Assembly: GCF_007752935.1 (NCBI RefSeq)
Contig: NZ_CP036319.1
Coordinates: 4,878,501-4,942,500, forward strand
Origin: Crateriforma conspicua
GTDB taxonomy: Bacteria; Planctomycetota; Planctomycetia; Pirellulales; Pirellulaceae
Reading direction: 5' to 3'
Length of the DNA stretch: 64,000 nt
A program made the translations under genes and the position numbers. Positions 1 to 64,000 of this stretch are shown one piece after another (within the stretch, counting starts at the first letter, position 1; every line of letters starts with the position of its first letter). The notes under the pieces were generated by a model. The model did no database searches, was not told where the DNA came from, and saw only the letters and a program-made list of their open reading frames with translations.

Positions 1-234
1 ATCTTGGGTGCGTCGCTGTTCATGCAGGAACGCAGCTACAACTTCCCCCAATCATGTGTCTACGGTTTCGGCTGCGGTGTCGGCTGGGCCATTGCGATCG
101 CCGCGTTGGCGGGAATTCGTGAAAAACTGAAATACAGTGACGTTCCACCGCCGCTGCGTGGTTTGGGAATCACGTTTATCACGGTTGGATTGATGTCGCT
201 GGCGTTCATGTCGTTTAGCGGGATTCAGCTTTGA
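1..234 (+). CDS. nqrE: Na+-translocating NADH:quinone reductase subunit E (3' part)
   Basis: C-terminal 77 residues of NqrE, an integral membrane subunit of the Na+-pumping NADH:ubiquinone reductase. The frame is open at the left edge, so the start lies outside the window. Visible are the short amphipathic stretch with [11 protein letters not shown], a glycine-rich membrane helix ([20 protein letters not shown]) and a final helix ending in FSGIQL, all typical of the NqrE/RnfA C-terminus. nqrF follows 134 bp downstream on the same strand, as in known nqrABCDEF operons, which confirms the identity. The stop is TGA at 232-234. Confidence 0.93.
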
Positions 235-368
235 TCCGATTCGGGCGGGTGCCGGGATCGTTGCCAGACGCGGTTGCGTCGGACATCCGTAAGGCATCTG
301 CCGCCGCATGATCGGCCTGCCGATCCGTTGGTCATTCACATTTCAAAAAGTCAACAAAGTCTGATTCG

Positions 369-1592
<1,224 letters not shown>

Positions 1593-1598
1593 TCTTTC

Positions 1599-2942
1599 AT
1601 GAACGCATTCATGCACGTCGCAACGCGGTCGCACTTTCGGGTGGCCGCGTTGTTTCTTTTAGTCTCACTGGGCATCGGTCAATCGCGAGCCCGCGGTCAG
1701 CAAGACCTGGTCAGCTTTGCGGGCCAGACGATGGGGACGACTTATTCGATCAAGATCGCACCGCCCCATGATTCGCTGCCGGACGATCTTCGCTTTCAGG
1801 TCGATGCCGAATTGCGAACCGTCAACGACCAGATGTCGACCTATTTGAAGTCGTCAGAGATCTCGCAGTTCAATGCATCGGATTCGACCGACTGGTTCGA
1901 CGTCAGCGATGCGACCGCCCTGGTGGTGAAGCGAGCGTTGGAGATTTCGGAACTGACCGATGGCGGCTTCGACGTCACCGTGGGACCACTGGTGGACGCG
2001 TGGAGCTTTGGGCCCGCACCGCGTTCCAATCAAATCCCCGACGATGCATCCTTGGAACGCTTGAAAGCGGCGACCGGGTATTCGCATCTGCATGTCCGAT
2101 TACATCCACCGGCGTTACGCAAAGACATTCCCGATCTGCGCATCGATCTGTCGGCGATAGCGAAAGGCCATGGCGTCGACCGCATCGTCGAATTGCTGCG
2201 GTCCACCGGTGCGGAAAACGTCTTCGTTGAAATTGGCGGTGAAATTCGAACGACGGGGGCAAAGCCAAGTGGCCCCTGGATGGTCGGCATTCAGGCGCCC
2301 GATCAAGCGATGAATCGTCCCGCGATTGCCCACGGTTTGACTAACGCGGCGATCGCAACATCGGGCGATTACCGAAACTTTTTCATGATCGATGGCGTTC
2401 GGTATTCCCATACGATTGATCCGCGAACGGGACGCCCGGTTAAGCACGACGTCGCCTCCGTTTCGGTGATTACCGACGATTGCATGTCGGCCGACGCATG
2501 GGCCACCGCGATCAATGTGCTGGGGCCAAACGCAGGTATCAAAGCCGCCAAAGCCGAAGGCCTGGATGTGTTGGTGATCCATCGCAACGAGGATGGTTAC
2601 GACGCAGCGGCCACCGGTCAGTTCCAAACGTATGTCGATCAGTTGACGACGGTTAAAGTTTCGAATGATGCGAATCCCAAGGACGAATCTTCCTTGGTTG
2701 CACGTGTCCTGCCATTGGCGGTCGTCACGGCTGTGTTTATGGGAATCGTTGTCACCGGCATGGCCGTCGGCGTGATGTTCGGACGGCGTGCGATTAGCGG
2801 AAGTTGTGGCGGGCTGAACAGCAAAACCAACCCCGATGGATCCACCAGCTGTTCGCTTTGCAGCAACCCCAGCGATGCATGCAAGGAACTACGCGAAAAG
2901 ATGCAGGCGGAAAAACCAGCCGCCGAAAACGTGACTTCTTGA
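1599..2942 (+). CDS. apbE: FAD:protein FMN transferase fused to an NqrM-type maturation domain
   Basis: 447 aa. Residues about 35-340 form an ApbE flavin transferase, which attaches FMN covalently to threonines of NqrB and NqrC. Visible motifs are GQTMGTTYSIKI, DLSAIAKGHGVD, FVEIGGEIRTTG and HTIDPRTGRPV. After a linker, residues about 365-447 contain a membrane helix (VVTAVFMGIVVTGMAVGVMFGRR) followed by GSCGGL and three more cysteines (TSC, SLC, DAC). That pattern matches NqrM (DUF539), the small Cys-rich factor needed to assemble the Na+-NQR iron centre. In Vibrio apbE and nqrM are separate adjacent genes; here they form one frame. An N-terminal signal/anchor (VAALFLLVSLGIG) puts the ApbE part outside the cytoplasm. 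Confidence 0.93.
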   Translation: MNAFMHVATRSHFRVAALFLLVSLGIGQSRARGQQDLVSFAGQTMGTTYSIKIAPPHDSLPDDLRFQVDAELRTVNDQMSTYLKSSEISQFNASDSTDWFDVSDATALVVKRALEISELTDGGFDVTVGPLVDAWSFGPAPRSNQIPDDASLERLKAATGYSHLHVRLHPPALRKDIPDLRIDLSAIAKGHGVDRIVELLRSTGAENVFVEIGGEIRTTGAKPSGPWMVGIQAPDQAMNRPAIAHGLTNAAIATSGDYRNFFMIDGVRYSHTIDPRTGRPVKHDVASVSVITDDCMSADAWATAINVLGPNAGIKAAKAEGLDVLVIHRNEDGYDAAATGQFQTYVDQLTTVKVSNDANPKDESSLVARVLPLAVVTAVFMGIVVTGMAVGVMFGRRAISGSCGGLNSKTNPDGSTSCSLCSNPSDACKELREKMQAEKPAAENVTS

Positions 2943-2997
2943 TCGTTCCTTGCGGTCACGGATCGAACGTGAATCGGCGCCGCGGTGGGAACCACCG

Positions 2998-4299
2998 TTA
3001 TGAATTGCGGGCCAACAGTTCACTGATGTCCAAAAGATGGACTTGGCGACCGTCTTGATGTGGGCTGTCGATGGCCACCTGCGTGCCGTCTTCGCTGCAA
3101 CGCGGGTGCGTGTCACAACGCCATTCACCCGTGTAAGCACGTGGTGATGGGAAATGTCCGAGATCGAATCGACGGCCGCTGGGAACGTGATACAGGTACA
3201 CCGTTTGACGGCGGTCGTGTTTGGACGGATAGGTGTCGTTTAAAATCCAATCACCGTGGTCGCCGCGCAAATACGTGTTGTGACCATTGGTCTTCATCAC
3301 CCCGACACCCACCGGGGTCACTTTGTCCGTGCGATCGACGAAGTCATAAAAGCCGTCGGCCATCCCAATCGGTCGCGTCCACATCGTGACGACTTCGTCA
3401 TCTTTCCAGATGAAGTGGGACGTTTTTCCGGAAGGATCCAATTCATACAAGTCGTTGCCGTCCATATCGGCGGTCAACATCCGCGTCACAAAACCGCCCT
3501 TGTATTGCAACGTCGGGGGATCAAATTCCGGGCGGAATCGATGCAACACGATAAAACGCGTGCCGGACGGATTGATCAACAAATGGTTGAAATAGTGCCA
3601 CGCTTCGTCGTGCGTCTGGCCATCGTGCCAGGGCATTGCGGCGACACGGTCAAGTGAAAGGATTAAACGGCTGTCGCCTGTTTCCAAGTCAACTTTCCAG
3701 ACGCCCGATTCCTTTGGGCTCCGCTGATCGACAAAGGGATCGGCCAGTCCGTCATAGCCGTATCCCGGACGCAGGTTATCGATGCGACGAAAATCCGCAG
3801 ACAAACCAAAGCGACCGTCGTCACTAATCGTATAAATCGGCCGATCAATCGTTCGCGTTCGTCCCGATTTCAAATCGTGAATGCGACACACGAACTGGTC
3901 ACCCTGGCGGTCGTTCCACAGGACACGACGTCCGTCGCGTCCGATCCATTGCAACATGCAACCTTGCTGCCATCCCCACGCGTTGGACACACCAAGTGGC
4001 ACCCAGCGGTCACCGGCGGCGGTGTCGACATAGCCGACGTCGATCGAATCGTTTCCCGTGGGGGAACGCCCTTCGAAATTCACCCGGTTTGAAAGCACCT
4101 TCGTCCCCGTCGGGTCGAATTCTCGTTTGTCGTAATATCCGAACCAGTGGTGCCCCGGCGGCTTGGTGATCTGACGGCACGGCACCATCGTTTCCAGCTT
4201 GCCGATCCCCTGCGAATCGGCTCGTGCGTCAGAAAAGGCACACGTCGACAACGAAGCCGCGGTCGCGGCACGACAGAACTGGCGTCTTGTGATTGGCAT
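2998..4299 (-). CDS. Secreted beta-propeller protein (TolB / oligogalacturonate-lyase-like)
   Basis: 433 aa with a twin-arginine-type signal peptide (TRRQFCRAATAASLSTCAFS), so probably exported folded. The rest is rich in repeated beta-strand blades of the WxxDGRRVLWND, DDGRFGLSADF and SEDGTQVAIDSP kind, as in TolB-like propellers and the oligogalacturonate lyase fold. HHWFGYYDK near the N-terminus and a late GEWRCDTHPRCSEDG segment are features I associate with a large uncharacterised planctomycete family. I see no proof of lyase activity. It stands alone, convergent with apbE, and no operon partner is evident. Confidence 0.75.
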   Translation of the reverse strand: MPITRRQFCRAATAASLSTCAFSDARADSQGIGKLETMVPCRQITKPPGHHWFGYYDKREFDPTGTKVLSNRVNFEGRSPTGNDSIDVGYVDTAAGDRWVPLGVSNAWGWQQGCMLQWIGRDGRRVLWNDRQGDQFVCRIHDLKSGRTRTIDRPIYTISDDGRFGLSADFRRIDNLRPGYGYDGLADPFVDQRSPKESGVWKVDLETGDSRLILSLDRVAAMPWHDGQTHDEAWHYFNHLLINPSGTRFIVLHRFRPEFDPPTLQYKGGFVTRMLTADMDGNDLYELDPSGKTSHFIWKDDEVVTMWTRPIGMADGFYDFVDRTDKVTPVGVGVMKTNGHNTYLRGDHGDWILNDTYPSKHDRRQTVYLYHVPSGRRFDLGHFPSPRAYTGEWRCDTHPRCSEDGTQVAIDSPHQDGRQVHLLDISELLARNS

Positions 4300-4571
4300 G
4301 GTGGGGCGGCCGTGAGCCGGGCCCAGGAAAGGGGGAAGGGCGGGACGTGATCAATCACCGCTGTTACTTGGTGACCATGCAGGCCAAACCGGTGATGGAA
4401 CCACCAAGATATCCGTTTGACAACGCGTCTGCGGCCCGTGTCATCGCCAACCTGGGCGACGAGCCGGCGGTCAGCGGCAACGGAATCCACTTGTTTTAGC
4501 GTCAGTCGATCGCACGACCTCGCCGGGAGGAACCACTGCCAATGACGGGGGGCGTGGTCAAGACGGCCGGG

Positions 4572-4775
4572 TTATCGCTGCTCGCGATAGGTCGTGAAGC
4601 TCAAAAAGACCAGAATCAGGCCGAAAATGGCGAAGGTCAGGTCCATCAGCAGGCTGGCGTAGCCCAGCGGAGCGACATCTTCCATGCCGGCCAGGCCCAT
4701 GATCGCATCGGCACCAAACAGCACGACGACCAGGATCGAAGCCACAAGGCTGATCAGACAAAGCGCCTTGGGCAT
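4572..4775 (-). CDS. Small two-helix membrane protein
   Basis: 67 aa from the ATG at 4775, preceded by AAGAGG 8 bp upstream; a TTG directly before the ATG would add one residue. Two hydrophobic segments (residues about 4-27 and 38-60) with a short acidic loop (GMEDVAP) predict a two-helix inner-membrane protein with a basic C-terminal tail (TYREQR). I do not recognise the family. Surrounding DNA (4300-4571) shows no other gene, so it appears monocistronic. Confidence 0.6.
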   Translation of the reverse strand: MPKALCLISLVASILVVVLFGADAIMGLAGMEDVAPLGYASLLMDLTFAIFGLILVFLSFTTYREQR

Positions 4776-5006
4776 CAACCAACCTCTTGAAGGGGATTAA
4801 AGGACAGAAATGCGGCCCGCCGGGACAGACCGTTGGATTTGCGTGGGAACTTCATCGGCAAAGTATAGTTGCCCTCGACGCATTTTCCCACGCCCGCCCA
4901 AGGTGTGCATTTTCACGAAAATTCACCGCTCGGACGGCTGTAAGGATTGCGACGAAAGTGCGATGTTGATTGCGATACTTCGTCCCGTCAACGCGGCATT
5001 TGGCCC

Positions 5007-6227
5007 ATGAATTCGACGCCCGCCCCTGAAAATTCGTCATCCGCCCCCCCAACATCGACCGCCGACGACTTGCTGCGGCGCGATCCGTGGCTGTGGTGGC
5101 GAAACCAGATGCCGATCACGGCCAAATGGCATTATTTCGACCATGCCGCCGTGGCCCCCCTGCCCAAGCCCGCCGCCGATGCAATCACTAAATTTGCGAC
5201 TCAGGCCAGTGAAGAGGGCGACACGGTTTGGCCACAGTGGCACGATTGCCAGGAAACCCTGCGTGGACAATTTGCCCAGCTGACCGGTGCATCGATCGAC
5301 GAAGTCTGTTTGATTCCGAACACAACGACCGGCATCAACCTGGTGGCCGAAGGGTGGCCGTGGCAGCCGGGCGACAGCGTGGTGGTGCCCGAAGGCGAAT
5401 ATCCCAGCAATTTGCTGCCGTGGCTGAACCAACAGAGCAAGGGCGTGGACGTGCGAATCGTTCCCCGCCGCGATGGCCGCGTGGAAATCGATGACTTGTT
5501 CGACCGTGTCGACGATTCGACTCAGATGATCGCCGTCAGCTGGGTCGGATTTTCCAGCGGCTACCGGGTCGATCTGGAATCTCTGGTGCACCGGGCCCAT
5601 CGCCGCGGCGTGAAAGTCTTTGTCGACGCGATCCAGGGCTTGGGAATGTACCCGCTGGATCTGTCCCAAATTCCTGTCGACTTTCTGGCGGCCGATGGTC
5701 ACAAGTGGCTGCTGGGGCCCGAAGGTGCCGGCGTCGCCGTCGTTGCCAAGCGGCACCTGGAAACGTTGCGGTGTGTCGGCGTGGGCTGGCACAGCGTGAA
5801 AGAATCCAAAGCGTTCACGGCAACCGATTTAGACCTTCGCCCAACCGCGGCTCGTTTCGAAGGCGGGTCGGCCAACATGGTCGGGTTTGCCGCCTTGTCG
5901 GCCAGCGTTGAATTGTTCCTGCAAGTCCGCCGCGTGCACGGTGCCGGCGCGATCGCTGACCGGGTCATCGGGCTGGTCGACGGCTTTGAACAAATGCTGC
6001 GTGAACGAGGTCTGATTTGTCACACACCTGTCGGGTCAATGCATCGCACGGGAATCGTTATCTTTGAAGTCCCCGGGGTCGATGCGGCGAAAGTCCGGCA
6101 AGCGGCCTTGGATTCTTCGATGGTCATCAGCTGTCGTGGTGCGGGTGTCCGCGCCAGCATCCACGCTTACAACACGCTGCACGAACTGGAACAACTGGCT
6201 GATTTGGCCGCAGGCCTGGCAAAGTAG
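5007..6227 (+). CDS. Class V aminotransferase / cysteine desulfurase-like PLP enzyme
   Basis: 406 aa from the ATG at 5007; upstream in-frame codons look non-coding. The fold-type I PLP signature is clear: TTTGINLVAEGW binds the phosphate, SWVGFSSGYRVD and VDAIQGLG carry the aspartate region, and Lys233 in DGHKWLLGPEGAG is the Schiff-base lysine. The family includes cysteine desulfurases, selenocysteine lyases and isopenicillin N epimerases. I see no clear mobile-loop catalytic cysteine of the RxGHHCA type near the C-terminus (TGIVIFEVPG..., CRGAGVRAS), so the exact substrate is uncertain. coaD follows 52 bp downstream on the same strand. Confidence 0.85.
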   Translation: MNSTPAPENSSSAPPTSTADDLLRRDPWLWWRNQMPITAKWHYFDHAAVAPLPKPAADAITKFATQASEEGDTVWPQWHDCQETLRGQFAQLTGASIDEVCLIPNTTTGINLVAEGWPWQPGDSVVVPEGEYPSNLLPWLNQQSKGVDVRIVPRRDGRVEIDDLFDRVDDSTQMIAVSWVGFSSGYRVDLESLVHRAHRRGVKVFVDAIQGLGMYPLDLSQIPVDFLAADGHKWLLGPEGAGVAVVAKRHLETLRCVGVGWHSVKESKAFTATDLDLRPTAARFEGGSANMVGFAALSASVELFLQVRRVHGAGAIADRVIGLVDGFEQMLRERGLICHTPVGSMHRTGIVIFEVPGVDAAKVRQAALDSSMVISCRGAGVRASIHAYNTLHELEQLADLAAGLAK

Positions 6228-6279
6228 CCGAACGGATCGGCCCAGGGTCTGCCATCTTCTCTCGCTTCACCGATTGACC

Positions 6280-6777
6280 ATGCCCCACAAAAGCACGGCC
6301 GTCTACACCGGCTCCTTCGACCCCGTCACACTGGGACACCTGCACATCATCCAGCGGGCTTCGGCGTTGTTTGAAAACTTGGTCGTCGGGATCGGCATCA
6401 ACGCGGACAAACGTCCAATGTTCTCGATCGAAAAGCGGGTCGAATTGGTTCAAAAGGTGACTGAGCCTTTCGAAAACGTCCGTGTCGAACCGTTCGATGG
6501 CTTGGCCGTCGACTTTGTCCGCCAGCAAAAATCGTCGCTGATGATTCGTGGCATTCGACCGCTGACCGACACCGCCGGTGAATTCACGATGATGATGGCC
6601 AACCGACAGTTGGACGACAGCATCGAAACCGTGTTTCTGATGGCCGATGAGCGTTTCTCACACGTCAGCAGTTCGTTGCTGAAACAGATCGCCGCGGTCA
6701 GTGACAGCGATCAACGTTTGGCAAAGTTCGTTCCGCCACCCGTTTTGGACGCGCTGCGACAACGAATGAGCGAATAA
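6280..6777 (+). CDS. coaD: Phosphopantetheine adenylyltransferase
   Basis: 165 aa. Catalyses the fourth step of coenzyme A synthesis, transferring AMP from ATP to 4'-phosphopantetheine. Contains the nucleotidyltransferase motif YTGSFDPVTLGHLHII near the N-terminus, the RGIRPLTD phosphopantetheine region and the HVSSSLLKQIA signature near the C-terminus. Length is that of the bacterial family (about 160). The ATG at 6280 was chosen because homologues start just before VYTGSFDP; an in-frame extension reaches back into the preceding gene but reads as an out-of-frame shadow. Confidence 0.97.
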   Translation: MPHKSTAVYTGSFDPVTLGHLHIIQRASALFENLVVGIGINADKRPMFSIEKRVELVQKVTEPFENVRVEPFDGLAVDFVRQQKSSLMIRGIRPLTDTAGEFTMMMANRQLDDSIETVFLMADERFSHVSSSLLKQIAAVSDSDQRLAKFVPPPVLDALRQRMSE

Positions 6778-6797
6778 CCAACGGCCGATGCGACAAT

Positions 6798-7772
6798 TCA
6801 GGCCGCTCGTTTTTCTTTCTGCGATTCCGCGTTTTCGCTGTCCCCGCTGCGAACGCCGCCGCCGGAACCTTCGCCCGCCAACGCGTAACTGCCACGTTTG
6901 CGACGTCGCAGTCGCTGGTGCGATTCGGGTGCAAAACGATCGAACACGCTGCCCAAGAGATTGGGGCTGAAGCAGACGTATCCCCACAGCAGTCCGAACG
7001 CCACGCCGCCGATTCCGTCGGTAAAGAAATGGGCACCGCTTAACAATGGCTGCAACAGTTGGCCGGCACCGATGATGAAGAACAGCCAGCGACCGCGCGG
7101 CAGGATCACCCACAAACCGACGATCAATGCCGTCGCCGTGGCGACTTTGCCGCTAGGGAACGCGCGTGTCTGTGCGGCGAAGGTCGCGATCTGATCAAGG
7201 TCCCAATCAAACGCCCACAACCACGCATAGTCGGTGGTGGCCAAATCCAAGTTCAACGCGTGGGGTTTGGGCCGCAACACAAACAGTTTGGCCATCATGG
7301 CAACCGAACCACCGCCCAACGCCAAGGTCGCCAGTCGCGGAACTTGCCAGCGTTTGCCGGGAGCCATCAACATGATCCCCACCAACACCAAAAAGACGCC
7401 GATGCCGTGGGAAAATACCAGGGTCAGATCCAGGGCACTCTGAAAATCACTGGACCACCGCGTGTTGGCGACGTAGCGGGCGATCGGAACATCCGCCAGC
7501 GTCAACAGCGGCACCAGCAAGAACAGGAACGCCGACAACCACAGTAGAGTTCCGGGCCGATAAAACCCTTCGCCGACACCTTCGGTCATCGATACCGACG
7601 AACCACTGTTTCGGACACGCCACGACCCGCTGTCCTGGCGTGATGGTTGACGACGCGGCAACGGTTTCATCAACAATTCCAACGCCGACGCGCTCAACGC
7701 ATCAACGGGAGCCGCGGGACGTTGACCGTCGCTCGGTGATTCGTGATCGGTGGATTGGGGATGATGAAGCAT
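6798..7772 (-). CDS. PAP2-superfamily membrane protein with altered active-site motifs
   Basis: About 325 aa from the ATG at 7772 (an upstream GTG at 7799 is also possible). An N-terminal hydrophilic region of about 85 residues precedes five to six membrane helices. The PAP2 phosphatase scaffold is recognisable: KLFVLRPKPH matches KX6RP, FPSGK stands where FPSGH is usual, and LLSGAHFFTD matches the third motif around the second histidine and aspartate. The histidine of PSGH is Lys here and the Arg of the SR pair is absent, so activity on lipid phosphates is doubtful. The tail is Arg/Ser/Gly-rich. Convergent with coaD, 20 bp apart. Confidence 0.72.
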   Translation of the reverse strand: MLHHPQSTDHESPSDGQRPAAPVDALSASALELLMKPLPRRQPSRQDSGSWRVRNSGSSVSMTEGVGEGFYRPGTLLWLSAFLFLLVPLLTLADVPIARYVANTRWSSDFQSALDLTLVFSHGIGVFLVLVGIMLMAPGKRWQVPRLATLALGGGSVAMMAKLFVLRPKPHALNLDLATTDYAWLWAFDWDLDQIATFAAQTRAFPSGKVATATALIVGLWVILPRGRWLFFIIGAGQLLQPLLSGAHFFTDGIGGVAFGLLWGYVCFSPNLLGSVFDRFAPESHQRLRRRKRGSYALAGEGSGGGVRSGDSENAESQKEKRAA

Positions 7773-8147
7773 CGTGTCGATCCAGACCTCGTGATTCACC
7801 CATCAATTCCGCACGCCCCAAAGCCCAATCGTTGGGCGACGGCGTCGGGGTGAGTTTTGCGGAGGGTATTCAATGAACCACCCTGGTGAAAAGCCCATCC
7901 CGTCCGGCGATCCACCGCAATTCGGCCCCCAACTTTGCCCGCTTGCCTGCAACGCCTGTTTTCCAGTTTGCTTGCAATCACGGTTCGTCCCGCTTCGCTG
8001 TACTGCTGCTCGGTCTCGGCAAGAATCACTCCTGCAGAAGGCGCTGGTGAAAGCCCGAAAAAGCCCCGCCAATGATTCTTCACCGGCGGGGCGTCACGAA
8101 ATTTGGTGCAGGAGCGACTGACAGAAACAGATCCAACGGTCAGCGGA
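7773..8147. other. Intergenic stretch holding a terminator
   Basis: No gene is supported between the PAP2-like gene and the sigma-factor gene. The only clear signal is the Rho-independent terminator at 8058-8092, listed separately. Open frames on both strands here are short and lack a ribosome site. Confidence 0.6.
8058..8092 (-). terminator. Rho-independent terminator downstream of the ECF sigma gene
   Basis: On the minus strand an 8-bp G+C stem (GCCCCGCC paired with GGCGGGGC, 8063-8070 and 8085-8092) is followed at once by TTTTT (8062-8058). It lies 56 bp beyond the stop of the sigma-factor gene and faces the right way to end its transcript. Confidence 0.85.
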
Positions 8148-8738
8148 TCAAACGGCTTGCATCACATCAATCTCCTTGGCCAATCGCTTCCGCGCCACGT
8201 GCAGACGTCGCTTGATCGTTCCGACCGGCGCGGCAAACGCATCGCTCATTTCGACCAAGGTTTGCCCGTTCAGGTAAAACGCGTTCAGCGTGTCCCGATC
8301 CATCTCGTTCAATCGTCCGATACCGCTGCGAACTGCGGCGGCCTCTTCACGATCCTGGGCGAAGGTTTCGGGCGTTGCGTCGGCTGCACACGTTGCTTCC
8401 AAAGTCTCGGGATCACAAACGACCGCGCCGCGATGACGCGTGATGCGGTTGATCGCCATGCGGTGCAAGATCTGACGCAACCACCCGCCGAAAGCTTCCG
8501 GAACACGCAATTGATTGATCTTCTGCATCGCCTGCATGAAGACGTCTTGGGCCAATTCTTCGGCCTCGTCGCCGTCACGGACTTTTCGCATCGCCAACGC
8601 AACGATTCCGCCACGGTAACGTTCGAACAGTTCGCCAAAGGCTTCGCGATTTCCATCCTGGGCCGACTTCACCAGTTCAGCCACGCTGCATTGGCGAAGC
8701 TGGGCCGGAGACATTGGCTGTTCATCGATTGCATTCAT
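8148..8738 (-). CDS. ECF-type RNA polymerase sigma factor
   Basis: 196 aa from the ATG at 8738, which has AAGGAAA just upstream; the longer frame to 8996 is basic low-complexity and probably not translated. Sigma-70 region 2 spans about 20-90 (LVKSAQDGNREAFGELFERYRG ... DAEELAQDVFMQAMQKI) and region 4 about 135-190 (LNEMDRDTLNAFYLNGQTLVEMSDAFAAPVGTIKRRLHVARKRL). Region 3 is missing, which defines the ECF class. No adjacent anti-sigma gene is visible, so how it is controlled cannot be read here. Confidence 0.93.
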   Translation of the reverse strand: MNAIDEQPMSPAQLRQCSVAELVKSAQDGNREAFGELFERYRGGIVALAMRKVRDGDEAEELAQDVFMQAMQKINQLRVPEAFGGWLRQILHRMAINRITRHRGAVVCDPETLEATCAADATPETFAQDREEAAAVRSGIGRLNEMDRDTLNAFYLNGQTLVEMSDAFAAPVGTIKRRLHVARKRLAKEIDVMQAV

Positions 8739-10078
8739 CGTTGATTTCCTTTTCCCGATCCGCCTTGTCAGCCGATTCGTCTGGGCCAGCGTTCTGCTGG
8801 CCGCCGGTGACGATCGACGTGAATCCAAAAGGGGCGGATTCGGTGGGCGACGGCTTTCTTCGCTGCCGTCGCGGTGGGGTGTTTTGCTGGTTGTGTTTGG
8901 CTTCGTTGAACTTCGCGACTTGGCGATCGGTGGGATCCGAAAGTGGTGCGAAATTGCGTTGTCGTGGTGGCCGGCCTGGCGGCGGGGGTCGATCAAGACG
9001 ACTTTGGCAAAACGGTGTTTCGTCGATGGTCACGGCCGAATTCGGGCGGACCTGACAAGGGAACCGATGTCCAAAGGCGTCAAACCGATTGCTTGGTTGA
9101 CCGCGATGACCATGCCGACCGAATGCAGTGCGTTGTGAGAATCCAAACGTCCGATGACGGCTTCGTTTCAGTGCGAAGCATCACGGCCGATGGACCAACA
9201 CAGCGGTGCCGGATCGGAAGGCGATTTCAGCGACGGTCAAAACGTTGGATGTGTCGTGTCAGCCGTGACGTGCGAGGGTTTTCCGCACGACCAAGGCCGG
9301 CGATCGACATCAGCCGCAGCGTTTGCCAAGCGTCGGTTTCAATCGCCCTGTGCCGATCGAGCCCTGCGTTGTCACCGGCACCAAAATGGGCCGGCCCGGA
9401 CAACGCGGGTGCATGCGATCCGACAAGACATCCAGACCTGACGACATCGAACCCGATAGGTGTCGATGTGATCTGGATGAGAACAGCCACTGCCAATCAA
9501 TCCCGTCACGCAGATAACTGCGAATCAAACGGGTGGCGGTCTGCAATGCGGCGGCAAACGCACCCATGACGCGATTCGTGCGTACTTCGACAACTGCAAA
9601 GACGCGAACGACGACGGCGGCGGCTTGTTCCAAACGCATTTCAAACCTCCCGGCACCCTTTGTTTTGGGTGCGGCAGCAAAACAAAAAAACGATGAAGTT
9701 GATGGGTTGGGCAGAGCCGGTGGCTCCAACCCAGGCGACGGTCAGGATACGATTCCACCACGCCAACGGATTAACCGCGGTGTGGCAAACAACATCAACC
9801 GTCGCAAAAAAGGATACTCCTGGGGAGCAACGGGGACCAGCGAAAAGCGGATCCAGCCGCCACCCAATCTCAGGGATCGGTCGTAAGGACGCCCAGGGCA
9901 AGGGAAGGTTCGCGGATAAAAACCTGTTTTTCGTTTTTCCAGGAATTTTCTTTTTGCCCCGGCGGACATTCGCGATTCGTACCACGTTCATTCGCGCCGA
10001 TTCGGTTCGCAACGTAGGTGACGGCCGCCCGACGAACCACGCCGCGGCCGACTTTTCCCACTCAAGTACCCCACACCG
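8739..10078. other. Long stretch without a convincing gene
   Basis: 1.3 kb between the sigma gene and the comF-like gene. Several open frames exist on both strands, but their composition looks like random reading of G+C-rich DNA and none matches a family I recognise. The best candidate is a minus frame starting at 9640, listed separately. The segment 9905-9960 is rich in A and T runs. Untranslated RNA, decayed genes or a long regulatory region are all possible. Confidence 0.5.
9310..9640 (-). pseudogene. Possible small or decayed membrane-protein gene
   Basis: The only frame in this gap with good start signals: GGGAGG lies 6 bp before an ATG at 9640. The first 50 or so residues (MRLEQAAAVVVRVFAVVEV, then LQTATRLIRSYLRD) could be a short amphipathic or membrane protein, but after about residue 60 composition turns Arg/Pro/Ser-rich and unlike a protein. 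That suggests a frameshifted remnant or chance. I do not recognise a family. Confidence 0.2.
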
Positions 10079-10891
10079 ATGACGGACCAGCGGTCAACCA
10101 TCAGCGCGACTTCAACCGGATGGGTGGATTTAGTTCTGCCGCCGACCTGTGTCTTGTGCAGCCGACAAACCCTGGGTGGCGGCGACTTTTGCCAGGATTG
10201 TCTGACCCGTTTGGCCGTTTCACGTCCAAAAATGCGGTTGGGATGCCGGTGGTGCGGAGTGCCCGGCGGGGCATCAGCCGCCAAAACCGGTCGCTGCACC
10301 GCGTGTGGTGGTGATGCGTCAGGCCCCGGCAAAGGCTGGCGAATCGACCGCACCCATGCGCTTTGGTCCTACGAAGAAGCGGTTCGGGGCATGGTCGTCG
10401 CTTCAAAATATGGCCGCCATGCGGCGATCGCCGTCGCCGCGGCGGGACACTTGGCGTCGGAGATTCTCCGGGATCATCGCGGCGACATGGATCCGTTGCC
10501 CGACGTGGTGACCTATGTGCCGTCGTACTGGACACGCCGGTTGTCGCGTGGTGGTTGTTCGGCCGAAACCTTGGCGGTCACTGTAGCGAACAAGTTGGAT
10601 CGTCCGTTTGTATCAATCTTGCGGGCGCGGCGACCGATCGCGAAACAAGCGTGGCTGGGGGATCGTCAGCGAATTTCCAACGTCCGCGATGCCTTTGTCG
10701 TTAAAAAAAGCTATCTTCCAACGGACCGTTTCGGCCGGGCACCGTCTGGCCGAATCAAGGGTGGGCACGTCATGATCGTCGACGACGTGATGACGTCGGG
10801 GGCGACGACCAATGAAGTGGCACGTGTCCTGAAGTTAGCTGGTGCCGATAGGGTCAGCGTGGGCGTCATTGCACGGGCAATTCGCCAATGA
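10079..10891 (+). CDS. ComF-family phosphoribosyltransferase-like protein
   Basis: 270 aa. The N-terminal 85 residues hold a double zinc ribbon with CVLC, CQDC, CRWCG and CTACG pairs, as in ComF. The C-terminal half is a type I phosphoribosyltransferase with the PRPP-binding motif HVMIVDDVMTSGATTNE near 230 and a substrate region ARRPIAKQAWLGDRQRISN. ComF proteins take part in DNA uptake and transformation in naturally competent bacteria, but many members have no tested role. It lies alone between a non-coding stretch and a DUF502 gene on the same strand. Confidence 0.88.
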   Translation: MTDQRSTISATSTGWVDLVLPPTCVLCSRQTLGGGDFCQDCLTRLAVSRPKMRLGCRWCGVPGGASAAKTGRCTACGGDASGPGKGWRIDRTHALWSYEEAVRGMVVASKYGRHAAIAVAAAGHLASEILRDHRGDMDPLPDVVTYVPSYWTRRLSRGGCSAETLAVTVANKLDRPFVSILRARRPIAKQAWLGDRQRISNVRDAFVVKKSYLPTDRFGRAPSGRIKGGHVMIVDDVMTSGATTNEVARVLKLAGADRVSVGVIARAIRQ

Positions 10892-11068
10892 CTCGTAGAC
10901 TGGCACGGCTGATGCGTTCCCGAAACACGTCCGGGGTGGCGACGAACGCACCACTCACCCCAACCGGCCCCAACGCGTTGGCCGGACAAGCACAGGCTCA
11001 TCAGATCTTGTCGGTCCCGAAACCAACCACGAGCCGACCATCGACTCAAAGCGACTGAAACCACTTTC

Positions 11069-12097
11069 ATGAGCGACGTTCCAACACCTTCCGATTCCGA
11101 TTCGCCGCAAGCCGATGATATGGCCGACGCGATCCGCGTGGCTTCGTCGCGCGCCGAATCGCGCGGTGGCACGATCCGACGCGCCATCCTGCGCGGCCTC
11201 GGTGTGGTGCTTCCGCCACTGTTGACGATCGTCGTGTTGATCTGGGCTTGGAACGCGATCGAAAGCTACGTGCTTCGCCCCGTCGAAAGCGGTATCCGTC
11301 ACGCCATCGTTTGGTACGTCAACGACACGTTGGCAGATATCCCCGAAGGCGCTCAGGCATCCACCGAATCGGGCCGCCGTCTGGACGGGTTCTTTTACGA
11401 AGGCACCAACTATGTCCCGGGCCCAAACGGTTTCCGTTTCCTGCCGGACTACGTCGTCAACAAAGTGGACGACAACGCCGATTACTTCGGCCCGTTCACA
11501 CCGGGCCCCGCCAGTGCGTCGGCTTATTGGCACCGTTATGTCGAACTGACGTACATGCCACGTTCGATCGTGGTGCCGGTGTTTTTGATCGTATTCCTGA
11601 CGGTGCTTTATTTCCTGGGACGCGTCTTCGCCGGCGGAGTCGGGCGATGGTTCGTGGCCAGTTTCGACGCGGCCATCCTGCGGATCCCGATCGTCAACAA
11701 GGTCTACGGCAGTGTGAAGCAAATCACCGACTTTGCCTTTGATGATCGCGAGATTGAATTCAACCGCGTCGTGGCAATTCAATATCCACGCGAAGGCATT
11801 TGGTCGATCGGCTTCGTCACCGGTGGCAGCATGTTGGAGATCACCGAAGCGTGTGGCGAACCGACGCTAAGCGTTCTGATGCCAACCAGCCCGATGCCGA
11901 TGACGGGATTCATCGTGACGGTGCGACGCAGCGAAGCCATCGATTTGGATCTGACGATCGACGAGGCCATACAGTTCATTGTCAGTTGTGGTGTGGTCGT
12001 TCCGCCGCAACAACGAACCGACGGTTCCGTCGTACCACGACGCAAAGCACCGGTCACGAGCGAAGCTGTCGTCGGGGAAACCGCGGAAAAGGTCTAG
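11069..12097 (+). CDS. DUF502 family membrane protein
   Basis: 342 aa. A hydrophilic N-terminus of about 40 residues leads into a membrane helix (GLGVVLPPLLTIVVLIWAWNAI). After a planctomycete-type insert of about 90 residues comes a second helix (SIVVPVFLIVFLTVLYFLGRVFAGGVGRWF), then IPIVNKVYGSVKQITDF and a beta-rich tail with PTSPMPMTGFIVTV, all DUF502 hallmarks. Function is unknown; members are widespread in plants and bacteria. The insert between the two helices is longer than in typical 200-residue DUF502 proteins. Confidence 0.9.
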   Translation: MSDVPTPSDSDSPQADDMADAIRVASSRAESRGGTIRRAILRGLGVVLPPLLTIVVLIWAWNAIESYVLRPVESGIRHAIVWYVNDTLADIPEGAQASTESGRRLDGFFYEGTNYVPGPNGFRFLPDYVVNKVDDNADYFGPFTPGPASASAYWHRYVELTYMPRSIVVPVFLIVFLTVLYFLGRVFAGGVGRWFVASFDAAILRIPIVNKVYGSVKQITDFAFDDREIEFNRVVAIQYPREGIWSIGFVTGGSMLEITEACGEPTLSVLMPTSPMPMTGFIVTVRRSEAIDLDLTIDEAIQFIVSCGVVVPPQQRTDGSVVPRRKAPVTSEAVVGETAEKV

Positions 12098-12252
12098 GGC
12101 GCTCGGGCCAATGCGTGTCCTGTCACCGGCCGTTTCCCAAGGCTTGGGGCGCCGTCCGGAATCACGCCCCTTTTGCGGCGACGCAATCCCCATGATCTTC
12201 TTGCATCCATGGGTTCCCCGATCGCCAAACGTCGCCCGACGCAGAAGACCCG

Positions 12253-12432
12253 ATGCCAAAGAATCGAGATCGCAAACGAACGCTGCCACAAAAAGTTTGC
12301 CCGGTTTGTGGCCGAACGTTCGTATGGCGTAAAAAATGGCGCAGCCAGTGGGAACAAGTCCGCTATTGCAGCCAGCGATGCCGCCGACAACGTGATGCGT
12401 CATCGGCTGGCCGGCCTCCATTCCCAAAGTGA
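12253..12432 (+). CDS. DUF2256 family zinc-ribbon mini-protein
   Basis: 59 aa, short enough to be missed by length-filtered gene callers. It starts ATG at 12253 and reads [20 protein letters not shown], then RTFVWRKKW, a conserved W-E-V-YCS stretch and CRRQR. The four cysteines (C16, C19, C39, C43) and the WRKKW block are the DUF2256 signature. Family members are small, basic, probably zinc-binding proteins of unknown role. Ends 39 bp before the HGSNAT-like gene, so the two may be co-transcribed. Confidence 0.88.
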
Positions 12433-12471
12433 CCGCCCCGATGCCACACACCGCGATCCGGAACCCCGGCG

Positions 12472-13704
12472 ATGAACACCCCTTCTGACGATTCCCGCGG
12501 TGATGTTCCGAATGAACCGGCGCTGACCGCGACGAAAACGGGACGAGTGGTCAGCATCGACGTGTTCCGCGGCATGGTGATGTTTTTGATGCTGGCGGAA
12601 ATGATGCACCTGGATCAATTGGGTGATCACTTTCCCGACAGCACGATTTGTCAATGGATCAGCTTTCATACGTCCCACATCGCTTGGGAAGGCGGGTCGT
12701 TGCATGACATGATCCAGCCGGGATTCACCTTCCTGGTCGGTGTCGCGTTGCCATTTTCCATTGCCAGTCGACGTCGTCGCGGCAGCAGTGACACCAAGTT
12801 GTTTTTACACGCCCTGTGGCGCGCCGCGGTCTTGGTGCTGCTGGGCATCGGCCTGCGTTCCCTTGGTCACGATTCCACTCAATTTCGCTTCGACGACACG
12901 CTGACCCAGATCGGATTGGGGTACCCGATCGCTTTTGTGATTTGCTTGCTGTCGCCACGTTGGAATGTGATCGCATTGGCGGTTGTCCTGATCGGTTTCT
13001 GGACGTGGTACGCGGCGTCGGCCCCGCCACCGGATGACTTTGATTATGCCGCGGTCGGCGTGCCCCAGGACTGGCCCCATCACCACGATGGTTTTGCATC
13101 ACGCTGGAACAAAAACAGCAACCCCAGTTGGCGGCTGGAAGTCTGGTGGATGAACTTGTTTCCTCGCGAAGAACCGTTTGTTTGCAACGGCGGAGGTTAC
13201 TGCACCATTTCGTTCATCCCGACGCTGGGCACGATGTTGTTGGGGATCTTTGCCGGACGTTGGTTCCGCGACATCCGTTCGTTCGGCGGACGCATGAGAC
13301 GACTGCTTCTTGCGGCATCCATCTGCTTTGTCTTGGGTTGGTTCTTGGGGTGGACGGATCTTTGCCCGATCGTCAAACGAATCTGGACGCCGTCATGGAC
13401 ACTGGTCAGCGGTGCGGTTTGTTTCCTGTGGCTGGCCCTGCTGCACTGGATCTGTGATCAGCACCAATGGCAGTCATGGAGTTTTCCGTTTGTCGTCATT
13501 GGTGCGAACAGCATCCTGGCATACGTGTTCAGCTGGACGATCGTTGAACCGATTCGCGATGTGCTGTTTTGCCACTTGGGCCGTGATTCATTCGCATGGT
13601 TCGGCCCCGCGTCGATCAGCACCGTATCGGGTGCGATCACACTTTTGATCATCTTCGGCATGCTACTTTGGCTTTATCGACGCCGTGTCTTTATCAAGAT
13701 TTGA
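12472..13704 (+). CDS. Membrane acyltransferase, HGSNAT-like (DUF5009 type)
   Basis: 410 aa with about 10 membrane helices. The N-terminal helix carries SIDVFRGMVMFLMLAEMMH, and GFTFLVGVALPFS follows, the pattern of the heparan-alpha-glucosaminide N-acetyltransferase-like family (IDxxRGxxxxxM and FxFxVGxxxxxS). A histidine-rich loop (WPHHHDGF) and FVVIGANSILAYVFSW near the C-terminus also fit. In animals the family acetylates the terminal glucosamine of heparan sulfate across the lysosomal membrane; in bacteria it likely modifies an envelope sugar, but the acceptor is unknown. Confidence 0.82.
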   Translation: MNTPSDDSRGDVPNEPALTATKTGRVVSIDVFRGMVMFLMLAEMMHLDQLGDHFPDSTICQWISFHTSHIAWEGGSLHDMIQPGFTFLVGVALPFSIASRRRRGSSDTKLFLHALWRAAVLVLLGIGLRSLGHDSTQFRFDDTLTQIGLGYPIAFVICLLSPRWNVIALAVVLIGFWTWYAASAPPPDDFDYAAVGVPQDWPHHHDGFASRWNKNSNPSWRLEVWWMNLFPREEPFVCNGGGYCTISFIPTLGTMLLGIFAGRWFRDIRSFGGRMRRLLLAASICFVLGWFLGWTDLCPIVKRIWTPSWTLVSGAVCFLWLALLHWICDQHQWQSWSFPFVVIGANSILAYVFSWTIVEPIRDVLFCHLGRDSFAWFGPASISTVSGAITLLIIFGMLLWLYRRRVFIKI

Positions 13705-13920
13705 TCGGCGCACGCGCTGAACATTGACGGCCCACCGGAATAGCCCCGATCATCCAAAATCAAATTCCGGATCCGGTGCGATTTCTCGCTAATGGGGGCC
13801 CCCGTCGCGACGGGCTCAAGACGACGCTAGGCTGTTTCCCATCGGCCTACAATGACGCCGAGGCGGGCCCCAATGGCGATGGGGCTGCGGTGACATGGCA
13901 ATCCTTGGATTTGGAACGTG

Positions 13921-14292
13921 ATGATGGCAAAGGCCAAGAACGTACTGGGGGGCGAACTTCAAACCTGCAGCACCGATCCGATGACCGGTTTTTACCGCGA
14001 TGGTTGTTGCAACACCGGCGGCCAAGACACGGGCCTGCACGTCGTTTGTTCTCAAGTCACCGCGGAATTCTTGGAATTCAGTCGCCAGCGTGGAAACGAT
14101 CTGACCACCCCGAATCCGATGTTTGATTTCCCCGGTCTGCAGCCCGGCGATCGCTGGTGTTTGTGCGCCGCGCGGTGGAAGGAAGCCTTCGATGCCGGCA
14201 TGGCACCTGCCGTCGTCTTGGAATCAACGCACATTTCAGCACTCGAATTCGCCAATCTGGACGAACTGAAACAACACGCCGTCGACGCATAG
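13921..14292 (+). CDS. DUF2237 family protein
   Basis: 123 aa. Strong family signature: NVLGGELQTCSTDPMTGFYRDGCC, NTGGQDTGLHVVC, FLEFSRQRGNDLTTP and FPGLQPGDRWCLCAARWKEA. The protein is compact, cysteine-rich and soluble; its function is not established. The start has three possible codons (GTG 13918, ATG 13921, ATG 13924), which change the protein by one or two residues only. Confidence 0.92.
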   Translation: MMAKAKNVLGGELQTCSTDPMTGFYRDGCCNTGGQDTGLHVVCSQVTAEFLEFSRQRGNDLTTPNPMFDFPGLQPGDRWCLCAARWKEAFDAGMAPAVVLESTHISALEFANLDELKQHAVDA

Positions 14293-14662
14293 GACGGCCG
14301 ACACTGGTGTTATGCCGCATCTCTGTCTGGGCGGCCCCGTCGCGACGCCTCTCTCCGACGCCCCCCATCTTGTGTACGTGCACCGGCCAGTCGATAGAAT
14401 CGTGACGACCGGCGTGTCTGTTCGCCGCGAGCGTCGATTCCATGCCGCGTGCCAGCCGATTCGCTCGGCCGACTGGATTTCGCACCGGTTGGATTATCGT
14501 TGACTGGACCGATTTGGTGGCCCCGATCGTCCTGCAGGGGATCGATTCCGTTCGACCATTGAACGGAATATCTGACCGTTACCGGATGAACGGTCCGTCG
14601 GTTCACGCGGGCGAACTCCGATCGCGAAGCCGCACGTTCCATTCGTTACCGAGCCCACACCT
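14293..14662. other. Leader/intergenic region upstream of the GAF-HlyD operon
   Basis: 370 bp without a supported gene. It contains two perfect inverted repeats at 14545-14595, listed separately, in the last 120 bp before the GTG start at 14663. Nothing else recognisable. Confidence 0.5.
14545..14595 (+). promoter_or_regulatory. Two successive inverted repeats in the leader of the GAF-HlyD/M50 operon
   Basis: First repeat: ATTCCGTTC (14545-14553) pairs with GAACGGAAT (14561-14569), 7-base loop. Second: GACCGTT (14574-14580) pairs with AACGGTC (14589-14595), 8-base loop. Both right arms share a GAACGG core, so they may be two operators for one dimeric regulator, or two RNA hairpins in the 5' untranslated leader. 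They end 68 bp before the start codon. Confidence 0.5.
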
Positions 14663-16819
14663 GTGAACGCCGAATCATCGTCATCATCCAACGACTCGGC
14701 CACCTCGCACGGCAAGGCCGATTCCGACGCACCGTTTCGTGATGTCACGCAGCCTGGCACGGGCGAACAAGCGGAATTCGGATCGATCGATTCTCGCGTC
14801 GCCGCCTTGGCGTCAAACAGCAACGACGCAGAAACCTTTCTTCGGCGTTTGGCGACGGATCTTCAACAGGCATTCAATGGCGGCATCGTCGCCGTGCATT
14901 GGCACCAGTGGTCCGCGCCGGTAATGCTGGTCAGCGATCCGTCCACATCCGCCGTGATCGACCGTGATGCGATCCGCAGCCTTTTGCAATCCGCCAGCTC
15001 GGCTGCCGTCGGTTGCTCCGTCCCCACCCACGATCCAGGTTCCCTCACTCGCGGATACCATGTGGAAATTGATCGTGATCCTCATCGAACCGCCGTGCTG
15101 ATCGTCGCGCCGCTGATGTCACCCACGGTCGGACCGCGCACGCAAGTCGACCTGCTTCGCCGTCTTTCGCAGTACGCATCCGCCAGCCGAACCTGGCTGC
15201 GGCATTTCCAAGGCAACGCACATATCGATGCACCGGAGACTGGTCAGTCACTTGCCTTGTCCGGTGACCAAATGCTTTCGAAACAGTCGACGACAAATTT
15301 GTCGACCGAAGCTGCACGCCAAGCGTTGCGGTCGTTGCACCGCGACCTGGACATGAATGCGACTTGCTATCGCATCGTCAATGAAGCACGTCGTTTACTG
15401 CAGTGGGATCGAGTCACCTTACTGCGTCCTCGTGGTCGCAAAATGGTGGTTTCCGCGATCAGCAGCGTGGCGGTGGTGGATCGACGCAGCAACAGCGTAG
15501 CGTCCGCCGAGCGTCTGGCCAAAGCCGCCGCCGTGTTGAACCGTCCGGTCATTTTGCCGGACGCCGACGAATTGCCGCCACAAATTCAAACGCCGCTGGA
15601 CGATTACATGGACCAAACGGGTGTCACCACCTGTGCGATGTTGCCGATTCATGCCCCAACGCTGTCGTCGGATTGCACCGGCGATGACGACGACGACCTG
15701 ACCATGCCACAAACCCAAAACGTTTTGTCGGGTGACGGGCGACTGCTGGGCATTTTGCTGTTGGAGTCGTTCGAAGGACGTCCCGACGCGACGATTGGCC
15801 CCTCGATCCACGAGGTCGCCGACGAAGCCGCGTTAGCACTGCGCAACAGCGACGAACACCAAAGCGTTTTCGGCCTGCGAACACGCAAGGCAATCGGCCG
15901 TGTAACGGGATCGATCGGTCGCGCCGCTTGGCTGGCGGCGTTCGTCATTCTGTTCGCTCTTCTGGCCGCAGCTTGGCTGGTCCGCGTCGACCACACGGTC
16001 ACCGCGTCGGGACACGCCGAACCCAAGATTCGCCAGCAAGTCTTTGCGGGGATCGACGGCATCGTCAAAGAAATCTTGGTCGCTGATGGCGATACGGTGT
16101 CGGCCGGTGTTCCGCTGATCCGGTTGGAAAACGCCGATTTGGAAAGCCAGGTTGAAGATTTGGCCGGCCGTATCCAAACCGCCAGCCAACGTTTGGCTTC
16201 CCTACAGGCGATGCGTTTGGATCCGTCGGCCGATACCGCATCCCAAGCGCGTTGGGCGTTGGAAGAAAGCCAGCTGTCCAGTGAATTGACCGGACTGAAA
16301 TCACAGTTGGATCTGTTGCAAAAGCAACAATCCGACTTGGTGGTCACCAGCCCAATCGACGGCCGCGTCGACGCCTGGCAGATCCGCCAGCGTTTGATCG
16401 ACCGCCCCGTCAATCGCGGCGATGCGTTGTTGCGTATCGTCGACGACCAGGGACCGTGGGAACTGACCTTGTCGATCGTCGATTCCGACGCGGGCCCTGT
16501 GCTGGAATCGATGCAAGATTCCACGACACTGCCACTTCGATTCGCCATTGCGACAGAACCGGAACTCAGTTTTGCCGGCACTTTGCAATCCACGGCGACC
16601 GCCACACGACTGGATCCGCAGGGCCGATACGTCATCGACGCCTATGCGGACATCACCGCCCAGGCATCCGGTTTCGCCCCTTGGAACAATGACGCGGCAA
16701 TGATCGGTGCCGATGTCACTGCCAAGATCCAATGTGATCGCCGCCGGTTGTTGACCAGTTGGTTCAGCGACGTGATCGACTTTGTGCATCGACACATCTT
16801 ATTTCACCTTTCGGCGTGA
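14663..16819 (+). CDS. GAF-domain/HlyD-type membrane fusion protein
   Basis: 718 aa, GTG start with no clear ribosome site. Residues about 215-395 form a GAF-like sensor domain (RDLDMNATCYRIVNEARRLL ... GRLLGILLLESF ... VADEAALALRN). One membrane helix follows (about 425-450), then a HlyD-type periplasmic adaptor: a lipoyl half-motif (GIDGIVKEILVADGDTVSAGVPLIRLEN), a coiled coil (about 495-555), the second half (VTSPIDGRVDAW) and a beta-barrel. The 4-base GTGA overlap with the next gene implies translational coupling. Together they look like an envelope complex in which a cytoplasmic sensor is tied to a periplasmic adaptor. The substrate is unknown. Confidence 0.82.
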   Translation: MNAESSSSSNDSATSHGKADSDAPFRDVTQPGTGEQAEFGSIDSRVAALASNSNDAETFLRRLATDLQQAFNGGIVAVHWHQWSAPVMLVSDPSTSAVIDRDAIRSLLQSASSAAVGCSVPTHDPGSLTRGYHVEIDRDPHRTAVLIVAPLMSPTVGPRTQVDLLRRLSQYASASRTWLRHFQGNAHIDAPETGQSLALSGDQMLSKQSTTNLSTEAARQALRSLHRDLDMNATCYRIVNEARRLLQWDRVTLLRPRGRKMVVSAISSVAVVDRRSNSVASAERLAKAAAVLNRPVILPDADELPPQIQTPLDDYMDQTGVTTCAMLPIHAPTLSSDCTGDDDDDLTMPQTQNVLSGDGRLLGILLLESFEGRPDATIGPSIHEVADEAALALRNSDEHQSVFGLRTRKAIGRVTGSIGRAAWLAAFVILFALLAAAWLVRVDHTVTASGHAEPKIRQQVFAGIDGIVKEILVADGDTVSAGVPLIRLENADLESQVEDLAGRIQTASQRLASLQAMRLDPSADTASQARWALEESQLSSELTGLKSQLDLLQKQQSDLVVTSPIDGRVDAWQIRQRLIDRPVNRGDALLRIVDDQGPWELTLSIVDSDAGPVLESMQDSTTLPLRFAIATEPELSFAGTLQSTATATRLDPQGRYVIDAYADITAQASGFAPWNNDAAMIGADVTAKIQCDRRRLLTSWFSDVIDFVHRHILFHLSA

Positions 16820-18999
16820 CCAAAAGAATGTCGCAACGCATTCACGTCCGCTGTCGTCCCGACCTGCAATTCGTCCAGACGACGCACGCCCACGAATCGG
16901 CGTTCGTCGCCAAGGATCCGGTTTCGCTGCAATACCATCGCATGCGACCGGACGAATATTTCGTGCTATCGCAACTGCAAGACGTTTCCGATCTGACGGA
17001 ACTTCGCAAACGCTACGAGAAACGCTTTGCGCCACGACGGGTGAGCGAACCCGAATTGAATCGGCTGCTGTTTCGTTTCTACCAGAGCGGATTGTTGATC
17101 AGCCAGGCTGCCGGACAGGCCGATCAACTGCTGCAAAAACGGCGAAAGCACCAAACCGATCAATGGAAACAGCGTTTCAGCAGCCTGCTGTTCATTCGTT
17201 TTCCCGGCGTCGATCCCGAGCCGCTGTTGCGTCGTGTTTATCCATGGGTGCGGCCACTGTTACAGCCCGCATGCCTGGCCTTGTGGATTGGATTGGTCGT
17301 TTCCGCCGGAATCGTCATGCTGATTTCGGCATCACGATTCGCCGCAGAATTTCCGGACATGCATCGCTGGCTTCAACTGGATGCCGTCGTGACATTGATG
17401 GCCGTGATCGGGTTAACAAAAGTCGCACACGAATTGGGGCACGCGCTGGTTTGCAAACATTTCGGCGGCGAATGTCACCAGATCGGCCCCATGCTGTTGG
17501 TGTTCACACCGGCGTTGTACTGTGACACCACCGATTCGTGGATGTTACCCAATCGATTCGCGCGAGCTTCGATCGGCCTGGCCGGCATGGCGGTCGAAGT
17601 CATCTTGGCGTCATTGGCCGCATGGATATGGTTTTTGTCCGGCCCAGGCTTGGTCCACTACGTGGCCATGAATGTGATGTTGGTTTGCGGCATCAGCACC
17701 GTCGTCTTCAATGCCAATCCGTTGCTGCGTTACGACGGCTACTATGTCCTTTCGGATCTATTGGACATCCCCAATCTGTCGCAGCAAGCCAATCGTTGGC
17801 TTTCGTCCCTGGCGTCCAACCTATTGCTTGGCGTACGCGATCCCCAGCCTTCGATGGAAACGTGGCGATACCGGACCGTGTTGGCCGTCTATGCCATCGC
17901 GGCGTTTGTTTACCGATGGACATTGACGTTGGTCATCTTATGGTTCGTCGCATACGCGTTGCGTCCCTATGGGTTGGAATCGCTGGGCAAAACCCTTTGC
18001 GCTTTCGCAGCAGCCATGATGCTTTCAACAATGTTGCGTGGCCCCCTACGTTTCCTTCAAAACCCTCAACAGCGGCACCAGATCAAAATGCACCGACTGT
18101 GGATCAGCGTCGTGGCGACAGCGGCCCTGGGTATCGCTGCATTGATTCCCTATTCATCCCGCGTAACGGCGACCGGTCGCATCGCACCGGCGCAGGAAGC
18201 CCGCGTGTTTGTGTCAACGACCGGCGACCTGGAATCGCTGTCCGTCCGTCCTGGTGATTCGATCGAACAAGGCCAAGTGATCGCGACACTGTCCAATGAA
18301 GAGACCAAGTTGCAACAAGTCATGGCATCCGGACGGTTTGAGTCCCAACAAGCCGTGGTGCAAGCCTTGAAAGACTCGAGCGTCAGCAACCCCGTCGCTG
18401 CCAACCAATTGCCGGCCGCCGAAGCCTTGCTGGCCGACCTTATCGACCAAAAGGCGCGAGCCGATCAACGATTCGAAGCGTTAACCATTCGATCCGACTT
18501 CGCCGGTGTCGTACTAGAACCGCCTCGACGCGTTCAGGCGACCGATAAGGTTCGTTTGACGGGGTGGCAGGGCGACCCGACGTTACCTGAAAACGCGGGC
18601 TGCACATTAGAAGCGGGCACCGAATTGATCAGCATCGCGGTGGGCAATCGCTGGAACGCCAATTTGATTGCCCAACAATCAGACATGCACCGTCTGAAGA
18701 TCGGCAATCGAGTCCGCCTGATCATGAATGCCGCCCCCGACCAATGGATGTCTGGAGAAGTGGTACACATCGCTCGACAACGATGGAACGCAAACGAGCA
18801 TGCCGAACGGCGTGACGATCCCGATGCCGCACGTCGGACCGATCCCAGATCCACGTCGTATCTGGTCAGTGTCGTGTTGGACCAGCCGTCGATTCGCATG
18901 GTCACCGGCGCGACGGTTCGTGCCAAAATTGATGCGGCACCGATCTCATTGGCCGGTCGATGTTACCGTTGGCTCAATGGTCTGTTACGGTTCCGCTAG
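16816..18999 (+). CDS. M50 (site-2-type) metalloprotease fused to a HlyD-type domain
   Basis: 727 aa if it starts at the GTG overlapping the previous stop (GTGA, 16816); an ATG at 16828 is the alternative. The N-terminal 100 residues resemble a PqqD-like winged helix (PDLQFVQTTHAHESAFVAKDPVSLQYHRM). A multi-helix M50 domain follows with the zinc motif HELGH at 205-209 and the third ligand in NANPLLRYDGYYVLSD. After the last helix comes a periplasmic HlyD-like half (VTATGRIAPAQEARVFVSTTGDLESLSVRPGD ... IRSDFAGVVLEPPRR). The active-site residues are intact, so it should be a protease or a protease-derived transporter part. Encoded with the GAF-HlyD protein as a two-gene unit. Confidence 0.82.
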   Translation: MTKRMSQRIHVRCRPDLQFVQTTHAHESAFVAKDPVSLQYHRMRPDEYFVLSQLQDVSDLTELRKRYEKRFAPRRVSEPELNRLLFRFYQSGLLISQAAGQADQLLQKRRKHQTDQWKQRFSSLLFIRFPGVDPEPLLRRVYPWVRPLLQPACLALWIGLVVSAGIVMLISASRFAAEFPDMHRWLQLDAVVTLMAVIGLTKVAHELGHALVCKHFGGECHQIGPMLLVFTPALYCDTTDSWMLPNRFARASIGLAGMAVEVILASLAAWIWFLSGPGLVHYVAMNVMLVCGISTVVFNANPLLRYDGYYVLSDLLDIPNLSQQANRWLSSLASNLLLGVRDPQPSMETWRYRTVLAVYAIAAFVYRWTLTLVILWFVAYALRPYGLESLGKTLCAFAAAMMLSTMLRGPLRFLQNPQQRHQIKMHRLWISVVATAALGIAALIPYSSRVTATGRIAPAQEARVFVSTTGDLESLSVRPGDSIEQGQVIATLSNEETKLQQVMASGRFESQQAVVQALKDSSVSNPVAANQLPAAEALLADLIDQKARADQRFEALTIRSDFAGVVLEPPRRVQATDKVRLTGWQGDPTLPENAGCTLEAGTELISIAVGNRWNANLIAQQSDMHRLKIGNRVRLIMNAAPDQWMSGEVVHIARQRWNANEHAERRDDPDAARRTDPRSTSYLVSVVLDQPSIRMVTGATVRAKIDAAPISLAGRCYRWLNGLLRFR

Positions 19000-19077
19000 T
19001 TTGCATTCGGTTCAATCACGCAAACGCGGACCGTCCACGTCAGCGTCGATCATGCCGCTGGGCGATCATCTGCTCGC

Positions 19078-20559
19078 CTATTTCGACGACCGACGCTTGG
19101 CCAGCCAATCACCGTACTCGGGCCGCTGTCGCCACTGATCGATGTACGGCTGATACTCAGGCGTTTCATTCCAGAATCGCGACGGCGGATCTCCCGGCAA
19201 CAAACGCCCTTCGGGATAATCCATTCCCGCGATGCTATCCTGGACCGACTGATTCCACTGGATCAGTTTTTCCATCAAACGCTTGGCGTCATCGGGTCGC
19301 GAATCAAACAAGTCATTGGTTTCAGAAAGATCATTCGCCAAATCGTACAGTTCAAAATTGCCCTTGCGAATGTCAGTCGTCAGTAATTTCAAGTCGCCGT
19401 CGATCACAGCCAAACGACCGGAATGACGAAAGTTCAGCGGTTTCGTTCGTGCTGGAATCGGTTCGCCCGCAACCGCCGCCTCAATCATCGGCATCAGGCT
19501 GATCCCATCCATGGGGCGATCAGGCTGGCTGTCTTGCATTCCCAATGCATCCAAGATCGTGGGCAGGATGTCGAACGTCCCGCTTCGCGTCATCAAAGTA
19601 TGCGGCTGGTCAACGCGATTGGGCCATTCCAACAATGCCGGGACCAGTAAACCGCCCTCATAGATCGTGCCTTTGTTGCCGCGCAGGGGTCCGGTCGACG
19701 ACGGCGTGATTTTGGGCAAACCCCCGTTGTCACTGCAGAACCACAGGATCGTTTCGTCCGCGACCCCCGCGTCGCGCAAACCCTGACGCAGGGTGCCGAT
19801 ACTGCGATCCATTGCCACCAATTCGCCATAGTGATTTTTCGAGGCTTCATCCAAATCATCAAAACCTTCCATGTCCGCTTCATCGGCACGGAAGGGGCTG
19901 TGCGGCGTCCCATACCAGATCACCGCCAAGAATGGTTGGTCACTTTTTGCTTGGCGATCAATGAACTCCAGAGCTTGATCGACAACAATTTCTGACGAAT
20001 CCCCCTCGTATTCAACGAAGCTGCCGCGATGGCTCATGATCGGGTCACGATCAAAAAAGTTCGTTACAGAAATCCATTGGTCAAAACCGAAGTGACCGGG
20101 ATGATGTGAATCGGTATGCAACACGGGAACACCGGGGCCCCGCAAACCATTCAAGTGCCATTTCCCAAAGTGGCCTGTTGTGTATCCGGACTTCTTCAAC
20201 AACTGTGCGATCGTGACCTCCTGGCGTCGCAACGGATATCCATGACTCAGGGTACCGGTACGATCGTTGTTGCGTCCGGTCAATACGCTCGCGCGAGTCG
20301 GCGAACAAACCGGTGCGCCGGCATAGAACCGATCGAAGCGAATCGAATGCCGGCTCATTTCATCCAGATGTGGCGTCTTCAAGATCGGATGCTGATAGTA
20401 CCCCGTCTGTGCCCATCCCATGTCGTCGGCCATGACCAACACGACATTGGTTCTGTTGGAATCCTCGCCGCATACATCGACGGCAAAGGCCAGACCCATG
20501 ATCCAAAAACCGACCCAACCGATCACGCGTCGGTCAGCCAAACGTCGACAAAAAAACAT
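19078..20559 (-). CDS. Secreted sulfatase (arylsulfatase family S1)
   Basis: 493 aa from the ATG at 20559, with an N-terminal hydrophobic signal (VIGWVGFWIMGLAFAVDVCG). Metal ligands appear in VLVMADDMGWAQ, and the formylglycine motif is CSPTRASVLTGR, whose cysteine is matured by a separate enzyme. GKWHLNG and FCSDNGG are the other family blocks. It hydrolyses sulfate esters, probably on algal polysaccharides as expected of a marine planctomycete. The neighbouring PIG-L deacetylase on the same strand could act on the same glycans, though a 130-bp gap separates them. Confidence 0.94.
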   Translation of the reverse strand: MFFCRRLADRRVIGWVGFWIMGLAFAVDVCGEDSNRTNVVLVMADDMGWAQTGYYQHPILKTPHLDEMSRHSIRFDRFYAGAPVCSPTRASVLTGRNNDRTGTLSHGYPLRRQEVTIAQLLKKSGYTTGHFGKWHLNGLRGPGVPVLHTDSHHPGHFGFDQWISVTNFFDRDPIMSHRGSFVEYEGDSSEIVVDQALEFIDRQAKSDQPFLAVIWYGTPHSPFRADEADMEGFDDLDEASKNHYGELVAMDRSIGTLRQGLRDAGVADETILWFCSDNGGLPKITPSSTGPLRGNKGTIYEGGLLVPALLEWPNRVDQPHTLMTRSGTFDILPTILDALGMQDSQPDRPMDGISLMPMIEAAVAGEPIPARTKPLNFRHSGRLAVIDGDLKLLTTDIRKGNFELYDLANDLSETNDLFDSRPDDAKRLMEKLIQWNQSVQDSIAGMDYPEGRLLPGDPPSRFWNETPEYQPYIDQWRQRPEYGDWLAKRRSSK

Positions 20560-20689
20560 CACAACATCTCACTGAGGCAGGGGAGGGCAAGACTTTCGCG
20601 GGGGCCCCGGCACCTGTCGCCGCGTTCGGACCGATCGCGACGTTATCAATAAAAAAAAAAGCAGGCCAGTGCCGGTGGGATTCCACATC

Positions 20690-21481
20690 CTAGCCCTTTT
20701 CGACCTCGCCGCGTGGTTTGCCCGGGACGATCACGTCCGCCAAGGCGTCTCGCAACGGGTCGTCATCGCGGCCACAGACCCCCCAGTGTTCACGCCGACG
20801 CCAGCCTTCGGCAAAGGAATACTGACCGCTCATCCGACCGACCTCTGCGGAACCATCTCGCATGGTTTGTAGGTAACTGTCCATGCCTTGGGACTGGTCC
20901 AGCCAGACCTTTTGACTTTCATGACAGGCCAAAGCCTGCTGCTTCTGGTCGATGACGTCACTGATATTCACATAGAAATGCGGCACCACCAATTCGCCGG
21001 TCGGCTGGCGATTGCCAACCGGCTGAGCGTGATAAACCGTGACGGGATCGTCGTAGGTGCCCACCGGAGGATCACTTTCCAGGTTCGGCATACCGTGTGC
21101 GAATGCCGCGCCGACGGCCAGACGACACGCATTCTCGTGGTCTTCCATATAGTCGCACGGCGAATGTGTCAAAATCACGCTCGGCTGAACTTGGCGGACA
21201 ACGGCAGCGACCTTTTGCAACAAATCGGTGCGATAGTGGATTTCCATGTCCGGGCAAATCGGCGGGTGAAAGACCGCGCCCAGCGATTCGGCAGCTTGGC
21301 GTGCTTCGTTCAAACGGATGCGTGCCGTTTCCTCGCGACCGGTCACGGTCGATCCCCGGCACCCATCGGCGATGTCCATGTAATGCAAGTCCCAACCACG
21401 CTGCTTCAGCAGAATCATCGTTCCAGCCATCAGAAATTCGATGTCGTCGTGGTGTGCGGCAATGGTCAAAGCGGTGGGCAT
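20690..21481 (-). CDS. PIG-L/LmbE family N-deacetylase
   Basis: 263 aa. Zinc-dependent deacetylase of the LmbE fold, acting on N-acetylglucosaminyl groups in lipids, mycothiol/bacillithiol-type precursors or glycans. The family AHPDDE motif is AHHDDIE here, with His for Pro; the distal HxxH-type ligand lies in DYMEDHENACRLA. IADGCRGS and THSPCDYMEDH also fit. No signal peptide, so cytoplasmic. Confidence 0.88.
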   Translation of the reverse strand: MPTALTIAAHHDDIEFLMAGTMILLKQRGWDLHYMDIADGCRGSTVTGREETARIRLNEARQAAESLGAVFHPPICPDMEIHYRTDLLQKVAAVVRQVQPSVILTHSPCDYMEDHENACRLAVGAAFAHGMPNLESDPPVGTYDDPVTVYHAQPVGNRQPTGELVVPHFYVNISDVIDQKQQALACHESQKVWLDQSQGMDSYLQTMRDGSAEVGRMSGQYSFAEGWRRREHWGVCGRDDDPLRDALADVIVPGKPRGEVEKG

Positions 21482-21614
21482 CGTGCGTGTCTTGTCGAAG
21501 CAGATGGAATGCGAGAAAGTCTGTCACGTGTCGTCGCGGGCTGGATGATTCGAAATGGTCCCGCGTGGCGATGCCAAGCATACCGATTTCGCAGGTTCAT
21601 GCAGGAGCCGACCT

Positions 21615-22493
21615 TTGGCGATCATCACGCTTACCACCGACTTTGGATCCACCACCGGCTACGTCGCCCAGATGAAAGCCGTCTTGCTACGGCGTTCGCC
21701 TGACAGCGTCCTGGTGGACATCACCCACGATGTTCCACCGCAAAACACGACGGCCGCCGCGATTTGGTTGGCCGACACGTTGCCTTGGTTCCCCAGCGGT
21801 TCGGTTCATTTGGCCGTCATCGACCCGGGGGTGGGAACATCCCGCAAAATCTTGGTCGGCAGGTTCGAATGCCCCAACCAATCGGGGATCAACGACCAAC
21901 ACTTCATCGTTGGCCCCGATAACGGTTTGTTCAGTTTGCTGAACATTGTCGACGCGTGGCACTTGGATGAAACCGCGATGCGAACGGTGCGGAATGTCTC
22001 CAATACGTTTCACGGCCGCGATTTGATGGCCCCGGCTGCCGCCGCGATCGCCGGCGGAATTCCGTTGTCCGAACTGGGCGAACGTCGCATCGATCCCGTT
22101 CGCTTCCCCCTTCCCAAACCGGAACACCGATCCGACGCACCAGCGGGATCAACCGAAATCCGCGGGAAAGTGCTGTACGCGGATTCCTTTGGGAATCTGA
22201 TCACCAACATTCACTCGGCTGACTATCCGTCCGGGCACACCATCACGGAAGCTTGGATTGATTGCCCCAAAGAATCGACGCCGATTTTGGCGCGACCGGT
22301 TGCCACCTACGGCGACGCGACGCCTGGCGAACTGGTCGTCCTATGGGGGTCCGGCGGGCGAGTGGAATTCGCCGTTTGCAATGGCAACGCCGCCGAGCGA
22401 CTTGCCCTGGATGTTTATGGGGCCGATTCAAGATCTCTGCCGTCACTGACGTTGCGGCTTGATGATTCCACCGACCGACGGGATGCGCCTTGA
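21615..22493 (+). CDS. S-adenosyl-L-methionine hydroxide adenosyltransferase (DUF62)
   Basis: 292 aa. The enzyme cleaves SAM to adenosine and methionine using water. Recognised by ITLTTDFGSTTGYVAQMKAV at the N-terminus, DITHDVPPQNT, VIDPGVGT, VGPDNGL and FHGRDLMAPAAA, then the C-terminal barrel with YADSFGNLITNI. The start is TTG at 21615: the family begins with the ITLTTDFG strand, and AGGAG (21603-21607) sits 7 bp upstream. Its last 79 bp overlap the convergent ion-channel gene. Confidence 0.9.
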   Translation: MAIITLTTDFGSTTGYVAQMKAVLLRRSPDSVLVDITHDVPPQNTTAAAIWLADTLPWFPSGSVHLAVIDPGVGTSRKILVGRFECPNQSGINDQHFIVGPDNGLFSLLNIVDAWHLDETAMRTVRNVSNTFHGRDLMAPAAAAIAGGIPLSELGERRIDPVRFPLPKPEHRSDAPAGSTEIRGKVLYADSFGNLITNIHSADYPSGHTITEAWIDCPKESTPILARPVATYGDATPGELVVLWGSGGRVEFAVCNGNAAERLALDVYGADSRSLPSLTLRLDDSTDRRDAP

Positions 22494-22966
22494 ACCTGAT
22501 CCGACTTGGCCGCTTTGGGCAGTGTTTCCAGATTTAATTCTTCGATGACGATCAAACGCTGCACCACCGCAAACAACAGTGCCGTGCTCCAGCCGAAAAC
22601 CAACAAACCTGTCATCGCCTGGATCCCGGCTGCGATACGCCAGTGGGATTGTACGACGATATCCCCATAGCCGAGCGACGTGAATGTGACGGCGGAAAAG
22701 TACATCGCATCTTCGAACGTATTGATCAGTGCCTCGGACTGTACCCACCAATACAGCGTTGCCCACACCAAGACTTCGATGATGTGCATCACCAGCAGCG
22801 TTGCCGCCGTACGAGCCAAAATATTCAACACCGCCACGAAGCCAAGTCGGGCGCGGAAATGGTCACGGTGTATGAACAGATTTCGAATCCAAAACCCTGT
22901 CCCCACCGCATGAATGGCGACGGTGACGATCGTCAATCCGATTCCGACGATGATCGGGACCAACAT
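22415..22966 (-). CDS. Two-helix potassium/ion channel protein
   Basis: 183 aa. Four hydrophobic segments; the last two flank a pore loop with the selectivity filter TSLGYGDI (K+ channel TxGYGD type). The first two helices resemble those of small bacterial Ion_trans_2 proteins. The C-terminal tail of about 45 residues is hydrophilic, Ser/Arg-rich, and is encoded by DNA that overlaps the 3' end of the SAM hydroxide adenosyltransferase gene on the other strand. No ligand-binding RCK domain is present. Confidence 0.85.
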   Translation of the reverse strand: MLVPIIVGIGLTIVTVAIHAVGTGFWIRNLFIHRDHFRARLGFVAVLNILARTAATLLVMHIIEVLVWATLYWWVQSEALINTFEDAMYFSAVTFTSLGYGDIVVQSHWRIAAGIQAMTGLLVFGWSTALLFAVVQRLIVIEELNLETLPKAAKSDQVQGASRRSVESSSRNVSDGRDLESAP

Positions 22967-23140
22967 TACGCTTTACCTATCACCCAAGCCGACGTTTGAT
23001 ACACGAATCCAGCAATGGTGATCCGACCTAACCGGACCACTTTTGCCATGGGCCTTGGCGACTTTCCCGATGCCCGATTTGCTTCGCCGATAACCGCGGT
23101 AGAATTTAAGGGACTTGGGGAAATGCCGCGAGCCTGTTGA

Positions 23141-24199
23141 ATGCTGAACAACAACTTTGATCAACCACTGTGCATTGGCCCCCATCGTTTGATGCCGGGA
23201 CAACGCCAAACGATCGACTTGCCAGTGGGTCATTTGGTCACCCACCAGGTCTTGGATCTGACCGTACACGTTCGCCGCGGCGAAAACCCGGGACCGCGAT
23301 TGCTGGTCACGGCCGCCATCCACGGCGATGAAATCAACGGCACCGAAGCGATTCGGCGTTTGCTGAATCGACGCATGCGTCACTTGGCGGGCGACTTGAT
23401 TTTGATCCCGGTCGTCAATTTGCCGGCCTTCGTCAATCGCAGTCGCTACCTGCCGGATCGACGTGATTTGAACCGTTTGTTCCCCGGATCAAAGAACGGT
23501 TCCTTTGGCGCCCGTTTGGCGGATCTTTTGACCAAAGAAATCGCCACCCAGTGCACTCACGCCATCGATCTGCACACCGGTGCGGTCAACCGTCCCAATC
23601 TGCCCCAAATCCGCTACAGCGACGATGTGCCGGGGGCCAAGGAACTGGCCGAAGCTTTTTGCGCGCCCGTGACGATCGCTTCTTCGGTTCGCGAGGGTTC
23701 CTTTCGTGACGTGTTCGGTCGCCAAGGCATGGTGCAACTGATGTACGAGGGCGGCGAAGCGGGCATCTTGGAACCGGCCCCCGTTCAGTTGGCCATCAAT
23801 GGTGTGCTGTCGGTCATGCGTCATTTGCAAATGTTGCCGCAACCCAAACGCACCGAAACGCGTGGAAAAACCGTTTTCTGCGAACAAACCACTTGGCAAC
23901 GTGCACCGCGGGGTGGACTGTTTTTGCCTTCGGTCAACCTGGGTGCCTTTGTCGAAGAGGGCATGATTCTTGGGAAGATCGGCGATCCGCTTGGACGCCA
24001 AAAAACACCCATCTTTGCCACGCATTCCGGCGTCGTCATCGGTCGATTGCGAAACGGCGTCATCGACGAAGGCGACGGGATCTTCCACATCGGGCTGACC
24101 CGCCGCGAGGGGGCGATCGCCAAAAGCATCCAGGCGGCCGAAGCCGACTTGGACCACGGACTGGATCATCCGGTGTTCGACGAAGACGTCGAATCTTAG
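23141..24199 (+). CDS. Succinylglutamate desuccinylase/aspartoacylase family protein
   Basis: 352 aa. Zinc carboxypeptidase-like fold: AAIHGDEINGTEAI carries the first ligands (HxxE), PVVNLPAF and DRRDLNRLFPG follow, and AIDLHTG carries the third histidine. The C-terminal domain is beta-rich (FATHSGVVIGRLRNGVIDEGDGIFHIG). Family members deacylate N-acylated amino acids or small peptides. Residues suit catalysis, but the substrate is not readable. It stands alone between the ion channel and the PhoD gene. Confidence 0.88.
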   Translation: MLNNNFDQPLCIGPHRLMPGQRQTIDLPVGHLVTHQVLDLTVHVRRGENPGPRLLVTAAIHGDEINGTEAIRRLLNRRMRHLAGDLILIPVVNLPAFVNRSRYLPDRRDLNRLFPGSKNGSFGARLADLLTKEIATQCTHAIDLHTGAVNRPNLPQIRYSDDVPGAKELAEAFCAPVTIASSVREGSFRDVFGRQGMVQLMYEGGEAGILEPAPVQLAINGVLSVMRHLQMLPQPKRTETRGKTVFCEQTTWQRAPRGGLFLPSVNLGAFVEEGMILGKIGDPLGRQKTPIFATHSGVVIGRLRNGVIDEGDGIFHIGLTRREGAIAKSIQAAEADLDHGLDHPVFDEDVES

Positions 24200-24410
24200 G
24201 CGGTGTCGGACCGGACCGTTCCACCGCAGCGGGACACCAGTACCTTCAGCGCTTCGGCCAATTCCCAGGACCATCGTGCACCCTCGCACCTCCCACCGTG
24301 CTGAAGCGGCTGAGCTATGATGCTGCTGATCACACGATCGCAGCCGCACGATTCCTGTCCCACCTGCCGTTGGCCTCCTTCCATCGGCACCCCACTCGCC
24401 GGACACGACC

Positions 24411-25901
24411 ATGAAACGCCGACCTTTTCTGATCGCTCTCGGTTCTCTGCTGACGTCTTGCAAGTTGGCTCTCGGCAACGCCGTCGATCGCCAATTACGT
24501 GTCACGCTAAAGAATGCCCACAAAGGCACTTTGGACATCGACACCCAGTTGCTTGACAGCTACGGGCCGCCGCCGGCCGATCGGCGTCAGTTCTATCTTG
24601 ACGCTCGCAAGGTGTTCTCTGAAAACCCGAACGCCGACTTTACAAACCAAGCCATCGTCGATGCGGCCAAGCGTCATCGGTTGCATCTCATGGGCGGCCC
24701 GATGTTAGGTGATCTCCACAGCGACAGCGTGTCCATTTGGTTGCGACCGGCGACCACGCAAACTTGCTCGATCGCGATCGACGGCAAAACGTTCGATGGC
24801 CAAGTTGATCAGGCTGGCGAAGCATTGCGAATTCCCATCACCGGATTGGCCCCCAACACCGGTTACGAATACCAGCTTCGCGTGGGCGATCAAATGACCG
24901 CCGAAGGAAGTTTCACCACCGCGCCGTTGAATAATGCAACTGACACGGTGCGAATCGCCTTCGGATCCTGCTGTCACAAAATCGGCGTTCACAACCTGAA
25001 CCTGTTTCGACAGATCGTCGGGCGTCACCCTCATGCGATGATGTTACTTGGTGACATCGCGGTGGATGACCGCGAAGGCAACATCGCAATGCATCGCGCC
25101 GATTATCAACTGCGAGACGTTTCCAATGCTTGGCGTGAACTGTCATCCCAAGTTCCGCTGTATGCCTCATGGGATGATCACGACTACTTCAACAACGACC
25201 TCAGCGGCGTCCCCAAGCGATTCACCGCAGCCGATCGCGATGGCGTTCGGTCGGTATGGCATGAAAATTGGAACAACCCACCGGCCAATGACCAACGGGA
25301 CGGCATCTATTTCAACACTCGCATCGGCCCGATTGAAATCATCATGCTGGACACCCGATCGTGTCGCCAAAACTCACGCCGCAATCGATACGGATCTTAT
25401 TTGGGCGAAGCTCAACAAGCCTGGCTGAAAAACACGCTTCAAAATTCGAATGCACCGTTCAAGATCATCAGCAGTGGAACGATGTGGAGCGACTACGTTT
25501 CTAACGCCAAGGATTCATGGGGCAGTTGGGACACGGAGGCTCGTGAAGAGATCTTCCAGTTGATCGAACAAGAAAAACTCAGTGGCGTCCTGCTTGTCTG
25601 CGGTGATCGACACGGCGCCCGCGGCTTCCGAATCCCTCGTCCCTCAGGGTTTGCCTTCTATGAATTTGAGCCGGCCACGTTGGGCGGCGTTTCCGGACCG
25701 GCCGGCTTGGTCAAAGACTGTCCCGATCAACTGTTCGGTTACAGCGGCACCGACGACAAAGGAAACGATTTCATCGCTTTCGGCGAATTCACGTTCGACA
25801 TGGCCGCCGACGATCCGACGGTCACTTTCCGACTGATCGGCCAGCACGGTGATGTCCTCGAAGAAATCCCGTTGGCCTTGTCCGATCTGACGCCTGCTTA
25901 A
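24411..25901 (+). CDS. PhoD-like alkaline phosphatase/phosphodiesterase
   Basis: 496 aa. Signal peptide with RRPF (Tat-like) and a lipobox-like LTSC at residues 14-17, so possibly a lipoprotein exported folded. After about 90 unusual residues comes a PhoD N-terminal fibronectin-like domain (SVSIWLRPATTQTCSIAIDGK ... LAPNTGYEYQLRVGD) and then the metallophosphatase core: FGSCCHKIG, LLGDIAVDDREG, ASWDDHDYFNND, EIIMLDTRSCRQN, and GDRHGARGF. These are the Fe3+/Ca2+ ligands of the family. Likely scavenges phosphate from organic esters in the periplasm. A sulfatase gene follows on the same strand. Confidence 0.9.
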   Translation: MKRRPFLIALGSLLTSCKLALGNAVDRQLRVTLKNAHKGTLDIDTQLLDSYGPPPADRRQFYLDARKVFSENPNADFTNQAIVDAAKRHRLHLMGGPMLGDLHSDSVSIWLRPATTQTCSIAIDGKTFDGQVDQAGEALRIPITGLAPNTGYEYQLRVGDQMTAEGSFTTAPLNNATDTVRIAFGSCCHKIGVHNLNLFRQIVGRHPHAMMLLGDIAVDDREGNIAMHRADYQLRDVSNAWRELSSQVPLYASWDDHDYFNNDLSGVPKRFTAADRDGVRSVWHENWNNPPANDQRDGIYFNTRIGPIEIIMLDTRSCRQNSRRNRYGSYLGEAQQAWLKNTLQNSNAPFKIISSGTMWSDYVSNAKDSWGSWDTEAREEIFQLIEQEKLSGVLLVCGDRHGARGFRIPRPSGFAFYEFEPATLGGVSGPAGLVKDCPDQLFGYSGTDDKGNDFIAFGEFTFDMAADDPTVTFRLIGQHGDVLEEIPLALSDLTPA

Positions 25902-25972
25902 CTTTTGATCGCAGCGTCAGCTCGCTACGCCGTCCGCCCGAACAAACAGCCCGCCACCGCCGGGGTCTGACC

Positions 25973-27559
25973 ATGAAACTTCGCGATTGCTTTTGTCTGT
26001 TCGTTTGTTGTTCGCTGGCAATGGCGTTTTCCGACACAGGAAACGCAGCGGACCATCCGAGTGTCCCGGCTTCGACGAACGTTGATGCGAATCCGCCAAC
26101 GACCGAGGTCGCAGGCAACGATGCGAACGACAAGAAACCCAATGTGTTACTGATCGTTTGCGACGATTTGAATACGCACGTTTCACCGGCCGGATATCAG
26201 CCGATTCAAACACCGACCCTGGCCGCGTTTGCCGATAACGCGATGACGTTCGAAAGGGCCTATTGCCAATATCCCGTCTGCGGCCCGTCCCGCGCGTCTT
26301 TTCTCAGCGGGCTGTATCCGCAATCGACCGGTGTCCTGGATAACACCGCAGACATTCGAAACACGCGCCCTGGAACCACGACGCTGCCACAGTTTTTAAA
26401 ACAGAACGGTTACTGGACCGCCAGCGTCGGAAAAGTCTTTCATTCGCCCAGACACGAACACGGCCACACCGCTTGGGACGAATTCATCCGCTTCGACAAC
26501 GATGAATTGCCCGTCGTACGTGATGCAAGGATCCGATTCGAAGCCGAACACGGCAGCATTACGGACCGCACGAATCGAAAGGCTTGGAAAGAGATTCAAA
26601 AATCAGTCTCCGCCAAACTGAACGCCCAAACGCCACCCGGCTACGGCCGCAGCGGCCTGGACGATTATCAACACAAAGATGGCAAGAACGTGCGTCAAGT
26701 CCAACAATGGTTGGTCGACAACGCCAACGGCGACCAACCATTCTTCATCGCCTGTGGCATTCAAAAACCACACGTGCCATTCCTAGCCCCCGGCAAATAC
26801 TTCGATCGATACCCTGTCGCCGAAATCTCCTACGTGCCTGACCGCCCAGAGTTGTGGGATTCCATCCCCGGCACTGCCATTTCCAAACGATACGAAGCTT
26901 TTGGATTCGAATTGGGTATCGAGAACGATGACCTGCGTCGACAGTACATGCAGGCTTATCATGCATGCGTTTCCTTCATCGATTCACAGCTGAAAATTGT
27001 CTTCGATTCGTTGAAAGAGTCCAAACACTGGGACGACACCATCGTCATCTTCACTTCCGATCACGGCTATCACCTTGGCGACCATTTTCTGTGGGGAAAG
27101 GTCACTCTGTTTGATATCGGCACGCGAGTCCCGTTCTTGATTCGAGCTCCAGGGTTGACTCGACCTGGCACTCGATCGCAGGCCATGATCGAGTTGATCG
27201 ATATCTATCCGACCATCGCGGATCTGACACAACTGTCACCGCCGAAATCGATACAGGGACATTCTTTGCGTCCGTTGTTGAAGCACCCGGAACGGAAAGG
27301 CACCAAGGAATACGCCTACACCGTCGTCAAACGCGGCCCGAAGGTTGGCCATGCAATTCGCAATCAACACTGGCGTTATGCGTATTGGCCTGACGGCGAA
27401 GAGTTATACGATTTAGAGAATGATCCGCTGGAGAAAGAGAACTTGGCGGGGCGCCCCGCCTTTGCCGAACAGATCGCCACGATGCAAATCGCATTGAAAG
27501 CCAAACAACAACAGGCGTCATCTGAAAATGCCGCGATGCGATCAGCCTCTGACGACTAA
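25973..27559 (+). CDS. Secreted sulfatase (iduronate-2-sulfatase-like)
   Basis: 528 aa with a cleavable signal (LFVCCSLAMAFSDTGNAAD). Family blocks are VLLIVCDDLNTH (metal ligands), the formylglycine motif CGPSRASFLSGLYP, GKVFHSPRHEHG, FFIACGIQKPHVPF and IVIFTSDHGYHLGDH. The VCDDLNTH and CGIQKPHVPF blocks favour the iduronate-2-sulfatase/choline-sulfatase side of the family. Predicted periplasmic or extracellular, acting on sulfated glycans. Follows the PhoD gene by 71 bp. Confidence 0.93.
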   Translation: MKLRDCFCLFVCCSLAMAFSDTGNAADHPSVPASTNVDANPPTTEVAGNDANDKKPNVLLIVCDDLNTHVSPAGYQPIQTPTLAAFADNAMTFERAYCQYPVCGPSRASFLSGLYPQSTGVLDNTADIRNTRPGTTTLPQFLKQNGYWTASVGKVFHSPRHEHGHTAWDEFIRFDNDELPVVRDARIRFEAEHGSITDRTNRKAWKEIQKSVSAKLNAQTPPGYGRSGLDDYQHKDGKNVRQVQQWLVDNANGDQPFFIACGIQKPHVPFLAPGKYFDRYPVAEISYVPDRPELWDSIPGTAISKRYEAFGFELGIENDDLRRQYMQAYHACVSFIDSQLKIVFDSLKESKHWDDTIVIFTSDHGYHLGDHFLWGKVTLFDIGTRVPFLIRAPGLTRPGTRSQAMIELIDIYPTIADLTQLSPPKSIQGHSLRPLLKHPERKGTKEYAYTVVKRGPKVGHAIRNQHWRYAYWPDGEELYDLENDPLEKENLAGRPAFAEQIATMQIALKAKQQQASSENAAMRSASDD

Positions 27560-27738
27560 TTGCCGGACATTCACTGGACCAATGCAGCGCATCGTCGCTC
27601 TTTGCTGTGCTAAAACTGCGAATCGTGACGCTGCTTTCGCAAGGTGAAAGACGACAATTCGAATCAAAAACCGGATTGCGGCCACGGCGTCATGCTTGTC
27701 GTTCAAGTTCCCCATGGACACCTGAATCGAAAATGGTA

Positions 27739-29799
27739 TCACGACAAACGTCCACCGGCGATCAGCATGACGACCGAGTGTGATTCTGCCTGATAGTGGT
27801 TCGTTGCCACCGTCGGGGCAGAGTCTTGATGAACGATGTCGTCAGGCGACTCCAGCGACGTATCGATCCACCTTCGCCACGGTCCGACGTCCAGCGACGG
27901 CAACTCGAACTCCATCGGTTGCCAATACGCATTGAGGATCAGGTGAAAGTAAATCTTGGCGTTTCGTAATTGTGCGTGGAGCGCCAGGCAATGGGACGAG
28001 TCGCCCCAATCCGGTTGATTCAGCTTCACACCATGCCAAGTTTCGTTGGCTTCACATAGCAAATCCACCAAGGTGACGCGTTCCCGTTCGTGGATCGTTG
28101 TTCGGCGAACCCGCTGGTCACAGAAAACTTGAACGAAGCGATGGATGTCAGCATGCTGTTCCAGCAATGACCAGTCAAACCAACTGATTTCATTGTCTTG
28201 GCAATACGCGTTGTTGTTTCCCCTTTGCGTCCGTCGCACTTCGTCGCCCATCGTGACCATCGGAATGCCCAGCGAAAGCATGGTCACCGTCAACATGTTT
28301 TTGACTTGACGATTCCGAAGCCGTTCAATCTCCGGGTCGTCGGTCGGCCCCTCCGATCCGCAATTCCAACTGCGATTGTCATTACAGCCATCGCGATTCT
28401 GTTCACCGTTGGCATCGTTGTGTTTTTCGTTGTAGGAAACCAAATCATTCAGAGTGAAACCATCGTGGCAGGTGACGAAGTTCACGCTTTGTTCCGGTTC
28501 CCGCAGCTTGTGACCATACAGTTCGGGACTGCCGACAATGCGGTCGGCGATTCGCCGAACCGATCCCGGCTGGCAACGAAAGAAATCTCGCACATCATCC
28601 CGGAATCGGCCATTCCATTCACGCCAAGCATCGCCCACAAAGCTGCCGACCTGATACAACCCGGCGGCATCCCAGGCTTCGGCCAACAATTTTGTCCCCG
28701 CCAACTGCGGATCGGATTCAATGTCCCACAGCACCGGTGGGTTCGGCAGCGGAACCCCGTCCGAATCGCGTGATAGGATCGACGCTAGGTCAAATCGAAA
28801 TCCGTCGACGTGCATCTCACGCACCCAATAACGCAGGCTGTCGACGATCATGCGGCGTACGATCGGATGATTAGCGTTCAGCGTATTCCCACATCCGGTG
28901 TAATTCGCATATTGGTCATCGTGTAAAATGTAATAGGTGGATCGATCGATCCCACGAAAGGACAAAGTGGGTCCGCGTTCATTGCCTTCGGCGGTATGGT
29001 TGTAGACGACGTCCAAGATGACTTCGATTCCGGCACGGTGCAGTGCTTTCACCATATCACGGAACTCACACACCGGCCCCAGTGGATCCTGGCGCGAACT
29101 ATAGGCCGCATGTGGCGCGAAGAACGAAATCGGCGCGTATCCCCAATAGTTTGTTTTTCCCTCCGGTGCGTCGAGGGCATCAAACTGAAACACGGGCAAC
29201 AGTTCCACCGCCGTAACGCCCAATTCTTTCAAATAGGGGATCTTTTCGATCAGCCCGGCGTAGGTCCCCTGTTTTGACGGAGAGACTCCCGATCGCGGAT
29301 CGCGCGTGAAGCCACGAACGTGCATTTCGTAAATGATGGTTTGTGCGGCGGCCCGCCGTAGCGGACGGTCGCCTTCCCAGTCGTAATCTGACGCGTCCAC
29401 GACGACACTTTTCATCGCCGTTGCCGAATTGTCACCGGGATTGGACGCGGCATCACGGCGATAGCCATTGGGTACCACGACGCCACGTCCATAGGGGTCC
29501 AATAAAACTTTTTCGGGATCCGGGCGTGCCCCGTGCATGCCCGTGGCCTGGCCATGCACACGAAAACCATACAGTTGGCCGGCCGTCAGCCCGGGAACAA
29601 AGCGGTGCCAATAGTGATAGGTACGATTGGATCCCGGATGAAAGGAAATCACCTGCGTGGGAACTTCGTCATCCTCGCGGTCAAACAACAGCAACTCCAC
29701 ACCTGCTGCGACGCGAGAATACAAACTGAAATTGACACCGCCATCAACGACGGTTGCCCCCAGCGGCGACGGTTGTCCGGAATCGGGATGTTGGTTCAT
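27739..29799 (-). CDS. glgX: Glycogen debranching enzyme (isoamylase family GH13)
   Basis: 686 aa from the ATG at 29799, chosen over a TTG seven codons earlier because AAAGGA lies 8 bp before it. An N-terminal CBM48-like domain (LGATVVDGGVNFSLYS) precedes the GH13 barrel: DVVYNHTAEGN, the nucleophile region VDGFRFDLAS, the acid/base in LLAEAWDAAG, and NFVTCHDG. The GGTYYxLxD-like segment and CNDNRSWNCGSEG are typical of GlgX/isoamylase. It hydrolyses alpha-1,6 branches of limit dextrins from glycogen. Monocistronic here, followed by the end of the V-ATPase operon on the same strand. Confidence 0.94.
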   Translation of the reverse strand: MNQHPDSGQPSPLGATVVDGGVNFSLYSRVAAGVELLLFDREDDEVPTQVISFHPGSNRTYHYWHRFVPGLTAGQLYGFRVHGQATGMHGARPDPEKVLLDPYGRGVVVPNGYRRDAASNPGDNSATAMKSVVVDASDYDWEGDRPLRRAAAQTIIYEMHVRGFTRDPRSGVSPSKQGTYAGLIEKIPYLKELGVTAVELLPVFQFDALDAPEGKTNYWGYAPISFFAPHAAYSSRQDPLGPVCEFRDMVKALHRAGIEVILDVVYNHTAEGNERGPTLSFRGIDRSTYYILHDDQYANYTGCGNTLNANHPIVRRMIVDSLRYWVREMHVDGFRFDLASILSRDSDGVPLPNPPVLWDIESDPQLAGTKLLAEAWDAAGLYQVGSFVGDAWREWNGRFRDDVRDFFRCQPGSVRRIADRIVGSPELYGHKLREPEQSVNFVTCHDGFTLNDLVSYNEKHNDANGEQNRDGCNDNRSWNCGSEGPTDDPEIERLRNRQVKNMLTVTMLSLGIPMVTMGDEVRRTQRGNNNAYCQDNEISWFDWSLLEQHADIHRFVQVFCDQRVRRTTIHERERVTLVDLLCEANETWHGVKLNQPDWGDSSHCLALHAQLRNAKIYFHLILNAYWQPMEFELPSLDVGPWRRWIDTSLESPDDIVHQDSAPTVATNHYQAESHSVVMLIAGGRLS

Positions 29800-29932
29800 G
29801 ACATTGGATCCTTTGTCCAATCCAATGGATCAAATTCGAATCTCGCGATCAGTCCAACATTCCGCCAAGAAGTCTCTGGATTGGAAATTTAAGACCCAAA
29901 CCACCTTAGGTGTCGACGTCGTTGAACCAAGA

Positions 29933-31729
29933 TCACGATCGGCTTGCGATTGCCTCAATTTGTTCTCGGTAGCTTTCGTAGTCCGGCGTTCCAGGCGCAC
30001 TGTAGTTCCAGTTTTTGTACAACCCGATCAGTCGGGTAAACAGTTCGCGAACCTCCTCGCGGCTATCAAATTCATCATCACGATCGATCAAACGTATCAG
30101 CAGCCTGAGCGATTCCAATTGGCGATCGCGGGGCATGCATGCGTCGACATCGTCAAACGCGTCTTGTTGCAAATACGCCATGTCCACGAGGACGGATTTC
30201 TGCCAAGTGATGAAGTCTTCCAGCGTGATCCCCTCTTCGCCGGTCACTTGCATCATCTGGTTGATCGATTCTCCTTGCTGAAGTAGCTCGTGCAGTCGTT
30301 TAACATCGCCGATCCAATCGGCATCCAAGTTTTCGCCCAGCCACGGTGCCAACTGGTCCAGGTATCGCGACCAAGAAATCAGCGGGTCGATCGCCGGATA
30401 AAAGCGTTTGTACGCGCGATCATAAGACAATCCCAGAAAGGTCTTGACCGTCCCCAGGGTGGATTGCGTGACGGGTTCTTCGAAGTTTCCCCCGGCGGGG
30501 GAAACCGTTCCGATCATCGTCAGACTGCCCTGTGAACCATCGGGACAGCAAATCACGCCCGCTCGCTCGTAAACGTTTTTGACGGACGAATCCAAGTAGG
30601 CGGGAAACGCTTCTTCACCAGGAATTTCTTCCATCCGTCCCGACGTTTCCCGCATCGCTTGGGCCCAGCGGGATGTCGAATCGGCGATCAACAGAACGCT
30701 CAGCCCCATTTGTCGATAGTATTCCGCCAGCGTCACCCCCATGTAAATGGAGGCTTCACGAGCGGCAACCGGCATCGATGACGTGTTGCAAATGATGATG
30801 GTTCGATCCATCAATGTGCCGCCGGTGCGTGGATCTTCCGTCTCGGGATACAAGGTGATCGTTTCGACGACTTCGCCCGCTCGTTCGCCACAGGCAACCA
30901 CCAAAACGACATCCACGGTGGAATAACGCGCGATCGTGCTTTGCAATACCGTCTTGCCCGCACCAAACGGACCGGGGATGCATCCAGTTCCGCCAGAGGC
31001 AATCGGAAAAAAAGTGTCGATGATCCGAGTCCCGGTCGTCAACGGTTCCTGGGGATACAAACGCTGGGCAAAATTCCGACGCAGCAACGATCCGGGAACC
31101 GGACGCCGCACCGGCCAGCGTTGCATCATCGTCACGTCACGTTCCTGGCCCGCCGACTCGATACGTGCGATCGGATCACTTAACGAATGCTTTCCCTCTG
31201 CGATCCAGGTCACCGTGACGGAATCCGATTCGCCGAATGGGACCAGGATTTTGTGCATCACAGGGCCCTCGGGAACGGTCCCCAAAACGCCACCCGGCGC
31301 GACGCGCTGGCCAACGGACACGGCGGGTGTGAATTCCCAACGTTGGTCCATGTCCAGTGGTTCGACAGAGACGCCACGTGGAAGGAAAAAGCCATGTTGC
31401 TGCGCCAGGTCGTGCAGTGGATTTTGCAAGCCGTCGAAAACACGTCCCAACAACCCAGGGCCCAAAGTCGCCGACAACATTTCGTTGGTCATTTCGACTC
31501 GGTCACCAACGCGAACCCCGGTGGTGTCCTCGAACACTTGCATGTCGGCGGTACGTCCGCGAATCCGCAAGACCTCCGCTTTCAGTCGTTCGTCGCCGAC
31601 ACAAACGTATCCGACTTCGTTCTTCATGACCGACGCATCATCGTCGATCTGGATCAGGACCAAGCTTTCCCGCACTTGCACCACGGTGGCGGTTCGGCCG
31701 GCACTCTTTTGGTCATCAGTCTGCGACAT
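29933..31729 (-). CDS. atpA: V-type ATP synthase/ATPase catalytic subunit A
   Basis: 598 aa. Catalytic subunit of the V1 head. The Walker A P-loop is GPFGAGKTVLQ, and the A-type non-homologous insert (LPRGVSVEPLD ... VAPGGVLGTVPEGPVMHKILVPFGESDSVTVTWIAEGKHSL) lies before it. The Walker B strand (LSVLLIADSTSRWAQAMRE) and GRMEEIPGEEAFPAYL are present. It is the last gene of the operon here, with its start overlapping the DUF2764 gene by 14 bp. In Chlamydia and Bacteroidetes the A gene normally precedes B, so its terminal position is unusual. Confidence 0.97.
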   Translation of the reverse strand: MSQTDDQKSAGRTATVVQVRESLVLIQIDDDASVMKNEVGYVCVGDERLKAEVLRIRGRTADMQVFEDTTGVRVGDRVEMTNEMLSATLGPGLLGRVFDGLQNPLHDLAQQHGFFLPRGVSVEPLDMDQRWEFTPAVSVGQRVAPGGVLGTVPEGPVMHKILVPFGESDSVTVTWIAEGKHSLSDPIARIESAGQERDVTMMQRWPVRRPVPGSLLRRNFAQRLYPQEPLTTGTRIIDTFFPIASGGTGCIPGPFGAGKTVLQSTIARYSTVDVVLVVACGERAGEVVETITLYPETEDPRTGGTLMDRTIIICNTSSMPVAAREASIYMGVTLAEYYRQMGLSVLLIADSTSRWAQAMRETSGRMEEIPGEEAFPAYLDSSVKNVYERAGVICCPDGSQGSLTMIGTVSPAGGNFEEPVTQSTLGTVKTFLGLSYDRAYKRFYPAIDPLISWSRYLDQLAPWLGENLDADWIGDVKRLHELLQQGESINQMMQVTGEEGITLEDFITWQKSVLVDMAYLQQDAFDDVDACMPRDRQLESLRLLIRLIDRDDEFDSREEVRELFTRLIGLYKNWNYSAPGTPDYESYREQIEAIASRS

Positions 31730-32375
31730 GCGTCACCCTATCAATCAAATTTTGAAAACGCTGTTTCGCTTCTGCCGAATCGTTTGCCAACCAAGACCGA
31801 AGCAGATCCCACTTGAAGACATAGGCGACCACCGCAGCGAACCCAAACACGGATTGCTCGGCCATCCGACCTAGCCAGCGCCAATTCAATTCTGCCATTG
31901 CTTGCTCCAGCCCTAGGGCGTCACCACTGGCCAATCGATCGGACGCCCCCGTCAGCCACGGGTAGACATTGGACAACCCAAAAACCGGCTTGTCCCAGTT
32001 CCAATAAATCTGATGAATCGGGCTCGAGGGATCCGCAAACAACGCCGTCGCTGGCGGCCCCATCGCAGCCTGCTTCCGACGGAGCGCCGCCAGCAAGGTT
32101 TGTTGTGTCATGCGATAGTCCAAGTAACCGCGAAGCGGTGTGGGAATCGGAGATTCGACCAACAGGCGATAGCGTTTCGCAATCACATGATCTGACTCGA
32201 TGGCCGATCCATCGCTGCGCAATTGAACGAACGGCCAAACGCGATGCAGCGATTCGGCATCGCCCCGACGAAGCAGTCCCAAACGTTGTCGCAACCGCAG
32301 GGGTGTGATGGGGCAATGTTCCGCCGACTGGAAATGCGGCAGGTGCGGCAAACTGGCGATCAAGTCGTAATACAT
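31716..32375 (-). CDS. DUF2764 V-ATPase-associated protein
   Basis: 219 aa from the ATG at 32375 (MYYDLIASLPHLPHF), the usual family start; a longer frame begins 39 bp earlier. DUF2764 proteins occur only inside PVC/Bacteroidetes-type V-ATPase operons, between E and A, and are suggested to replace the missing C/d-type stalk subunit. The sequence is mainly helical (LDYRMTQQTLLAALRRKQAAM, AMAELNWRWLGRMAEQ). Flanked closely by atpE and atpA. Confidence 0.85.
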   Translation of the reverse strand: MYYDLIASLPHLPHFQSAEHCPITPLRLRQRLGLLRRGDAESLHRVWPFVQLRSDGSAIESDHVIAKRYRLLVESPIPTPLRGYLDYRMTQQTLLAALRRKQAAMGPPATALFADPSSPIHQIYWNWDKPVFGLSNVYPWLTGASDRLASGDALGLEQAMAELNWRWLGRMAEQSVFGFAAVVAYVFKWDLLRSWLANDSAEAKQRFQNLIDRVTHVAD

Positions 32376-32382
32376 GACGGGA

Positions 32383-33039
32383 TTACGCGGACTCCGTCCC
32401 CTCCAGAATGGCACGGAAGCGCGGCACGATCCGCTGCGCGATCAATCGAGCGACGGCGCGGTCGGAAAGATCAATCTCCAGCTGATCCTGAACCAGACGC
32501 ACCCGAGCCCCACCTTCGATCTCATGCGTCGGCATCAGCTCGATCCCTTCACGCAACATGTCACTTGACAGGGCCAGGATCGCTTCGCGTGCATCGTCTT
32601 CCAATGTCGTTTCGCCCAACAATGCTTGGGATACCCGGACGTGGATCTCTTTGTCTTGAATCAATTCCTCGGCGGCATGACCGGCCAAGACCAAGACAAG
32701 GTTACGGACCAGTTCGTGATCACACGTGGCCGACACGACCATCCGACTCAAGAATTCCTCGAACCTCTCGGTCACCCGTGATTTCAACACCAAAACGGCG
32801 TCCCGGGCGGCCAGGTCCAGCGCGTCCAGCGAAGCGGACCGGTGCGCGTCGATCTCGGCTTTCGCTTTGTCTTTTTCCTGTTCCGCTTCCGCCTTGGCGC
32901 TGGCGATAATCGCCGCAGCCTCCGCACGTGCATCATTCAGAATCCGATCGGCCTCCGTTTGCGCCGCCTGGACGCCTTGGTCGCGAATCTTATCGATCAG
33001 CTGCTGAACGCCGCCGGATGTTTGATTGTTGGATTCCAT
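32383..33039 (-). CDS. atpE: V-type ATP synthase/ATPase subunit E (peripheral stalk)
   Basis: 218 aa from the ATG at 33039, preceded by AAGGTG. The N-terminal half is a long coiled coil (IRDQGVQAAQTEADRILNDARAEAAAIIASAKAEAEQEKDKAKAEI), the C-terminal half a globular head (VRLVQDQLEIDLSDRAVARLIAQRIVPRFRAILEG), as in V-type stator subunit E. No separate subunit G gene is visible. Lies between atpK and the DUF2764 gene. Confidence 0.9.
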   Translation of the reverse strand: MESNNQTSGGVQQLIDKIRDQGVQAAQTEADRILNDARAEAAAIIASAKAEAEQEKDKAKAEIDAHRSASLDALDLAARDAVLVLKSRVTERFEEFLSRMVVSATCDHELVRNLVLVLAGHAAEELIQDKEIHVRVSQALLGETTLEDDAREAILALSSDMLREGIELMPTHEIEGGARVRLVQDQLEIDLSDRAVARLIAQRIVPRFRAILEGTESA

Positions 33040-33094
33040 GTTGGCACCTTGCAGGTGTGCTTGAACCGGACAAGTGGGCAGGCTTTCCGACATT

Positions 33095-33541
33095 TCACCC
33101 CGGTAAACGACCGGCCAGAACCAGAGCGAACACAAAAGCAAACACGGCGAAACCTTCGATTAATGCAGCCGGTGCCAATGAGATCCCAAAGACTTCGGGT
33201 TTACTTTTCGATGCGTTGATGGCCGATGCGCAGGCGGTCCCCTGTGCCAATGCACTAAACAGCAAAGCGACGCCAGACAAAGCGCCCAGCGCAAAGATGC
33301 CCGGCGAATTTTCCGCGGTGATCGTCGACGGCAATGCCATGGTTACGACGATGCCATAGATCGTTTGTGATGAAGGCATCGCCGCCACTCCCACAAAACG
33401 TCCAAAGCCGCTTTCGACCTCCAACATCGCACCGCACGCGGCCATTCCGCCGCGCAAACAACCAAGCATGCTGCCCACCGCACCAAGGGCCAGCGGGGCA
33501 TACAGGCCGATCCACCCCAACGTGATGATCGCTAATTCCAT
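33095..33541 (-). CDS. atpK: V-type ATP synthase/ATPase subunit K (membrane rotor, c-like)
   Basis: 148 aa, four membrane helices in two hairpins. The ion-carrying glutamate is Glu129 (ALIEGFAVF). Gln59 and Tyr62 (SSQTIYG) and Gln100 (LAQGTA) line up with Gln65, Tyr68 and Gln110 of the Enterococcus hirae Na+-ATPase rotor, and the Gln100-Glu129 spacing (29) equals that of E. hirae Gln110-Glu139. This ligand set predicts Na+ rather than H+ coupling. It starts 10 bp before the end of atpI. Confidence 0.93.
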   Translation of the reverse strand: MELAIITLGWIGLYAPLALGAVGSMLGCLRGGMAACGAMLEVESGFGRFVGVAAMPSSQTIYGIVVTMALPSTITAENSPGIFALGALSGVALLFSALAQGTACASAINASKSKPEVFGISLAPAALIEGFAVFAFVFALVLAGRLPG

Positions 33542-35406
33542 AGGGAACCTTCCTTTCGTCGAAATGGGGTAAAACGCCGACCTTCGTCTTTCAGTCCCCA
33601 GTTGAAGAACTCGATGACGTTCAGTCGCAACCCGTGAATGACTCCGCTGGAGACCCCCAGCAACAAATTCAATGCGTGTCCGAACAACAACACCAACAAA
33701 GCAAACAGCAATCCCAGACGTGGAAAACTGCTGTGCAGCCCCGCGGCCATGTCATTGAAAGCCGTCGCCAATGATGCCGATGCCAGCCCGAGGGCGAACA
33801 AACGCAGATAGCTCAACACGTCGCCAAACGCCGCGGAAATTTTGGTCAGCCCGATCAAACCACCGACCAAACGTCCGACCGGCTTTTCATGGCGAGCCGT
33901 GAATCCGACGACCATTAACAAGCCGGTGACCACCAAGCCCGCACCGATGGTTGTCAACAAATCCAGCCGTGGCATCGCATAGCCGGCTCCCGCCATCAGG
34001 CCACCGCCCACGGCCATGGCCCAACCCAAGGAAGCCAAACCGTCACGCCAATCGACATAACGCCGCGCGTCCATCAGGTTGGCCAAAATCACGTGCAACC
34101 CACCGACCAAGACCGACACGCCCATCATCAACTGCGAATTGCTCATGTCCAAAACGTTGAATCGGCTCAACAGCGAATTCGGTGACGGCGAAAGCCCAAA
34201 GTAGCTGCCGACCAACACGCCATAGATCAGTGAGACGACGACGATCAACAGCAACATCGGCCGGAAACGTTGCCCTGTCGAACGCTGCAGTTCCGGTTCG
34301 CCCTGTTCGATGTCGGCCGCCGCGATCCAGGCACCGCCACCCTGGGGCGGATGTCCCAGGCGACGCCAAACGGCCAACAATCCGACACCCAGCAAGATCG
34401 CATAACCGGCGTCGGCCAAAATCATGGCAAAGAAAATGGCGAACGATACAAACACGACACCGGACGGATCCCATGTCCAATAGCCCGGCGTCATGTAGAA
34501 GTTGACCAAGTCTTCGCCGGCTTCCGTTTGTGACGTGTTGCGCATCAGCGTGGGCGGACGTTCGCCTTGGACCGGCGGTCGATGTTCGAACAAGATGCCT
34601 TTTTGTTTCGCATATTCCGCCAACTCATCGACACGATCGCTGGGAACCCAAGCCTGCAACGCAAAAACGGGATCCGCGTCCAGCGTCTGACCGGCAGCCT
34701 GCCGTCGTGCTGCGGCGTCTTCCAATTCGGTCAAGCTACGAGCGAACAACAGACACCATCGCGTCAACGAAATCCGTTCGGCCTGAACATCTTCGATGGC
34801 AAATTCGACGTCGTCACGCCGCTTGCTCAATTCCTCGGGCGATCGAGATCCGATTCGCACGCGGGGCACCGGCATGCCGATCGGTTCGTCGATCGATACG
34901 ACAACGACGTAGCAAAACCGGGCATCGCGATTGACCGTTTGCCAAGCACCGATGTCGTTGGAAGGTGATTCCGACAACCTCGATTCCACCGCTGGCATCT
35001 CGTTGTGAGGCACCACATAGAACCACAGGCGCAGGTCGCCCATCTCTTGGATGGAAGCGAAACGAAACTTGCCGAACGGCCTGACCAATTCCAACCGTTG
35101 AATCAAGTCGTCACGTTCTTCATTCAGCGTCTGCAATTGTGATTGCAACTGCAATGCCTTCCGCTCGATGGCATCTGCATCGAATCGCTCGGGGTCACGG
35201 ATCTGTCGACGTCGATGCGGCGATGACAACAAAAACTTCAACGCATCGCGTGCGGGACCGGACGGCCCATCATGCAAAGCAGTTGCTCCCGGTTGATCGA
35301 ACGGGATGATTTCCAAGCATCCGAAACGGTGCAGATCATCCAGCAAACGTTCTTTTTCGCTGGTCAATCCGGCAAAGGTGACTCGTTCTAACGCGACGAT
35401 GCTCAC
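33532..35406 (-). CDS. atpI: V-type ATP synthase/ATPase subunit I (a-like stator)
   Basis: 624 aa from a GTG at 35406 that overlaps the atpD stop (GTGA). A cytoplasmic N-terminal half of about 300 residues with coiled coils (RKALQLQSQLQTLNEERDDLIQRLELV) links to the peripheral stalk. The C-terminal half has seven or eight membrane helices, with a conserved arginine helix in SYLRLFALGLASASLATAFNDMA and LFGHALNLLLGVSSGVIHGLRLNVIEFFNWG. This subunit forms the ion half-channels next to the K ring. Confidence 0.94.
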   Translation of the reverse strand: MSIVALERVTFAGLTSEKERLLDDLHRFGCLEIIPFDQPGATALHDGPSGPARDALKFLLSSPHRRRQIRDPERFDADAIERKALQLQSQLQTLNEERDDLIQRLELVRPFGKFRFASIQEMGDLRLWFYVVPHNEMPAVESRLSESPSNDIGAWQTVNRDARFCYVVVVSIDEPIGMPVPRVRIGSRSPEELSKRRDDVEFAIEDVQAERISLTRWCLLFARSLTELEDAAARRQAAGQTLDADPVFALQAWVPSDRVDELAEYAKQKGILFEHRPPVQGERPPTLMRNTSQTEAGEDLVNFYMTPGYWTWDPSGVVFVSFAIFFAMILADAGYAILLGVGLLAVWRRLGHPPQGGGAWIAAADIEQGEPELQRSTGQRFRPMLLLIVVVSLIYGVLVGSYFGLSPSPNSLLSRFNVLDMSNSQLMMGVSVLVGGLHVILANLMDARRYVDWRDGLASLGWAMAVGGGLMAGAGYAMPRLDLLTTIGAGLVVTGLLMVVGFTARHEKPVGRLVGGLIGLTKISAAFGDVLSYLRLFALGLASASLATAFNDMAAGLHSSFPRLGLLFALLVLLFGHALNLLLGVSSGVIHGLRLNVIEFFNWGLKDEGRRFTPFRRKEGSLWN

Positions 35407-36032
35407 GTGCCCCACTCCCCGGTGTCCCATCCACCGCCGGCGGTCTGCTGTTTTGTTTTTGCCAACTTGGATGTAATGACGGCGGCTCGTTCGGCGTCGC
35501 CCAGAAAGATTCGAATCCGCTGGATATTCTTCTGTGCCTCCGGAATCAAAATTTTCTCGAACAAGTTCACCCGCTGGGTGATGCGGCGAACGGCTTGGTT
35601 CAAGATTTCAACCCGCTGGCCAGCGATGCGGGCACGCACACGAGCCTCCGATGCATCTTTCAGTCGCTGAACCAAAATATCCACCCACGCGGGAGTCGAC
35701 AGACGTGAGTAATCACAAACCGTGAATTCGACACGTTGCAACACGGGCAACCGCGTTCCCACCACGTTCTGTTGGCCGACCTGATAGCCGTCCATGGTCA
35801 CCAAGCCCGACAGATCGATTCGCGAATCCGCCAACATGGGAAGTTCATCGCCGATGCCAGCTTCCAAAGTTTCCGCGGCCAATAGTGCGGCTTGGTGTTC
35901 CGCACGTGCCTTTTGGGCTTCGACGGTCAACTGTCTGCGTTTCAAATCCAACGAAGGCAGCAGTTTCCGGTACAGCTTCAGGTTCTGCTGTTGCTGTTGA
36001 AGACTGTTCTTGCTGAGTCGCAGTTTCGCCAT
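35403..36032 (-). CDS. atpD: V-type ATP synthase/ATPase subunit D (central stalk)
   Basis: 209 aa. N- and C-terminal helices form the antiparallel coiled coil of the rotor shaft: LSKNSLQQQQQNLKLYRKLLPSLDLKRRQL and VRRITQRVNLFEKILIPEAQKNIQRIRIFLGDAERAAV, both strong family signatures. It is encoded between atpB and atpI with only 6 bp before it, and couples ATP hydrolysis in A/B to rotation of the K ring. Confidence 0.95.
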   Translation of the reverse strand: MAKLRLSKNSLQQQQQNLKLYRKLLPSLDLKRRQLTVEAQKARAEHQAALLAAETLEAGIGDELPMLADSRIDLSGLVTMDGYQVGQQNVVGTRLPVLQRVEFTVCDYSRLSTPAWVDILVQRLKDASEARVRARIAGQRVEILNQAVRRITQRVNLFEKILIPEAQKNIQRIRIFLGDAERAAVITSKLAKTKQQTAGGGWDTGEWGT

Positions 36033-36038
36033 GGCATG

Positions 36039-37391
36039 CTAACCTTTTGCCGCAGCCATCGAATCCGTTGGTCTCGGAAAGTACTTGTCGACCAGGTGCT
36101 GTTTCATCAACAGTTCTTGAGAATCAAAGCACTCGGCAAGCGTTTGCCAACACAAATCCAACGCTTCGGTCACGCCCATGGAGACGCGAATATCCATAAA
36201 ACGATCGCGGAACAGGCGACCGTACTCCAAAAGCTTTTCGTCAAATGGCGACAGTTCAAAAGCCATCGCCTGTTTCTTTTGGGCTTCGACTGCCTCGGAA
36301 TAAAAGCGGATCATCGTGTTCATGATCTGCGAATGATCCTCGCGAGTGGTTTTGCCGATCACGTGCTGTTTCAGACGCGATAGCGAACCAAAGGGATCGA
36401 TGATTCCGCCGTGCAGATAGAATTGGCCTTCGGTGATGTACCCGGTATTGTCGGGGACGGGGTGAGTCACATCGTCACCGGGCATCGTCGTGACACTCAA
36501 AATGGTGACCGAACCGGCCCCTTTAAAGTCACACGCTTTTTCGTACCGCTGTGCTAATTGCGTATACAAATCGCCCATGTAGCCGCGGACCGCCGGAATG
36601 CGTTCTTGCGCCACACCGATTTCCTTCATCGCGTCGGCATAGGCGGTCATGTCGGTCAGCAGCACCAGCACACGTTTGTTTTCTTCCACTGCAAACTTTT
36701 CGGCGACCGCCAACGCCATGTCGGGGACCAGCAAACGTTCGACCAGCGGATCAGATGCCTGATTGACGAACATCACGGTCCGGGCAAAGACGCCGTGCTG
36801 TTCAAAACTGGTGCGAAAAAAACTGTAGTCGTCAAAAATCAATCCGAGCCCACCGAACACCAACACGTCGGCATCGGCTTGAAACCCGATCCGCGCCAGT
36901 AGTTCACTGTGCGGTTCGCCGGCGACCGAAAAGATTGGAATCTTTTGGCTTTCGACCAAGCTGTTGAACAGGTCGATCATTGGGACGCGGGTTTCGATCA
37001 TCCGAGTCGGCATCACCCGCATCACCGGATTGACGGTCGGACCGCCAACGCGGATGTGGGGATCCGCCGAAAGATCAGGTCCGCCGTCCATCGGTTCGCC
37101 GGACCCGCGAAAAATGCGTCCCAGAATGTTTGGCGAATAGACCACATCCAGCGGTCGCCCTAAAAACTGAACCGTCGCATCGGTCGACAGCCCCTTGCCA
37201 CCGGCGAAGACCTGCAGACTGACCAAATCGCGATCCAATCCGATCACTCGAGCCAGCGACGTCTCGCCGTCGGTATTCTGAATCTCCGCCATGTCCCCCA
37301 GCGCCACGCCGGTGGCACGCAACCGGATCACGTCGCCGACGATTTCGTCCACCCGCGTGTGGCGAATGAGTTGTTGCAACTGTGAATCCAT
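36039..37391 (-). CDS. atpB: V-type ATP synthase/ATPase subunit B (regulatory)
   Basis: 450 aa from the ATG at 37391, with AAGGGA just upstream. Non-catalytic head subunit, with no P-loop lysine (FSVAGEPHSELLARI in its place), as expected. Other blocks are VSLQVFAGGKGLSTDATVQFLG, GRIFRGSGEPMDGGP, VLLTDMTAYADAMKEIG and GYMGDLYTQLAQRYEKA. First gene of the V-ATPase set, 16 bp after the RND pump gene, so probably co-transcribed with it. Confidence 0.96.
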   Translation of the reverse strand: MDSQLQQLIRHTRVDEIVGDVIRLRATGVALGDMAEIQNTDGETSLARVIGLDRDLVSLQVFAGGKGLSTDATVQFLGRPLDVVYSPNILGRIFRGSGEPMDGGPDLSADPHIRVGGPTVNPVMRVMPTRMIETRVPMIDLFNSLVESQKIPIFSVAGEPHSELLARIGFQADADVLVFGGLGLIFDDYSFFRTSFEQHGVFARTVMFVNQASDPLVERLLVPDMALAVAEKFAVEENKRVLVLLTDMTAYADAMKEIGVAQERIPAVRGYMGDLYTQLAQRYEKACDFKGAGSVTILSVTTMPGDDVTHPVPDNTGYITEGQFYLHGGIIDPFGSLSRLKQHVIGKTTREDHSQIMNTMIRFYSEAVEAQKKQAMAFELSPFDEKLLEYGRLFRDRFMDIRVSMGVTEALDLCWQTLAECFDSQELLMKQHLVDKYFPRPTDSMAAAKG

Positions 37392-37407
37392 CGGCCGTCC
37401 CTTCACG

Positions 37408-40400
37408 CTATGATTCGGCGGGAATGCGGTAAAGAAGCGCATACAGGGTTGGCACCATGACCATGGTCAGCAAAGTCCCGACGATCAGTCCGAAGAAGAT
37501 CGTCACCGCCAGTGCAACCCAAAACACGTCCTGAAGCATTGGCAGCACGCCCAGCACGGTCGTTCCTGCGGCGTTCACCACTGGACTTAGACGCGAGACG
37601 GCTGCTTCGACGACTGCATTATAGGGTTTCAAACCGCGGCTGAGGTTGGCGTTCACTTCATCTAACAAAACAACCACATTCTTAATCATCATTCCTGACA
37701 GACTCATCGCCCCGAGCAAGGCGATAAAGCCGAACGGCGTTTGGGTCATCAACAGCCCACCGGTAATCCCGATCATCACAAAGGGGATCACTCCGATGCA
37801 AATCAACATTGGTCGGAAACTGTTGAACAACGCCACCAAAATGAACAACATCACGACCACCGCCGGGACGATGCCGGGCACCAGAGCTTCCTGTGACTGT
37901 TTCGCACTCCAGTATTCGCCGTCCCAATCCAGTCGATATCCGGGCGGCAAATCGATCGCATTGAATTTTTCCAACATCGCATTTCGCAGCGTCGGCGCGG
38001 TCACGCCGTTGGGCGAACACTGAACCGTGATGGCCCGACGTCGATCCCACCGCCAAATGATCGGGTCTTCCCACGGCATGTCGACACCGTCAATGATCTG
38101 CGAAACTGGAACCGCCTTGGTCGACAACCGTGGCGTCACGTGCAGCTCATCCAGAGACGTCGCGGATGATTCACGTTCGGATTGAATGTTTCGCGCCAGG
38201 ATCGGGATCAGGCTATCGTCTTCACGGTATTGCCCGATCACCACACCATCGGATGATCGCTTCAGCACGCGTGCCAGTTCTTCGCGTGAGACCCCCGCCC
38301 ATCGCGCACGCTCCTGATTCAACTGTGGCTGTAAAGCCAAGACGCGTTGTCGCCAATTGACGCGGACTTCCTTGGCCAACGGCGTCTCGCGCAAGACATT
38401 CGCCCCGGCTTCGGCCAGTCGCCGCAAGGTTGCCGGATCCGCGTTGGCCGGTCCGCTGAACCGGGCTTCGACCTTCCAATCGTCAAAAGCGCCCACCGCG
38501 TATTTGCGCACTCGAACCATCGCTTCGGGTACGTTGACTTTGACCCAAGCGTCGGTATCGCCGACCAGCTGATTCACTCCGTCAAGTGACTTGGTGTTGA
38601 TGATGATCTGGCCATACGACGTGTAGGGGTCTTCGGCACTGACCGGCAAATAAAATCGTGGTGGCCCTTTCCCGACGAATGTGCTGACCGATGCGGTGGC
38701 GTCATGTTGCTGCAGGAACTTTTCGATCCGCTCCAGACCGGCGCTGGTTTCTTCAATTCGTGTTCCCTGGGGTGCCCAGTAGTCGACCATCACCTGCAAG
38801 CGACTGGAATCGGGGAAATACAACTGCGGTACCCAGCGAAAGCCCACCACAGATGCCAACAACAACCCGACCATCCCGCCCAAAAATAGAATGCGAAAAC
38901 GAATGGCCCACGACAGCACGCCACGAAAGTATTGATATAGCTTTCCCTGATATGGGTCGCCGGTAGCCTGCCCCGGTTTGGGGCCCGGCAACATCGCGAT
39001 GCACAACAACGGCGCAACGGTTTGACAGAAAACCCAACTGAGCACCAAAGAGATTGCCACCACCGTGAACAGGCTTCCCGCGTATTCACCGGTGTCGTAA
39101 CTGGACGCAAAGATCGGATAAAACGCCATGCAGGCCACGACGGTCGCGCCCAACAGTGGCAGCGCCGGACCGTTTGCCGCTTCGATCGCCGCTTCCACCC
39201 GATCCCGCCCCTGCGCAATGCGCACCATGATCCCGTCGGTCACCACGATCGCATTGTCGACCATCATGCCCATGGCGATGATCAATGCGCCGAGTGAAAT
39301 TCGGTGCAAATCGATTCCCATGATCGACATCACGATGAACGTACCAAGAATCGGAAACACCAACCCGCTGATGCCGATAATGATGCCCGGACGAATGCCC
39401 ATGGTGACGGCCAACAAGATCAGCACGATCGCCACCGCTTCCAACAAACTGATCATGAAGGCGCGAATCGATTCGCTGACCTGGTCTGATTGCCACGACA
39501 CCCGTTGGATATCGATACCGATCGGCAAATCCGACATCATTTCGTTGATCCTGTGATCAATCGCATTGCCCACATGGACGACGTTTTCACCGGCTCCCGG
39601 CGCAATGGCCAGCGCGATCGCCGGTCGGCCGTTGTGACGCATCAATTGCATCGGCGGATCGACATATCCCACCGATACCGATGCGAAGTCGCGAATGCGA
39701 AGAATTTCATCGCGCCCGACCACGGTCCCGGACACGGCTAAATCGGCGATGTCTTCGGGAGACGCAAATTCGCCCGTTGGTGTGACCCGAAAACGATTGC
39801 TTTCATGGTTCACGCTGCCAGCGTCGACCACCATGTTTTCCGATTGCAGCGTTCGGATCAGCTGTTCAGGCGTGATGTTCAACGCCGCCAACTGGTTGGT
39901 CGAAACGTCCACATAAATGCGTTTGTCCTGGACACCCCAGAAATCAACGCGTGCGACACCGGACACCACACTCAGTTCTTTCCGCATGTCTTTGACATAG
40001 CGTTCCAGTTCGGCGTAGCTGAATCCGTCGCTGCTGACGGCCAACAGGAACCCGAACACATAACCAAAGTCATCGCCGACTTTGGGCTTCCCGGCGCCCG
40101 GCGGCAACGACGGTTCCACGTCGGCCACTTTTTTTCGCAAGATGTCCCAGACTTGGGGCAGTCGTTCCGACCAATAATTGCTTTTGATGTCGACCTTGAT
40201 GATCGACAATCCGGGTCGAGAGTTCGAATAGACGTTCTTCAGCTCCGTCATCTCCTGGAGCTTGGTTTCGATGCGGTCGGTGATCTCCAATTCGACTTGT
40301 TCGGCACTGGCACCCGGATAGGTGGTCGTGATGACCGCTGTCTTCACGGAAAATTCCGGGTCTTCCAACTGCCCAAGCTGGAAGAAGCAAAACACGCCGC

Positions 40401-40470
40401 CGATGATCACCAACGCGACACCGAAATAGGCGATCGCTCGTTTTTCAATTGCGATAGCTGAAAGATTCAT
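37408..40470 (-). CDS. RND-family efflux pump permease (HAE1/AcrB-like)
   Basis: 1020 aa, twelve predicted membrane helices in two halves with large periplasmic loops. The N-terminus MNLSAIAIEKRAIAYFGVALVII, the TM4 proton-relay segment GMMVDNAIVVTDGI and the second-half SGMMIKNVVVLLDEVN helix are RND hallmarks. It should export small hydrophobic compounds together with the adaptor encoded 7 bp upstream; an outer-membrane channel gene is not seen nearby. Its frame is intact although the adaptor's is not. Confidence 0.94.
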   Translation of the reverse strand: MNLSAIAIEKRAIAYFGVALVIIGGVFCFFQLGQLEDPEFSVKTAVITTTYPGASAEQVELEITDRIETKLQEMTELKNVYSNSRPGLSIIKVDIKSNYWSERLPQVWDILRKKVADVEPSLPPGAGKPKVGDDFGYVFGFLLAVSSDGFSYAELERYVKDMRKELSVVSGVARVDFWGVQDKRIYVDVSTNQLAALNITPEQLIRTLQSENMVVDAGSVNHESNRFRVTPTGEFASPEDIADLAVSGTVVGRDEILRIRDFASVSVGYVDPPMQLMRHNGRPAIALAIAPGAGENVVHVGNAIDHRINEMMSDLPIGIDIQRVSWQSDQVSESIRAFMISLLEAVAIVLILLAVTMGIRPGIIIGISGLVFPILGTFIVMSIMGIDLHRISLGALIIAMGMMVDNAIVVTDGIMVRIAQGRDRVEAAIEAANGPALPLLGATVVACMAFYPIFASSYDTGEYAGSLFTVVAISLVLSWVFCQTVAPLLCIAMLPGPKPGQATGDPYQGKLYQYFRGVLSWAIRFRILFLGGMVGLLLASVVGFRWVPQLYFPDSSRLQVMVDYWAPQGTRIEETSAGLERIEKFLQQHDATASVSTFVGKGPPRFYLPVSAEDPYTSYGQIIINTKSLDGVNQLVGDTDAWVKVNVPEAMVRVRKYAVGAFDDWKVEARFSGPANADPATLRRLAEAGANVLRETPLAKEVRVNWRQRVLALQPQLNQERARWAGVSREELARVLKRSSDGVVIGQYREDDSLIPILARNIQSERESSATSLDELHVTPRLSTKAVPVSQIIDGVDMPWEDPIIWRWDRRRAITVQCSPNGVTAPTLRNAMLEKFNAIDLPPGYRLDWDGEYWSAKQSQEALVPGIVPAVVVMLFILVALFNSFRPMLICIGVIPFVMIGITGGLLMTQTPFGFIALLGAMSLSGMMIKNVVVLLDEVNANLSRGLKPYNAVVEAAVSRLSPVVNAAGTTVLGVLPMLQDVFWVALAVTIFFGLIVGTLLTMVMVPTLYALLYRIPAES

Positions 40471-40477
40471 GACGTCC

Positions 40478-41760
40478 TCAGCTTCCCGCCTGCAGTAACT
40501 TCACTTGCTGGCCTTCACGCAACGAATGCACGCCCGCGGTGACCACCCAGCTGCCTTCCTTGATCCCGTCGGCGACGACCGTTAACCCGTCGGCCATCAG
40601 CCGCAAGACTTCGACTTCCTGTCGCGAAACAGTTTTCGACGACTCGTCCACGATCCAAACGGAACTTTGATCATTCCCCTCGGCGGCAAACACCGCACCG
40701 GCCGGCACGATCAATCCATCGTCGACTTGGTCGACGTCAATCAACCCTTGGACGGTGGCCGCCATGCCGGGCAGGATTGAAAGGTCATCCGGTTGATCCA
40801 ACTGGACCGTTACCGGATAGGTGCGCGTGACTTGAGACGCTTCGCTGCCGATCTTCGTGACCTCGCAATCGAATTCTTTGCCGGTGAAGGCGTCGAAACG
40901 ACAAACCACTTTCCGCAACTGAGGGACCAGGGTGATCAGACTTTCGGGAACCTGCACGGTGATCTCGATTTTGGAAAGATCGACCAGTCGGACGACAGGC
41001 TGCTTGGCTTGGACGGTTTGATAATTGTCGACGTAACGTGCCGCCACACGTCCGCTGAAAGGGGCTTTGAGCGTTGCATAATTCAGCTGGTTTTGCGCGC
41101 TAGCAACGGCAGCTTCCAACGCGCGAATTTCCGCCCGCTTGGCGTCCAAGTCCTCGGGACGAGCCCCTTTAATCCGATGTTCAATTCCTCCTTGACGCTG
41201 GCGACTTGTGCCGCATTTCGTTCTTGACGTGCCAGACTGCGATCGAAGTCTTCCTGGCTAGCGGCCTGTTCCTTGATCAATCGAATGTTCCGTTCGTGGG
41301 CGGAAATCGATTCACGGTGAAGGGCTTCGGCTTCCGCTAATGCGGCACGCAGCTTTTGAATTTCTTCCGGCCGCGCCCCGCGTTCCATCGCCAATAGGTT
41401 GGAACGCTCACGTGCCAAATTGCCTTCGGCCATCGCCAAAGCAGCTTGAAAATCCTGTGGCTCCAACGCACCAATGATGTCCCCTTGCTTGACCTCGGTC
41501 CCGACATCAACGGGCAAGTCCATCAACAGCCCGGAAACTTGGAATGACATTTCCACGTCCTGCTTTGCCGCGGCACGACCGGGAAACTGACGACCGGGCA
41601 TCGCGTGCTTGGATCCCACCTTGGCGGCTCGGACCGGACGGACCGGTTCAGGCAGCGTGTCAACTTCGCCGCAACCGCCGATCAACAAAAGCAGCATGGC
41701 GATCCCGGGGATGCGCCCCGATCGATGAATCATTGCGCAACGTAAATCTTGATCGTTCAT
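40478..41760 (-). CDS. RND periplasmic adaptor lipoprotein, reading frame interrupted
   Basis: The adaptor is split over two frames. The 5' part starts at the ATG at 41760 (ATGA overlap with the preceding gene), has a lipobox (LLLLIGGCG), PVRPVRAAKV, a lipoyl half-motif (GLLMDLPVDVGTEVKQGDIIGALEP) and coiled-coil start; it stays in register to NIGLKG. The 3' part resumes one frame back at ARPEDLDAKRAEIRALEAA and continues through LKAPFSGRVAARYVDN to the end at 40478. The switch lies at 41161-41175, where the frame-0 codons TTA AAG GGG form an A-AAG-GGG heptamer. This can be a 1-base loss, a sequencing error or -1 frameshifting. Rejoined, the protein is about 427 residues and complete. Confidence 0.85.
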
Positions 41761-43208
41761 TGTTCCCCCGCGGACGGATCGTCCAGTCGTACCATCAACC
41801 ATTGCTGAGTCGTTTCGTCGGCGAAATGAACCAGAACCGGTGCGGTGTCTTGCGTCAGGTTGTAGATGCCCGTCTCCATGATCGGGCGGTCCTTGTCGAC
41901 AACGGTCCAAGCGCACCGCTGCGACTCCTTGTCGGTCATCCCTTCGATTGTTTGGGTCACGTCCGTAGCGGTATTGTCCAGCGTCCCGGATATCACGCCT
42001 TGCTTGCTGATGACCAACTGTAAAAACAGCGTAGGCTCCGGTCCCGATTCTTGGCCGTCTGGCGCCAAAGCAAAGACACCCAAGGGCATCCACTCTTGTT
42101 CATCGACCGGCACTTGATCGGCCGATGCAGCGATCGATTCGGCCTGCGCCGCGTATTCGGCTTCGGTCGCGATCGGTTCGCCCTCGTAATAGACCGAACC
42201 ATCGTCGTAGTACAGATTTTCGCCGTAGTTGTAGTACAGCGGTTCGGTCCACCCGTAGTTGACCCAAGTGGACACGCCGCCCCAAGCCGCCCAGCGGAAC
42301 GGGCGCGTGATGGCCCAAGTTCCCCACAGCGGATGTTCCGACCAGAAGTCTCGGATCGGCGTATCATCGATCTGGTCGCGAATCTCCTCGCGTCGGTCCA
42401 TGCGGTTCTGCAACCGTTCGTCTCGGTCGGCGATTCGATCGGGTCGGTTGCCATGCCCGGGTCGGTCTCCTGCACCGGGTCGGTCTCCTGCACCGGGTCG
42501 GTCTCCTGCACCGGGTCGGTCGGCGGTGGAGGGACGATTGGCCGAGTCACGCAGAAACTCCGCCGCTGCTCCGCCAGCAACACCTCCGGCAATCCCGGCG
42601 GCCAAGTTGCCGGCTCGATCTCCGACCTGGTTTCCGGGCCGCGAACCGGGACGACCACCACCGGTCGACGGACCGATATCTAAAAAGTCTTGCAAATCGC
42701 CCACGCTGGGACGGGTCGCAACTCCGGGGCCGCCGGAACTGCCTGGTCGGCCGGATATCCCCGTCCCGCCTCCGGTTCCGGGTCGCGTCGGTGAACCAGG
42801 GCGTGATGGCAAATTGGGCCGCGCACCCGCGGCGGTAAGAGTCCCCGCGCTGGGGCGGTTTCCGATCGACGCCCCCGATGACAAGCCTCCGCCGACGCTG
42901 GGCCGTGTTCCCACACTGGGCTGTCGGCTGATCCCGGGTAATGAAAACCCGGGCGACGAAATTCCGGGTCGTGACATGCTGGGGACCGACGGCCTTGGCG
43001 ACGGACGACTGATCGACGGTGCGTGTCCGATCGACGGCCGGGCGCCGCTAAAGCCGCCACCGCTGAACCCGCCACTGCGCATCGCACCGCCGCTGCGCAT
43101 TCCACCACCACCGCGCATGCCGCCACCCCGACCGCCTCGGGCCAGAGCTTCGGCGGACGACAAGAGGCTGAGACCTAAAACAACCGGCCACATGAACTTG
43201 CATCGCAT
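41757..43208 (-). CDS. Exported Gly/Pro/Arg-rich protein of unknown function
   Basis: About 483 aa from the third of three adjacent ATGs (43208), which has GGAG 8 bp upstream. A signal peptide (KFMWPVVLGLSLLSSAEALA) is followed by about 260 residues of low-complexity Gly/Ser/Pro/Arg sequence, including RGGGMRGGGGMRSGG and repeated GDRPGA units. A glycine hinge (AAGIAGGVAGGAAAEF) comes before a folded C-terminal half: FWSEHPLWGTWAITRPFRWAAWGGVSTW, YYNYGENLYYDDGSVYYEG and a beta-rich tail. The DDGSVYYEG region recalls planctomycete exported proteins I cannot name. The ATGA overlap couples it to the RND adaptor, so it may be a periplasmic partner of that system. Confidence 0.75.
   Translation of the reverse strand: MRCKFMWPVVLGLSLLSSAEALARGGRGGGMRGGGGMRSGGAMRSGGFSGGGFSGARPSIGHAPSISRPSPRPSVPSMSRPGISSPGFSLPGISRQPSVGTRPSVGGGLSSGASIGNRPSAGTLTAAGARPNLPSRPGSPTRPGTGGGTGISGRPGSSGGPGVATRPSVGDLQDFLDIGPSTGGGRPGSRPGNQVGDRAGNLAAGIAGGVAGGAAAEFLRDSANRPSTADRPGAGDRPGAGDRPGAGDRPGHGNRPDRIADRDERLQNRMDRREEIRDQIDDTPIRDFWSEHPLWGTWAITRPFRWAAWGGVSTWVNYGWTEPLYYNYGENLYYDDGSVYYEGEPIATEAEYAAQAESIAASADQVPVDEQEWMPLGVFALAPDGQESGPEPTLFLQLVISKQGVISGTLDNTATDVTQTIEGMTDKESQRCAWTVVDKDRPIMETGIYNLTQDTAPVLVHFADETTQQWLMVRLDDPSAGEQ
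42458..42511. repeat. Three tandem 18-bp repeats inside the Gly/Pro-rich gene
   Basis: The unit CGGGTCGGTCTCCTGCAC occurs three times without mismatch (42458-42475, 42476-42493, 42494-42511) and then partially. On the coding minus strand it encodes a six-residue repeat of the GAGDRP type, in frame. Exact identity suggests recent slippage or expansion. Confidence 0.9.
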
Positions 43209-43336
43209 CATCATCACTCCACACGTCGGCTTGGTGATCCACTGGTGCGGCTTGGATGATGCAGTGAGCCCATGTTTTTTCAGGGACGTCGCCCGACCAC
43301 CAAACGACACGAGAAACGTTCTACTGTTGGAAATTT

Positions 43337-44236
43337 TCATTCGCTTACATCTCGACGATTCACGACGATCTCATCGACGTTGGGCAACAACTCGCCGGCA
43401 ACGGTTCGATCGACCGCTTGCCAAGTGAACGTGTCGTCATCGACGCGCCGCACAATGTTCGTCGAAGATGAACGGGTGCCGTCTGGCAACGTGCCGACCA
43501 AACGGATATGCCAAGCTTCGCCTTGACGGTGCCACATGCCTTGCCCAAAACCACCATCCGAATCGAACACCCATGATCGAATGGTCTTGTCAGCCGCGTC
43601 CCATCCGATGATCTGCATTCCAGCAAAGTCCACGTTGTCGCCGACGCTGATCGAGAACATCCGTGTCATGAAGCTTCGGTTCTTGGTCCAATTGCACGTG
43701 GTCACGACAGTCGCTTGGTCGTCATCATCGATCCAGGATCCGATCAACCATTCCAATTCTTTCAACCCTTCGTAGCCGGAGCTCGGCCGTTCAGTCACAA
43801 CCTCGCTGACTCGGTCCAGCAACCACCGACCGTCGCGTTTGACGTAGACAGCGGAATAGTGCGTCGACTCGGAGACGGAATCCTGTTGCAATAGCGTGGC
43901 CGACCCCTTTTCAATCGCCACGTTGGGCGAGACGAATTCGATCGACTCAGTGATGACGGACAGACGGACGTCTTTGATCTCCCGGAACGTCGCGGCGAAC
44001 TCTGCGCGGATGGCATCACGTCCGACAACTTGTTCGCCACTGTCCGGGTCGGTGTAGACGGCTTCGGGCGACCACAGTTGGGCAACCGCGTCGGCATCGT
44101 GTCGGTTGTAGGCATCCACATACGCCCTGACCATCTGACGAATCGCTGACTGTTCGGATGACTGGTCTGACCAAGCGAACGGACCAAGCCCGACGCAGCC
44201 CAGCATCAACGTCAATTTCAACAGGATCGACTTCAT
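43337..44236 (-). CDS. Exported SnoaL-like (SgcJ/EcaC-type) protein
   Basis: 299 aa from the ATG at 44236, which has AAAGAGG just upstream and begins a signal peptide (KSILLKLTLMLGCVGLGPFAWS). An earlier ATG at 44281 overlaps the previous stop by one base. Residues about 30-150 are a SnoaL/NTF2-like domain (AIRQMVRAYVDAYNRHDADAVAQLWSPEAVYTDPDSGEQVVGRDAI). Residues 160-295 are a second beta-rich domain (LKELEWLIGSWIDDD ... WDAADKTIRSWVFDSDGGFGQGMW). Such two-domain proteins are common in planctomycetes and have no assigned role. Adjacent to the ABM gene. Confidence 0.82.
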   Translation of the reverse strand: MKSILLKLTLMLGCVGLGPFAWSDQSSEQSAIRQMVRAYVDAYNRHDADAVAQLWSPEAVYTDPDSGEQVVGRDAIRAEFAATFREIKDVRLSVITESIEFVSPNVAIEKGSATLLQQDSVSESTHYSAVYVKRDGRWLLDRVSEVVTERPSSGYEGLKELEWLIGSWIDDDDQATVVTTCNWTKNRSFMTRMFSISVGDNVDFAGMQIIGWDAADKTIRSWVFDSDGGFGQGMWHRQGEAWHIRLVGTLPDGTRSSSTNIVRRVDDDTFTWQAVDRTVAGELLPNVDEIVVNRRDVSE

Positions 44237-44280
44237 CACTGCCTCTTTCATTGCGACAAGTGTTTCGGTTCCCACAGCCA

Positions 44281-44613
44281 TCAGCTCAGCCGCGAATTGA
44301 TTGCGGCCAGGACCGTTTCGATTCCGCCCAGGCGTTCCACACGTGTGACTTCCACTTCGGGCGGCTCGGTTGACATCTCGATGTATGGCAACAGTCGCCG
44401 AAACCGCTCGGATCGAAAGTGTTCATCCAAAGCGTCCCGACTGTCCCACTGCATCCAATAGGTGATCGCGTCGCCATCCTCGACCTCGCGGAACACGCGA
44501 CACTCCCGACATCCGCGAACACAGGCGGTGGGCCCGGTCAATCCCCAAAAGACGTCGATGAACTCGCCGCGCATCTCATGCGGCGCGACGACTCGCAAGA
44601 CGGCCTGGAACAT
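44281..44613 (-). CDS. Antibiotic biosynthesis monooxygenase (ABM) domain protein
   Basis: 110 aa from the ATG at 44613, with GGGAAGG 8 bp upstream; a longer frame exists but is not needed. A single dimeric alpha/beta-barrel ABM domain: VLRVVAPHEMRGEFIDVFW, CRECRVFREVEDGDAITYWMQWDSRDALDEHF. Family members oxidise quinols or degrade haem, or act in signalling. Cysteines in CVRGCRECRVF are typical of a planctomycete/proteobacterial subgroup. It is the first gene after a strong sigma-54-type promoter (44697-44712). Confidence 0.85.
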   Translation of the reverse strand: MFQAVLRVVAPHEMRGEFIDVFWGLTGPTACVRGCRECRVFREVEDGDAITYWMQWDSRDALDEHFRSERFRRLLPYIEMSTEPPEVEVTRVERLGGIETVLAAINSRLS

Positions 44614-44696
44614 GAACAAACCTTCCCCACTCGCACTCTTTGGTGAAATGCGCCGAATCCATACCTTGCGGACTCGTATGTAAGACGGCCCGCAAA

Positions 44697-44712
44697 AGCA
44701 CAGGCCGTGCCA
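44697..44712 (-). promoter_or_regulatory. Sigma-54 (-24/-12) promoter for the ABM operon
   Basis: On the minus strand TGGCACG-GCCT-GTGCT matches the consensus TGGCACG-N4-TTGCW at 11 of 12 defined positions, with GG and GC exactly 10 bp apart. Transcription would start near 44686, giving a leader of about 70 bases before the ABM start at 44613. The enhancer-binding activator gene ends 264 bp upstream. Confidence 0.7.
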
Positions 44713-44754
44713 CCAGACACCGGCGAAGACCGATTGCAATACAAACCAATGCTG

Positions 44755-44767
44755 ACAAACGGTTTGT
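44755..44767. promoter_or_regulatory. Candidate activator-binding dyad upstream of the sigma-54 promoter
   Basis: ACAAAC-G-GTTTGT, a perfect inverted repeat with one central base. It sits about 70-80 bp upstream of the predicted start site of the ABM operon, a usual distance for a sigma-54 activator site. No second copy was found next to the other sigma-54 promoters. Confidence 0.4.
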
Positions 44768-44976
44768 GGCGATCGCCTCCGTTCGATGCACCTCCATCAC
44801 AGCGTGAAAAACTTGGAGATCCCACCAAATACTGGAGACGTTCCGCTTCGTCTGCCCGTCTGCAACCACCGTTGCCTGACCACCGATCGACGCGACCACA
44901 CACCGCCCGACCAAAGACTCAAGAGGCGTCGGCATCGCAACACTGCAAAGAAAGAATGAACGAACCGAACGGGCGA

Positions 44977-47013
44977 CTACGAATCGTCCGATCGATTCCC
45001 TGGCCGACGAATGCCCAAGCGAGCCATCCGGGCCTCCAACGTCGTCGGCTTGACGTCCAACAGTTCGGCCGCGCCACCCTTGCCCCGAATCCGCCAGCCC
45101 GTTTCCTGCAAGACATCAAGGATCTGTTGCTTCTCCGACTCCTTCAACGATAGTCGTCGCGCCGGCCTTTCCGCGCCCCAGTCATCCATGACCAGATTGA
45201 GCGTATCGCCGTCGGTCAAGATCATCGCCCGCTCAATCGCGTTGCTTAACTCGCGGACATTGCCGGGCCAATCGTGACGCTGCAACCTCTGCATCGACTT
45301 TCGCGGAATGCTCTTGATCGTCTTGCCCATACGCCGGCCAAACGTTTCAACGAAAGACCAAGCCAACGACGGGATATCGTCGCGTCGCTCACGCAGCGGC
45401 GGAACTCGAATCGGGAAAACATTCAAACGATGGAAAAGGTCGGTGCGAAACTTTCCGTCTCGACTCGCCTGGTGTAGGTCGCGATTGGTCGCGGCGATAA
45501 TACGAACGTTCACGGACACCGAATCGGGGCTCCCCAAACGTTCGAACCTTCCGTCCTGCAAGACACGCAGTAGCTTGGCCTGCAATTCCAATGGGAACTC
45601 ACCGATCTCATCCAAAAACAGCGTGGATCCGTCGGCCAATTCGAAACGTCCGATCTGGGCTGATGCGGCACCCGTGTAAGCTCCGGCGACGCGACCGAAC
45701 AACTCACTTTCGATCAACGTTGCCGGCAGGGAAGCGCAATTCACCACGATCATCGGACTGCCGCTGCGGCTGCTAAGCTCATGAATCGCCTGTGCCAACA
45801 ACTCCTTGCCCGTCCCCGTTTCCCCGGTCAACAGCACGGGGGCATCGGTGGTCGCAACCCTTTCCACATCGGCCAACACTTTCAAAAGCGCATCGCTGCG
45901 TCCTACGATCTTTCCGTGGTGATGCCGCAAGACGGTCTGTTCTCGCAGATAGAGATTTTCCTGCTCCAACCGACGCCGCAGCTGTTCATTTTCTGCGATC
46001 TTGTCCCGCAAAGACATCTCGGTTCGTCGCCGCAAGAGCGATCCGGCGAACACTTCACCGATCAACTGAAGACGCAAGACCGTTTCGCGAGGCCACGAGC
46101 ATGGCTTTTCAATGAAGGCGAACGTCAAGCCGCCCAAAACCTGACCGCCGGCACGGAGCGGCACCGCAATGTTGGACTGAATCCCGTGCTCCCGACAGTA
46201 TCGTGCCTCTTGTTTGGCCTCAGGCGGAAGATCATCTGGAATCGATTTTGCAAAGACACAATTGCCTTCACCAAACTCGTTGATAAACCACGGCAACTGA
46301 GCCACTTCGAAGGCGCCGATCGGAAACCGCGGGCAACCTTCCACCGCATAGGAATGCGTCACATTGATGTATGCGTTGTCGTCGCCAAACTCGAAAAACG
46401 TGCAACGGTCGTTACCCAGAAATTGAACCAGAGATTTCAAACTTTCGTTGATCTGATCCTCGATCTGATCAATGGGCAAATTGATGAAACTAGCCGAAAG
46501 TGTGGAAAGCAATCGTTCAAAGCTCAACAGTTGCCACGGCATCGGTTCGGATTCGCGATCCGAACTTTGTTGAACATCAAGGTCCGCCACCCCACAAAGC
46601 ACGGCACCGTCGTGATCGCCGTACAATCTTGCCGCCGTCACGCATGCTTTCCGCGATCGATCGTCCAGGCCGTCAAAGCTGCAATAGAACTGGCACGACG
46701 CTTGGTCTCCTCGCAGCAACTGATCCAGATGACGCTTCACCTCATCCCAATCGGCGTGGGCAACGAATGATTCCGTCTGACGCCCCACGATCGCTTGAGG
46801 CTCAACGGACATCCACCGGCAAAACGCTTCGTTCACCGAACAAACGCGTCCGTTTCGGATAACAAAAAGCGGACTGCTGGCCTGTATGAACTGTGAACGA
46901 AGCCCTGACAACAGTCCCACGAACCGATCGTCAAGGTCGTTCTGCGCGTTCACCAATTTGCCGCCTGAATTGCACGTCGGAATGCGGATTGCGTTGTAGC
47001 CACTGCGACACAT
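44977..47013 (-). CDS. Sigma-54-dependent transcriptional activator with PAS and GAF sensors
   Basis: About 678 aa from the ATG at 47013; a GTG at 46953 (VNAQNDLDDRF) is an equally good start and would be 20 residues shorter. Order: PAS-like domain (FVIRNGRVCSVNEAFCRWMSV), GAF domain (about 160-330), coiled-coil linker (AENEQLRRRLEQENLYLRE), AAA+ domain with Walker A GETGTGKE, a GAYTGA loop (Tyr for the usual Phe of GAFTGA), Walker B LFLDEIGE, and a Fis-type helix-turn-helix (GKGGAAELLDVKPTTLEARMARLG). The GAF and HTH recall the FhlA/NorR group. Likely drives the -24/-12 promoters found in 44.7-54.8 kb. Confidence 0.93.
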   Translation of the reverse strand: MCRSGYNAIRIPTCNSGGKLVNAQNDLDDRFVGLLSGLRSQFIQASSPLFVIRNGRVCSVNEAFCRWMSVEPQAIVGRQTESFVAHADWDEVKRHLDQLLRGDQASCQFYCSFDGLDDRSRKACVTAARLYGDHDGAVLCGVADLDVQQSSDRESEPMPWQLLSFERLLSTLSASFINLPIDQIEDQINESLKSLVQFLGNDRCTFFEFGDDNAYINVTHSYAVEGCPRFPIGAFEVAQLPWFINEFGEGNCVFAKSIPDDLPPEAKQEARYCREHGIQSNIAVPLRAGGQVLGGLTFAFIEKPCSWPRETVLRLQLIGEVFAGSLLRRRTEMSLRDKIAENEQLRRRLEQENLYLREQTVLRHHHGKIVGRSDALLKVLADVERVATTDAPVLLTGETGTGKELLAQAIHELSSRSGSPMIVVNCASLPATLIESELFGRVAGAYTGAASAQIGRFELADGSTLFLDEIGEFPLELQAKLLRVLQDGRFERLGSPDSVSVNVRIIAATNRDLHQASRDGKFRTDLFHRLNVFPIRVPPLRERRDDIPSLAWSFVETFGRRMGKTIKSIPRKSMQRLQRHDWPGNVRELSNAIERAMILTDGDTLNLVMDDWGAERPARRLSLKESEKQQILDVLQETGWRIRGKGGAAELLDVKPTTLEARMARLGIRRPGNRSDDS

Positions 47014-47480
47014 TCTCGCATCACAGCCCGCCCGCAAGTGAAGAGACCGATCCGATGAACGCTCAAGTTACCGGGACTTGGGCCGAAAAGTAGACTTCGA
47101 AGACTTCAAAATACAGAGACAACCGCCGAAATCACAACCGACGAAACGTCTGTTCACATTTGATCCCAAGCACGCTCGACAAGATGGCTTGACGTGACTT
47201 TCCCGTTCGACGCTTCTGCGAAGTACTCTTCACCAATGCCCGACATTTTCATGGTGGTCCAATACGCAAACTGAACCGCAGGCAATGCCTCAAGTTTCCG
47301 ACACGTCAACAGCCCGCTGTAAAACCGGGCCGCATGAAACCTCGCATCGATCCGAATACCAATCGAACCGCACGTGATCACCTTGACTTGCACGTGCGGG
47401 CAGCATTCGACAAACAGCGGGCCAGAACGACTAGGTGAAAGTGGTGGGCAAACGCGAGATCGGTGTTCGCCCCCATGCCG
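47014..47480. other. Intergenic stretch with one doubtful small frame
   Basis: About 470 bp between the ABC permease gene and the activator gene. A minus frame at 47154-47393 could encode 79 residues (ends SSHLVERAWDQM) but has no ribosome site and matches nothing I know. Base composition is somewhat lower in G+C than in the flanking genes. Confidence 0.4.
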
Positions 47481-48605
47481 CTAGTTGCGAACAGAGATCG
47501 ACCGTCGAAAGAGTGCGAGACTGGCCAGGAAGCAAACCATTCCCAAAGAAACCGTGGCAAAGAACTCGTGCCAGACATCGCGCAGCCCGGCGCCGCGAAA
47601 CACGATCGACTGAGCAAAACTGACGAAATGTCGTGACGGAAAGAAGTACGTGATCGGCTGCAGCCAATCGGGTTGACTTTCAATCGGTGTGATAGCTCCC
47701 GACAGCATTTGTAGCGGCAGCACCGTCAACAAAACCAACAATGCAAACTGTGCCATTGAACCTGAAACGGTTCCCAACAAAATGCCCATGGCGGTTGCGA
47801 AGAACAAATACAAAGTGATTCCGGCCAACAACAACCAGCGTGATCCCGCGATTGGAACCCCCAGTACGTTCTCGACGACCAACCACAGCGACAGCATCAC
47901 GGCAACCAACACCACCAAGCCATTGGCACACACTTTGGATACCGCGATGTCAAAGGACGTCAATGGCATCACCAACAAGTGCTCGATCGTCCCGTGTTCC
48001 CTTTCGCGAATCAAAGCGGCCCCGGTCAAGACGATCGTCAACAGCGTGATTTGGTCGATGATGGCGGTCATGCTGGAGAACCAACTTGTATCTCCATTGG
48101 GGTTAAACGCACGCCGGACAATCAAATCGACCACCGACTCAGACGACTGATCGCTTCCTGTCACAAAACGGTCGATCTCATCATTCACGATGTTTTGAAT
48201 GTAACTGGCGCCGATATCGGCCTGAAGCACTGCCGTTGCATCAATATTGACTTGCAATTCCGGATTTCGATCGGCGATCACGTCCGCCTCGAAACCTCTC
48301 GGAATATTGATCACGAACATCAACTGGCCGGAATTCATAAGTGGATCAATTTGATCCGCGCTAATCAGCACCGGCTGATTGAAGTAGGGCGGATAGAACG
48401 CCGAACCGATCCGTCGCGACAGTGTTGTATTGTCTTCATCCACAATACCAACCGACGCATGATGGACTTCCGTGGAAATCCCAGTGGCTTGGCTGTACAC
48501 ACTGAACGTCAACGCAAACCCCAACAACGCGATCAGCATCTTGTCGTGTCGCAGACTGCGCAACTCTTTGAGGGTCAGCCACAGGATGTTTTTTGCAGTT
48601 TGCAT
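47481..48605 (-). CDS. ABC-2 type transporter permease (YhhJ-like)
   Basis: 374 aa from the ATG at 48605, with GGAG upstream. One N-terminal helix (MLIALLGFALTFSVYS), a periplasmic domain of about 150 residues, then five helices; the SGAITPIESQPDWLQPITYFFPSRHF block before the last helices is the ABC-2 permease signature, and REREHGTIEHLLVMPL lies in the cytoplasmic loop. With the preceding RbbA-like and HlyD genes it forms the same trio as E. coli yhiI-rbbA-yhhJ, a predicted multidrug or envelope exporter. Confidence 0.92.
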   Translation of the reverse strand: MQTAKNILWLTLKELRSLRHDKMLIALLGFALTFSVYSQATGISTEVHHASVGIVDEDNTTLSRRIGSAFYPPYFNQPVLISADQIDPLMNSGQLMFVINIPRGFEADVIADRNPELQVNIDATAVLQADIGASYIQNIVNDEIDRFVTGSDQSSESVVDLIVRRAFNPNGDTSWFSSMTAIIDQITLLTIVLTGAALIREREHGTIEHLLVMPLTSFDIAVSKVCANGLVVLVAVMLSLWLVVENVLGVPIAGSRWLLLAGITLYLFFATAMGILLGTVSGSMAQFALLVLLTVLPLQMLSGAITPIESQPDWLQPITYFFPSRHFVSFAQSIVFRGAGLRDVWHEFFATVSLGMVCFLASLALFRRSISVRN

Positions 48606-48687
48606 CAGGAGATTCTCCAAACGACGTCATCGAACGGCACGACGAATTCCAGCACAATGCAAGAACATCCGAGTTAAATCCGAATCA

Positions 48688-51444
48688 TTAGCGTTCTTGC
48701 TTCCGCAGCAAAACCACACTAATGAACAGGTAAAAGGGGGCAAAAAGTGCAAGAGTCAACAGATCAGGCATCAAGTCCGTTGCCCCCAGACCTTTGGTGA
48801 AGGCTCCCACACTCATTCGCATAAAATAGGTTGTCGGCCAGACGGATCCGATCCACTGAGCCGTCCCGCTTAGCGTCGAAACGGGTTGCATCATGCCTGA
48901 AAACTGCACCGTCGGCATGATGGCCACAATTGCGGTGGCAAACACCGCGGCGACTTGGCTTCCGGTGAAACACGATGTCAATAACCCCAGCCCGGTCGTT
49001 GCTGTCACGTAAAACAACGCGCCCAATACCAAAAACCATAAATCGCCTTTCATGGGAACGCCAAAAACATAAACGCCCATCCAGGTCAGCAGACCAAAGT
49101 TGACCATGGCAATTCCGACATACGGCAATTGTTTTCCGATCAAAAATTCTGTGCGGGTGGTCGGTGTCACATAAAAGTTGGTAACCGACCCCAGTTCTTT
49201 CTCTTTCGCAACACTGACCGCCATCAAGATAGCGGGTATCAGAATCAGCAACATCGGTGGCACGCTAGGCACCATCGCATTGATACTTTGAAAGCTTGGG
49301 TTATACCGGTACCTCAGTTCCAAGTCAGCGTACGTCAGCGTGGGCTCGGATCCATAGGTTTGTCGCGCCAGTGTTTGGATGTAGTTCACGTGGACGCCCT
49401 CGGTGTAGCCCGCGATGGTTTCGCCTCGAAACGGCATTGCTCCGTCAACCCAAGCAAACACTTCGGGGACATCGCCACGAACGAGTCGCCTGCCAAAGTC
49501 AGGCGGAATTTCTAGCACCAGAGACACGTCTCCCGAAACAAGTCGACTCTGCAGTTCTTCTTGCGATGTAATCGGCGTCTGTTCCAGGAAGTACCGCGAC
49601 CCGGCGAATCCGCGCACATACTCACGACTTTGCGGGGTTTGGTCTTGGTCAAAGACGGCGAAACGCAAATCCTCGACATCCGTCGTCATCCCAAACCCCA
49701 ACACCAACATCAACATGACCGATCCGGCCAGTGCAAATCCCAAGCGAACCGGGTCTCGCATCACCTCCAAGGTTTCCCGATACGAATAGGCCAACAAACG
49801 TCGAAGACTGAAACGTTTCGGCGGATCTTGCGAATACGACGCACCGATCCCGCTTGTTTTTTCCGTCGCGTGGCTGTTGATCTGCGGTATGCCAACCGGT
49901 CGCGTATCCGGCGTGGCCGATAACGGGTCATCTTTGATCGCATCTTGAATGTATCCGACGAACGCTCGATCCAGCGTGGATTCACCTCGCTCTTGAATCA
50001 ATCGATCGGGCGCGTCGCAGGCCAAGACCTTTCCTGCATGCATCAACGAAATACGATCACAACGCATTGCCTCATTCATGAAGTGGGTTGAGATAAAGAT
50101 GGTCACATTGTCTTGGCGTGACAGATCCACCAACAGACGCCAGAAACCATCACGGGCAACCGGATCCACCCCCGATGTGGGTTCATCCAAAATCAACATT
50201 TCTGGACGATGCAGAATCGCAACAGCCAGGGATAAACGCTGCCGCACGCCCAGTGGCAACTGACTGGCGGACTGGTCCAGTTCCTCAACCAAACCAAACC
50301 GGTTGGCCAATTCCCTGACACGCGATTGACGATCTTCAATGGAAAACAATCGTGCATGCAGCATCAAGTTCTGCCGCACGGTCAGTTCTTCATACAACGA
50401 AAAGGCTTGCGACATATACCCGACGCGACGACGCGTGTCCAAGTTGTGCGCATCGACGGTCTGGTTAAACAACTTGGCCGTTCCTTCGCTGGCCGGCAAC
50501 AATCCGGTCAACATCTTCATGGTGGTTGTTTTGCCACAACCATTGGACCCCAAGAACCCGAAGATCTCTCCTTTGGCGATTTCAAAACTGACGTGATCCA
50601 CCGCTGTAAAGTTGCCGAAACGACGCGTCAGTCCCTGCGCGATGATCGCCGGCGGACCACCGTCATTGACCAGTGGCGGTATCGACAATGGGGCTTGGCT
50701 GCCGCGTTCGCTTTCTGGCAGCAATCCGACAAAGGCTTCTTCCAATGTTGTTGTCGATTCACCTTTGATCTGACGAGGCGTTCCTTCAGCTAATACCTTT
50801 CCGGCATTCATTGCCACCAACCAATCAAACCGCTCGGCTTCTTCCATATAGGCCGTCGAAACAAAAACGCTCATTCCGTCTCGTTGTTGGCGAATTTCAT
50901 CAATCAACGTCCAGAATTGCTCTCGCGACAACGGATCCACCCCCGTGGTCGGTTCGTCCAAGATCAACAGATCGGGGTCATGAATCAAAGCGCAACAAAG
51001 ACCAAGTTTTTGCTTCATACCGCCGGACAATTTCCCGGCGGGGCGACCGCGAAATGGATGCAATCCCGTTGAACGCAGCAGACGGTCGATGCGCCGGTCC
51101 CGTTCGTGACGACTCTGGCCAAATAGTCGCCCGAAAAAATGCAGGTTCTCGGTCACACTTAGTTCGGCATAAAGATTTTTTCCCAGGCCTTGCGGCATAT
51201 AGGCGATTCTTGGGCAGACCTTGCGTCGATGCTGGTGGTCACGCATTGACCCATCCATCACAACCACATCGCCGGTCTGCAAACGCTTCGCCCCCGCGAT
51301 CAAAGCCATCAACGTCGACTTGCCGACGCCATCCGGGCCGATCAAGCCGACCATTTCCCCACCGGGCAATTCCAACGTCACGTCATCCACCGCAACGGTG
51401 TCGCCATAGCGGTGGGTAAGCGATTCGATGCGAGTGACAGTCAT
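48688..51444 (-). CDS. ABC transporter with two ATPase domains and a permease (RbbA-like)
   Basis: 918 aa, the length of RbbA-type fusions. The first nucleotide-binding domain (1-235) has Walker A GPDGVGKST, signature LSGGMKQKLG and Walker B LLILDEPTTGVDP. The second (about 265-500) has GSNGCGKTT, LPLGVRQRLSLA and MLILDEPTSGVDP. Residues about 560-918 are an ABC-2 permease with VAKEKELGSVTNFYVTPTTRTEFLIGKQLPY. The ATGA overlap with the upstream HlyD gene shows coupling. In E. coli RbbA was first described as ribosome-associated, but gene context here supports export. Confidence 0.94.
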   Translation of the reverse strand: MTVTRIESLTHRYGDTVAVDDVTLELPGGEMVGLIGPDGVGKSTLMALIAGAKRLQTGDVVVMDGSMRDHQHRRKVCPRIAYMPQGLGKNLYAELSVTENLHFFGRLFGQSRHERDRRIDRLLRSTGLHPFRGRPAGKLSGGMKQKLGLCCALIHDPDLLILDEPTTGVDPLSREQFWTLIDEIRQQRDGMSVFVSTAYMEEAERFDWLVAMNAGKVLAEGTPRQIKGESTTTLEEAFVGLLPESERGSQAPLSIPPLVNDGGPPAIIAQGLTRRFGNFTAVDHVSFEIAKGEIFGFLGSNGCGKTTTMKMLTGLLPASEGTAKLFNQTVDAHNLDTRRRVGYMSQAFSLYEELTVRQNLMLHARLFSIEDRQSRVRELANRFGLVEELDQSASQLPLGVRQRLSLAVAILHRPEMLILDEPTSGVDPVARDGFWRLLVDLSRQDNVTIFISTHFMNEAMRCDRISLMHAGKVLACDAPDRLIQERGESTLDRAFVGYIQDAIKDDPLSATPDTRPVGIPQINSHATEKTSGIGASYSQDPPKRFSLRRLLAYSYRETLEVMRDPVRLGFALAGSVMLMLVLGFGMTTDVEDLRFAVFDQDQTPQSREYVRGFAGSRYFLEQTPITSQEELQSRLVSGDVSLVLEIPPDFGRRLVRGDVPEVFAWVDGAMPFRGETIAGYTEGVHVNYIQTLARQTYGSEPTLTYADLELRYRYNPSFQSINAMVPSVPPMLLILIPAILMAVSVAKEKELGSVTNFYVTPTTRTEFLIGKQLPYVGIAMVNFGLLTWMGVYVFGVPMKGDLWFLVLGALFYVTATTGLGLLTSCFTGSQVAAVFATAIVAIMPTVQFSGMMQPVSTLSGTAQWIGSVWPTTYFMRMSVGAFTKGLGATDLMPDLLTLALFAPFYLFISVVLLRKQER

Positions 51445-52484
51445 TGGTTGTCCGATTCGTCATTGCCGTCGGCCAAGACAGCTTCAGGGAATCGACGGTT
51501 CAATGATTCCGGCCATTCAACACTGTCGTCCAGCCGGACGTAGGCCACTCCTCGAACCCCGGTTTTGACCCGTCGGATATGTTTCTTGACCAACTCGCGT
51601 GGAATTTGAACCTTGACTCGGAACATTAACTTGTCACGCTCCTTCATCGTCTCGACCTGCTTGGGTGTGAACTGAGCTTCCGGCGAAACAAAGGTCACTT
51701 CGGCAGGAATCGTGTACTGGGGCGCAAAATCCAATGCGATACGCGCTTCGGCATGAATCGACAACTGCGTCGTCAGACTCGATGGAAGAAAGATTTCCAT
51801 ATACACATCGCTCAAATCAAGCAAAGTCAAAACCTTGCCTCCGGCCGCAACGACTTCGCCTTCCTCCGCCAACCGGTACAAGACACGTCCCGAGACCGTC
51901 GACCGAAGGGTGAAGTCGTCGATCTGAGTTTGGATGCGGCGAATTTCGGCTTCGACTGCCTCAATGGCTCTTTCCGCCGTCCGCTTATGAGCTTTCGCCA
52001 CCTTCAAGATCGCTTCGGCCGAATCACGTTGGGTTTTGCGAGTATCAAACTCTTCCTGTGATGCGGCGTTGCGACGAACCAACTGTTCGGTACGCTTCAA
52101 ATTCTGATTCGCCAGTCGCAATTCGCCTTCGTAGCGAACGATTTCGGCCTCGGTTTCCGAAAGTGATTCGATCGCCTCGGCCAGCTGCGCTTTGGCTTTG
52201 GCCATCGTGGCTTCAAGTTCCGCGGTATCCAATGTCGCCAGGACTTGCCCGGGTTCAACCAGATCCCCTTCATGGACATTGATCTGTAAAACGCGACCGG
52301 CATACTTGGCCGATACATCCACCAAGTCCGCTTCGATGCGTCCATTGCCATAAACAATTTGTTCCGGCAACGCGTCTGCAGACCGACGGACGATTTCTTC
52401 CTGCCACAAGTACCAGACCCCGAAAGCCGCGACGATAAAGAGCAGGATCAAAAGGATGCGTTTGAACATCGGCGTGCATTCCAT
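51441..52484 (-). CDS. HlyD-family membrane fusion protein (YhiI-like)
   Basis: 347 aa, or 342 if the second ATG at 52469 is used. A membrane anchor (ILLILLFIVAAFGVWYLW) is followed by lipoyl half-motifs (VSAKYAGRVLQINVHEGDLVEPGQVLATLD and TLRSTVSGRVLYRLAEEGE), a long coiled coil (about 90-195) and the beta-barrel with VKTGVRGVAYVRLDD. First gene of the exporter operon, directly behind a sigma-54-type promoter at 52511-52526. Confidence 0.93.
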   Translation of the reverse strand: MECTPMFKRILLILLFIVAAFGVWYLWQEEIVRRSADALPEQIVYGNGRIEADLVDVSAKYAGRVLQINVHEGDLVEPGQVLATLDTAELEATMAKAKAQLAEAIESLSETEAEIVRYEGELRLANQNLKRTEQLVRRNAASQEEFDTRKTQRDSAEAILKVAKAHKRTAERAIEAVEAEIRRIQTQIDDFTLRSTVSGRVLYRLAEEGEVVAAGGKVLTLLDLSDVYMEIFLPSSLTTQLSIHAEARIALDFAPQYTIPAEVTFVSPEAQFTPKQVETMKERDKLMFRVKVQIPRELVKKHIRRVKTGVRGVAYVRLDDSVEWPESLNRRFPEAVLADGNDESDNQ

Positions 52485-52510
52485 TTAGGTGAGAAGTGCA
52501 GGTCCGAAGA

Positions 52511-52526
52511 TGCAAACCCGAGGCCA
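52511..52526 (-). promoter_or_regulatory. Sigma-54-type promoter for the HlyD-RbbA-YhhJ operon
   Basis: Minus strand TGGCCTC-GGGT-TTGCA: the -12 TTGCA is perfect and TGGC of the -24 is conserved, with GG to GC spacing of 10 bp (9 of 12 consensus positions). The start site would be near 52500, giving a leader of 16-31 bases depending on which ATG is used. Confidence 0.5.
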
Positions 52527-52561
52527 TTTCGCATCACGAGTCGGAAAAGCTCCGACACTGC

Positions 52562-52621
52562 GTCGATTTGCCGGGCGTCGATTTGCCGGGCGTCGATTTG
52601 CCGGGCGTCGATTTGCCGGGC
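52562..52621. repeat. Four perfect tandem 15-bp repeats upstream of the exporter promoter
   Basis: GTCGATTTGCCGGGC occurs four times head to tail with no mismatch, then a 6-bp partial copy. The array covers about -62 to -121 relative to the predicted start site of the exporter operon, where activator sites of sigma-54 promoters usually lie. It can also be read as coding on either strand because 15 is a multiple of three, but no credible gene surrounds it. Confidence 0.9.
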
Positions 52622-52735
52622 GTCGATGCCAGGCCCCGCGAATGCCGCCGCTATGCCGGACCGACCCGTACAGCGAATTGCACTTCGGTTCGCATCACCC
52701 CCAGAACGCGCGGGCGTCCGAACATGACACAACAT

Positions 52736-53257
52736 TCATCCATCCAGACCTTCGACATCGTGTCCGGCCGCACGGAGACGCCGTAGTTCATCACGCCTGG
52801 CTTCGTCGAAAAACAACGGCAGGTATGGCAAGTTGATCAACACGATCAACAGCAGCATCGCCGCCGCAACGACCCCCACCAGTTGCCAATCCAAAACAGC
52901 GGCTGCGATGATAAACGTCCCCATCGCCAGGACCCCCAACAGCTTTAGCACGAACAAGATCCCGGCCGTTTCAAGATCAGCGTCCAGTTCCGATTTCTGT
53001 AGATGATCTACGCCGCCTTCACGCAGAATCGAAGCCCGGGATCGAAATTCCAAGTAGTTTGCCCCCGCCAAGATCGCGGTCAGAAAGGGCAATGGGATCG
53101 CAGCCAGATAGGCAACTTGACGTGCAAATAGCAGTGTCACCACGGTGCTGATCAGGCTGAGGACCAGCAACAGTCGCACACCATTGCGAAAGCGCCGTGC
53201 CCCCACATGCGCGTCGGATTCCACGGGTAAAACGGTTTTGTGGCTGAAACTTTGCAT
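52736..53257 (-). CDS. Four-helix membrane protein of unknown function
   Basis: 173 aa from the ATG at 53257, which has AAAGGTG 8 bp upstream; the longer frame upstream looks non-coding. Hydrophobic segments at about 27-46, 49-67, 97-117 and 121-140 pair into two hairpins, separated by a soluble stretch (EFRSRASILREGGVDHLQKSELDADLETA). The C-terminus is acidic/basic. Family not recognised. A weak -24/-12-like sequence (53306-53321, CGGCATA-GGAA-TCGCA, 8 of 12) lies about 50 bp upstream. Located between exporter and antiporter genes. Confidence 0.65.
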   Translation of the reverse strand: MQSFSHKTVLPVESDAHVGARRFRNGVRLLLVLSLISTVVTLLFARQVAYLAAIPLPFLTAILAGANYLEFRSRASILREGGVDHLQKSELDADLETAGILFVLKLLGVLAMGTFIIAAAVLDWQLVGVVAAAMLLLIVLINLPYLPLFFDEARRDELRRLRAAGHDVEGLDG

Positions 53258-53489
53258 GAGATCACCTTTGATTTGCAGGGACAACCGTTGGTCGTTACAC
53301 CAAGGTGCGATTCCTATGCCGACAGACTGATCCCTCCGCCGTGCCGGATGGTTGATCAAATACGCACAACATGCGCGAAACTCCCCAGGCTCGCATGACC
53401 CATATCGCACACGGGGCAATTCCATCCCCCATCGGCTGCATGCCATGGTGACATTCGAAAATCGAATGCAATTGTATTGCTGGCCTGCA

Positions 53490-54698
53490 TCAATCCGATG
53501 AATCGGTGTGCCCGGTTTCGCCCGACCATTGCAATTGCCAACGAGTCACGACCGGCCCTAAAAGCTCAAAGACAAAGGTTGTTCCGACAATCGTGGTCAG
53601 GATTTGGGCCCCGAACGCGGGAAACCGCTCGGCGACCATCAATGCCAATCCCAGTGCAATCCCGGCTTGGGGCAATAGGCAGAACCCGATGTGGCGACTG
53701 ACGGTTCGTGGTGCACGCGCCATTCGGGCTCCCAAGTACCCACCGACAACTTTGCCTGCGACCCTGCCGACGATGTAGCCGAGCCCGATCCAGCCGACGT
53801 TGGCTAATTGGTCGATCTGAAACTGGAAGCCGGCCAACACAAAGAAGACGACCAGAAACGGCTGTTCCACCTCCTTGATCGCATGAAAAGGACGGCAATG
53901 GTGATGCGCCAGATTCGATACGGTCGCCCCCATCGCCATGCATGCCATGACATAAGAAAGGTGGAATTGCAACGCGAGCCCACTGCACAACAGGACGAAT
54001 CCGAGTGTTTCGACAATCGTCAGTTCCCCAGATTTGATCCGTCCGGTCACCATCGACATGGGAACCCCGACAAGAGATCCCAACAGCAGACCTCCGGCGA
54101 TCTCCCACACTCCCATCCCCAACACTGCCCATGGACCGGCCTGGACAGCCGCATCAGGACCGGCGAATGAACCGGCCAACACCACCAATAAACTGAACAG
54201 AATCACGCCCCAGGCATCATCAATCGCGACCACCCCCAGCAGTGTATTGGTCAACGGACCAGACGCCTCGGTACCTTCCGCCACGTCCATCGTCGCTGCC
54301 GGATCGGTCGCCGGTGCAATGCTGGCCAACAACAGGGCGACCGGAATGGGTACACCAAACGCCCACAGTAGGCCGAAAACGCACGCCGCCGACATCATGA
54401 CCTCGGCCAGGGATACAAAAGCAACGCTTTTCCCGGTCGACCGCAGTCGCTTGCCCAGAAAACGTTCTCCCAGATGGAACCCAAGAATGCTGAGAGCCAG
54501 CAAGGTGGCAAACGAAAACCACTGTGATATCTCATTGGGGACCAGTCGCCATACCGACGGCCCCGCTAGGAATCCCAACAGCAACAGCAGGGTAACGCGG
54601 GGAACATAGATTCGGCGTCCAAGCACATCGGCGGCAAAGCCGGCCAGCAAAAAGCCCCCCAAGATGATCAACGACACCGCATCAGGCACGCCATCCAA
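53490..54698 (-). CDS. CPA2-type monovalent cation:proton antiporter
   Basis: 402 aa from a TTG at 54698, which has AAGGAG 7 bp upstream and is followed at once by the first helix (VSLIILGGFLLAGFAADVLG). A longer frame reaches to 54797 but its first 33 codons are hydrophilic and cover the leader. Twelve or so helices; the family's ion-binding motif appears as SIAPATDPAATMDVAEGT and VAIDDAWGVILFSLLVVL. KefB/NhaS-type without a TrkA-N regulatory domain. Would exchange Na+ or K+ for H+. Driven by its own sigma-54-type promoter. Confidence 0.87.
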   Translation of the reverse strand: MDGVPDAVSLIILGGFLLAGFAADVLGRRIYVPRVTLLLLLGFLAGPSVWRLVPNEISQWFSFATLLALSILGFHLGERFLGKRLRSTGKSVAFVSLAEVMMSAACVFGLLWAFGVPIPVALLLASIAPATDPAATMDVAEGTEASGPLTNTLLGVVAIDDAWGVILFSLLVVLAGSFAGPDAAVQAGPWAVLGMGVWEIAGGLLLGSLVGVPMSMVTGRIKSGELTIVETLGFVLLCSGLALQFHLSYVMACMAMGATVSNLAHHHCRPFHAIKEVEQPFLVVFFVLAGFQFQIDQLANVGWIGLGYIVGRVAGKVVGGYLGARMARAPRTVSRHIGFCLLPQAGIALGLALMVAERFPAFGAQILTTIVGTTFVFELLGPVVTRWQLQWSGETGHTDSSD

Positions 54699-54792
54699 AA
54701 CCCGACTCCTTAAGCCCTTTCGAACACACCGATCGGTTACGACAAAAGGCCGCAGGTCCAACCTTCCTCCGACCTCCGATTCCAATTCCATT

Positions 54793-54808
54793 TGCAATAG
54801 CCGGACCA
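54793..54808 (-). promoter_or_regulatory. Sigma-54-type promoter for the antiporter gene
   Basis: Minus strand TGGTCCG-GCTA-TTGCA: perfect TTGCA at -12, TGG and CG at -24, 10 of 12 consensus positions and correct spacing. Start site near 54782, leader of about 84 bases to the TTG start. Its -24 edge is only 9 bp from that of the divergent promoter at 54818-54833. Confidence 0.6.
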
Positions 54809-54817
54809 GAAGACATT

Positions 54818-54833
54818 TGGCACGACTCGTGCA
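54818..54833 (+). promoter_or_regulatory. Sigma-54 promoter for the His-rich protein gene
   Basis: Plus strand TGGCACG-ACTC-GTGCA, 11 of 12 consensus positions. It shares the GTGC form of the -12 box with the ABM promoter. Start site near 54845; the gene's AAGGAG ribosome site is at 54869-54874 and its ATG at 54879. Confidence 0.7.
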
Positions 54834-54878
54834 AAGCAGTTCCCCTTGTTTTCGGTTCCATCCACAAGGAGTGCTCTG

Positions 54879-55292
54879 ATGTCAGGTCAATCTACACACG
54901 CCACCGACGAATCCATGCATCACGACCATCGACAATGGCAAAGCGACGTCGCGATGTGGCGGCAAGACACCGAACAATGGAAGGAAGATCATCAAAATGT
55001 GCAGCGTCTGCTGGCCGAAGCACAGCAACAATTGGAAAGCCATGCCGCTGCGTTGGCTTCGCACGTCGATGCCCTCGATTCGCACGAAGCCCAAACACTG
55101 CAACACGAACACGATGTCGTCGCCCAATGCCGCGACCAGCCAGACGCACCGGTACCGGGTGTCGCCAATCACGAAATGGAATCCCAAAAACATCAAAACC
55201 TTTACCAAGCCCACGAACGCATGAAAAAACACCACCACACGGTGGTCGCCCAAATCAACATGCTGGCGTCCAGCCTGCAAACATCGCTGTGA
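54879..55292 (+). CDS. Small histidine-rich, coiled-coil protein
   Basis: 137 aa, AAGGAG 4 bp before the ATG gives one of the best ribosome sites in the window. The sequence is hydrophilic and almost all helical, with many histidines (MHHDHRQW, MKKHHHTVV) and heptad-like stretches (VQRLLAEAQQQLESHAAALASHVDAL). No signal peptide or membrane helix, so cytoplasmic. Possible roles are metal binding or a stress-related scaffold; I recognise no family. It has its own sigma-54 promoter, back to back with the antiporter's. Confidence 0.8.
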   Translation: MSGQSTHATDESMHHDHRQWQSDVAMWRQDTEQWKEDHQNVQRLLAEAQQQLESHAAALASHVDALDSHEAQTLQHEHDVVAQCRDQPDAPVPGVANHEMESQKHQNLYQAHERMKKHHHTVVAQINMLASSLQTSL

Positions 55293-55367
55293 CCGCTGAA
55301 TCGATCATGGTGGGCGGTGCGAGTTCGGGCGACAGCATCACGACCTTCATCACCGACTTGCGATCCG

Positions 55368-56378
55368 TTAGCGCCGGCGTTCGTCGACCCTAATCGCGTT
55401 CAAGGCGGTGATATTCGCGGAATCGTGCAACTGCTGCATTTCGGAATCCGACAGCGCCCGGTCAAACACGGCTAACCCTCCGAAGTGACCGATGGTTGCC
55501 TCGCGGGTAAACGAACCAACAGCGAATCGAGCACCGACGGTGAAATCAGAACCACCACCGGGTTTGGTTTGGGCATGCTGCGCCGGATCGTAGCGAAAAA
55601 TGCCACGCCCGTGATAATACGGATTCATTCCACGATCTCGCCCATCCGGTCCCTCCCGAGTGAAATAGCGATCTTGGCGTTTGTCCTTGACTGAATCCAA
55701 GTCGCGCGGCTCCATGATCCCGTTCACGTAGGCGCGGATGTACTTTGCGTCATAAGTGAACCCCAACGTGCACCACTGTTCCTCCGGGACTTCGCTGGCC
55801 GTCGCCGCATAGTCGGCACACCACGGAAACGCGCTGCCGTCGGCCCGCCGTGTCACGCCGCCTTCGCTAGAGATGTGGGGCACCAGTTGCCGCGGGCCAC
55901 CATACGTGGGCATGTTCATCAACAGTGCGTACTGCCGCGTCCCTGAATCATCGTGGCGACCTTTGCCTTCGCTCCACATGCCGGCGATCGTACGACTCTG
56001 ACGCAGGTCCACGATGCGGACCACGGCGAACATGCTGACCTGTGCACGCGGCCCACTGATGTTCAACCGTCCCGTGTCGGCGTAGGGAATCTTGAAGTAG
56101 TGCTTTCCATCCAACCTGGCTGAATAGCCCGAGTAGGGGCCGATCGCCGCGCGTGGGATTTCTCCGCCGACTTCCATCAGCGGCAAAGATTCGTTTGTGC
56201 CGGAGGACTGACGCAATTCTCCCGCGTCTTCGCCGAACATCCAAAACCCGACCAGCCCCGGTGTTTGCAAGACGACCTCCGGATCGCCCAGGGGTGTCGC
56301 ATCAGCGGCCATAACAGGGGAACACCCCCAGCACAAAATCAGCGTTGTCACGATCGTGACGCAAGTCTTTGGCGACAT
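55368..56378 (-). CDS. Exported LamG/concanavalin-like domain protein
   Basis: 336 aa, signal peptide [21 protein letters not shown] single LamG-type jelly-roll follows: [46 protein letters not shown] and the closing [24 protein letters not shown]. Such proteins bind glycans or serve as surface proteins in planctomycetes. No enzymatic motif. Convergent with the His-rich gene, and not obviously in an operon. Confidence 0.82.
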
Positions 56379-56513
56379 GAATTAGAACTCTTATCAATAC
56401 GCAAGCAGGCGGTTCGCGACCATTGTAGGCCTTCCTAAGACGACAAGGTTCGTCGGCTTGGGGCGCGGCGTTGGCGAACAACTGCAACGAAGTTCATCGG
56501 TCATTACAGCCGG

Positions 56514-57272
56514 CTACATCGGCGACCCGGCGGCCGCTTTGGTGGCCAAGAAACCGTGCATGCCGTCCAGCAAAGGGACATCGGCATAGCAATCCACCTG
56601 GACCACGTCGAAACCAGCCTGTTGCAAATCATCCACGACTTCCACCGCCGGATACAGCCGCAATCGATGTGTTTCGGTGTCTCGCCGATAGAACGCGCCT
56701 TCGCGGACGAAAGTCGTGATCTGGCGTGTTAGCAAATCCAATTCAAAAGCAGTTTCCACCAACACAGCCCAGTGGTCACCTTCGGCAAACGTCCGTGTCG
56801 GCTGACGCGGTGCCCTTGATGGACCCGCCACATCCAACAGAAACAGCCCACCGGGTAAGAGCGAACGAAACAGACGGCGAAAGAACGCTTGCCGTGCCGA
56901 TCGGTCACAACGTGGATCAAACACGTAATTCAGCACCTCGCCGATGGTGACCACCGCAACCGCTGGCGGGACCACCAGGTCCACATAGGAACCGACCTGA
57001 AACGAAGCCTCAGGGACACGCTCTCTCGCAATACCAACGCTTGCACCTGAGACATCGCACCCCAGCACCTGGTAGCCCGCGTCCGCGAAAATGCGTGCCG
57101 CGATTCCACCCCCACAGCCGATATCGACAACCAGCCCGCACCGGACATCTCGTGCGCGTAAATGATCGACCACCGTGCGGGCCGCGGCGCCGGCAAACCG
57201 TCCAAATCCTACGTCGTGGATGTGGGCAAGGTCGGATCGGTAGGCGTCCAGCGTGGCATTCTCTTCGCTCAT
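56514..57272 (-). CDS. SAM-dependent methyltransferase (class I)
   Basis: 252 aa from the ATG at 57272, with AAGGACG upstream; an earlier start at 57317 is less likely. The SAM-binding motif I is VVDIGCGGGIAARIFADAGYQVLGCDVSG, with motif II/III in VVTIGEVLNY and LLPGGLFLLDVAGP. Rossmann-fold class I enzyme of unknown substrate. This is the last host-type gene before the attachment site at 57.57 kb. Confidence 0.88.
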   Translation of the reverse strand: MSEENATLDAYRSDLAHIHDVGFGRFAGAAARTVVDHLRARDVRCGLVVDIGCGGGIAARIFADAGYQVLGCDVSGASVGIARERVPEASFQVGSYVDLVVPPAVAVVTIGEVLNYVFDPRCDRSARQAFFRRLFRSLLPGGLFLLDVAGPSRAPRQPTRTFAEGDHWAVLVETAFELDLLTRQITTFVREGAFYRRDTETHRLRLYPAVEVVDDLQQAGFDVVQVDCYADVPLLDGMHGFLATKAAAGSPM

Positions 57273-57529
57273 GCCAAAAACGTCCTTGTGCGACGAGAAT
57301 CCCAAACCAGTAGTCACCCACAGTCATCGATCACGAGCCGACGGCAGGCCACGAAAATAACGCAAGCACGGTGTCGGCGGGCGTTTCGGGCACCGGCAAA
57401 GACCTGGCAAGATCCCGGGAACGGGCGCCATCACAAACGGCCAGGCGAAGCAGTCACCGTCTGAGGGCAAAAGACGAGCAGAGGCAAGCAACTTCGGAGA
57501 TTGCTCGCAAATCACGAACGAAAGTCAAC

Positions 57530-57567
57530 AAAAAACGCCTTGTGACAACAACTCGACACAAGGCGTT
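57530..57567 (-). terminator. Rho-independent terminator of the tRNA-Val gene
   Basis: On the minus strand an 11-bp stem (AACGCCTTGTG with CACAAGGCGTT, 57557-57567 and 57534-57544) runs into a T run (57535-57530). It lies 2 bp beyond the 3' end of the tRNA remnant, so this flank is the original host downstream DNA. Confidence 0.88.
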
Positions 57568-57569
57568 GA

Positions 57570-57611
57570 TGGGCGATACAGAATTCGAATCTGTGACCTC
57601 TGCGGTGTGAA
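57570..57611 (-). tRNA. 3' half of tRNA-Val(CAC): attachment-site remnant
   Basis: Read on the minus strand: anticodon loop TTCACAC with anticodon CAC, stem half CGCAG, 5-base variable loop AGGTC, T stem ACAGA / TCTGT around loop TTCGAAT, acceptor half ATCGCCC and discriminator A; CCA is not encoded. Geometry is exact for a tRNA from the anticodon loop on. The 5' half (D arm and 5' acceptor) is absent; the upstream DNA does not pair with it. This is what an integrase leaves at the far end of an element inserted into a tRNA gene. Confidence 0.85.
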
Positions 57612-57885
57612 TCGCGATAAAACACGCAAGCGCCGCCCCGGTTTTTGCGGGAAAAACCCCGTTTCCGTTGCTATTTGCTAGCATATCGCGTGCAACGCTC
57701 GTTGCAACTAGTGGCGTTGATTGTGATATAGAACGGCCGGATTTCGCTCAAATCGGCCTATTCTTGATATGGATATCAAGAATGATTCGCCGCTTCGGCC
57801 AATCAGTCGCCCGCAAGATGGGACCGGCCACCGCTCGCAGACCGCCGGTGGACCGCCGGGAATTGCCGCATCGATGGCGGCAGGG

Positions 57886-58285
57886 GTGGAAACGACCGGT
57901 GGGTCCGGTGGTCGTGGCGACAATATTTCGGGTGATCAAATTGATCACCCGAAAACAGGTGGAAGTGACCGGTGGGTCCGGTGGTCGTGGCGACTGGTCC
58001 GACTCCACCATGGTGGAGTCGACGGACGGCAGTGGAAACGACCGCCGGGATCGGTGGTCGTGGTGACAAAAGCGTCAAATGACGTTTTATCGATTGATGA
58101 TGCAGTGGAAGTGACCGCCGGGACCGGTGGTCGTGGTGACAAGAGAAACCCCGAACCATCAAATGATGGATCGGGAGTGGAAGTGACCGCCGGGACCGGT
58201 GGTCGTGGTGACTCCGACTCCGGAATTCCGGAGTCGAAGCTTGGCAACAAGTGGAAGCGACCGCCGGGATCGATGGTCGCGGGAC
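57886..58285. repeat. Array A: six 36-bp repeats separated by different palindromes
   Basis: Repeats at 57886-57921, 57959-57994, 58032-58067, 58105-58140, 58177-58212 and a degenerate one at 58251-58285. Each begins GTGGAA and contains GACCGCCGGGACCGGTGGTC or a variant (GACCGGTG...; GGAT for GGAC). That core folds on itself (GACCGCCG with CGGTGGTC, 4-base loop GGAC/GGAT). The 36-38-bp segments between them share no sequence, but each holds its own palindrome: 57928-57952 (12+12), 58001-58020 (perfect 20 bp), 58073-58084, 58150-58175, 58216-58235 (perfect 20 bp). The 73-bp period is not a multiple of three, so this is not a repeated peptide. Confidence 0.9.
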
Positions 58286-58296
58286 TGGCCCTTGTT

Positions 58297-58625
58297 ACTT
58301 TCAGGCAAATTTTCCTGAATGTTGTCTTTCAGGTCTGTTCTCTGGCCCTGCCGTTTCTTCGCCTGGTCGCGGGCCCGGCCTTTGTTCTGTTCAGGCAAAT
58401 TTTCCTGAACAGATTCGGCGGGCTTTCGAACCTGCCGTTTCTTCGCCTGGTCGCGGGCTTTGCCTGTTTCGCAAGGTGGTAAATTTTCCACCTTGCTCTG
58501 ATGTTGATTCGACCCCTGCCGTTTCTTCGCCTGGTCGCGGGCCTGGCCTTTGTCCGGTTCAGGCAAGTTTGCCTGAAGCGCTTTTTTCGAGTGATCGCCA
58601 CCACCATCAGACTGCCGTTTCGCTT
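58297..58625. repeat. Array B: 84-bp units, 27-bp conserved block plus variable hairpin
   Basis: A 27-bp block starting CTGCCGTTTCTTCGCC and ending GGTCGCGGGC is identical at 58348-58374, 58432-58458 and 58516-58542, with a truncated start at 58612. Between blocks are hairpins whose arms change in step: TTCAGG/CCTGAA (58300-58319), CTGTTCAGG/CCTGAACAG (58387-58412), GCAAGGTGG/CCACCTTGC (58471-58496), TTCAGGCAA/TTGCCTGAA (58558-58577). The first three share an AAATTTT loop. Spacings of 84, 84 and 96 bp keep a minus frame open (peptide repeat ARDQAKKRQ ... ENLPE), but that frame has only a TTG start. Confidence 0.88.
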
Positions 58626-58797
58626 ACTACCCCCCTCAGGCCGCCTGTGCCGTCCCCTAACGCACTTTCCCGCTTTCGTCGCTCCGATGTCGCGTTAGGT
58701 CGTCCAGTCGCGGGAGGGTTGAGCGTGTGCGGTCGATCCTTGCGAAGACGACGCAAAGCAGCGTCGCGGGACGTGCCGGCGGGTGCCGGCGGTGACT

Positions 58798-59062
58798 GTG
58801 CCTCTTGTATATTATCCAAGAGGCACTTTTCATTGGTGTATTGATTCTTCACGTCGGCGGGCGTGAAGTCTTTGTGGGTCAGGTGGCGGACAGCTCCTTC
58901 TGTCCATACTGGCTTAGATTCCGAGTCCCCAATTGGGGATTCAAATGTTGGCAGCAGTGGCCGGGGACAGGAAATCAAGTCCTCAAATTGAGGACTTGTG
59001 GAAACGACCGCCGGGGTCGATGGTCGTGGTGACAGCACAAGCAGAGTGGACAAATTGACCAC
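58798..59062. repeat. Further palindromes and a solitary seventh copy of the 36-bp repeat
   Basis: Palindromes: GTGCCTCTTG / CAAGAGGCAC (58798-58826), a 14-bp perfect core TCCCCAATTGGGGA (58926-58939), CAAGTCCTCAA / TTGAGGACTTG (58976-58998), and GTGG-A-CAAATTG-A-CCAC (59046-59062). A 36-bp repeat of the array A type lies between the last two at 58998-59033, 0.7 kb from the array. A minus frame (58607-59062) spans this region but is built from repeats at its start. Confidence 0.85.
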
Positions 59063-59331
59063 CCCAAAATCTCATTCTGCTGGCCGAGATAAAGCAGACG
59101 GAACACGGGCGGTCGTCACCGATGCGAACCGACTTTGAGGCCACCCCCGGCTGTGTCCGTGCGTACCTTCCCCCTAATCCCCCACGGGATTGAAAGCGCC
59201 GGAATTTTTATGGCGAGCATCGCGATTCTATTGACCGCACTTTTCATCTGTCCGGCGGAAGGACCCAAAGGCGGGTAGGGGGGTGGTGCATCGCATCGGT
59301 TGGTCCATTGTCGCAGATTCAATGAAGACAC

Positions 59332-59373
59332 AAAAAAAAGCCGGACCACTGCCAAAGCTAACAGCGGTCCGGC
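59332..59373 (-). terminator. Strong Rho-independent terminator ending the element's leftward operon
   Basis: Minus strand: GCCGGACCGCTG pairs with CAGTGGTCCGGC (one G-T pair), followed by eight T residues (59339-59332). It lies 63 bp past the stop of the last operon gene and separates the operon from the palindrome region. Confidence 0.92.
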
Positions 59374-59435
59374 CAAGCCCAGTCCCGTGGAAAGGTTGCG
59401 AAACACGGGGCGGGAGACAATCAGCGGGTGTGGGG

Positions 59436-60191
59436 TCAGTCGACGTACACGTCCAGACATTCCGCCTCGGCGGCATCAATCGCATCGTTGTACGCGTCCA
59501 GGTTCTCCCCGTGGATTTCTTCGAGTTTTGGAATGCGTGCCACCTGCTCGTCGATGTAGGCCTGCCATGCCGAACGGTCGACCGTAGATCGCTGGCCAAA
59601 CCCACGACGCTCAACAAACTTCTTGCCGGTGGTGTGTTCGATTGTGGTGATGAAGTCGATGCACTTCTGCCCGTCATCGATGGCCAAGTTCTCGCACGCT
59701 TCGATGCGGTCCAACTCGGTCTCCGCCCGCAATGCCGCCTCCCGATACTTTCGGGTCGCGGCTCGCTTGCGCTGGTTGAACTCAGCGACGCGCCACTTGG
59801 GTGCCAGCGATCGCAGGTTAGTAACTGCCGCGTCCATCTCCTCGGCTCGCTTGGCCGCGATGCGGTGGTCTTGCTCGATCTTGGCCAACTCGGATTGAAG
59901 GTCGGCGATCTGCTTTTGCAATTCTGGCGCGCGTTTTTCTCGCACTTTGAACAGGCGAGAAACTTCCGCATCCTGTTTGTCGCGATCTTTGCGGGTGCCG
60001 GCGATCTTGCGTAGCTGGACGATGCGACCGAATCGGCGCAACTCTTTGTCCAGTTCCCTTTCGCTGCACCCGAGTGCATTGCAGCATTCGACGCGTTGTT
60101 CAAACGTCAATTCTCCGCCGGACGATGCGACCATTTTTAACAACTCCTCGGCGGCTTCCAGCTTGGATTTGGTTTCGGTTTTGGTGGTCAT
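59436..60191 (-). CDS. Coiled-coil protein of unknown function (element-encoded)
   Basis: 251 aa. The N-terminal 60 residues look like a small helical domain (LTFEQRVECCNALGCSERELDKELRRFGRI). Residues about 75-175 are a long coiled coil (KRAPELQKQIADLQSELAKIEQDHRIAAKRAEEMDAAVTNL; NQRKRAATRKYREAALRAETELDRIEA). The C-terminus is acidic (AYNDAIDAAEAECLDVYVD). No known family. The ATGA overlap with the previous gene makes it the final gene of the leftward operon. Confidence 0.75.
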   Translation of the reverse strand: MTTKTETKSKLEAAEELLKMVASSGGELTFEQRVECCNALGCSERELDKELRRFGRIVQLRKIAGTRKDRDKQDAEVSRLFKVREKRAPELQKQIADLQSELAKIEQDHRIAAKRAEEMDAAVTNLRSLAPKWRVAEFNQRKRAATRKYREAALRAETELDRIEACENLAIDDGQKCIDFITTIEHTTGKKFVERRGFGQRSTVDRSAWQAYIDEQVARIPKLEEIHGENLDAYNDAIDAAEAECLDVYVD

Positions 60192-60529
60192 TGGTTGGCC
60201 TCATGCTTGGCTGTCAGTCGGATTAGTTCGTCGCAGTGTTCGCGAAACGTGTGCGGTGGGACATTCAATTCCAGACCGCTGTTGAGAAGTTGCCAGTCGC
60301 TTCGGTTCAAAAACTGCATCGCACTGGCCAGTCGGACCGTTGTGGCCCTGGACGCTCGGCCACGGTGGACCCAGTAGCCTGACCACAAGTCCGCCGGCGG
60401 TCCGTCGGTGTACTGGTTCGCCTTGTTGATAACCTCGACCAGGCAAAACACCGCGACGGCCTCAGCGTGGCTCCCGGCGGCTGTGACAAACTCGCCACCG
60501 GTCGGCAAGACGATGTAGAACTTATCCAT
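60188..60529 (-). CDS. Hypothetical protein (element-encoded)
   Basis: 113 aa. Begins MDKFYIVLPTGGEFVTAAGSHAEAVAVFCL, with an alpha/beta feel, then GYWVHRGRASRATTVRLASAMQFLNRSDW. No recognised family. Overlaps the upstream coiled-coil gene's end by 8 bp and the next gene by ATGA, so it is translated as part of a tight operon. Confidence 0.65.
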   Translation of the reverse strand: MDKFYIVLPTGGEFVTAAGSHAEAVAVFCLVEVINKANQYTDGPPADLWSGYWVHRGRASRATTVRLASAMQFLNRSDWQLLNSGLELNVPPHTFREHCDELIRLTAKHEANQ

Positions 60530-60998
60530 GGCGACGACCGCGTCGGCTGTTGGCTTCGGTGATGGCCAGTTCCCGCAGCTCAGGATAGGCCCGGTTCGCG
60601 CGGCTCACGGCTTTGGCTCGTGTCATGCCCTGGCTTACAAGATCGTCGACCAGTGCTTTCCACTGCCCCCGCAACGAATGCGTATCGACCAGATTCGGCC
60701 GGTGACCGTTGGCGAATGCGACCGGCTTGTTCCCTCGTGCTTTGGCCTTCGCCGCCGGTGCGGTCCGCTCGGCTTCGTCCGCGTCGTGCTGGTCACGCTC
60801 AGCGGTCAACGTTTCGATTCGCTTTTCCAACTCGGCGATGGTTTCCGACAACTGGTCGTTTTCGGCGATCAGGCGTTTTTGTTCATCGGCGGCGATGGCT
60901 TTCACGCTCTTGCCTCGCTCGATGGCAAGAACCAGTCGGTCGCTGGTCATTCTTGGAAACATACGCCGAAGCGTCCGCAGGTCTTTTGCTTGACTCAT
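60522..60998 (-). CDS. Basic coiled-coil protein (element-encoded)
   Basis: 158 aa from the ATG at 60998, which has GGAG 10 bp upstream; the longer frame overlaps the zinc-finger gene. A helical N-terminus (LRTLRRMFPRMTSDRLVLAIERGKSVKAIAADEQKRL) is followed by a coiled coil (LIAENDQLSETIAELEKRIETLTAERDQHDADEAE) and a basic C-terminus (RAKAVSRANRAYPELRELAITEANSRRGRR). It could be a nucleic-acid-binding accessory factor; no family recognised. Confidence 0.65.
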   Translation of the reverse strand: MSQAKDLRTLRRMFPRMTSDRLVLAIERGKSVKAIAADEQKRLIAENDQLSETIAELEKRIETLTAERDQHDADEAERTAPAAKAKARGNKPVAFANGHRPNLVDTHSLRGQWKALVDDLVSQGMTRAKAVSRANRAYPELRELAITEANSRRGRRHG

Positions 60999-61005
60999 TT
61001 TGCAT

Positions 61006-61251
61006 CTACTCCGTGGGGTGTGATGCTTCCATCGTATGGCCGCAACATGGACATTCCATGGCCGACTTATCCGAACGGATAACTGCATCAAAAATATCCC
61101 TGCCGCGCTCATCGACCGCGTTGCTCGACTTGCCGTGATGTCCGCAGACATCGCACCGAAAGTACCGCGTCCGCCATCGTCCGACCGTGCGCGTGCTCTG
61201 CCGTCGCATCGTGCCGGTGTGGCACTTGGGGCAGGTGTCTAAAGCTCGCAT
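61006..61251 (-). CDS. Small zinc-finger protein (element-encoded)
   Basis: 81 aa from the ATG at 61251, which overlaps the preceding stop by one base (TGATG). Three CxxC pairs: CPKC, CDVCG and CPCCG, with a histidine in GHTM, indicate a zinc-ribbon fold. The basic stretch MRRQSTRTVGRWRTRYFRC is typical of phage/plasmid zinc-ribbon proteins related to transcription regulators. Exact role unknown. Confidence 0.7.
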   Translation of the reverse strand: MRALDTCPKCHTGTMRRQSTRTVGRWRTRYFRCDVCGHHGKSSNAVDERGRDIFDAVIRSDKSAMECPCCGHTMEASHPTE

Positions 61252-61466
61252 CAGTATTGCTCGCTCAGGATGCTCTCGTCGGCGATGCGAAGGACCAGCC
61301 GCGTATCTTCGTAATCCAGACGCAATAGCGTCCCCTTCTCGACGCGACGCGATGTCCTGGCGATGTGGATTTGCTCGCCTTCCTTGGTCGTCAGTGGCAT
61401 GACCGCCAAGGTGTTTCGGTCGACTTGCGTTCGCTTGGCTTGTGCCCGGCGTTTCGTCCCTGCCAT
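61251..61466 (-). CDS. Small protein, possibly CsrA-like
   Basis: 71 aa from the ATG at 61466. After a basic N-terminal extension (AGTKRRAQAKRTQVDRN) the remaining 48 residues, starting LAVMPLTTKEGEQIHI and containing LLRLDYEDTRLVLRIAD, resemble the CsrA pattern L-T-R-K-x-GE-x-I-x-I ... V-R-L-G-I. The match is weak: the conserved C-terminal VxR of CsrA is not evident. If right, it would bind GGA motifs in RNA hairpin loops. Lies between two zinc-finger genes in the operon. Confidence 0.4.
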   Translation of the reverse strand: MAGTKRRAQAKRTQVDRNTLAVMPLTTKEGEQIHIARTSRRVEKGTLLRLDYEDTRLVLRIADESILSEQY

Positions 61467-61469
61467 TGC

Positions 61470-61730
61470 TCAAACTCCGTTCTGTTGTTGGTGGTGGTTC
61501 GCGTGTTCAAGTTCGGGGGTGCTGCCAGTGTCGCGGCGGTAGCCAATGAATCCGCCGCAAACCGAACACGTTGTGCGAATCCAACCAGGACGCGATTGAA
61601 AGTCGTCGCGCCAGGCGGACCGGTCGTGGTACGTGCAACGCGGCGGTGTCGTTGGTTCGGATGCCGGCGTGTTCAGTGCCGGCGTCACCCAAAGCGATTG
61701 AAGGTCGACGGCGGTCGGTGCGGTGTTCAT
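61470..61730 (-). CDS. Small protein with a zinc-ribbon-like CxxC (element-encoded)
   Basis: 86 aa from the ATG at 61730. N-terminal 35 residues Pro/Thr-rich; then YHDRSAWRDDFQSRPGWIRTTCSVCGGFIGYRR, with one CxxC and histidines, recalling the C-terminal tails of restriction/phage proteins that recognise primases or HNH partners. Too short to assign. Stop is 3 bp before the CsrA-like start. Confidence 0.6.
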   Translation of the reverse strand: MNTAPTAVDLQSLWVTPALNTPASEPTTPPRCTYHDRSAWRDDFQSRPGWIRTTCSVCGGFIGYRRDTGSTPELEHANHHQQQNGV

Positions 61731-61750
61731 TCGTCGGCGGTGGTCTCTGG

Positions 61751-61901
61751 AGTCAGTCTCAATGGGAACCATTAAGAGAGACTGACTCTCTTATGGTCCC
61801 TTATGGGAATGGCGACATCTGGGTGTCGCCTGGGCAGGTATCAAAATGTCGCCTACGTGGCGACATAGCTATGTCGCCTAGGATTTGCTCAAAATGTCGC
61901 C
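61751..61901. repeat. Candidate replication origin or operator: six ATGTCGCC copies and competing hairpins
   Basis: ATGTCGCC or a one-base variant occurs six times within 91 bp: 61846-61853, 61871-61878, 61894-61901 and 61823-61830 (GTGTCGCC) on plus, 61811-61818 and 61859-61866 inverted. Pairs form GGCGACAT/ATGTCGCC dyads. Next to it, AGTCAGTCTC (61751-61760) can pair with GAGACTGACT (61778-61787), while CCATTAAGAGAG (61769-61780) can instead pair with CTCTCTTATGG (61786-61796). The site is just below the replication genes, typical of iterons at an origin or of operators for the winged-helix protein. Confidence 0.55.
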
Positions 61902-62251
61902 TAGGCGTCCGGCGGTGATCGGGGCAGTGAGTCGAGTTTTTCGCGCGACATTGGCAACACTCGGTAGCTTGCCGAACCTTGGCGAAACCCTCCCGTGTTC
62001 ACTACTACCAGCAGCCCCCGAGCGACCAAGCTTGCGACCGACCGCTCAACGGTTTTGCGATCAATCCCACACCGACCCGCGATGGCTCGCTGGGATACCG
62101 TCGCGATCCCTTCGCGGGTGTCGCGGTACAACGCCAGCCACACCAACAACTCGGACCGTCGCAGTTCGCTTGCCGTGAAGTCCACAAACGCATTCAAGAC
62201 GCGGAAGCGGTCGGCGGTTTGACGCTTCGGCTTTGTCTTTGGGCGGGTCAT
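61901..62251 (-). CDS. Winged-helix DNA-binding protein (element-encoded)
   Basis: 116 aa, starting with ATGA overlap to the helicase gene. A basic N-terminus is followed by a clear winged helix: SELLVWLALYRDTREGIATVSQRAIAGRCGIDRKTVERSVASLVARGLLVVVN. Similar small winged helices act as replication initiators or repressors on plasmids and satellites. The repeat cluster 61811-61901 touches its 3' end and is a likely binding site. Confidence 0.8.
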   Translation of the reverse strand: MTRPKTKPKRQTADRFRVLNAFVDFTASELRRSELLVWLALYRDTREGIATVSQRAIAGRCGIDRKTVERSVASLVARGLLVVVNTGGFRQGSASYRVLPMSREKLDSLPRSPPDA

Positions 62252-63165
62252 TCCTCACCCCACAATCCCGCAATCGCAGCGCGAAGTTGGCGGTGTTCCT
62301 CGGTCATCGGTGGTTCGGTCGGTTCGAACGATTGGACCGAGCGGTCGAACGTCAGGTCGCAATCCGTCGGCTGACCGTAGCGGCTTTTCAGTTGCCTCAA
62401 CGTCACGTCGATAACCGCGTCGTCGGCGTCCTGTTCGGCGTCCTTCGCGGGAACCAGCAGGTAGGCGTCATCGGCCCCGTATTCCAGTTCTGACGACTCC
62501 CGAAAGGATGCCAGTGACAAGCCGTCGCCGGCGTAGCTGGTGCGGCCTTTGGCATCCTTCGAACGTCCGACCGCCGACAACGCCAGAACGCAACAACCCG
62601 CATCGGCGAACCGCCGTATCGAATCCATCGTCGCATCGACCGAACCGCGTTTGTCGTCATGCTTGCCGACCGGCCGGATTCGTTGGATGTAGTCCAAAAC
62701 AACCAACTCGGCTTCGATGTCGTCCGCAGCCGCCGCGACGTTCTCAAGTGTCATCGGTGCCCGCACAAACACCAGCCTGTCGGCGATGTCGTCGATGACA
62801 TCAAAAGCCGCGTCTAGTTTGTCGCGTTGCCGTTCACCTAGTTGGCGGCTTTGGATGTAGTCCAGTCCCACCCCCGATAAACGGCTCAGTTGCCGTTCTA
62901 ACAGCCGTTCCGGCGGCATCTCGACATTGCAGACGCACGCACGCAACGATTCGTCAGCGGTCATCGCAGAGACGACGCACTGCATGGCAAATGCCGTCTT
63001 GCCCATGCCGGGTGAACCGCCCAACAAAGAGACGGTCCCCGGACCAAGCCGGACGTGTTCCAATCCCGGCCCGATGTCATATCGGCGCGGCGGTTCGCCG
63101 TGCAAAACATCGTCTTGCCAGTCATCGAACAACCGGTCGCACCGGATGAAGTTCGCGGCGGTCAT
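62248..63165 (-). CDS. DnaB/RepA-like replicative helicase
   Basis: 305 aa. RecA-type hexameric helicase core: Walker A GGSPGMGKTAFAMQ near 50, acidic catalytic NVEMPPERLLERQ, Walker B in AELVVLDYIQRIRP, a Q-loop region VLALSAVGRS, and QLKSRYGQPTDCDLTFD at the C-terminus. The N-terminal domain that lets DnaB bind primase is missing, as in RepA-like plasmid helicases. Its ATG overlaps the primase stop (ATGA), so helicase and primase are made together. Confidence 0.88.
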   Translation of the reverse strand: MTAANFIRCDRLFDDWQDDVLHGEPPRRYDIGPGLEHVRLGPGTVSLLGGSPGMGKTAFAMQCVVSAMTADESLRACVCNVEMPPERLLERQLSRLSGVGLDYIQSRQLGERQRDKLDAAFDVIDDIADRLVFVRAPMTLENVAAAADDIEAELVVLDYIQRIRPVGKHDDKRGSVDATMDSIRRFADAGCCVLALSAVGRSKDAKGRTSYAGDGLSLASFRESSELEYGADDAYLLVPAKDAEQDADDAVIDVTLRQLKSRYGQPTDCDLTFDRSVQSFEPTEPPMTEEHRQLRAAIAGLWGEE

Positions 63166-64000
63166 TCCGTAACCCCTTTCGACAATCCATTGTCAATCGC
63201 TCGGCGGACATCAGCCGGCGGCAACCCCGAGTCCAAAGCCGATTCAGTCAGCAACGCATGCGCAAGTCGCGGCGGACAACCAAGCTCGGCCAAGTTTGCT
63301 GCCGCCGAGTACAACAGCCGGTGTCGGTCGCCTTCGTCCGCACCGTCGCGGATAAACTCCAATGTCGCCAAGTTCAGCTCGGTCCGGTCGGTGTCGCGAC
63401 TTCGGACCGCTTCGGTTTTTCGGTTCGTCTGTTCGCAAGCCGATTGCCAGTCCGCGACCGCTCGTTCGTCGGCCGCTGGTGTTTCTGGCAAGTCGAACGC
63501 CAGCGGCTCGGCCGAACGCTCCACAATCGCCGCCGGCCGAACCTGCATCAGCTCATCGACCGTCAGGAACCGCTTGTGACGTCCCGTCTTGCCGTGGCGG
63601 CTGTTCGGTGCTCGTAATGGCTGGACGATGTGGTAGATAGCCGTGTCGAGCCTTACAGCGGCCTTCGTGGCGATGTCCTCGGCTACCTGCCGAGCCACCC
63701 GGCCGAACACGTCCGACGGTTTGGCGGCGAACAGTGATGTCGGTAGGCCAACGTGAAAGCCTTTTGACCCGCTGAAGAACACCAGCAGCTCGGATTCATC
63801 GACTTGGTATCGCTCCAACACCCAAGCGACCAACCGCCGAGCCGAAGCGGTTGCCCGGTCGATGTTGCCGTCGTCGTCGATGTCGGCCCACAAGTACCGC
63901 GACCAATGCGTCCCGGTGAACCCGCGAACGTCCAACGTTCCGTCCGGTCGAACCACGCGCGACCGAATCGCATTGTCGTACTGGAAAGGTGATAAGAACC
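63162..64000 (-). CDS. Archaeo-eukaryotic-type primase (AEP), 5' end outside the window
   Basis: At least 279 codons, open to the window edge; residues before the GTG at 63956 (FLSPFQYDNAIRSR) read as genuine protein, so the start lies beyond 64 kb. AEP motifs: WADIDDDGN (metal-binding DxD), FFSGSKGFHVGLP (sxH motif), and APNSRHGKTGRHKR (third motif). The C-terminal part (EFIRDGADEGDRHRLLYSAAANLAELG ... PPADVRRAIDNGL) resembles the PriCT-type domain joined to helicases. It primes DNA synthesis on the element, with the adjacent helicase. Confidence 0.87.
   Translation of the reverse strand, partial: FLSPFQYDNAIRSRVVRPDGTLDVRGFTGTHWSRYLWADIDDDGNIDRATASARRLVAWVLERYQVDESELLVFFSGSKGFHVGLPTSLFAAKPSDVFGRVARQVAEDIATKAAVRLDTAIYHIVQPLRAPNSRHGKTGRHKRFLTVDELMQVRPAAIVERSAEPLAFDLPETPAADERAVADWQSACEQTNRKTEAVRSRDTDRTELNLATLEFIRDGADEGDRHRLLYSAAANLAELGCPPRLAHALLTESALDSGLPPADVRRAIDNGLSKGVTE

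What the first reader, a model, noticed from the sequence alone, without database searches (positions are those of the whole stretch)
57886..58285. CRISPR-like array in which every 'spacer' is a palindrome
Six 36-bp repeats alternate with 36-38-bp segments, giving a 73-bp period that an array finder would call CRISPR. But each interval contains its own inverted repeat (up to a perfect 20 bp), all with different sequence. The repeat itself also folds into a hairpin. So the unit is conserved hairpin + variable palindrome. Selection seems to keep self-complementarity, not sequence. I know no described element of this form; it may make a chain of RNA hairpins, a cruciform array, or a bank of dimer-binding sites.
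Basis: seen in the sequence. Interest (0 to 1): 0.85.

Follow-up and report, generated by a model that had tools for sequence, protein, structure and literature searches.

The report
Bank of ParB-type DNA binding sites
A mobile element in a planctomycete carries a CRISPR-looking row of different DNA palindromes; several are traceable to inside ParB-like DNA-clamp genes, where such palindromes track the residues that would read them, so the row looks like a collected set of landing sites for many different proteins.

Summary
Six 36-bp repeats enclose five intervals (57922-58250); four of five are significantly palindromic. The region runs on to about 59.0 kb with a second, 84-bp-period array. 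It belongs to a 9.7-kb integrative element in tRNA-Val; three sibling arrays lie in the same genome.

It is not CRISPR: no Cas1 was found, and the traceable intervals come from one place, the linker of ParB-like genes: 41 bp at 98% in a sibling element's gene, 92 bp at 98% and 64 bp at 88% in other genomes.

Those genes explain the palindromes. In 173 non-redundant ParB-like genes the linker holds a palindrome in 80%, against 10% after synonymous shuffling. Its bases follow recognition-helix residues almost one to one, e.g. residue 132 Q to G 29/29, R to C 26/27, A to A 23/24. Such genes appear to carry their protein's own binding site.

I read the array as a bank of ParB-type sites captured from several genes, used as decoy or docking sites. 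The code is strongly supported, capture is shown for some units, purpose is inferred. Similar clusters sit beside terminase genes in two viral contigs.

The parts
57569..57611 (-). left attachment site: 43-bp copy of the 3' part of tRNA-Val; the right copy lies at the intact tRNA-Val, position 67305-67347 in window numbering (outside the window)
   Evidence: 43-bp exact direct repeat; tRNA-Val by ARAGORN
57886..58286 (+). array 1: six 36-bp repeats (starts 57886, 57959, 58032, 58105, 58177, 58251) and five intervals
57922..57958 (.). interval 1, palindrome TTTCGGGTGATCAAATTGATCACCCGAAA (odd centre); its position 3-6 word occurs in 6 genes of the set, 5 of them with Pro129/Lys132/Arg133
57995..58031 (.). 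interval 2, GACTCC-ACCATGGT-GGAGTC class; no source gene found, word not seen in the gene set
58068..58108 (+). interval 3 and 4 bases more: 41 bp 98% identical to the linker of the ParB-like gene at 7.04 Mb, near a sibling array
58141..58176 (.). interval 4, palindrome CCCGAACCATCAAATGATGGATCGGG; word not seen in the gene set
58213..58250 (.). interval 5, GACTCC-GGAATTCC-GGAGTC class; word not seen in the gene set
58256..58577 (-). array 2: four units (spacing 90/84/84) whose repeat reads KARDQAKKRQ on the minus strand (ParB-like linker flanks), with palindromes at 58300, 58386, 58471, 58558
58385..58448 (-). array 2 stretch 88% identical to the ParB-like gene of another planctomycete (L486)
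58445..58536 (-). array 2 stretch 98% identical (92 bp) to a ParB-like gene of another genus (L046/L467)
58798..58826 (.). palindrome GTGCCTC-TTGTATATTATCCAA-GAGGCAC; a sibling array has the same core with other, again complementary, arms
58926..58939 (.). palindrome TCCCCAATTGGGGA (GACTCC-like outer arms)
58976..58998 (.). palindrome CAAGTCCTCAAATTGAGGACTTG (odd centre); its word occurs in 3 genes, all with Ala129/Glu132/Arg133
58998..59033 (+). seventh, separate copy of the 36-bp repeat
61901..62251 (-). replication-initiation-like HTH protein of the same element
   Evidence: Pfam HTH_36, PHROG replication initiation
62248..63165 (-). DnaB-like helicase of the same element
63162..63956 (-). 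primase of the same element (the gene may start further right, at L009:8131, outside the window)

Best explanation
The array is a bank of recognition palindromes for proteins of the ParB-CTPase family. Step 1 (strongly supported by sequence, not by experiment): ParB-like proteins of phages and related elements carry, in the flexible linker of their own gene between the ParB N-domain and the helix-turn-helix, a palindrome whose bases are read by that helix. Step 2 (shown for some units): linker pieces with their palindromes were copied out of several different ParB-like genes into non-coding arrays at the end of small integrative elements, where coding sense was lost but dyad symmetry was kept. 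Step 3 (inferred): the array docks ParB-like clamps made by other phages or elements in the same cell, either drawing them away from their own sites (decoy, incompatibility) or letting the element profit from whatever the clamp does at its site (segregation, regulation, DNA methylation or packaging). I cannot choose between these two; I give them about equal weight.
For: Units trace to different ParB-like genes: 58068-58108 to a gene near a sibling array (41 bp, 98%), 58445-58536 to another genus (92 bp, 98%), 58385-58448 to a further genome (64 bp, 88%). The L003 array matches L466 (151 bp, 74%; ParB-like by HMM) and L468 (110 bp, 77%; ParB-like by eye only). Linker palindrome score 7 or more in 139 of 173 non-redundant genes (80%) against 10% of synonymous-codon shuffles (10 per gene) and 5.6% of 2205 other windows of the same genes; score 11 or more 30% against 0.2% and 0.2%. 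Covariation in 150 of those 173 genes: half-site position 3 with residue 133 (z 30), 4 and 5 with 129 (z 26, 29), 6 with 132 (z 35), 7 with 128 and 132 (z 18, 13); the best column outside linker and HTH sums to 0.60 bits against 2.33 for 132. Code: 132 Q to G 29/29, E to G 19/19, K to C 18/18, R to C 26/27, A to A 23/24; 129 R to GC 96/99; 133 R to G 40/42. Nearest-neighbour pairs give the same top columns, linker columns left out. By my reading these residues lie in the recognition helix of the model (helix 124-135; mean pLDDT 91), whose best PDB matches are Spo0J, ParB, Noc and KorB. Dyads persist while arms change: window 58386 GTTCAGG..CCTGAAC, parent L486 GTTCCGG..CCGGAAC. A 60-bp-period array with different palindromes lies beside terL in a viral contig (L514), and three different sites in and behind a decayed ParB-like fragment beside terL in another (L511).
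Against: No binding was measured. The GACTCC class (intervals 2 and 5 and further sites at 7.05 and 7.09 Mb) is not seen in the gene set and no source gene was found. Of 12 window palindromes 8 share a position 3-6 word with some gene, but 4 of these 8 only through a mismatch wildcard at one position (58300, 58386, 58471, 58798); of the 4 exact fits two have an odd centre unlike the genes used, and one (58069) is helped by its own parent gene in the set. Interval 3, the best-traced one, is a weak palindrome (p 0.12). The parent L486 breaks the rule at residue 132 by my reading by eye (Ala, but C in its site). The 36-bp repeat has no traced origin. Permutations do not remove relatedness. Such arrays were found in one genome plus two viral contigs; 240 other genomes of the family gave parent genes or weak matches. 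Nothing shows that the array is bound or useful.
Confidence: 0.63

Rival explanations
1. A true CRISPR array, or a cas-less mini-array on a mobile element, with spacers against competing elements; the palindromes are incidental.
For: Repeat and interval lengths are CRISPR-like; interval 3 matches a gene of another mobile element over 41 bp at 98%.
Against: No Cas1 in the genome (control found in 9 of 14 genomes). Repeats vary between copies. Traceable pieces come from the same short place in homologous genes, and in array 2 the repeat itself is ParB-like coding sequence. 11 of 14 intervals are palindromic.
Confidence: 0.05
2. A silent cassette bank: array units recombine into a live ParB-like gene to change its linker and site.
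For: Interval 3 equals the linker of the ParB-like gene about 4.4 kb from a sibling array; array 2 keeps flanking coding sequence that would allow recombination.
Against: The traced units do not reach the recognition helix, so an exchange would break the match between site and helix that most genes with a palindrome keep. The window element gave no match to this ParB-like protein; the one match in the genome is the 7.04-Mb gene.
Confidence: 0.07
3. Mobile palindromic elements (like Rickettsia palindromic elements or REP sequences) that insert into ParB-like linkers and into intergenic DNA alike, with no binding role.
For: Palindromes sit at one position of the gene and the commonest core in all reading frames; a Phycisphaerales genome has an intergenic palindrome cluster of a related look.
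Against: An inert insertion does not predict the one-to-one dependence on four helix residues that lie at least 16 nt downstream of the palindrome.
Confidence: 0.08
4. RNA hairpin chain: the array is transcribed and acts as structured RNA.
For: Every palindrome would also fold as RNA.
Against: Over 56000-60500 only two Rfam matches at E up to 1, both far below gathering score. In the parent genes symmetry runs through the centre in 110 of 139 and G-T mismatches are not in excess.
Confidence: 0.05
5. Debris: palindrome-prone copying errors piled up ParB-like gene fragments near an attachment site, without function.
For: Units are fragments; no use is shown; the last repeat of array 1 is degenerate.
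Against: Dyads are kept while arms diverge between sibling arrays and between array and parent (single examples, not counted); similar clusters occur in two viral contigs.
Confidence: 0.12

Closest known systems
ParB-parS and Noc-NBS (chromosomal partition and nucleoid occlusion)
   Same: Same protein fold, a palindromic site read by a helix-turn-helix, and specificity residues in and near the recognition helix as in PMC7383237 (passages read).
   Different: Here the site lies inside the protein's own gene in a large phage family, the sites differ from gene to gene, and the array joins sites of several proteins. A parS inside spo0J of Bacillus subtilis is recalled, not checked.
Orphan ParB-CTPase-fold fusion proteins of phages and archaea (PMC12704722, PNAS 2025)
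   Same: The proteins here appear to belong to this group: ParB N-domain, HTH and often a methyltransferase (MT-A70 in 40, Dam in 12, N6_N4_Mtase in 8 of the 120 scanned; overlap not checked).
   Different: In the main text of the paper the term palindrom* occurs 0 times (abstract, outline and seven passages read), and the passages seen describe no DNA sites for the orphan proteins.
CRISPR arrays, including virus-borne mini-arrays (the latter recalled)
   Same: Conserved repeats of about 36 bp, intervals of nearly constant length, one match to a mobile-element gene.
   Different: No Cas1, variable repeats, palindromic intervals, traceable ones from one homologous gene position.
KorB-operator and other repeated operator or iteron arrays (recalled)
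   Same: A cluster of dyad sites on an element with a replication module.
   Different: Those repeat one site for one protein; this collects different sites.

Membership tests
CRISPR array | cas genes in the genome (Cas1 as marker) | tested here: not met
   0 matches to PF01867 in own genome, control positive in 9 of 14; only Cas1 was searched
CRISPR array | near-identical direct repeats | tested here: not met
   Repeats vary at several positions within one array, the last one strongly
CRISPR array | unique spacers from scattered places of foreign DNA | tested here: not met
   Traceable pieces lie in the linker of homologous ParB-like genes; one interval recurs in another array. Most intervals have no traced source
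CRISPR array | processed crRNA | not testable with these tools
   no transcript data
ParB-type (parS-like) binding sites | palindrome at a fixed place in parent genes | tested here: met
   139 of 173 genes against 10% of shuffles
ParB-type (parS-like) binding sites | base preference set by the recognition helix | tested here: met
   covariation at residues 128, 129, 132, 133, for parent genes; correlation, not binding
ParB-type (parS-like) binding sites | array palindromes follow the same code | tested here: inconclusive
   8 of 12 window palindromes share a base word with some gene, 4 of the 8 only through a mismatch wildcard; the GACTCC class does not
ParB-type (parS-like) binding sites | binding and clamp loading | not testable with these tools
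   needs protein
ParABS partition system | ParA partner beside the ParB-like gene | not tested
   no ParA search was run
REP/RAYT or Rickettsia palindromic elements | one conserved palindrome family spread over the genome | tested here: inconclusive
   Exact hits of GACTCCN8GGAGTC-type with dyad cores lie only in the four array regions, but among one-mismatch hits at least one dyad core lies elsewhere (5967388); array palindromes differ from each other. Transposase partners were not searched

The most novel reading that the evidence does not exclude
Small integrative elements and some phages keep CRISPR-looking, protein-read archives: arrays of landing sites copied out of the ParB-like genes of many rival or partner elements, so that whichever ParB-like clamp (often a ParB-methyltransferase fusion) enters the cell, part of it is loaded on the archive owner's DNA. 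The clamp genes carry their own site so that the clamp marks or handles only the genome that encodes it; the archive defeats that self-recognition, either as a multi-target decoy or by letting the element pass as self.
Probability: 0.3. Interest if true: 0.95.

Novelty: categorically new. Interest (0 to 1): 0.87.

Why it matters
Two things follow. First, if the code holds, the DNA targets of a large group of orphan ParB-like proteins, including ParB-methyltransferase fusions, can be read from their own genes, with a simple residue-to-base table that can be tested at once; the 2025 survey of this fold speaks of diverse predicted activities and many orphans (PMC12704722, abstract, outline and seven passages read). 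Second, a heterotypic bank of such sites would be a way for mobile elements to engage many rivals at once by protein-DNA recognition instead of guide RNA. It also warns that array finders may list such banks as cas-less CRISPRs.

Tried and rejected
CRISPR: set aside after the Cas1 search and the tracing of pieces to one gene position. Rfam: two matches at E up to 1, both far below gathering score. Tracing by DNA search in phages and plasmids: no match. Tracing the GACTCC class by pattern in genome contigs and viral contigs: 43 stretches (35 and 8), of which only L463 (a record of the own element or a very near relative, judged by eye) and L456 (Phycisphaerales, intergenic cluster) have full dyads; no ORF of 60 aa or more over these matches hit the ParB-like HMM. 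Relatives of the 251-aa neighbour protein: none in genome contigs (a search for close relatives), one in viral contigs at 89%. Weak matches of array pieces in other genomes: 15 loci were inspected (L470-L477 without L478 and the like, L488, L489, L491, L496, L497, L500, L502) and held no array; L496 (39 bp, 90%) lies over an unrelated ORF; L492-L495, L498, L499 and L501 were not looked at one by one. Literature: seven searches; no listed title or abstract start describes palindromes inside ParB-like phage genes or heterotypic ParB-site arrays, within a library that lacks most subscription papers. Papers seen: PMC12704722 (abstract, outline, seven passages), PMC7383237 (twelve passages), PMC10432266 (nine passages, not used); all others as listings only. 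Rows dropped before counts: of 362 HMM alignments 343 ORFs with at least 120 columns were kept, including repeats of the same contig fetched by different queries; genes lacking columns 96, 120 or 135 and redundancy at 80% identity left 173; 23 of 173 without an even-centred palindrome of score 6 or more were left out of the covariation test; 120 of 173 were given to the Pfam count. Linker columns 108-113 also covary with the palindrome, trivially, because the palindrome encodes them. L503-L514 were found by a pattern that contains GCAAATTTGC twice, so their fit to the code is circular in part; of the 12, L511 and L514 (and less clearly L504) look by eye like clusters of different sites.

Full report
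What is there. The window is positions 4878501-4942500 of a 7.18-Mb single-contig genome. At 57886-58286 six copies of a 36-bp repeat alternate with five intervals of 36-38 bp. Four of the five intervals are palindromic beyond 300 dinucleotide-preserving shuffles each (p 0.0033, the floor of the test); the third is not significant (p 0.12). Palindromes of score 8 or more occur at 7.35 per kb over 57700-59060 and 0.16 per kb over 1-57000.

Where it lies. A 43-bp exact repeat joins 57569-57611 with the end of an intact tRNA-Val gene at 67305-67347 (window numbering), so the array is at one end of an integrated element of 9.7 kb. The element carries an integrase of the Phage_integrase family, a DUF669 protein, a primase, a DnaB-like helicase and a replication-initiation-like HTH protein. 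Three other arrays with the same 36-bp repeat lie at 3.77, 7.05 and 7.09 Mb: one beside a split copy of tRNA-Arg, one near a 544-aa protein that I take for a serine recombinase from recalled motifs, one 2 kb from tRNA-Leu; the integrases of these siblings were not scanned. In the four arrays 11 of 14 intervals are palindromic at p<0.02, one identical interval being counted twice.

Where the intervals come from. Interval 3 (58068-58108 with four bases more) is 98% identical over 41 bp to coding sequence of a 267-aa protein gene at 7.041 Mb, about 4.4 kb from the 7.05-Mb array. That protein resembles phage ParB-like proteins. Array 2 reads, on the minus strand, KARDQAKKRQ-linker-ENLPE. Its stretch 58445-58536 is 98% identical over 92 bp to a ParB-like gene of another genus, and 58385-58448 is 88% identical over 64 bp to a ParB-like gene of a further genome. 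The 3.77-Mb array matches L466 (74% over 151 bp, ParB-like by HMM) and L468 (77% over 110 bp, ParB-like by eye, not an HMM hit). The 84-bp period equals the 28 codons between the two DQA motifs of such a gene (read). So several different ParB-like genes contributed pieces, those traced always from the same place: the linker between the ParB N-domain and the helix-turn-helix. Most intervals of array 1 have no traced source.

Why these pieces are palindromes. I collected ParB-like genes from viral contigs, phages and related genomes and reduced 343 usable ORFs to 173 with less than 80% identity. In 139 of 173 (80%) the linker holds a palindrome of score 7 or more. After shuffling synonymous codons (10 times per gene) the figure is 10%, and in 2205 other windows of the same genes 5.6%; at score 11 the figures are 30%, 0.2% and 0.2%. 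The palindrome is mostly symmetric through its centre (110 of 139), arm mismatches are not G-T biased (10 G-T, 17 A-C), and the core GCAAATTTGC occurs in all three reading frames (55, 12, 2). This points to selection on DNA symmetry rather than on the peptide or on RNA pairing.

What reads them. In 150 of the 173 genes, those with an even-centred palindrome of score 6 or more, I compared half-site bases with every protein column. Position 3 goes with residue 133 (z 30), positions 4 and 5 with 129 (z 26 and 29), position 6 with 132 (z 35), position 7 with 128 and 132 (z 18 and 13); the best column outside the linker and HTH reaches 0.60 bits in sum against 2.33 for residue 132. These z values rest on 60 permutations each and do not remove relatedness. 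The table is nearly deterministic: residue 132 Q to G 29/29, E to G 19/19, K to C 18/18, R to C 26/27, A to A 23/24; residue 129 R to GC 96/99, D to CG 7/8, P to AT 5/5, while K and S are mixed; residue 133 R to G 40/42, most others to T; residue 128 R to C 31/34, E to G 28/36. Pairs of nearest relatives (121 pairs, linker columns left out) single out the same columns. The palindrome ends at least 16 nt before codon 128 (median 40), so the codons do not overlap; mere linkage would tie the palindrome to the whole helix, not to four residues one by one. A predicted structure (mean pLDDT 91, 30 sequences) puts these residues, by my reading, at the start of the recognition helix, with the linker at low confidence; its best matches in the PDB are Spo0J, ParB, Noc and KorB, with low whole-chain TM-scores of 0.3 to 0.5 (by sequence Noc and ParB). 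In Caulobacter ParB the recognition helix enters the parS major groove, and residues including R173 and N178 contact it (PMC7383237, passages); my mapping of columns 128 and 133 to these two residues is by eye and recall. I conclude that these genes most likely carry the binding site of the protein they encode.

What the proteins may do. Of 120 of the 173 proteins scanned, 40 match MT-A70, 12 Dam and 8 N6_N4 methyltransferase families (overlap not checked). ParB-CTPase-fold fusions of this kind are described in PMC12704722 (abstract, outline and seven passages read); the passages give no DNA sites for them. The protein of the 7.04-Mb element has no Pfam match.

Does the array follow the same code? 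Eight of 12 window palindromes share a position 3-6 word with some gene of the set, but four of the eight (58300, 58386, 58471, 58798) only through a mismatch wildcard at one position. Four fit exactly (57926, 58069, 58558, 58976); two of these have an odd centre, and 58069 is helped by its own parent gene in the set. The gene set uses 26 of 256 such words. Intervals 2 and 5 (GACTCC...GGAGTC), interval 4 and 58926 do not fit, and no source was found for the GACTCC class. In this genome the exact hits of that pattern with dyad cores lie only in the four array regions; with one mismatch at least one dyad core lies elsewhere. The 36-bp repeat is also untraced. Dyads persist while arms change: 58798 has GTGCCTC/GAGGCAC around the core that carries GAGGAAC/GTTCCTC at 3.77 Mb, and 58386 has AGG/CCT where its 88%-identical parent has CGG/CCG. 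One result against the rule: that parent has Ala at residue 132 by my alignment by eye, where the table predicts A, but its site has C.

Elsewhere. A scan of viral contigs for two GCAAATTTGC cores 45-75 bp apart gave 12 contigs. One (L514) has three direct repeats at an exact 60-bp period with three different palindromes, just upstream of a terminase large-subunit gene and with no ParB-like ORF found in the contig; another (L511) has three different sites in and behind a decayed ParB-like fragment, next to a terminase large-subunit gene. L504 is less clear. The rest do not look like such arrays by eye. The idea of a heterotypic site bank therefore does not rest on one genome alone, though the sample is small and was found by the core itself. 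In 240 other genomes of the family no second array was seen (best matches only).

How it most likely works. Shown: position, repeats, palindromes, tracing of some units, and the covariation code in parent genes. Inferred: that proteins bind the array, and why. Docking of foreign clamps could harm their owners (decoy, incompatibility) or help the array owner (segregation, regulation, methylation, packaging; the terminase neighbourhood in two phages hints at packaging but proves nothing). A cassette bank for switching specificity is less likely because the traced units lack the recognition helix. CRISPR is unlikely: no Cas1, unequal repeats, and traceable intervals from one gene position.

Verdict. 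The finding is real and more interesting than stated. A heterotypic bank of ParB-type sites matches no kind of system I know or found in seven literature searches in a library of open papers only.

Noticed in passing
L152 (ParB-like gene of another planctomycete): The linker palindrome spans 50 bp with 23-bp arms (CCCCCCAGCAGCAAGGTAGCGC...); L149 and L170 have 34-bp ones.
   Followed up: partly
L159 and L160: Tandem ParB-like linker/HTH pieces in one locus (in L160 each with a palindrome, in L159 shown for the second only); possible intermediates on the way from gene to array.
   Followed up: no
L056/L139 and L162: A sub-group that seems to lack a linker before the HTH carries a palindrome after it instead (ACCTTTTCCAAATGGAAAAGGT, AACTTGTCAAATTGACAAGTT).
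   Followed up: no
L456:125-561: Intergenic cluster of palindromes in a Phycisphaerales MAG (CAACTGAGGAAATTCCTCAGTTG, CAACTGCGGAAATTCCTCAGTTG, CGACTCCGACATGTCGGAGTCG), similar but not identical to each other.
   Followed up: partly
L505:9397-9552: Viral contig with several near-identical copies of GCTCGGAGCAAATTTGCTCCGAGC, a homotypic palindrome cluster.
   Followed up: no
L012:9210-10529: The 7.04-Mb region carries a Pfam Phage_capsid gene near the ParB-like gene and the array; it may be a capsid-bearing satellite or a prophage remnant.
   Followed up: no
L511:5369-6988 and L514:1779-3347: Both site clusters lie directly beside the terminase large-subunit gene.
   Followed up: partly
window about 52560-52640: Short tandem repeat (reads SICRASICRAS and GRRFAGRRFA in two overlapping frames).
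   Followed up: no
window 59436-60191: 251-aa protein kept next to the array in at least two of the elements (89% identical in L053, the viral-contig record of the 7.09-Mb copy by eye); a search for close relatives in GTDB contigs found none; a possible array-specific factor.
   Followed up: partly
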